DNA from: a virus
Direction: 5' to 3' (one strand)
DNA length: 23,706 nt
Virus record (IMG/VR): IMGVR_UViG_3300030103_001568
Coordinates: 1-23,706 of that record
This document shows, piece after piece, positions 1 through 23,706 of the stretch. The number at the start of each line of letters is the position of its first letter. Position 1 is the first letter of the stretch. A program made the translations under genes and the position numbers. A model generated the notes under the pieces. That model had not been told where the DNA came from. It was given only the letters and a program-made list of their open reading frames with translations, and made no database searches.

Positions 1-993
1 CTTAATATAACCAAGAATAGACCTGATGCACAATCAATAGTGCAAGGTGTAACAGACAGAAGTTTGGAAGGCAATGCACTTCCTTTTTATAATAGACAGG
101 ACCCTGCTCTTATAGAGGAGTGGTTTGACGATTTCAATTATTTCAACACAAGTAAATACTTAGTAACTAAAGTAGAAGCTGGTTCAGGATCAGCTACACA
201 AACAGTTTCACGTTCAATACTTACAATACAAAATGACGATGCAGCTAATGACTACACTTGTATACAACCACAATTAGGCGACAATACAAATATTGCAAAC
301 TTTATAAATCCTGTTGCTGAAAAAGGTCAAGATATATTTTTTAGATGTAGATTAAGAATTGCTGATGTATCTGCTACAAAATTTCAAATAGGTCTTATGG
401 GTAAAAACCCAGGAAGTTTTCCTACATTTGGTACTTTCAATAATCATATAATGTTTACATGGAAACAATTTGGTAGCCCTATTTTATATTGGCAGTATGG
501 ATTAGCTGCTACAACAAACATTTGGAATCCATTTCCAGGTAGATTATTAAACCCAATAGAAGGTAATAAAATATCAATAGCAGATGGATATACAAAGGTA
601 TATCCTACTGATGGTTCTGGTTCAAGATTCCAAGCTTTTGCAGGAAGTAGTGAAGGTACTATTGCAGCATCAGGACTTCCTATTGCTGACCCAGAATATC
701 CAATCATTAGAGACAATGAGTTTTTTAGACTTACTTTAATATATAAAGCAGGTAATCATAAAGCACCAAATGGTCAAGACTCTAATGGAAGATTAGAATT
801 TTGGTTAGGTGCAGATGGTAGAGATGACCAATGTTTACAAGTTGTCTATCCAGATTTATCTGACATAACAAGTATGACATCAATAACACCTTCTATTTGC
901 ATAGGTAACTCAGGTGGTACTTCATCAGCTGAAATAGATTATATGCATGCTGGACAATTTAGAAGTATAAATAGAGTAGGTAAAGGAGAATAA
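1..993 (+). CDS. Beta-rich phage structural protein, paralog 1 (5' partial)
   Basis: The frame is open to the left edge, so the true start lies before the window; 330 residues are visible. The GTG at 40 is only the first start codon in the window, not a likely start. After about 45 residues comes a motif (EEWFDDF) shared with the next three large genes, then KVEAGSGSA and NDDAAND, which are nearly identical in the 1135 gene. The C-terminus ends in a strand with EIDYM, again shared. The pattern of alternating short strands suggests a concanavalin/LamG-like jelly roll. Position before the joining and tail genes suggests a virion surface, decoration or fibre protein. I do not recognise a named family; the structural role is inferred from context. 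Confidence 0.72.
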   Translation, partial: LNITKNRPDAQSIVQGVTDRSLEGNALPFYNRQDPALIEEWFDDFNYFNTSKYLVTKVEAGSGSATQTVSRSILTIQNDDAANDYTCIQPQLGDNTNIANFINPVAEKGQDIFFRCRLRIADVSATKFQIGLMGKNPGSFPTFGTFNNHIMFTWKQFGSPILYWQYGLAATTNIWNPFPGRLLNPIEGNKISIADGYTKVYPTDGSGSRFQAFAGSSEGTIAASGLPIADPEYPIIRDNEFFRLTLIYKAGNHKAPNGQDSNGRLEFWLGADGRDDQCLQVVYPDLSDITSMTSITPSICIGNSGGTSSAEIDYMHAGQFRSINRVGKGE

Positions 994-994
994 T

Positions 995-1135
995 ATGGCA
1001 CATATAGTAAAAGAATATAAACGAGGAGAAAAAGTTTTAATTGGTTCTTATGATAAAGAATCAGATGCTATGGATAAAGTTAATGAAATACTTGATGCTG
1101 GTGCAGAAGGTGTTTATGTGGAGGTAACTGAATAA
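995..1135 (+). CDS. Small interleaved protein a (46 aa)
   Basis: Short ORF with an ATG 1 nt after the previous stop and a Shine-Dalgarno-like AGGAG at 984-988. Its TAA overlaps the next ATG by one base (TAATG). Predicted layout is strand (HIVKEY), turn, strand (VLIGSY), helix (SDAMDKVNEIL), strand (VYVEVTE). The same strand-strand-helix-strand order is seen in the other three tiny genes of this block, so they may be distant paralogs. Function unknown; coupling to the large paralogs suggests a virion or chaperone role for them. Support is the tight packing and the shared layout. Confidence 0.6.
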   Translation: MAHIVKEYKRGEKVLIGSYDKESDAMDKVNEILDAGAEGVYVEVTE

Positions 1136-1959
1136 TGGCAAATTTTACTAGGACCCTTAAAAAAACAGGTAATGTTAATTTTAAAAATGGTATAAATGAT
1201 TCTGCTTTAGGAGATGCTGTAGGTCAATTATCAACTAAACCTGTACCATATAGAAGGCAAGTATTCTGGCAAGACTTTTTAGGATATGACCTTGCAACTT
1301 TTAGAGTGCATAAAGTAGAGGCTGGATCAGGTTCAGCAGCTTTAGTGCCAGGAGATTCTGTAGGTGGTACTTTAAAAATTACTAATGATGATGCAGCCAA
1401 TGATTTAGTTAATATTCAATTAGGTAATACTGCTGCAAGTAATCCTACTTTCCAATGGAACTACGATAGAGACTTTTGGATTGATATTAGAATGAAAGCT
1501 TCTGATGTTTCAAGTGCAAAACTTGATGGATTCTTTGGAGTATGTCAATCAGAAAACAACATAGCTTTATTTACACATTACAATAGAATAGGTTTTCATT
1601 TTGACAATCTTTTAGGAAGTCATGTTTTTCCTTGCTGTGGTAATGTAGATGAAGCCAAAACTTCTTTAGGAGATGGTACTGCATTTTTTAGTGGAGTAGG
1701 AAATAACGAATATTTTAATTTAAGTTTTGCATATAGTTCTAAAACAAAAAATTTAAAATGGTTTATCAATGATGTTTGTGCTTATAGCATGAATGCTAAC
1801 GATTTAGACTTTAATGCTTTTGAACCAGCAAAAAATTATATACCACCTAATAATTCTATTATGGCTCCAACTATACAATTTAAAAATGGTACAGCAGGTG
1901 CTAACGTGCTTGAAGTAGATTATATGTTAGTCGGTGTAGAAACAGAGGACAGGTCATAA
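1135..1959 (+). CDS. Beta-rich phage structural protein, paralog 2 (274 aa)
   Basis: Complete relative of the partial gene at the left edge. The N-terminus carries NVNFKNGI, a short motif also near the start of the next two large proteins, and may be a shared attachment or docking peptide. The body has FWQDF (about residue 44), then KVEAGSGSA and NDDAAND, then FWIDIRMKASDVSSAKL, matching FFRCRLRIADVSATKF in paralog 1. It ends with VLEVDYMLVG. This strand pattern fits a jelly-roll/LamG-like fold. No catalytic motif is visible. Likely a virion surface or decoration protein; that assignment is inferred. One-base overlaps link it to the small genes on both sides. Confidence 0.75.
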   Translation: MANFTRTLKKTGNVNFKNGINDSALGDAVGQLSTKPVPYRRQVFWQDFLGYDLATFRVHKVEAGSGSAALVPGDSVGGTLKITNDDAANDLVNIQLGNTAASNPTFQWNYDRDFWIDIRMKASDVSSAKLDGFFGVCQSENNIALFTHYNRIGFHFDNLLGSHVFPCCGNVDEAKTSLGDGTAFFSGVGNNEYFNLSFAYSSKTKNLKWFINDVCAYSMNANDLDFNAFEPAKNYIPPNNSIMAPTIQFKNGTAGANVLEVDYMLVGVETEDRS

Positions 1960-2084
1960 TGAAAATAATAGCAATAATAAACGGAAAACAAGTAGCTGAA
2001 TTTAGTTCAGTAGCAGATTGCAAAGCTTGGATGGCTAGTCAATCAGATAATAAAGTTACACTTCTAGTGGAGGGTTCAGAATAA
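1959..2084 (+). CDS. Small interleaved protein b (41 aa)
   Basis: Starts in a TAATG overlap with the paralog 2 stop and ends in another TAATG overlap with the next small gene. Predicted strand (KIIAII), NGK turn, strand (VAEF), helix beginning SVADCKAWM, and strand (VTLLVEG). This is the layout seen in small proteins a and d. No recognised family. The exact stop/start coupling on both sides argues that it is translated although it is very short. Confidence 0.55.
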   Translation: MKIIAIINGKQVAEFSSVADCKAWMASQSDNKVTLLVEGSE

Positions 2085-2242
2085 TGGCACTTAAATATGT
2101 AATGATAGCAACAAGTGGAGATGACGAAGTTGTTGAAAAAGAATTTCCTAAAACAAATGCAGGAGAGTTAGCCTGGGGTGAAGCAGTAAAAGAATACTGG
2201 GAAAACAATTATGCAGTAGAAATAAGATTGGAGGATAGATAA
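2084..2242 (+). CDS. Small interleaved protein c (52 aa)
   Basis: Begins in a one-base overlap with small protein b and ends in a one-base overlap with paralog 3. Layout is strand (KYVMIAT), DD turn, strand (VVEKEF), helix (ELAWGEAVKEYWENN), strand (AVEIRLED). It is the longest of the four tiny proteins but keeps the same order. A purine-rich GGAGG (2230-2234) in its last codons probably serves as ribosome binding site for the next gene. Function unknown. Confidence 0.57.
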   Translation: MALKYVMIATSGDDEVVEKEFPKTNAGELAWGEAVKEYWENNYAVEIRLEDR

Positions 2243-3216
2243 TGTCTACTAATGGTAAAAAAGGTACAAACTTTAAAAACGGATTAAGTAATCTACCAAG
2301 TGGTCACATACTTGATGGATTAAATACAGGTGCATTAGAGTCAGATTATATTATTTGGCACGATGATTTCAGCACTTATGATGCAAACCAATGGGCATTA
2401 ACTAAAACAGAAGCAGGTTCAGCAGCAGCCTCAGTAGAGTTAGCCGATAAAAAAGGCGGAGAGTTAATTCTTAAAACAGACAATGCTAATGGAGATATAA
2501 CTAAATTAGCTTGGAAAGGTGCAACAGGTGCAGCAGCACCAGTAAATCCATTTCAATTTAGTAAAGACAAATACTTTCATATGCAAGCTAGATTCAAAAT
2601 ATCTGGTACAGGAGTTAGTTTTACAAACACCCATGTAGCTTTAGGTTTAATGGAAGGTAGTAAAATAGCTGGAATATCAGGAACAGCAAACTCATGGGCT
2701 ACAAATGCATCATCTTATATAGCAGAAATTCCACCATTTTTTAATGGTATTTTTGGAGGTGCTTTTGTATTTTATATGGTTGCAGAAACAGGTTCAGGTA
2801 TTAGACCAGTAGGACCAGGTGGACAAACACCACTAAGTTTAGAGGTAGATAGATATATAACTGTTGCTTTAACAAGTAGATATCCACAAAGGTCAGCAAG
2901 CAATAGATTGCCAGGACCATCAAAAGGTCAAAATGGAGTTCTTTGGAGAGACACATATGGTGGTGGATTCAAAGGTTCTGATATTGGTGTAAAAGGACCA
3001 CTAATGAATTGTTACATGGTAGATGAAGTTGGAGACGTAGGTCCTGCAAAAAAATGGGTCAACTGTGTAAATGATGGAAATACTGACGGATCACTACCAG
3101 CTTCACAAACACCAGCACAACCAATGACACCTTTTATTGGGATAGCAAATCGTTCTAATACAGGCAATCAATGCATACTAACAGTAGATAGTATGACAAT
3201 AATTCAGGAGAGATAA
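2242..3216 (+). CDS. Beta-rich phage structural protein, paralog 3 (324 aa)
   Basis: More divergent member of the paralog set. It keeps the N-terminal GTNFKNGL motif (residues 8-15), WHDDF near residue 39, KTEAGS, and a C-terminal TVDSMTI strand in place of the EVDYM strand. The middle contains FHMQARFKISGTG, equivalent to FWIDIRMKASD in paralog 2. A long Gly/Pro-rich insertion around residues 185-285 is absent from paralog 2. Probably the same jelly-roll scaffold with different loops, which would fit a surface-exposed decoration or adhesin. It overlaps paralog 4 by one base with no small gene between. Role inferred from position and similarity only. Confidence 0.72.
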   Translation: MSTNGKKGTNFKNGLSNLPSGHILDGLNTGALESDYIIWHDDFSTYDANQWALTKTEAGSAAASVELADKKGGELILKTDNANGDITKLAWKGATGAAAPVNPFQFSKDKYFHMQARFKISGTGVSFTNTHVALGLMEGSKIAGISGTANSWATNASSYIAEIPPFFNGIFGGAFVFYMVAETGSGIRPVGPGGQTPLSLEVDRYITVALTSRYPQRSASNRLPGPSKGQNGVLWRDTYGGGFKGSDIGVKGPLMNCYMVDEVGDVGPAKKWVNCVNDGNTDGSLPASQTPAQPMTPFIGIANRSNTGNQCILTVDSMTIIQER

Positions 3217-4142
3217 TGGCAACTAACTTTAAACAAGGTTTTACAAATATAGGAGATGGCAACGAGCATCCTATTGGAGATATTATTAAGATTCCTTTCC
3301 CAGGAAAATGTCAAGAATGGTTTGATGATTTTCATTCATACGATACAAGATTTTATGAAAAAGGAGATATTGGAGGTTCTAATACTGCTGCACAAGTAGT
3401 AGGTGAAGCTGGTGGAGTTATTAGACTTACAACTGATGCTGGTGGTAGTAGTGCTACTTGTTTAGCATGGAAAGGTGGCGATGCTACAAAAGTAGGAAAC
3501 TGGAACACCATAGTAAATGGCGAAACAAATTTTTGTTTTAAATATAGATTTAAAATGAACAATGATGCGGCAGGTACAGGAAATAAAAATATTGAAGGTT
3601 ATCCAGTTATAGGTTTAATACTGCCAACACAAGCAGCTAATTCATTTCCATTCTTAGCATTTACTGGACAATTTACTGGAGTTGCACACGAAAAAAACTC
3701 TGCATTAGTATATGGTAATACAGCTTTTGCAGGTAACTTAGGTAACACAAGAGGTATATATACACCAGCAATGAGTGATGTTGGTGATGGTAATTATCAT
3801 ACACTTTCTATTATTTATAGAGATGCTAAACCTGGAACTGGTAAAGAAGGACGAAACATAAGTAATCCAGGAGGAACAGCTAAAGAAATGGTATGGATGT
3901 ATGATAATCAAATTATTCAAACAATAGATAGCATAAGTGGAAAAATAGGATATGACGTTGGTTGGTCTGGTATATCAGAAGCTAATCCAGCTATAGGAAC
4001 ACCAGGAGCAGTATTAAATGTTGGTGAGAATAATGGTTTCTCTCCTTGGTTTGGAATTGCTAACGCTACTGGTGCTATCTCACAATCAATGGATGTTGAC
4101 TATGTTTATCTAGCAGCAGAAAAACCAAAAGGGAGTTACTAA
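3216..4142 (+). CDS. Beta-rich phage structural protein, paralog 4 (308 aa)
   Basis: Starts with ATNFKQGF, the same N-terminal motif as paralogs 2 and 3, followed by EWFDDFHSYD, which matches paralog 1 (EEWFDDFNYF). A GG-rich strand pair, CFKYRFKMN, and a final MDVDYVYLA strand align with the other copies. LAWKGG near residue 85 matches LAWKGA in paralog 3, so these two are closest to each other. No enzyme motif is visible. Likely a virion surface protein of jelly-roll type. The following small gene starts in its stop codon. Confidence 0.72.
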   Translation: MATNFKQGFTNIGDGNEHPIGDIIKIPFPGKCQEWFDDFHSYDTRFYEKGDIGGSNTAAQVVGEAGGVIRLTTDAGGSSATCLAWKGGDATKVGNWNTIVNGETNFCFKYRFKMNNDAAGTGNKNIEGYPVIGLILPTQAANSFPFLAFTGQFTGVAHEKNSALVYGNTAFAGNLGNTRGIYTPAMSDVGDGNYHTLSIIYRDAKPGTGKEGRNISNPGGTAKEMVWMYDNQIIQTIDSISGKIGYDVGWSGISEANPAIGTPGAVLNVGENNGFSPWFGIANATGAISQSMDVDYVYLAAEKPKGSY

Positions 4143-4279
4143 TGGCTAAAGTAAAAATAATTGTAAAAGAAGGTACTAGAGTTAGACAAGAACATGAAGC
4201 AGCTAATAAAGATGCTGCTGTTGCGTGGATTAAAGAAAACGTAAAAAATGAATCTTTTACAGCAGAGGAGATTGAATAA
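4142..4279 (+). CDS. Small interleaved protein d (45 aa)
   Basis: Flanked by TAATG overlaps on both sides. Layout is strand (KVKIIVKEG), short strand (RVRQEHE), helix (DAAVAWIKENV), then an acidic tail (TAEEIE). It resembles small proteins a-c in order and size, with AWIKEN similar to AWMASQ in b. The GAGGAG at 4265-4270 in its end is a good ribosome binding site for the next gene. Function unknown. Confidence 0.57.
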   Translation: MAKVKIIVKEGTRVRQEHEAANKDAAVAWIKENVKNESFTAEEIE

Positions 4280-4683
4280 TGGCTGATGCAGTAACAACAC
4301 AAATAATTCAAGATGGACCAAGAAATGCTGTAATTAAATGTACAAACATTAGTGATGGCACAGGTGAAGCAGCAGTTGATAAAGTTATAGTAGGTAATTT
4401 AAGTAAGCTAGGTAATGGTCAACCATGCACACAAGTAGCTTTGCAAAGAGTTCAATACTATATGAATGGTATGGATGTAACTTTAAACTTTTCTGTATCA
4501 TCAGGTGCAGCAGGGTTTATAGCTAAACTAAATGAAAATGATTTAGGTGATATGGACTTTAGAGACTATAGCGGTATACCTAATAATGCAGGTGCTAACA
4601 AAACAGGCAATATTAGTTTTACTACCACAGGTGCTGGAGCTGGAGATACATACACAGTTATATTAACCTTAACAAAAGCATAG
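4279..4683 (+). CDS. Small phage structural protein (134 aa)
   Basis: The N-terminus (MADAVTTQIIQDGPRNAVIK) is of a type I recognise from many marine phages as an unnamed virion protein located near capsid genes; that recognition is from memory. The sequence alternates strands and Gly-rich turns, with no membrane segment or signal peptide, and ends in a strand (TYTVILTLTKA). It could be a capsid decoration or head-stabilising protein. It starts in the stop codon of the preceding tiny gene and is followed by an 8-nt gap with a strong ribosome binding site. Confidence 0.65.
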   Translation: MADAVTTQIIQDGPRNAVIKCTNISDGTGEAAVDKVIVGNLSKLGNGQPCTQVALQRVQYYMNGMDVTLNFSVSSGAAGFIAKLNENDLGDMDFRDYSGIPNNAGANKTGNISFTTTGAGAGDTYTVILTLTKA

Positions 4684-4691
4684 GAGAAATT
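4682..4691 (+). promoter_or_regulatory. Strong ribosome binding site
   Basis: AGGAG followed by AAATT and ATG. The identical 13-base string (AGGAG to ATG) recurs at 11636-11648 before another gene that does not overlap its upstream neighbour. Spacing of 5 nt suits a Shine-Dalgarno interaction. Confidence 0.65.
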
Positions 4692-4997
4692 ATGGATAAA
4701 TATATTATATACGGAGCAGGCTTTCCACCTCAGTATTATGTACTAGAGCAAGGAGAAGATGGTGTCTGGAAATCAGTCTTTGGTCCTGACCCAGACTTAG
4801 TAGATGCTCAAGCAAAAATAGATGATCTTAATGGTGTAAGAGCCAGAAATGATAAAGGACAATTAGTTGGAGATGACCCATCTACACCTAATGTAAATGA
4901 AGCTTACGCTTCTGGTAAAGCACCAAAGAAGAAAAAAGCAGCACCTAAAAAGAAAGCTGTTGCAAAAAAGAAAGTAACTAAAAAAGGAGAAAAATAA
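4692..4997 (+). CDS. Protein with histone H1-like Lys/Ala/Pro tail (101 aa)
   Basis: Residues 1-70 form an ordinary, slightly acidic domain rich in aromatic residues at the start (DKYIIYGAGFPPQYYVLEQ). Residues 74-101 are almost entirely Lys, Ala and Pro, in AAPKKK/AVAKKK units like the tail of histone H1 or AlgP-type proteins. Such tails bind DNA or other polyanions. It is the first of four consecutive Lys-rich small genes before the tail-joining genes, so a role in condensing packaged DNA or in virion core assembly is plausible but inferred. Start set by the strong ribosome binding site. Confidence 0.65.
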   Translation: MDKYIIYGAGFPPQYYVLEQGEDGVWKSVFGPDPDLVDAQAKIDDLNGVRARNDKGQLVGDDPSTPNVNEAYASGKAPKKKKAAPKKKAVAKKKVTKKGEK

Positions 4998-5203
4998 TGC
5001 CAGGTAAAATGATGATGAAAAAAGCTAAACAAAACTTAATGTACGGAACAGGTAAAAAAACCAAAAAGAAAGGTATGAACTATTCAATGGGTAGACAAAT
5101 TGAATTAGGTAAAAGACCTGGAATGATGGGCGGCAAAATGACAACTGTTGAGATGGAGCAAGATAAAGCCGAAAGACTTTATGGCGTAGGCGGCAAAACC
5201 TAG
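4997..5203 (+). CDS. Lys/Met/Gly-rich small basic protein (68 aa)
   Basis: Overlaps the previous stop by one base. The N-terminal two thirds is Lys-, Met- and Gly-rich (GKMMMKKAKQNLMYGTGKK), and the C-terminus has a short mixed-charge helix (TVEMEQDKAERLYGVG). No known domain. Net charge is strongly positive, so nucleic-acid or capsid-interior binding is possible. Small basic proteins of this kind recur in marine phages without assigned function. Confidence 0.6.
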   Translation: MPGKMMMKKAKQNLMYGTGKKTKKKGMNYSMGRQIELGKRPGMMGGKMTTVEMEQDKAERLYGVGGKT

Positions 5204-5208
5204 AGACC

Positions 5209-5502
5209 ATGAGCAGAGCTAAGAAAGACTCTCGTCTTAAACGAGCAGGTGTTTCTGGTTACAACAAACCCAAACGTACTCCAAACCACCCTAAGAAATC
5301 ACATATAGTTGTCGCTAAAGAAGGCAACAAAGTTAAAACTATTAGATTCGGACAAAAGGGTGCAAAGACAGCAGGTAAACCCAAGAAGGGTGAGTCTGCT
5401 CGTATGAAAGCAAAAAGAAAATCTTTTAAAGCACGACATGCCAAGAATATTAGAAAAGGTAAAATGTCAGCAGCATATTGGGCGGATAAAGTAAAATGGT
5501 GA
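5209..5502 (+). CDS. Basic protein resembling DUF6321 (97 aa)
   Basis: Lys/Arg-rich throughout. The conserved-looking pieces KDSRLKRAGVSGYNKPKRTP, HIVVAKEGNKVKTIRFGQ and the C-terminal MSAAYWADKVKW resemble the family I remember as DUF6321, known from phage genomes; this was not verified by search. A short strand pair (HIVVAKEG, KVKTIRFG) sits between basic helices. Function unknown; a nucleic-acid-binding or virion-interior role would fit the charge. It starts 5 nt after the preceding stop. Confidence 0.68.
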   Translation: MSRAKKDSRLKRAGVSGYNKPKRTPNHPKKSHIVVAKEGNKVKTIRFGQKGAKTAGKPKKGESARMKAKRKSFKARHAKNIRKGKMSAAYWADKVKW

Positions 5503-5813
5503 TGTCTAGAGCAAATTTTAGTAAAATGACTAGGAGTGCACCAGCAAAAGGAGCTAAGATGAAAAAGAAAAAAAAGTTAAAACCAATACCAAAAGGAAAA
5601 AAAGGCAAAGGTTTAAAACAGTTGCCTAAAACTGCTCGTAATAAAATGGGCTTCATGGCTAGTGGTCGTATGACTAAGAGACAAGAAAATACATTAGAAA
5701 AACATTCTGTACACCATACTAAAGCACACATGGACCTTATGAAGGAAGAAATGAAAGCAGGTAAAACTTTTACACAAGCTCATAACAAGGCTATGAAAAA
5801 AGTAGGTAAGTAA
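5502..5813 (+). CDS. Lys-rich basic protein (103 aa)
   Basis: The ATG at 5502 sits in a TGATG overlap with the previous stop and is preferred over the ATG at 5496. Residues 20-45 form a run of Lys, Pro and Gly (KMKKKKKLKPIPKGKKGKG). Residues 55-103 are a helical segment with His and Met (MTKRQENTLEKHSVHHTKAH) ending in HNKAMKKVGK. The HxxxH pattern is suggestive of a packed helical pair but no family is recognised. It is the last of the four basic genes and overlaps the tail-joining gene by one base. Confidence 0.62.
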   Translation: MSRANFSKMTRSAPAKGAKMKKKKKLKPIPKGKKGKGLKQLPKTARNKMGFMASGRMTKRQENTLEKHSVHHTKAHMDLMKEEMKAGKTFTQAHNKAMKKVGK

Positions 5814-6505
5814 TGGCTACAAGCGGAACAACTACATTTACATTAGACCTAGGCGATGTCATGGAAGAAGCTTATGATCTTGCTGGTTTAGAAATGCGTA
5901 GTGGTTACGATTATCGTAGTGCCAAAAGATCACTTGATTTAATTTTTCTTGAATGGCAAAACAAAGGACTTAATTTATTTACAGTTGTTACTGGCACACA
6001 AACTTTAACAGAAGGACAGGCATCATATCCATTACCAGCAGATTCATTAGAAGTTATAGATGTATCTCTAAGAACAGACTCTGGTGACATAGACAATCAG
6101 AAAGATACCAGGCTAACTAGAATATCAAGAACACAATACAGTCACATAGCAAATAAATTATTAAAGTCTAGACCTACACAGTTTTATGTACAAAAATCTA
6201 GTTCAGCTAATAACTTAGTATTATGGGCTACACCTGATAATGCAGAGACTTATACATTAGTTTATGACTATATAGCAAGAATAGAAGATACAGGTAAACC
6301 AGCATCTAATAATGCTGATATACCTATTAGCTACTTACCATGTCTTACATATGCATTGGCTTATAGTATTGCTTGTAAGAGACCAGAATCAAACGACAGA
6401 GTACCTATGCTTAGAATGAGATACGATGAGCTATGGAATGAAGTAGCGAACTCACAAAGAGAAAGAGCTAATTTAAAATTAGTACCAAACTTGAGGATGT
6501 ATTAA
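5813..6505 (+). CDS. Head-tail joining protein, P22 gp4-like (230 aa)
   Basis: The N-terminal half is helical (DVMEEAYDLAGLEMRSGYDY, RSAKRSLDLIFLEWQNKGLN), followed by a beta domain (TGTQTLTEGQASYPLPADSL) and a C-terminal helix (YALAYSIACKR, RYDELWNEVANSQRERANLK). This helix-beta-helix plan and the pattern of a tyrosine followed by LPAD match the gp4/tail-tubular-A-like connector proteins of podoviruses, which form the ring below the portal. Length is close to the family. Its place just before the adaptor-like gene at 6798 supports this. No muramidase motif is evident. The assignment is from pattern memory, not a search. Confidence 0.7.
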   Translation: MATSGTTTFTLDLGDVMEEAYDLAGLEMRSGYDYRSAKRSLDLIFLEWQNKGLNLFTVVTGTQTLTEGQASYPLPADSLEVIDVSLRTDSGDIDNQKDTRLTRISRTQYSHIANKLLKSRPTQFYVQKSSSANNLVLWATPDNAETYTLVYDYIARIEDTGKPASNNADIPISYLPCLTYALAYSIACKRPESNDRVPMLRMRYDELWNEVANSQRERANLKLVPNLRMY

Positions 6506-6801
6506 TGGCATATGCTAAAGGTACAAAAGCTTTAGGAGAATGTGATAGATGCGGATTTAGTTATCTATTAAACGAATTAAAGTATGAAGTTGAAAACGAA
6601 ACTAGAAATGGTTTAAGAGTATGTGTTGAATGTTTTGATCCAGACCATCCTCAATATCAATTAGGTAGAGATGTTGTAGCTGATCCACAAGCATTATTTG
6701 ACCCAAGACCAGATAGAGGAGACTTCAGAAGTTTATATACTGTAGCAGTATTTTCTAAACCAATAGAAAGTAATGTAGGGAGTGTAACAATAGTAACATG
6801 A
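6505..6801 (+). CDS. Zinc-ribbon protein (98 aa)
   Basis: Two Cys pairs, C13-x2-C16 (CDRC) and C40-x2-C43 (CVEC), about 24 residues apart, form a classic four-Cys zinc ribbon in the first half. The second half (DPQALFDPRPDRGDFRSLYT) is Pro/Asp-rich and extended. A gene of this type between connector genes is common in marine podoviruses, in my recollection, and may be a virion joining component rather than a transcription factor. Zinc binding is predicted from the Cys spacing alone. It overlaps the next gene by ATGA. Confidence 0.68.
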   Translation: MAYAKGTKALGECDRCGFSYLLNELKYEVENETRNGLRVCVECFDPDHPQYQLGRDVVADPQALFDPRPDRGDFRSLYTVAVFSKPIESNVGSVTIVT

Positions 6802-7439
6802 GTTTTACATATACAACTTTAAAACAAGCCATTCAAGACTATACAAATAATACCGAAACATTGTTTGTTAATAATCTTGATCGCTTTATACAACAATCAG
6901 AAGAAAGAATATTTAAGAATGTAAACCTACCTGCATTTAAAAAGAATGTAACAGGTACATCTACAGCAGGTAATGAGTTTCTCTCTACACCATCAGATTT
7001 TATGGCTCCATTTTCTTTAGCTGTAGATAATTCTGGATTAGAGCATTTAATGTTTAGAGATTTACCTTTTATTAGAGAATCATATCCTGATGCTAATGTG
7101 GTAGGAGTGCCAAAATATTATTCATTGTTTGATGAAGATTCTATGATTATGGCACCAACACCTAATGCTGATTTTAGGTTTGAGTTTAGTTACTTTTATA
7201 GACCAGACTCTATTACTATTTCATCAGACGGAACATCCTGGTTAGGAACAAACGCACCAAATGCATTATTGTATGGAGCTTTAGTAGAAGCTTATACATT
7301 TATGAAAGGTTCTCCAGATATTATGCAGAACTATCAACAAAGATTTGAAGCTGCAATAGATAGGCTTAAAAATGTTGGAGAAGGAAAAGATACTAAAGAT
7401 AACTTTAGATCAGGACCAGTAAGAAGGAGACCAAATTAA
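6798..7439 (+). CDS. Head-tail adaptor protein, SU10-adaptor-like (213 aa)
   Basis: N-terminal helices (TLKQAIQDYTNNTETLF, NNLDRFIQQSEERIFKNVNL) lead to a beta segment (GNEFLSTPSDFMAPFSLAVD, KYYSLFDEDSMIMAPTPN) and a C-terminal helix (EAYTFMKGSPDIMQNYQQRF). This arrangement resembles the adaptor family named after phage SU10 and other gp6/gp11-type adaptor rings that connect portal to tail. The two connector-like genes at 5813 and 6798 share the helix-beta-helix plan and may be stacked rings. It starts in an ATGA overlap. Family call is by recognition of the pattern only. Confidence 0.7.
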   Translation: MSFTYTTLKQAIQDYTNNTETLFVNNLDRFIQQSEERIFKNVNLPAFKKNVTGTSTAGNEFLSTPSDFMAPFSLAVDNSGLEHLMFRDLPFIRESYPDANVVGVPKYYSLFDEDSMIMAPTPNADFRFEFSYFYRPDSITISSDGTSWLGTNAPNALLYGALVEAYTFMKGSPDIMQNYQQRFEAAIDRLKNVGEGKDTKDNFRSGPVRRRPN

Positions 7440-7723
7440 TGTTACAAACACAAACAGAAGTAATGGATGTACAAGTACATACCACAAATAATAAAGGACA
7501 TGACCCTCAGTTTTGGGTCGATAGAGTTATGGAAAGATTACTTTCTGTGAGTGAAAATGCTGACCCTATTGTAAAAGAACAAGCAAAAGCTTTTAAAGAT
7601 AGCATACAAGCATTATTATTATTTTATATAAACCAAGCAATTAAAAGCGATAGGTCTACTGTTGCAGGATTGTTAGATAAACAAGGTCATAAAGATATGG
7701 CTGATATTATTAGGAGACTTTAA
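7439..7723 (+). CDS. Small helical phage protein (94 aa)
   Basis: Mostly helical: DPQFWVDRVMERLLSVSENA, EQAKAFKDSIQALLLFYINQ, AGLLDKQGHKDMADIIRRL. No Cys, no signal peptide, no true membrane segment (the LLLFYI run is short and amphipathic). I recall near-identical small helical proteins at this place in marine phage genomes, always unnamed. A chaperone for tail assembly or a minor virion protein are both possible. Starts in a TAATG overlap and is followed immediately by the next ATG. Confidence 0.62.
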   Translation: MLQTQTEVMDVQVHTTNNKGHDPQFWVDRVMERLLSVSENADPIVKEQAKAFKDSIQALLLFYINQAIKSDRSTVAGLLDKQGHKDMADIIRRL

Positions 7724-8149
7724 ATGGCTATAGCACAAGCAATGTGTAACTCTTTTAAGAAAGAAATCTTAACAGCTACACATAATTTTTCAGCAGGTAC
7801 GCATAATTTTAAGTTAGCATTGTATACAAGCTCTGCTACTTTAGGTGCTGCTACAACTGTATATTCTGTTACTAATGAAGTAGCAGGAGCAGGATATTCA
7901 GCAGGTGGTGGTGCATTAACAAGTGTTACACCTGTATTAGATGGCTCTACTGCTGTCTGTGATTTTAACGACTTAACTTTTGGAAGTTCTAGTATCACAG
8001 CTAATGGAGCATTAATATATAACACAAGTGCAGCTAACAAGGCAGTTTGTGTTCTTGCTTTTGGTACAGATAAAAGCAGTTCTTCAGGAGACTTTACTAT
8101 TCAGTTTCCTCCAGCAGATGCTGCCAATGCGATTATAAGGATTGCATAG
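7724..8149 (+). CDS. Beta-rich minor structural protein (141 aa)
   Basis: After a short helix (MCNSFKKEILTATHNFSAG) the protein is a series of strands: FKLALYTSSATLGAATTVYS, AGYSAGGGALTSVTPVLDG, FNDLTFGSSSITANGALIYN, KAVCVLAFG, GDFTIQFP. The sequence around FKLALYTS and the pattern of a Gly-rich turn followed by G(A/K)-L are typical of an unnamed family of phage virion proteins found next to tail genes. No enzyme residues are apparent. Likely a head or tail surface component; inferred. It ends in a stop overlapping the next GTG start. Confidence 0.65.
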   Translation: MAIAQAMCNSFKKEILTATHNFSAGTHNFKLALYTSSATLGAATTVYSVTNEVAGAGYSAGGGALTSVTPVLDGSTAVCDFNDLTFGSSSITANGALIYNTSAANKAVCVLAFGTDKSSSSGDFTIQFPPADAANAIIRIA

Positions 8150-8403
8150 TGGCAGATGTAACTGTAATAACTGGTGGTAATGGAGCTTCCAGTCAATTAG
8201 GAATTGTCTCTAAATTACCAATAGAAGTAAATTTAGCTGGTGCATCAGCATTAGTAAACTTTACAACTTCAAACGTAATAGCAGGAACAGGAATTACAGT
8301 TATACCAACAGGCGTTAGCGGTACAGGAAATGTAACTACGCCTTTAATATGGCAAAGAATTAACGATACACAAAACCCTAACTGGACAATAATACCGAAT
8401 TAA
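8149..8403 (+). CDS. Small beta-rich protein preceding the fibre (84 aa)
   Basis: Uses a GTG start that overlaps the previous TAG by one base. The sequence is strand- and turn-rich (TVITGGNGASSQLGIVSKL, VIAGTGITVIPTGVSGTGNV) and ends with a Trp-rich tail (IWQRINDTQNPNWTIIPN). The alternation looks like a short fibre or baseplate-tip peptide. It lies just before the long fibre gene and may be a fibre-associated or head-fibre protein. No family recognised. Confidence 0.58.
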   Translation: MADVTVITGGNGASSQLGIVSKLPIEVNLAGASALVNFTTSNVIAGTGITVIPTGVSGTGNVTTPLIWQRINDTQNPNWTIIPN

Positions 8404-8404
8404 T

Positions 8405-11314
8405 ATGGCAACTTTTGTAAACAATTTAAGATTAAAAGAAATAAATACTGGTGACGAGTCAGGTACCTGGGGTGCTTCGACTAACACTAACCTTGAGCTA
8501 ATTGGTTCAGCTCTTGGTTTTGGTACTAAAAACATGGGAGCAGATGCTAATGTAACTTTTACTATGCCTGACTTTTCAGCTGATGGCGTAAGATCAATGC
8601 ATCTTAAAATTACATCAGTAGCTTTAACTGCTACAAGAACAGTAACACTAGGACCAAACACAGTTTCAAAGTTTTGGATTGTAGAAAATGCTACAACAGG
8701 CGGACAAACTATAACACTAAAACAAGGAAGCGGAAGCACAGTCAGCGTACCTAATGGCGGTAGCGTTGCAATATACACAGAAGGAACAGGTGCTGGAGCT
8801 GGCGTTAAAGATTCACTAGCTAATATAAATATTACAGGCACAGGTGTATTTGCAAACTTAACAGCTGCTTCTGCTGATATTAATGGCGGTACTATAGATG
8901 GTGCAGCATTAGGTTCAGGTTCTGCAATCACAGCCCTTACAGTAAATGGTAATGCATCTATAGATGGTGGAACAATTAAACTAGACGGAAATCATCCAGT
9001 AGGAACAAACAATGTTTTCTTAGGTAATGATGCTGGTGCTGCTGCAACTGGTTCAAATCTTTTTAATGTTGCTATAGGAGCAGATGCATATAAATCAGCA
9101 ACATCAGGTTCAGGCTCTGTAGCAGTCGGAGCTGGTGCATTACAAAATGCTACAACTGTTGGCAATACAGCAATAGGAGCAAGTGCAGCACAATCTAATC
9201 TTACTGGTGCAGGAATTGTTGCAGTAGGTTTACAAGCATTAAAAGAAAATACTACTGGTACTTTTCTTACTGCTCTTGGTTTTCATGCTTTACAAGAAAA
9301 TACTTTAGGTAATTACAATGTAGCTGTTGGCTATCATGCACTAGAAGGTAACACGACAGGAAGCAGAAATATAGCTATAGGAACATCCGTTTACAACACT
9401 TCACAAACAGCATCCGATAATATTGCTATGGGTTATAAAGCTTTACCAGAAGTATTAACTGGTAGAACTGATGTAAACTTTGGCGACCTTAATGAAACAC
9501 TATCAGCTTCAAATGGTTCATCTACTATTACTGTTACTCTTGGAGTTACAGGTTTAACTAATGAAATGTTAAATTTAAAAGTTGGAGATGGCTTTAAAAT
9601 TATTGGTAACTTTCAAGGCAAAATTGGTAAACCTACTCTTGGTGGAAACATAAATGCCGAAGTTCTGTGTGGTTCAAATACAACATTTAGTAATAAAGTT
9701 TATACTATTACTTCTACAACTGGCGATACAGGAAATCAATTTACATTTACCGCAACAGATAATGCTGGTAATCCAGTATTAGCAAATGCTTCTGATACTG
9801 GCGATGGTACAGATGGTGGTAGTTACAGCATACAATCAAGAGAATATAACAATATAGCCATAGGTAACTGGGCTATGAATAAAGCTACAAGTGCTGCTTT
9901 TAATATAGGAATTGGTGCAAGAGCATTAAGGCAATTAACTTCTGGAACTTGGAACATAGCCATAGGTAATGCAGCAGGAGATGGTATTACTGATGATAAT
10001 AGAAACACTTGTATAGGTCCTAAGTCAGGAGAAAAATTACAATCAAGTTTTAATACATTTATAGGTGCATTTGCAGGTTCTAACCATGAAGCTACTTTAG
10101 GTCAAAACCTTGCTATCGGTGCAGGACCTTTTGGTGGAGATACAGGATATCTTAATATAGTTATGGGTGTTAGTGCCATGCTATCTTCAAATGATTTTTC
10201 ATCTAACATTGCTATAGGTAATGGTGCTTGTTATAACCTTGGAATATCATCAACAGGAACAGGTCAATTTGAATCTAAAAATGTTTGTATAGGTCAATCT
10301 GCTGGTTCTTTTCTTTTGACTACAGATGCTATAGAAAATGTAGCTATAGGACATCATGCACTTAAAGGTGCTAATTCATTAGATTATATACAAACCCCTT
10401 TTGGTCCAGGATTCAATGTAAAAAATTGTACAGTTGTAGGTTTTGAAGCTATGTCAGAATCAGCAGGCAGTAACGGAGATCAGGCTACTGCTATAGGAAC
10501 AAGGGCACTTAAAGTTAATAATGGTACATTTAATACAGCTGTAGGACATGATGCTGGATTAAGTAATACTACAGGGCAGTTTAATACGCTTATTGGTGCT
10601 TTAGCAGGAAAACTTTTAGATGCTACAACAGCTAATACTGCAATAGGTTATGCAGCCCTAGCAGGTTCAAATGGCGGTAGTGGAGAAAATACAGCTGTTG
10701 GTGCTTTGTGTTCTTCTAACTTAACAACAGGTCAATATAACGTAGCTAATGGTTCATTTGCACTTTCTGCTAATTTAACAGGAAACAATAACGTATCTAT
10801 AGGACATAGGTCGCTTGATGCACACTTAGGTAGTAATTGCGTTGCTGTGGGTAAAGATGCAGGTACAAATCAAACTACATCAGATAATACTATATCTATT
10901 GGTTTTAATGCCCAGCCTTCAACCATAACAGTAGATAATGAAATTACGTTAGGAGATGCAAACATAACAGCTTTGAGATGTAATGTTACAACCATATCAT
11001 CATTATCAGATAAAAGAGATAAGTCTAATATAGAAGATTTACCAGTAGGTTTAGATTTTATTAATGCACTTAATCCTGTTAAGTTTGATTGGTCAAGAAG
11101 AGATGGTTCTATGGAAGGAGCTAAAGATATAGGATTTATAGCTCAAGACTTAGATAGCGTACAAGATGAATACAATATTGCAGACTATGCAAATTTAGTA
11201 TTAAAAGAGAATCCTGATAAGTTAGAAGCTTCATATGGTAAATTAGTTCCTGTATTAGTAAAAGCTGTACAAGAACTTTCATCAGAAGTTGCAAGGCTTA
11301 AGGAGTTATTATAA
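8405..11314 (+). CDS. Tail fibre with YadA-like stalk and S74 chaperone (969 aa)
   Basis: Residues 1-130 form the N-terminal virion-attachment region (LKEINTGDESGTWGASTN) that I recognise from many marine phage fibres. From about 200 to 855 there are many copies of a (N)xAIGxxAL unit (NVAVGYHALEGN, NIAIGNWAMN, NTAIGYAAL), like the head repeats of trimeric autotransporter adhesins, which form a left-handed parallel beta roll. Residues 356-478 break the repeats with a different beta domain. The C-terminus (about 864-969) is an intramolecular chaperone of the peptidase S74 type: SDKRDKSNIEDL with the presumed catalytic S868 and a Lys nearby. It trimerises the fibre and is then usually cleaved off. 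The domain ends in a coiled coil (VPVLVKAVQELSSEVARLKE). Receptor-binding role is standard for such proteins. Confidence 0.85.
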   Translation: MATFVNNLRLKEINTGDESGTWGASTNTNLELIGSALGFGTKNMGADANVTFTMPDFSADGVRSMHLKITSVALTATRTVTLGPNTVSKFWIVENATTGGQTITLKQGSGSTVSVPNGGSVAIYTEGTGAGAGVKDSLANINITGTGVFANLTAASADINGGTIDGAALGSGSAITALTVNGNASIDGGTIKLDGNHPVGTNNVFLGNDAGAAATGSNLFNVAIGADAYKSATSGSGSVAVGAGALQNATTVGNTAIGASAAQSNLTGAGIVAVGLQALKENTTGTFLTALGFHALQENTLGNYNVAVGYHALEGNTTGSRNIAIGTSVYNTSQTASDNIAMGYKALPEVLTGRTDVNFGDLNETLSASNGSSTITVTLGVTGLTNEMLNLKVGDGFKIIGNFQGKIGKPTLGGNINAEVLCGSNTTFSNKVYTITSTTGDTGNQFTFTATDNAGNPVLANASDTGDGTDGGSYSIQSREYNNIAIGNWAMNKATSAAFNIGIGARALRQLTSGTWNIAIGNAAGDGITDDNRNTCIGPKSGEKLQSSFNTFIGAFAGSNHEATLGQNLAIGAGPFGGDTGYLNIVMGVSAMLSSNDFSSNIAIGNGACYNLGISSTGTGQFESKNVCIGQSAGSFLLTTDAIENVAIGHHALKGANSLDYIQTPFGPGFNVKNCTVVGFEAMSESAGSNGDQATAIGTRALKVNNGTFNTAVGHDAGLSNTTGQFNTLIGALAGKLLDATTANTAIGYAALAGSNGGSGENTAVGALCSSNLTTGQYNVANGSFALSANLTGNNNVSIGHRSLDAHLGSNCVAVGKDAGTNQTTSDNTISIGFNAQPSTITVDNEITLGDANITALRCNVTTISSLSDKRDKSNIEDLPVGLDFINALNPVKFDWSRRDGSMEGAKDIGFIAQDLDSVQDEYNIADYANLVLKENPDKLEASYGKLVPVLVKAVQELSSEVARLKELL

Positions 11315-11607
11315 TGAGTAATGTAGTTAAAGCTGTGCCAATAGTAGAAGAAAATACTAATAATGTTTATTACTGGGAAATAACAGGTGCATTTTCAAAT
11401 GACAAATATAAAAAAGAATATGTTTTTATTTATAATTGCAAAATGAATGATTGTGTAAAGCCATTAAATGAATGGACAAAAGAACAAATACAAGGACTAT
11501 ATCCAGATCATGTATACCAAAATTCTTTTAATAGATATGTTAATTTACAAGAGAATCCGCAAAACAAAGCAAAAGCTGACAATTCGTTTGATATCAATTC
11601 TCTATAA
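11314..11607 (+). CDS. Hypothetical protein downstream of fibre (97 aa)
   Basis: Starts in a TAATG overlap with the fibre stop. The N-terminal half has several strands (VVKAVPIVEENTNNVYYWEI, KEYVFIYNCKM), then a helix (LNEWTKEQIQGLYPD) and a basic, Asn-rich tail. Two Cys (in YNCKMNDC) could bind metal or form a disulfide but no other ligands are obvious. Position suggests a fibre-assembly chaperone or tip protein, which is inference. It is the last gene before the only real gap in the window. Confidence 0.58.
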   Translation: MSNVVKAVPIVEENTNNVYYWEITGAFSNDKYKKEYVFIYNCKMNDCVKPLNEWTKEQIQGLYPDHVYQNSFNRYVNLQENPQNKAKADNSFDINSL

Positions 11608-11635
11608 TTATGCTATCATTAATACTTTAATTATA
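11603..11635. repeat. AT-only inverted repeat in the intergenic gap
   Basis: TATAATTA at 11603-11610 and its exact reverse complement TAATTATA at 11628-11635 flank a 17-nt spacer. The stem has only A/T pairs and no following U-run, so it is a poor intrinsic terminator. It could be a protein-binding palindrome around the candidate promoter, or chance in AT-rich DNA. Confidence 0.35.
11611..11619 (+). promoter_or_regulatory. Candidate extended -10 promoter
   Basis: TGCTATCAT matches the extended -10 consensus TGnTATAAT with one mismatch and lies in the only intergenic gap of the window, 27 nt before the next ATG. No convincing -35 is at the right distance (TTGATA at 11588-11593 gives a 20-nt spacer). 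A second -10-like TATAAT lies at 11603-11608. It would drive the small-gene, curli and lysis half of the window. Confidence 0.3.
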
Positions 11636-11645
11636 AGGAGAAATT
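11636..11645 (+). promoter_or_regulatory. Strong ribosome binding site
   Basis: AGGAG-AAATT-ATG, identical over 13 bases to the site at 4682-4694. It marks the first gene after the gap as a fresh translation start rather than a coupled one. Confidence 0.65.
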
Positions 11646-11849
11646 ATGTCTAAAGAAGCTAAACAACAACAGGAAATACCTGTAGATGTTCAAAAGGAAT
11701 ATTTTGAAAAGCAATTAGAAGATTTAAAAAGTAAAGAAGAACAGCTTTACTTTCAACTAGACCAAGTACAAAGTGCTAAACTTGTATTTGCAAATAGATT
11801 GGACCAAATCGCTAAAGAAGAAAGTCCAATCATTAAACCAGAGGAGTAA
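11646..11849 (+). CDS. Small coiled-coil protein (67 aa)
   Basis: Almost entirely one charged helix with heptad-like spacing (VQKEYFEKQLEDLKSKEEQL, YFQLDQVQSAKLVFANRLDQ), flanked by short polar ends (KEAKQQQEIP and IIKPEE). No signal peptide or Cys. Short soluble coiled coils of this type, with YFxKQLEDLKxKE-like cores, are frequent in marine phages near lysis genes; function unknown. Start fixed by a strong ribosome binding site. A GAGGAG at its 3' end (11841-11846) serves the next gene. Confidence 0.65.
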   Translation: MSKEAKQQQEIPVDVQKEYFEKQLEDLKSKEEQLYFQLDQVQSAKLVFANRLDQIAKEESPIIKPEE

Positions 11850-11852
11850 TCT

Positions 11853-12017
11853 ATGGAAATGTTATTTAACTTAATAGCGGTAGTAACAGCTATCGTAACT
11901 GTAAGCTCGATAGTAGCTGCAATCACACCCACCCCAAAGGATGACGTGTGGATTGGTAAGCTTTATAAGCTTGTCGATGTATTGGCTATTAACGTAGGTA
12001 AAGCAAAAGATAAATGA
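11853..12017 (+). CDS. Single-span membrane protein (54 aa)
   Basis: Residues 2-24 are a hydrophobic helix (EMLFNLIAVVTAIVTVSSIV), followed by a conserved-looking TPTPKDD motif and an amphipathic segment (VWIGKLYKLVDVLAINVGKA). GAGGAG lies 6 nt before the ATG. The family, a short N-terminal span followed by TPTPKDD, is one I recall from marine podoviruses without a proven role. Its size and topology suit a holin or pinholin-type protein, but nothing in the sequence proves this. It overlaps the next gene by ATGA, and that gene also encodes a small membrane protein. Confidence 0.65.
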   Translation: MEMLFNLIAVVTAIVTVSSIVAAITPTPKDDVWIGKLYKLVDVLAINVGKAKDK

Positions 12018-12217
12018 CTATGGCTGCAACAGTAAAAGATACATTAGCTAAGATTGAAGCACATGAAAGAGAATGTGCTGCAAACTATAGAGCTATAGAA
12101 AGAAGATTAGAGGATGGTTCAAAACGATTTGATAAACTTGATAATCGTATTATGGCACTCTACCCTTTTATTGTTGCAACTATATTAGGTGCTGCTTACT
12201 TATTTAATTTACAGTAA
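12014..12217 (+). CDS. Coiled-coil protein with C-terminal membrane span, XhlA-like (67 aa)
   Basis: Residues 8-45 are a charged helix (KIEAHERECAANYRAIERRL) and residues 47-66 a hydrophobic span (MALYPFIVATILGAAYLFNL). This coiled-coil-then-span plan matches the XhlA haemolysin/holin-associated family in layout. As it is paired by an ATGA overlap with the 54-aa membrane protein, the two might form a holin system, though the endolysin lies about 6.7 kb downstream. Family call is tentative. Confidence 0.62.
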   Translation: MTMAATVKDTLAKIEAHERECAANYRAIERRLEDGSKRFDKLDNRIMALYPFIVATILGAAYLFNLQ

Positions 12218-12402
12218 TGTCAAGATCAAAAAAACAATCAAGAGTCAATGAATCAGGAAACTACACAAAACCAGGATTAAGAAAACGAATATTCAGTAGA
12301 ATTAAGTCTGGTAGCAAGGGTGGTAGACCTGGACAATGGTCAGCTCGTAAAGCACAGATGCTTGCAAAAGCATACAAAAAGGCAGGTGGAGGCTATAAGT
12401 AA
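12217..12402 (+). CDS. Small basic protein resembling DUF5872 (61 aa)
   Basis: The C-terminal half (SKGGRPGQWSARKAQMLAKA followed by YKKAGGGYK) carries a GxPGQWSARKAQ motif that I remember from DUF5872, found in marine phages and large algal viruses; not verified by search. The N-terminus (SRSKKQSRVNESGNYTKPGL) resembles the start of the 5209 gene (SRAKKDSRLKRAG), so the two basic clusters may share an element. Function unknown. Confidence 0.7.
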   Translation: MSRSKKQSRVNESGNYTKPGLRKRIFSRIKSGSKGGRPGQWSARKAQMLAKAYKKAGGGYK

Positions 12403-12644
12403 TGGCTAAAACTGCTACACAAAAAAGTTTAGATAGATGGACTAAACAAAAATGGACAACAGCAAGTGGTAAAAAATCTTCTGAAACAGGAGAAGTTTAT
12501 GCACCAAAGAAAACAATACAAAAATTAAAGTCCACAGCAAAAGGCAGAAGTAAACTAGCAAGAGCAAACAAAAAGAAAAGAGCTGCAACTAGAGCAGGCA
12601 AACAACATGCAAGACATGGTTTACATAAGGGTAAGAAAAGATAA
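12402..12644 (+). CDS. Small basic protein, second DUF5872-like (80 aa)
   Basis: Contains QKSLDRWTKQKWTTASGKKS followed by SETGEVYAPKK, then a Lys/Arg/Ala-rich tail (RANKKKRAATRAGKQHARHG). The W-T-K-Q-K-W pattern and the SSETGE-Y-P motif are typical of the same group of phage proteins as the preceding gene, from memory. Strong positive charge suggests binding to nucleic acid. It overlaps its neighbours by one base on each side and directly precedes the nuclease gene. Confidence 0.68.
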   Translation: MAKTATQKSLDRWTKQKWTTASGKKSSETGEVYAPKKTIQKLKSTAKGRSKLARANKKKRAATRAGKQHARHGLHKGKKR

Positions 12645-13069
12645 TGTATGAGTACAAGTGTACAGTAGATAGAGTTGTTGATGGTGATACCATTGATGTC
12701 GTTTTAGATTTAGGCTTTGATATAAAGTTTAAATCAAGAGTAAGACTTTATGGGATTGATACTCCAGAATGTAGAACTAGAGATTTAGATGAAAAAGCCA
12801 GAGGTAAAATGGCTGCTGGATTTGTACAATCTTCTGTAGAGGAAGGAGAACTTATACAAATAAGAACAAAACTTAAAGATTCTAGAGGTAAATACGGAAG
12901 AGTTTTGGGAGAACTTATAGTTGATGGCATTAATATTAATCAGTCAATGATAGACAAACATTATTGTGTTGCCTATTACGGACAAAACAAAGAAGCAGTA
13001 GAGCATCAACATATGCTAAATAGAGGAAAACTTATTAAAGCAGGTTTGTTTGATCCAGAGAGTATCTAA
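12644..13069 (+). CDS. Staphylococcal-nuclease-type nuclease (141 aa)
   Basis: A single SNase/TNase domain of normal length. Visible active-site equivalents: VDGDT (D13, D15), RLYGIDTPE (R34, D39, T40, E42, matching R35, D40, T41 and E43 of staphylococcal nuclease) and GKYGR (R86, matching R87). With all these present the enzyme should be a Ca2+-dependent endonuclease cutting DNA and RNA. No signal peptide, so it acts in the cytoplasm or is carried in the virion. Possible roles are host DNA degradation or clearing of DNA at lysis; these are inferred. It ends in a TAATG overlap with the next membrane protein gene. Confidence 0.85.
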   Translation: MYEYKCTVDRVVDGDTIDVVLDLGFDIKFKSRVRLYGIDTPECRTRDLDEKARGKMAAGFVQSSVEEGELIQIRTKLKDSRGKYGRVLGELIVDGININQSMIDKHYCVAYYGQNKEAVEHQHMLNRGKLIKAGLFDPESI

Positions 13070-13419
13070 TGGATTCAGTAGTTACTTTAATTAATGAAGT
13101 TGGCTTCCCAATAGCAGCGGCTATAGGTCTCGGTTTATTTATTTGGAAACTAATCAATAAAATTATTGATGGTATGGAAACAAAAGTAGATGTGCTTGAT
13201 GAAAAAGTATCAGCACAAATAGCTCAAATAGAAGAGCGTTTAGGACAAAAATTAGATTCACAACATGGTATTTTAGTAGCTCTTATAGATAGAGTACGTT
13301 CTGTAGACAATGAGATAATTAGACAGGATACTTTGCTAAAGACTATACTTGGAGTACCACAACTTATGAATACAGACAGAATAGCAAAGGCGGATAGAGA
13401 TGACCAAAGAAAAGACTAA
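13069..13419 (+). CDS. Membrane-anchored coiled-coil protein (116 aa)
   Basis: N-terminal hydrophobic span at about residues 12-31 (GFPIAAAIGLGLFIWKLINK), followed by a long charged coiled coil (VDVLDEKVSAQIAQIEERLG and on to about residue 95) and a basic tail. The topology recalls small holin-like or YvrJ-type phage membrane proteins, but the family is not certain. It overlaps the start of csgF by 20 nt, so it may be part of the same expression unit. A holin role would fit its place upstream of the curli and lysis genes; that is inference. Confidence 0.65.
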   Translation: MDSVVTLINEVGFPIAAAIGLGLFIWKLINKIIDGMETKVDVLDEKVSAQIAQIEERLGQKLDSQHGILVALIDRVRSVDNEIIRQDTLLKTILGVPQLMNTDRIAKADRDDQRKD

Positions 13420-13912
13420 AAAACAAATAGAAGCAGAAGAAAGAGAAAAAGATTTAATTATTAAAGGTGTAGCTATTATTGGAGTTATACTTTTTCTAGG
13501 AGTTTTTGTACAAAATCTTAGTGCAGATGAAATGGTGCATAAGTTTAAGAATCCTTCTTTTAGCGGTATCAATACATCTAGTCACTATCTAACCATAGAA
13601 AACCAGGAGTTTAATAGAAAGAAAGCTTTGAAAGAAGAAATCAAAGCACTAAAAGAAGCTGCTGAAAGAGAGAAGAACAATACTACATTAGCAAGATTTA
13701 TTAGAAACTTAGAGTCAAGAATATATGCACAATTAAGTTCGCAACTTGTTAATAATTTATTTGGAGAAAACCCACAAACCAGCGGAGAGTTTACTCTACT
13801 AGATACAACAGTATCTTATGAAATCATAGACGGAATAATATATTTGAAAATAACGGATGCGAATGGAAATGTTACCGAGATTAGTTTGCCTGTTGGCGAT
13901 TTTTACTTCTAG
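13400..13912 (+). CDS. csgF: Curli assembly factor CsgF-like protein (170 aa)
   Basis: CsgF sits at the outer membrane and inserts its N-terminus into the CsgG channel in Escherichia coli. Here the signal h-region is residues 21-40, with likely cleavage near LSA-DEM. The mature start MVHKFKNPSFSG (45-56) aligns with the E. coli MTFQFRNPNFGG plug segment. The C-terminal part (helix ESRIYAQLSSQLVNNLF, strands VSYEIIDGIIYLKITDANG and TEISLPVG) matches CsgF's last domain. Odd points: a charged 20-residue extension before the hydrophobic segment, which might make it an uncleaved anchor, and a Lys/Glu-rich helix at 73-92. It overlaps the upstream gene by 20 nt and csgG by 56 nt. Recognised by eye from the motif and its pairing with CsgG. 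Confidence 0.82.
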   Translation: MTKEKTKKQIEAEEREKDLIIKGVAIIGVILFLGVFVQNLSADEMVHKFKNPSFSGINTSSHYLTIENQEFNRKKALKEEIKALKEAAEREKNNTTLARFIRNLESRIYAQLSSQLVNNLFGENPQTSGEFTLLDTTVSYEIIDGIIYLKITDANGNVTEISLPVGDFYF

Positions 13913-14669
13913 TTGTGCATACGTTCCAGTCAATGATGGAATTAGTTGGAGACAAGGATTAGAGCAAGCTGAGATAGAATCCATCAAGTTTTCTAAATTG
14001 CATGAGGTACAAGCACCTTTGCAAAAAACTGTAGTAGCTGTATACCCTACAAGCTTCACAGACCAAACAGGACAAAGAAAAAGTAACAGTTCATTTGCTT
14101 TGTTTAGTACAGCTATAACACAAGCACCACATACATTGCTTATACGAGCATTAAAGAACGCATCTAAAGGTGAATTTTTTATAGTAGCTGAACGAGTAGG
14201 ACTAGATAACCTTACAAAAGAAAGACAATTAATAAGGTCAACAAGAGAGCAGTTTGAAGATAAAGATGGCAAACGACCTCTACCACCATTACTCTTTGCA
14301 GGAATTTTATTAGAAGGCGGAGTAATAGCATACGATACAAACTTAAGAACAGGTGGCGGAGGAGCAAGATACTTAGGTTTAGGTGCCAATCATCAATACA
14401 GGGAAGATAAAGTAACTGTATCTCTTAGGATGGTTTCTGTAACGACAGGGGAAGTTTTGATAGAGGTATTAACCTCTAAGACTATCTTTAGTTATGCAGA
14501 AAGCCAGGATGCATTCAGGTTCATTGAAGCAGGTACAGAGCTTGTAGAAATTGAAGTTGGATACACAACAAACGAATCAGGAACTATTGCTTTAGAAAAA
14601 GCAGTTGAAGCAGCAGTTCTTGAAATAATAAATATAGGTTATGAAAGGAGTTATTGGAAACATGAATAA
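13857..14669 (+). CDS. csgG: Curli secretion channel CsgG-like lipoprotein (270 aa)
   Basis: CsgG forms a nonameric outer-membrane pore that exports curli subunits. Signal peptide with lipobox FTSSC, lipid Cys at 20. Strong family matches through the whole length: DQTGQ (69-73), FSTAITQAP (83-91), SGGVGARYFGIGA of E. coli against TGGGGARYLGLGA (165-177), TTGEVL (196-201), TSKTIFSY (206-213), FRFIE (220-224), EVGYTTNE (233-240), and a C-terminal YERSYW. Size is normal. A start at the ATG of 13869 would give a 16-residue signal like E. coli; 13857 is the longest option. The first 56 nt lie inside csgF. No CsgE homolog is nearby. The call is very firm; transport substrate is presumably the next gene's product. 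Confidence 0.92.
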   Translation: MRMEMLPRLVCLLAIFTSSCAYVPVNDGISWRQGLEQAEIESIKFSKLHEVQAPLQKTVVAVYPTSFTDQTGQRKSNSSFALFSTAITQAPHTLLIRALKNASKGEFFIVAERVGLDNLTKERQLIRSTREQFEDKDGKRPLPPLLFAGILLEGGVIAYDTNLRTGGGGARYLGLGANHQYREDKVTVSLRMVSVTTGEVLIEVLTSKTIFSYAESQDAFRFIEAGTELVEIEVGYTTNESGTIALEKAVEAAVLEIINIGYERSYWKHE

Positions 14670-15369
14670 ATATTTAATTACGATTTTACTTAGTATGGGT
14701 CTGGTATATGCAGACGACAACGAAATATCAGTAGACCAATCAGGTGCTACTGCAAACATTGATTTAGAGCAATTAGGTTCTGGCAATATCATTGGAGGTG
14801 CAGATGCCGCAGCAGGCGATATGACACCACTTGACCTTGATGGAGCTAATATGACTTTAGATATAAATCAAATTGGTTCATCTAACCAATTCTTAGGAGA
14901 TATCTTTGCTGATACTTTTACAGGTTTTTTTGAATTTGATGGAGACAGCAACATATTTAATATTACAGTTGACCCTACAGATACTCATGGAGCAGATAGT
15001 GGTAACTTTAATGTAAACATTACAGGTAATTCTAATGAGTTTGATTTAGATGTAGCTACCGCAGATATGGCTACTACATTAGATTTAGATTGGATTATTA
15101 ATGGTTCAAGCAATGATTTAACATTTACCATAGATTATGATTTAGCTACTAACTATCTTGATATTGATGGTAGTGATAACACAATCACATTTGATGCAGA
15201 TGGATATGCAGGTGGTTATTTCTATTTAGACCATACAGGTTCTAATAGAACATTTAACATACAACAACAGAGTACACTTGATAATGATTGGCTTAAGATT
15301 ATTTCTAATGGTTCTAATGGTACAGTTTGTGTCATTCAGAACGATGGCGGAACCAGCACAAGTTGCTGA
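14662..15369 (+). CDS. Curlin-like secreted repeat protein (235 aa)
   Basis: ATG at 14662 is chosen over 14641 because it gives a clean signal peptide (MNKYLITILLSMGLVYA) and has AGGAG at 14646-14650. The mature protein holds about eight strand-turn-strand repeats with a G-x-x-N or G-S-N turn: near 32-46, 64-80, 88-104, 114-131, 140-158, 165-180, 186-202 and 210-226. The first two keep curlin spacing (QLGSGN, QIGSSN); later ones lose the Gln. It is Asp-rich and very acidic, with two Cys (223, 235) that could pair. It overlaps the csgG stop by 8 nt. Likely the CsgG cargo and a functional amyloid-like fibre subunit; fibre formation is inferred. Confidence 0.75.
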   Translation: MNKYLITILLSMGLVYADDNEISVDQSGATANIDLEQLGSGNIIGGADAAAGDMTPLDLDGANMTLDINQIGSSNQFLGDIFADTFTGFFEFDGDSNIFNITVDPTDTHGADSGNFNVNITGNSNEFDLDVATADMATTLDLDWIINGSSNDLTFTIDYDLATNYLDIDGSDNTITFDADGYAGGYFYLDHTGSNRTFNIQQQSTLDNDWLKIISNGSNGTVCVIQNDGGTSTSC

Positions 15370-16399
15370 TATAGGGAATATATCAGAGCTAAACGGATAC
15401 GCTAAAGTATTAAGAGATAAAGATTATGATGCACAACTAAAGTTTGGCATTCAATCTTTTGATGATGTAAGAACTGCTAGCGGTAGACTAGGTATAGAGT
15501 TTATTGATAGTAGTATAGTAAGACTTACAGAACACTCTAAACTGGTTATAGATGAATACGTTTATGACCCTAACCCAAGCAAATCAAAGATGGCACTTAA
15601 GTTTGCAAGTGGCACAATAAGATTTGTAAGCGGTAGTCTTAATAGAATAGACAAAAAAAATATATCACTTAAAACACCAACTGCTGACATAGCAATCAGA
15701 GGAACAGACTTTACAGTTACTGTTGATGAATTAGGCAGAAGTTTAATAATACTTCTACCAGGATTAGATGGAGATTCAAGTGGTGAAATAATAGTTACTA
15801 CAGCTTTAGGCTCAGTAACTCTAAGCAAACCATATCAAGCAACAACAACTAATGTTTATGAAAGTGCACCAAGCACTCCTGTAATATTAGATTTAACTCT
15901 AGATGTTATTGATAACATGTTGATAGTTACTCCGCCAAAAGAAGAAGCTATATTAACAACAGAAGAAATCATACAAACAAACGATATACTAGATTTTAAT
16001 GACCTTGATATAGATTATCTTGCAGAAGATTTTTTAGATAATGAGGCAGACTTAGAGTTTACAGAACTAGATATAAATTATCTTGATGTAAACTTTCTTG
16101 AAGATTTATTAGATATTATAGATGCTCTTGCAAGTAAAGATGAAGTAGATAGATTAGCTGTAACAGCAAGCGGTATTGATATTAGAGGTACTGACATAGG
16201 TCAGGATACAACTACACAGATTGTTACTTTAATACAAGGCTCTGAAGTAAAACTTATTCGTAATGTAGCAAACTATGCAGAAGTTATTATTGATGGAGAT
16301 GATAGTTATACAGTTATCTTTATACAAGATGGTGTATCCAGAGTAGTAACTATAAATGGCGGATCAGATTCTGTCATAAGGATACAGCAAGGTTCGTGA
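15284..16399 (+). CDS. FecR-domain periplasmic protein with duplicated motif (371 aa)
   Basis: ATG at 15284 gives a signal peptide (h-region LFLMVLMVQFVSF, likely cut after TMA at 22). A TTG at 15278 or an ATG at 15344 (no signal) are alternatives. Residues 55-185 form a FecR domain: IEFIDSSIVRLTEHSKLVID, FASGTIRFVSG and the hallmark TPTADIAIRGTDF (131-143). Residues 238-279 hold two acidic 21-residue repeats (FNDLDIDYL, FTELDINYL). Residues 296-371 contain a second IRGTD and more strands. There is no membrane span or TonB-type partner, so iron regulation is unlikely; pairing with a CHASE2 cyclase is a known bacterial arrangement. The first 86 nt lie inside the curlin-like gene. It overlaps the cyclase by 4 nt. 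Confidence 0.82.
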   Translation: MIGLRLFLMVLMVQFVSFRTMAEPAQVADIGNISELNGYAKVLRDKDYDAQLKFGIQSFDDVRTASGRLGIEFIDSSIVRLTEHSKLVIDEYVYDPNPSKSKMALKFASGTIRFVSGSLNRIDKKNISLKTPTADIAIRGTDFTVTVDELGRSLIILLPGLDGDSSGEIIVTTALGSVTLSKPYQATTTNVYESAPSTPVILDLTLDVIDNMLIVTPPKEEAILTTEEIIQTNDILDFNDLDIDYLAEDFLDNEADLEFTELDINYLDVNFLEDLLDIIDALASKDEVDRLAVTASGIDIRGTDIGQDTTTQIVTLIQGSEVKLIRNVANYAEVIIDGDDSYTVIFIQDGVSRVVTINGGSDSVIRIQQGS

Positions 16400-18135
16400 A
16401 AAGATATTTATTATTTATTGCAATATTTATATTGCCTTTGCTATTTCAAGTAAAACCACTTGAGATACTGAAGTTAAAAACTTTTGATGCATTTGTAGAA
16501 ACACCAGAAGAAAGCGGTAATTTTGTAATATTAAATATCACAGATAAAGATGTGCAAGCCAGAGGAGGATATCCTTTTCCAAGAAGGGACTTAGCACAGA
16601 TTCATGTAGACCTCTTAAATGCAGGAGCTACAGGAGTTGGTTGGGTAATACTATTCCCAGAGCCAGACAGATTCCAGGGAGATGATGCTTTTGCAGAAGC
16701 ACTATCATATTCCCATAGTGTGATAGCAATGCCAGAAATAGATAATGGCATCTATCCAAAAACAGAGGGTACAGTAATTATTGGACCTGACGTACAAGGT
16801 ATAAAACTAACAGGTGTATTAGAAAATATAGATATATTAAAAGCTAATGCATATCAAGGCATAGTATCTGCACCAATAGATGTAGATGGTCTTGTTAGAC
16901 AATTACCATTACTGATGCAAACACCTGATGGGTGGGTAGCATCATTTGGTACACAGGTTTTAAAAGCCCTGATACAAGCGGACACTTATATCCTAAAGGC
17001 AGAGAGCGATGGAATTAAGGAGATAGCTGTACAGGGCTTGCCCTCTGTTAAAGTAGATAGTTACGGAAGAAAATGGATTAGTTGGGTAGACACACCACAA
17101 ACTACATTAGAAGAAATGAATGTAGCTGGCAGATTTGTTTTCGTAGGTGTTACTGCTAAAGGCATAATGCCTCAATTATCTACACCAAACAATTTAATGT
17201 ATCCACATATGATACAAGCAGCTTTGGCTGAATCTATGTTAATAGAGAACAGTCCACAGATTCCAGACTCTCATTTAGTTTATGAAGTATTCATATTAAT
17301 CCTTATAACAATAGTATTGTTTATACTCATCAACTTCTTAGGCTTTAATGGGAGTTTGGTTTTTACAGTCTTAGTATTTACTGGAGCTAGTGCTGGAGGA
17401 ATTTGGCTTATAAAAAATAATATACTTATTGATGTTACTTATAGTTTAATATCAGCAGTATTTATATCTTTACAAGAATATTATTTTAGATTCAAAGAAC
17501 AGTACAAACTTAGACAACAAATTAAAAAACAATTTGAACATTATCTTGATCCAAGACAAGTTAAAAGATTACAGGATAATCCAGAACTTTTAAAATTAGC
17601 AGGAGAAAAAAAATATGCTACCTTCTTATTTACTGATGTTAGGGGATTCACGTCCCTTAGTGAAACTCTTGAACCAGAAGAAGTCACAGAGTTAATGAAC
17701 AAAGCTCTTACTATACAGGCAAATGCAGTACAAGCTAATGGAGGTATGGTAGATAAATATATTGGAGATGCAATGATGGCTATCTTTAATGCACCATTAG
17801 ACTTAGACAACCACGAAGATGCTGCTATAAAAACAGCGATTCAAATAAAACACGACATAGAAGCAGCAGACTTAGGAATTGAAATTGGTATTGGATTATC
17901 GTCTGGACCAGCTGTGATAGGAAATATGGGAAGTGCAACACGCTTTGATTATACAGCTATAGGTGATGCAGTAAACCTCGGAGCACGCATGGAATCAAGC
18001 TGTAAAGAGCTTGGTGTCAATTTAGTGATTGCGGATAGCACTATGAAAGCATCTACATATGAATTAAAATCATTAGGAGACATAAAAGTAAAAGGCAAAA
18101 GCAAGCCAATTAAGGTATACACATGGGAAAACTAA
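16396..18135 (+). CDS. CHASE2-domain class III adenylate cyclase (579 aa)
   Basis: GTG start in a 4-nt overlap with the FecR gene. N-terminal span at about 4-20, then a periplasmic CHASE2 sensor (roughly 25-285; motifs DAFVETPEESGNFVILNITD, GGYPFPRRDLAQIH, GRFVFVGVTA). Three membrane spans follow (about 294-315, 320-339, 343-364), then a linker (FEHYLDPRQVKRL) and the catalytic domain. All catalytic residues are there: metal ligands D414 (FTDVRGFTSL) and D458 (GDAMMA), substrate-selecting K454 and T520, transition-state N527 and R531. K/T at the specificity pair predicts ATP to cAMP. It should sit in the inner membrane and respond to a periplasmic input, perhaps the FecR protein. Its partner effector (such as CRP) is not in the window. 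Confidence 0.92.
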   Translation: MKRYLLFIAIFILPLLFQVKPLEILKLKTFDAFVETPEESGNFVILNITDKDVQARGGYPFPRRDLAQIHVDLLNAGATGVGWVILFPEPDRFQGDDAFAEALSYSHSVIAMPEIDNGIYPKTEGTVIIGPDVQGIKLTGVLENIDILKANAYQGIVSAPIDVDGLVRQLPLLMQTPDGWVASFGTQVLKALIQADTYILKAESDGIKEIAVQGLPSVKVDSYGRKWISWVDTPQTTLEEMNVAGRFVFVGVTAKGIMPQLSTPNNLMYPHMIQAALAESMLIENSPQIPDSHLVYEVFILILITIVLFILINFLGFNGSLVFTVLVFTGASAGGIWLIKNNILIDVTYSLISAVFISLQEYYFRFKEQYKLRQQIKKQFEHYLDPRQVKRLQDNPELLKLAGEKKYATFLFTDVRGFTSLSETLEPEEVTELMNKALTIQANAVQANGGMVDKYIGDAMMAIFNAPLDLDNHEDAAIKTAIQIKHDIEAADLGIEIGIGLSSGPAVIGNMGSATRFDYTAIGDAVNLGARMESSCKELGVNLVIADSTMKASTYELKSLGDIKVKGKSKPIKVYTWEN

Positions 18136-18536
18136 CACTTATACTTGGTGGATTATTAATAGCTAGTATAGCTGGTAGTGCATGGTATATAGATAGATTG
18201 CTTGATGAGATATCTGTTTTAAAAGCTAATGCGATAGTCTTAGAAACTAAAGTAGCAGAACAAAACGATGCGATTAAAAATCATCTGGAAAGACAAGAGA
18301 AGGTACAACAACAAATACAAACAATAGAAAAGCAAAAACAGGAAGCATTACGAGAAGTAAACCAGTTGCGTAACACATTTTCAAAACATGACCTAGATAA
18401 TTTAGCATTGTCAAAACCAAAACTTATTGAAAAGATAGTAAACAAAGGAACTAAGGAAGTCAAAGAAGAACTTATTGCCTTGACTGACCCAGATCAATTT
18501 GAGAAACAAGATGAAGAAGATAATAGTAATAATTAG
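18123..18536 (+). CDS. Inner-membrane spanin-like protein (Rz-type, 137 aa)
   Basis: An N-terminal span (LTLILGGLLIASIAGSAWYI) is followed by a long coiled coil (about residues 30-90, KVAEQNDAIKNHLERQEKVQ) and a C-terminal IEKIVNKGTKEVKEELIALT segment. This anchor-plus-periplasmic-coil plan and the overlap with a lipoprotein gene in another frame are the hallmarks of Rz/Rz1 spanins, which fuse the two membranes at the last step of Gram-negative lysis. Starts 13 nt before the cyclase stop. Function inferred from architecture and position before the endolysin. Confidence 0.7.
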   Translation: MGKLTLILGGLLIASIAGSAWYIDRLLDEISVLKANAIVLETKVAEQNDAIKNHLERQEKVQQQIQTIEKQKQEALREVNQLRNTFSKHDLDNLALSKPKLIEKIVNKGTKEVKEELIALTDPDQFEKQDEEDNSNN

Positions 18537-18903
18537 TTTTATATTAATTACAGGTTGTTCAATGATACCAAGTCAAACAAAACCTGTAGAGATTGTTACT
18601 ATCGCTAAACCAGCACCCCTGTATCATCCTCCATTACCTATGGAGTTACAACTTGTAGATATAGATTGGGAAGTTCTTACACCAGAGTTAATGGCAGAAT
18701 ATTTAAAATTAGTAGAATCAGGCAATGCACCAAGGCAAGCCTACTACGCATTGAGTACAAAAGATTATGAAAACTTATCAGTCAACACAGCAGAACAAAA
18801 AAGGTATATTAAACAAGTTCTTTCAATTATTGAATATTATAGGGAGCTTGATAAACAGGAGGAAGAAGATGAAGATATCGGAAGAGGGAAAAAGTCTAAT
18901 TAA
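18511..18903 (+). CDS. Outer-membrane lipoprotein, candidate o-spanin (130 aa)
   Basis: ATG at 18511 is chosen (a TTG at 18499 is upstream) because it gives a lipoprotein signal, MKKIIVIISFILITGC, with lipid Cys at 16. The first residues after Cys are Pro-rich (KPAPLYHPPLPMELQL), as in Rz1, but the protein is about twice as long as usual o-spanins. The remainder is helical (PELMAEYLKLVESGNAPRQA, TAEQKRYIKQVLSIIEYY). It begins 26 nt inside the Rz-like gene. Probably the outer-membrane half of the spanin pair; an unrelated phage lipoprotein is the alternative. Confidence 0.62.
   Translation: MKKIIVIISFILITGCSMIPSQTKPVEIVTIAKPAPLYHPPLPMELQLVDIDWEVLTPELMAEYLKLVESGNAPRQAYYALSTKDYENLSVNTAEQKRYIKQVLSIIEYYRELDKQEEEDEDIGRGKKSN
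18857..18862 (+). promoter_or_regulatory. Ribosome binding site of the endolysin
   Basis: AGGAGG, 6 nt before the ATG at 18869, inside the end of the lipoprotein gene. It decides the endolysin start, because the frame is open further upstream to 18767. Confidence 0.65.
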
Positions 18904-19312
18904 GAAATTTGAAGGTTGTGAATTAAAAGCATACAAATGTGCAGCAGGAGTTCCTACGATTGCGTATGGAAGAACCAAGGAAGTAAAGATGGGAGATACT
19001 TGTACACAGGAACAAGCTGATGCATGGTTAGAAGAAGAACTAGAAGAGTATGAAGGCTATGTACACAAGTATGTATCTGCACCCTTACAACAAAACCAGT
19101 TTGATGCATTGGTATCATGGACATATAACTTAGGTCCAGCTAATCTTTCTTCATCTACTATGGTAAAACTTTTGAATGCAGGTGATTATCATACTGTACC
19201 AAATCAAATGAAACGCTGGAACAAAGCTGGCGGTGAAGTAAAACAAGGTTTAGTTCGTAGACGTGAGGCAGAATCTGTTTTATGGTCAGGAGAGGATTGG
19301 AGTAATATTTAA
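18869..19312 (+). CDS. Endolysin, GH24 lysozyme (147 aa)
   Basis: Cuts the beta-1,4 bond between MurNAc and GlcNAc in peptidoglycan. The T4/P22-type catalytic pattern E-8aa-C/D-5aa-T is exact: E15 (KKFEG), C24 (AYKC) and T30 (VPTIAYG). Further family motifs are GRTKEV, FDALVSWTYNLGP and the C-terminal RRREAESVLW. Length is close to other phage lysozymes and there is no signal peptide, so it needs a holin for release. It overlaps the lipoprotein gene by 35 nt; a frame extension upstream to 18767 is not used because the AGGAGG supports 18869. Stop overlaps the next start. Confidence 0.92.
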   Translation: MKISEEGKSLIKKFEGCELKAYKCAAGVPTIAYGRTKEVKMGDTCTQEQADAWLEEELEEYEGYVHKYVSAPLQQNQFDALVSWTYNLGPANLSSSTMVKLLNAGDYHTVPNQMKRWNKAGGEVKQGLVRRREAESVLWSGEDWSNI

Positions 19313-21192
19313 TGGGACGACTTGCAAAGTATGTATTTAGACCAGGCATTGTAAAAGAAGGAACTAACTACTCTAATGAAGGTGGTTGGTTTGATGCTGA
19401 CAAAGTAAGGTTTAGAAAAGGTAGACCAGAAAGAATTGGTGGTTGGGAAAAACAATCTACCGATGCTTTTATTGGCACTTGTAGAAAGATACATACCTAC
19501 AGAGATATAGGACAAACAAACTATACAGTATTAGGTACACACCAAAAGCTATATATACAAGAAGGTAATACTTACTACGACATTACACCAATAAGAAAGA
19601 CAACAACTAATGCTGCTACTTTTGCAGCAGTTGCAGGTGCAACAACACTAACAGTTACAGATGCAGGACACGAAGCGGTAGCTGGAGACTTTGTAACATA
19701 CTCAGGTGCAACAACATTAGGTGGCGTTATATTTGGTACAGTTCTTAATCAAGAGTATCAGATAGATGAAATTGTAGATGTTAATACATACAAGATTACT
19801 GCCAAGGTTGCAGGATCAGGATACCCAGGAACACCAAAAGCAGCTACTGGCGGAGACACAGGTAATGGTGGCGGTTCAGTTACAGCAGCTTATCAAATAA
19901 ACACAGGGCTAGACACATATGTTCCATCATCAGGTTGGGGTTCAGGAAGCTGGGGTTCAGGTTCTTGGGGTACAACATCTGTTATTGATGCAACAAACCA
20001 ATTAAGACTTTGGAGTTTAGATAACTTTGGAGATGACACATTAGCAGCAGTAAGGCTTGGTAGTTATTATGTATGGGATGAATCATCAGGAGTAGGTACA
20101 AGAGCTGTAGAAGCTACATCAATAGGTGGAGCAAGTAATCCACCAACAAAAGTTTTACAGATAATGATGTCTGATATTGATAGACACGTTATTGCATTTG
20201 GTTGCAACCCTATAGGTTCAACAGAACTAGACCCATTACTTGTAAGGTTTTCTACTTCTGAATCTAATATAGATTGGACACCAACAGCTACTAATTCAGC
20301 AGGTGGTGTAAGACTATCATTAGGAAGTACCATTGTAGGTGCAGTTAGAACAAGACAAGAAATAATTATTTTTACAGATGCAGGTCTTATATCTATGAGA
20401 TTTGTAGGTGCACCATTTATATTTAGCTTCAATGAAGTTGCATCTGGTGTATCAATGATATCTCCTAACGCAGCCATAATAGCAGACAACAATGTATTCT
20501 TTATGGATAGAGGAGCTTTCTATACATATGCAGGTGCTGCACAAAGATTGCCATGTACAGTATTGGATCACATCTTTGGAGACTTTAATTACAATCAAAC
20601 TTATAAAGTTTTTGGTGGCAGTAATCCAGAGTTTAATGAAGTAATATGGTTCTATTGTTCAGAGAACTCAGAAGAAGTAGACAAGTATGTTATCTATAAT
20701 TATTTAGAACAGACCTGGACTATAGGTACAACTGCTGATGGATTTACTAGAACATCATGGAGTGAAGCACCAACAAGAATATTCCCACTTGCTACAGGAA
20801 AATTAGATGATACTAACTTAAACTTTTTATATAACCACGAAGTAGCACATGCAGCAGATGGCACAAGCTTTAGTGCATTTATACAATCAAGTGACTTTGA
20901 CCTAGACCCTGACGGAGAAGATTACGTTGCTATATCTCAACTAATACCAGATATAGAATTTAGAGACCAAAGCGGTTCATCAAATACAGTCACATTTAGA
21001 ATAGATGGTAGAGATTATCCATTACAAGCTAAACAAGTTTTAGGTACATTTGATATAACTCCAGACTCTACATTCGTTAATACAAGAGCTAGAAGCAGAC
21101 AAGCTAGTTTAAAAATATCTAATACTTCTAGCGATTATGGATGGAGGCTAGGAGACTTAAGATTAGATATTAGACCTGATGGTAAAAGATAA
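19312..21192 (+). CDS. Large beta-rich tail protein, P22 gp10-like layout (626 aa)
   Basis: Starts GRLAKYVFRPGIVKEGTNYS then GWFDADKVRFRKGRPERIGG, a beginning I recall from many marine podovirus virion proteins. Residues 98-185 look like an Ig-like insertion (TFAAVAGATTLTVTD), followed by WGSGSWG repeats near 209-220. The second half has the strand repeats of a beta propeller (TIVGAVRTRQEIIIFTDAGL, NAAIIADNNVFFMDRGAFYT, KYVIYNYLEQTWTIG), and the end (YGWRLGDLRLDIRPDGKR) is a strand pair. The layout, especially the IIIF-TDAGLISM and VIWFY segments, is close to P22 gp10 (packaged-DNA stabilisation/tail hub). A tail-closure or nozzle role is likely; the family match is by eye. Confidence 0.7.
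   Translation: MGRLAKYVFRPGIVKEGTNYSNEGGWFDADKVRFRKGRPERIGGWEKQSTDAFIGTCRKIHTYRDIGQTNYTVLGTHQKLYIQEGNTYYDITPIRKTTTNAATFAAVAGATTLTVTDAGHEAVAGDFVTYSGATTLGGVIFGTVLNQEYQIDEIVDVNTYKITAKVAGSGYPGTPKAATGGDTGNGGGSVTAAYQINTGLDTYVPSSGWGSGSWGSGSWGTTSVIDATNQLRLWSLDNFGDDTLAAVRLGSYYVWDESSGVGTRAVEATSIGGASNPPTKVLQIMMSDIDRHVIAFGCNPIGSTELDPLLVRFSTSESNIDWTPTATNSAGGVRLSLGSTIVGAVRTRQEIIIFTDAGLISMRFVGAPFIFSFNEVASGVSMISPNAAIIADNNVFFMDRGAFYTYAGAAQRLPCTVLDHIFGDFNYNQTYKVFGGSNPEFNEVIWFYCSENSEEVDKYVIYNYLEQTWTIGTTADGFTRTSWSEAPTRIFPLATGKLDDTNLNFLYNHEVAHAADGTSFSAFIQSSDFDLDPDGEDYVAISQLIPDIEFRDQSGSSNTVTFRIDGRDYPLQAKQVLGTFDITPDSTFVNTRARSRQASLKISNTSSDYGWRLGDLRLDIRPDGKR
19936..19971 (+). repeat. 15-bp tandem repeats coding WGSGS
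   Basis: TGGGGTTCAGGAAGC at 19936-19950, TGGGGTTCAGGTTCT at 19951-19965, then a third start TGGGGT. They encode WGSGS-WGSGS-WG within the large tail protein, a flexible linker between its N-terminal insertion and the propeller-like half. Confidence 0.8.
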
Positions 21193-23706
21193 TGGCAGAG
21201 AAAACAGTAAAAGCCTTACCCTTAGTACCACAGCAGTATGATCCTGTTAATGAATCCATAAACAGAAGAACAATAGAACAAGCCATACAAGATGTGAACT
21301 CTGAGATAGGTCATGTCAAAGATATGCAAGAGTCTGGTATCAGTAAAGCTGTTAAAAGACATATCTTCTTATTGATGGGTGCTAGTCATTGTTGTTTTAA
21401 TGGTGGCTCTATAAGCATGATGCTTACTGCACTATCAGGTATTAAGTTGCCAGACAATGAAAAGATATTCTTTGGCGATGGTAATGATTTAGAAATCTTC
21501 CATGATTCATCAGATTCATACATTCAAAATGCCACAGGTAATATTGAAATAAGAAACAATACTAATGATGGAGATATTAATTTTAGGTCTGATAATGGTT
21601 CAGGTGGTTTAACTACTTATTTCGCAATAGATGGTGGAGGTGTATACAATAGGTTTTATAAAAATGCTTACTTTACCGATGATGTAAAAGCATTATTTGG
21701 TAACAGTTCTGACTTAGAAATCTACCACGATGGTTCTAATAGCTATATTAAAGATGTTGGTACAGGTAACTTAAGACTTAGAGGAACAGATTTAAGGCTA
21801 GAAAGTTCTTCACTTGCTCACAACTTTATTGTTTGTACAGAAGGTGGTTCAGTAACTGCATACCATAACGATTCTTCAAAATTTAGTACAACTGCTACAG
21901 GGATAAACGTAACAGGTACAATTGTTGGTGATGGTTTAGATTTATACGATAACGAAAAGATAAGACTAGGTGCTAGTCAAGATTTAGAAATCTATCATTC
22001 TGGTTCAGATAGTTGGATTCACGATAATGGCACAGGCAATCTTAATATAAAGTCTAATGGCACATTTATTAACTTCTTAGATGGTAGCAATAACCTTATG
22101 GCTTATATGGTTCCAGGTGGTGCTGTAGGTTTATATCACAACACTTCTGCCAAACTAGCTACAACTGCAACAGGTATAGATGTTACTGGTCAAACTGTAA
22201 CAGATGGGATTACTCTAACAGGAACAGGTACAGACAACGATTCACACCAAATTAATTTTGTTAATGGTGCTTGTTCAATCGCTAGAGATAATAATGACCT
22301 AGAGCTTCATGCTTTCAATGCTATGGTCTTTGGCGTATCTAATACTTCATATCCAACATCAGTTGAACGTATGAGAATAGACAGTTCAGGTAATCTTTGT
22401 ATAGGTAACACAAGTGCTGCTGCTAAATTAGATATTAGGCAAGATTCAGGTACAGCCATTAGATGTGAAGATGGTAGTGGTGGATATTTTATAGTAAAAC
22501 AAGGCGGCTCGGTTGGTATTTCAACTACTTCGCCTAAAGCTAAACTTCATGTCGCTAATTCAGCTACACCGACTTTCAACACAGATACTCATGCAGGAGA
22601 AAGTATATTTGTTAGAGCAGGTGGTGGAACTTCTAGTGGTGATGCACAAGGAGTTATAGGGTTTGGTAAAGCTGATGGTACTTCTGACAGAACTGGTGCT
22701 GCTATTGCTTCTGTGCAAACAGATTCAGATGTCGACAAAGTTGGTCTAGGTTTTTATACTTCTGGAAGTTCAGCATCTACTCAAACAATGACACAAAAAG
22801 TGTTAATTAACCATTTAGGCAACGTAGGTATAGGCATATCAAGTGGAATGACTTATCCACTTACAATACATGATAACAATTCTAGTAACTCTTATGTTCA
22901 TTTTGTAAACAGTACAACAGGCACAGCTTTTGGTGATGGTTCACAAATTGGTGTTCCCTCTGGTGGTACTGATTTGCTAATTTTAAATCGTGAATCATCA
23001 AATATTAGAATGTTTACTGGGGGTAGTGAAAGACTAAGAATAGATAGTGCAGGCAGACTATTAATGGGTGGCACTTCTACTTCTTTCAACGATATATTAC
23101 GTGTTTTTGGCGATGGTTATGCAGGTGCATGGCGAACAGGAACTAACGCAACTTATGTTGGTAAAATGCATAACAACGCAGGGAAACTAGCACTAGAAAC
23201 AGATGGTAGTAGAGATATACAATTTGGTAATTCTACAAATACGCAAGTAATGTATATTGATACCTCTGCACAAAACATAGGTATAGGGACTGTTTCTCCC
23301 AGCCGAAAATTAACAGTACAAGGTGGTTCTGGTGATAATCTACCAGTCAGAATTATAGGTGGTGCTACTACAACTTCATCAACTATGGAGTTCCAAGACC
23401 CTACTACAACAGCAAATTTTAAAGTTACTTTAGGTTCAAAAGGAGATAATTTATTTTTTCAAGCTGGTGGCACTGAACGCATGAGAATAGACAGTTCAGG
23501 TAATGTGCTTTTTTCTAAAACTGTCGCAGATAATACAGCACTTGGTACTGTTATTTATAATGATAATGGTATATCGGTGGTGCGTAGTGCAGGAACTACA
23601 GCAGTATTCAATAGATTAACAAGTGATGGTGATATTTTAACTTTCCGTAAAGACAGCACAACAGCAGGTACTATCTCAGTCACAGGTTCATCGACAGCTT
23701 ACAACA
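21192..23706 (+). CDS. Tail fibre protein with beta repeats (3' partial)
   Basis: ATG in a TAATG overlap with the tail protein stop; the frame runs open to the right edge (838 codons). N-terminus is helical (ESINRRTIEQAIQDVNSEIG), then an odd hydrophobic stretch with two adjacent Cys (HIFLLMGASHCC, about residues 55-66). From there come repeats of DLEIYHDGSNSYI...GTGNL (three visible) and then RMRIDSSGN...IG, SERLRIDSAGR and GIGTVSPSRKLTV units, all typical of long phage fibres whose C-terminus is usually an S74 chaperone, which would lie beyond the window. Probably a second receptor-binding or side fibre; no relation in repeat type to the fibre at 8405. Confidence 0.78.
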   Translation, partial: MAEKTVKALPLVPQQYDPVNESINRRTIEQAIQDVNSEIGHVKDMQESGISKAVKRHIFLLMGASHCCFNGGSISMMLTALSGIKLPDNEKIFFGDGNDLEIFHDSSDSYIQNATGNIEIRNNTNDGDINFRSDNGSGGLTTYFAIDGGGVYNRFYKNAYFTDDVKALFGNSSDLEIYHDGSNSYIKDVGTGNLRLRGTDLRLESSSLAHNFIVCTEGGSVTAYHNDSSKFSTTATGINVTGTIVGDGLDLYDNEKIRLGASQDLEIYHSGSDSWIHDNGTGNLNIKSNGTFINFLDGSNNLMAYMVPGGAVGLYHNTSAKLATTATGIDVTGQTVTDGITLTGTGTDNDSHQINFVNGACSIARDNNDLELHAFNAMVFGVSNTSYPTSVERMRIDSSGNLCIGNTSAAAKLDIRQDSGTAIRCEDGSGGYFIVKQGGSVGISTTSPKAKLHVANSATPTFNTDTHAGESIFVRAGGGTSSGDAQGVIGFGKADGTSDRTGAAIASVQTDSDVDKVGLGFYTSGSSASTQTMTQKVLINHLGNVGIGISSGMTYPLTIHDNNSSNSYVHFVNSTTGTAFGDGSQIGVPSGGTDLLILNRESSNIRMFTGGSERLRIDSAGRLLMGGTSTSFNDILRVFGDGYAGAWRTGTNATYVGKMHNNAGKLALETDGSRDIQFGNSTNTQVMYIDTSAQNIGIGTVSPSRKLTVQGGSGDNLPVRIIGGATTTSSTMEFQDPTTTANFKVTLGSKGDNLFFQAGGTERMRIDSSGNVLFSKTVADNTALGTVIYNDNGISVVRSAGTTAVFNRLTSDGDILTFRKDSTTAGTISVTGSSTAYN
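22364..22394 (+). repeat. 31-bp direct repeat, copy 1
   Basis: TGAACG-T-ATGAGAATAGACAG-TTCAGGTAAT, coding ERMRIDSSGN in the right-hand fibre. The second copy at 23474-23504 differs at one base (T to C at position 7). The near-identity over a 1.1-kb distance shows recent duplication or gene conversion within the fibre. Confidence 0.8.
23474..23504 (+). repeat. 31-bp direct repeat, copy 2
   Basis: Partner of the copy at 22364-22394, in the same reading frame, coding ERMRIDSSGN. A more diverged third unit (ERLRIDSAGR) lies around 23026-23055. Confidence 0.8.

Follow-up and report, generated by a model that had tools for sequence, protein, structure and literature searches.

Results

Organization of the locus

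The window, by which we mean the whole 23,706-nucleotide stretch of viral DNA analysed, is a circularly closing record whose base 1 falls within the first of four same-strand genes, JR1 to JR4. JR1 (positions 1-993, plus strand; an ORF with a profile match) is missing its 5' part there; this part, start included, is supplied by the record end, where the gene adjoins the 3' side of the major capsid protein (MCP) gene, and the complete protein has 342 residues. It is followed on the plus strand by JR2 (1135-1959, 274 residues; ORF, homology and structure model), JR3 (2242-3216, 324 residues; ORF, homology and profile match) and JR4 (3216-4142, 308 residues; ORF, homology and structure model). 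The gene order is thus MCP, the JR1-JR4 array, a conserved 134-residue protein (4279-4683, plus strand) whose homologues lie 3' of the corresponding position in relatives, including gp55 of CRP-902, and then the tail adaptors. Tail-fibre-like genes are located away from the array, at 8405-11314 and from 21192, and a curli secretion cassette is present in the same phage.

Four small plus-strand ORFs with no assigned function, absent from the initial annotation, are interspersed among these genes: s1 (995-1135, 46 residues), s2 (1959-2084, 41 residues), s3 (2084-2242, 52 residues) and s4 (4142-4279, 45 residues). Each has its own RBS-like sequence, and their stop and start codons mostly overlap those of their neighbours. 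ORF s1 is kept in the related loci L002, L003 and L186, s2 and s3 are likewise conserved, and s4 is kept in L002, L003, L004, L009 and L010. The small proteins are alike in length and look, but their assignment to a single family is not supported: identities to s1 are 20-39%, and a profile of s1-s4 retrieved nothing useful beyond the array loci (best E 5.7).

JR1-JR4 are paralogues with a predicted lectin fold

The initial annotation described an array of four paralogues, and homology among the four tandem same-strand genes bears this out. In phmmer searches against 8175 ORFs, JR1 matches JR2 (2.5e-8), JR4 (1.9e-6) and JR3 (6e-4), JR2 matches JR3 (2.4e-10), and JR3 matches JR4 (6.3e-7); the direct JR2-JR4 match is weak (7e-5) and reaches only an 80-residue 5' fragment of JR4. 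The sequence motifs ascribed to the array are less uniform than described. LAWKG is indeed common to JR3 and JR4. KVEAGSGSA/NDDAAND, however, is found in JR1 and JR2 only, the equivalent residues being KTEAGSAAA/TDNANGD in JR3 and GDIGGSNTA/TDAGGSS in JR4; the (W/E)-x-DDF motif reported for all four fails in JR2, which reads WQDF; and the supposedly shared terminal (D)VDYM holds only loosely, as IDYM, VDYM, VDSM and VDYV. Similarly, the proposed pairing of JR1 with JR2 and of JR3 with JR4 is compatible with the data but not favoured by them, since JR1 groups with JR4 in the best tree, and neither pair is rejected by AU tests (p 0.20 for the first, 0.45 for the second). A profile built from all JRs (A3) contains no conserved stretch, and single-protein queries were used instead of it in the collection searches.

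Models of JR2 and JR4 both adopt the L-type-lectin (concanavalin A-like) fold according to Foldseek and VIA-align. The matched range is 39-272 in JR2 (Z 16.1) and 30-306 in JR4 (Z 13.8), with legume L-type lectins in the top rows for each; the models are of modest confidence (mean pLDDT 63.7 for JR2 and 58.1 for JR4), and the VIA-align lists are filled by this single fold and do not exclude others. The structural similarity expected among the paralogues is therefore seen by prediction in the two that were checked, and JR1 and JR3 probably belong with them on the strength of their homology to JR2 and JR4. In the same modest-confidence models the N-terminal segment lies outside the folded body: JR2 residues 1-39 have pLDDT below 50, and the matched range of JR4 begins at residue 30. 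JR1-JR4 have no Pfam match at E 1, nor one to the ConA-like superfamily domains at the curated cut-off. The catalytic motif of GH16 glycoside hydrolases is ExDx(x)E; no enzyme motif is found in JR1-JR4, and the GH16 motif is also absent from the protein of the related locus L041.

The N-terminal peptides

The 36,293 ORF residues of the genome contain NFK[NQ]G at three places, each of them the N-terminus of a JR protein: NFKNG at residues 15-19 of JR2 (1177-1191) and 10-14 of JR3 (2269-2283), and NFKQG at residues 4-8 of JR4 (3225-3239), all on the plus strand. The motif was thus correctly placed in JR2-JR4. The initial annotation went further and proposed one docking peptide for all four paralogues, naming absence of the motif from the true N-terminus of JR1 as the observation that would count against it. 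That N-terminus, recovered both from locus L001 and from the record end, is MASKVSSVNELPLNITKNRPDAQSIVQG; it has no NFKxG, the aligned place reading SIVQG, and a single peptide common to all four is not supported.

Is NFKxG a version of the [TS]TFxGP peptide that is found in related phages (see below)? We scored N-termini with a position-weight matrix derived from 42 TTFxGP-type peptides, allowing one insertion, against shuffled sequences. JR1-JR4 score at shuffle level (the observed score is reached by 29-32% of shuffles) and do not carry the canonical [TS]TFxGP peptide by this test, whereas the L041 protein stands far above its shuffles (0.0% reach its score) and the score of the L069 protein is reached by 1.4%. 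The test thus does not show NFKxG to be a version of TTFxGP, and what links the two is an argument from position. Single-copy JR relatives, L041 and L069 among them, carry HF[ST]GP[VI] at the N-terminus. Between the window and locus L186, the N-terminus is more conserved than the body in JR1, JR2 and JR4; there is no such excess in JR3 (0.38 vs 0.37).

The slot downstream of the MCP gene

What do related phages encode at this position? JR1 adjoins the MCP gene in L001, L002, L003, L185 and L186 as well as at the end of the record itself; the JR genes are thus head-module genes beside that of the MCP, as expected of cement and decoration proteins. For comparison we fetched the best 80 of at least 600 MCP matches and examined 73 loci, the other seven being too short; the 73 lean to close MCPs and may include near-duplicates, and L002 and L003, which also carry the MCP, lie outside the 80. 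Among the 80, the slot gene of single-copy relatives starts 87-157 bases past the MCP stop codon in all 75 MCP-containing loci, a position occupied in relatives by annotated cement or minor capsid proteins. In 67 of the 73 loci, the post-MCP gene encodes a [TS]TFxG(P/A)-type N-terminal peptide followed by a variable body; this count comes from the looser of two regular expressions, the first having given 58 of 73 with one false match (L072). The six negative loci are L015, which is of the window lineage, L072, whose ORF is cut at its 5' end, L077, and L075, L084 and L092, in which the slot protein carries the variant MGFA[ST]HLGPWLL.

The 61 unique complete slot proteins from these loci fall into 12 body groups (blastp 1e-3, at least 30 columns, from residue 25 on), some of which remote homology could merge; the shortest bodies have about 60 residues. 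Among the 29 locus pairs whose MCPs are at least 95% identical, eight differ in body group. The profile of one group, A4, matches PDB 7eel, 'Cement (decoration) proteins' (E 1.8e-4), and 7dn2, 'Cement protein gp15' (E 0.001), making that group homologous to the solved cement protein of Pam1; its body differs from that of the JRs. The JR bodies, queried with profile A3 and the L069 protein, have no PDB sequence match at all, and hence none to a solved cement protein. Because only slot-mates with another body have such matches, our claim for the JRs is one of cement-like position and role, not of membership in the Pam1 family. Dozens of marine contigs have a single lectin-like body in the slot, two such genes stand in tandem in a spring phage, and the window lineage has four. 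The array is thus best understood by way of its slot, where relatives hold one decoration gene with an interchangeable body.

Divergence of the array

The array contigs share 98-99% identity in the MCP. In JR2 identity drops as low as 42% and in JR3 as low as 37%, both values coming from the comparison of the window with L186 (98% for the MCP). dN/dS is 0.27-0.57 for the JRs vs 0.04-0.09 for the MCP, and the closest contig is not the same from one gene to the next. A branch with support 100/99.8 sets all 14 array rows apart, which indicates a lineage-specific duplication. A search of 50,697 phage records with the JR2 protein gave no match at E 1e-5.

Discussion

What is the function of the JR array? 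We consider it probable that JR1-JR4 are capsid decoration proteins with lectin-fold heads, docked to the capsid by their N-termini and exposing heads that adhere to polysaccharides. They would be paralogues occupying the cement slot of a marine relative of the HTVC023P-type pelagiphages, in which a slot that holds one decoration gene in relatives was presumably duplicated to four lectin-fold genes with small ORFs between them. The short flexible N-terminal segment of each JR may bind the major capsid shell and leave the ConA-like body exposed to solvent; the capsid would hardly change, whereas the heads on display diverge and are swapped among strains. These heads would most likely adhere to polysaccharides on cells, in mucus or on particles and so keep the virion near its hosts. 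The earlier proposal is accordingly supported in part: exchangeable decoration domains arrayed on the virion surface fit well with the slot after the MCP gene, the lectin-fold models and the swapped bodies of relatives, though without a single peptide for all four.

It could also be that JR1-JR4 are cement only and stiffen the shell, possibly as hetero-oligomers or by sitting at distinct symmetry positions, and that the lectin fold is just a stable beta-sandwich that binds no sugar. In favour of this, the slot is one for cement, the BPP-1 and GP4 cement proteins are described as beta-sandwiches with a stabilizing role (PMC3863775, PMC9698820), and neither a sugar-binding site nor an enzyme motif was found in the JRs. 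However, wholly different bodies occur among phages with near-identical MCPs, bodies of about 60 residues suffice for the same slot, and 37-42% body identity on a 98% identical MCP goes beyond what pure cementing needs; we judge this reading rather unlikely. We are more doubtful still that the JRs are receptor-binding proteins of the neck or tail with an incidental post-MCP location: ConA-like folds are frequent among phage tail proteins, as several structural-neighbour rows attest, and adaptor genes lie downstream of the array, but the tail-fibre-like genes sit elsewhere, and the slot is that of annotated cement and minor capsid proteins whose profile matches solved ones. Least credible is that the JRs stay out of the virion and act for the infected cell, say as lectins that are secreted or sit on its surface. 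The curli secretion cassette might hint at such a role, yet the array has a fixed place within the head operon, and inspection of the JR N-termini by eye reveals no signal peptide.

If the JRs are indeed decoration proteins, abundant ocean phages would diversify not only the tail but also the exterior of the head, and the N-terminal peptide of the slot proteins would offer a ready-made capsid display tag. More speculatively, the system might be one of plug-in display, in which a near-constant capsid and a short N-terminal tag accept at least 12 body types; in the window lineage, four lectin-fold proteins per particle could then form a combinatorial coat for glycan binding, its heads reassorting among strains over a fixed shell.

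Comparison with known systems

HTVC023P, HTVC027P, CRP-901/902 and Pag-Yong1 have a similar head-module order and a homologous MCP and portal, and the slot proteins of CRP-902, HTVC023P, DSL-LC04 and Pag-Yong1 carry the N-terminal peptide or a variant of it; unlike the window phage, however, HTVC023P, HTVC027P, CRP-901/902 and Pag-Yong1 have no JR body. A possible relation to the SO2946-like C-terminal domain (PF22237) is hinted at by a weak match of the L069 protein (E 0.0016, residues 73-230, 18.9 bits vs a curated cut-off of 27) and by the name of two BFVD entries that are neighbours of the JR2 model in structure; JR1-JR4 themselves have no match to PF22237. A 2020 review of decoration proteins gives the folds solved as beta-tulip, beta-tadpole, OB, Ig-like and knotted helical, five in all, and a word search of its text does not return 'lectin' (PMC7602432). 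In the open-access literature, which leaves most subscription journals outside, we found no report of capsid decoration by lectin-fold proteins for this phage group.

Two kinds of characterized protein resemble the JRs in their proposed role. The cement proteins of Pam1, GP4 and BPP-1 are beta-sandwiches that decorate an HK97-type shell, and a slot-mate family of the JR array is detectably homologous to that of Pam1. An elongated N-terminal loop of the Pam1 protein contacts the MCP E-loop (PMC9698820), and both termini of the BPP-1 protein contact the MCP (PMC3863775). For each of these phages one cement protein is described, with a small body (140 residues in BPP-1, 157 in GP4), whereas the JRs, known here from their genes, are larger, ConA-like by prediction and four in number. 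Likewise, pb10 of T5 and Hoc of T4 combine a capsid-binding end with an exposed body thought to touch carbohydrates (PMC5292684, PMC7602432), as we propose for the JRs. Compared by description, pb10 differs in having an alpha-helical N-terminal domain and an Ig-like body, and both pb10 and Hoc are single genes, where the window phage encodes four paralogues.

Organization of the array

The four tandem genes JR1 to JR4 (window positions 1–993, 1135–1959, 2242–3216 and 3216–4142) encode proteins whose homology, proposed in the initial annotation, is clear in pairwise searches and in a joint profile that finds all four; the motifs said to be common to them are indeed shared, though less evenly than had been claimed. 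The full virus record is 59,325 bases long, of which the window is bases 1–23706, and window base 1 falls within JR1. The record's final 100 bases match its opening 100 at all but one position, so the record closes circularly, with the start of JR1 at its end (ATG at 17691 of L014, the stretch there). The independent contig L001 yielded the same complete JR1 gene.

In contigs L001 and L002 the upstream genes encode, in order, a 357/352-aa protein, a 166-aa protein, a 195-aa protein and the major capsid protein (MCP), a major-head-protein homologue (phrog_371, E 8e-20), followed by JR1, s1 and JR2. After JR2, L002 and the window share s2, s3, JR3, JR4, s4, a conserved 134-aa protein and a 100/101-aa protein; SU10-type adaptors are encoded further downstream. 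Stop and start codons overlap in most array genes, and a purine-rich, ribosome-binding-site-like stretch precedes each. The small ORFs s1 (995–1135), s2 (1959–2084), s3 (2084–2242) and s4 (4142–4279), each of 41–52 aa, keep their order in other array contigs. The 134-aa protein (4279–4683), close behind the decoration slot, has homologues in 33 of 100 scanned sequences (overlapping loci counted); it belongs to no PHROG family, and its Pfam match falls below the threshold.

Named-phage relatives of the portal and MCP include HTVC023P and HTVC027P (Pelagibacter), CRP-901/902 (Roseobacter) and cyanobacterial Pag-Yong1-type phages. A curli-type cassette lies at 13400–18135, with CsgF (E 2.9e-21), CsgG (6.6e-49), FecR (1.3e-10), a CHASE2-cyclase and a repeat protein that is curlin-like by eye and has no Pfam match. 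An account of nine HTVC023P-type podophage genomes describes a similar curli set (PMC9599517), which supports a pelagiphage-like identity.

The slot behind the MCP

What occupies this position in other phages? Among the best 80 loci around MCP relatives, 73 had enough downstream sequence, and in 67 of these a [TS]TFxG(P/A)-type peptide opens the gene just behind the MCP. The 61 unique complete slot proteins from these best 80 loci are 63–319 aa long and make up 12 body-similarity groups; their first 11 residues share a mean identity of 65%. The body group differs in 8 of 29 locus pairs with MCP identity of at least 95%, and in 57 of 91 pairs at 90–95%. A body-group profile that includes CRP-902 gp56 and a DSL-LC04 gene annotated as a cement protein matches 7eel_H (E 1.8e-4), with a second cement match to 7dn2 (E 0.001). 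We take 7eel to be the Pam1 cement protein. In Pam1 an elongated N-terminal loop of the cement protein contacts the MCP E-loop (PMC9698820). Together, the profile match and the loop contact argue that this is a cement or decoration slot, and the conserved N-terminal peptide is plausibly its shell-binding element. GIY-YIG homing endonuclease-like proteins, recognized by eye, lie directly behind the MCP in L071, L077 and L084, preceding the decoration gene in L071 and L084.

JR bodies also fill this slot. L041 and L069 encode one JR protein there, with the peptide HF[ST]GP. Used as a query, the L041 protein hits 112 loci; each of the 80 kept has one JR, starting 87–157 bases past the MCP stop in all 75 of those that contain an MCP. 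The bodies of these single-copy proteins (L101–L180) fall into groups whose N-termini read M[AG][KN][TS]HFSGP and MA[VT]HFTGP, and they are ready material for structural work. Phage ct7ZZ929, from Manatee Spring, has two tandem JRs directly behind an MCP of only 27.5% identity. The four-gene array is rarer than the single copy: parts or all of it occur in eight further contigs (L001, L002, L003, L004, L009, L010, L185 and L186), none of which contradicts the gene order, and all four genes are visible in L002, L003 and L186, the last with JR4 truncated where the contig stops.

Fold and N-terminal peptide

AlphaFold2 models of JR2 and JR4, built with family alignments, are nearly all-beta (pLDDT 63.7 and 58.1; pTM 0.69 each). 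Legume lectins are the top PDB matches in Foldseek (E 3.7e-8 and 7.3e-7), and VIA-align superposes JR2 on soybean agglutinin (Z 16.1, 196 aligned, 3.0 Å) and JR4 on peanut lectin (Z 13.8, 196 aligned, 3.8 Å). The proposed jelly-roll is thus borne out in both models, with a predicted ConA-like lectin/glucanase type. The NFKxG segments precede the lectin-matched ranges (JR2 39–272, JR4 30–306).

The NFKxG peptide had been described as shared by the paralogues. It holds for JR2–4 and their orthologues in L002 and L003, but not for JR1, which reads SIVQG at the aligned place. Within its own genome NFK[NQ]G is specific to JR2–4, and a looser pattern was found near the N-terminus of no other ORF except one of 38 aa on the minus strand. 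The L186 counterparts are VNFTKG, VTFKNG and TNFKNG. The peptide occupies the position of HF[ST]GP in single-copy relatives, and direct scoring did not show the two to be the same motif. Between the window and L186, conservation of the N-terminal segment versus the body is 0.87 versus 0.65 in JR1, 0.51 versus 0.40 in JR2 and 0.58 versus 0.42 in JR4 (first 90 residues only); the JR3 segment is not better conserved than its body (0.38 versus 0.37).

Divergence and probable exchange

The MCPs of the window lineage and L186 are 98% identical, whereas identity is 68% for JR1, 42% for JR2 and 37% for JR3. JR pairs show dN/dS of 0.27–0.57 versus 0.04–0.09 for the MCP. Because dS is also higher in JR (0.15–0.63, the near-identical L002–L010 pair left out) than in MCP (0.05–0.14), exchange of diverged copies in addition to rapid change is indicated. 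The closest contig pair varies by gene, leaving out L010 (99% identical to L002): L001/L002 for JR1 (92%), L002/L003 for JR2 (83%), window/L004 and L002/L003 for JR3 (88% each) and window/L002 for JR4 (90%). In a tree, a strongly supported branch separates the 14 array proteins from 13 single-copy and ct7ZZ929 proteins, and each paralogue again forms one side of a branch, with long branches flagged by the tool.

Function and comparison with known systems

Two papers describe Hoc, pb10 and similar decoration proteins with exposed domains as thought to bind carbohydrates and help keep particles near hosts or in mucus (PMC7602432, PMC5292684). An enzyme motif search of JR1–4 found none. Given the lectin fold, the strong divergence on a near-fixed shell and the exchange of bodies, a carbohydrate-adhesive role fits best. 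The JR proteins are very probably capsid-shell proteins of some kind and, somewhat more likely than not, an adhesive decoration.

Decoration proteins are already known, as are beta-sandwich cement proteins (BPP-1, GP4). What sets the present case apart is the lectin-fold body, its presence in one, two or four copies, and the way a single peptide is followed by interchangeable, unrelated bodies; searches of the open-access literature, which cover few subscription journals, returned no report of lectin-fold capsid decoration in this phage group.
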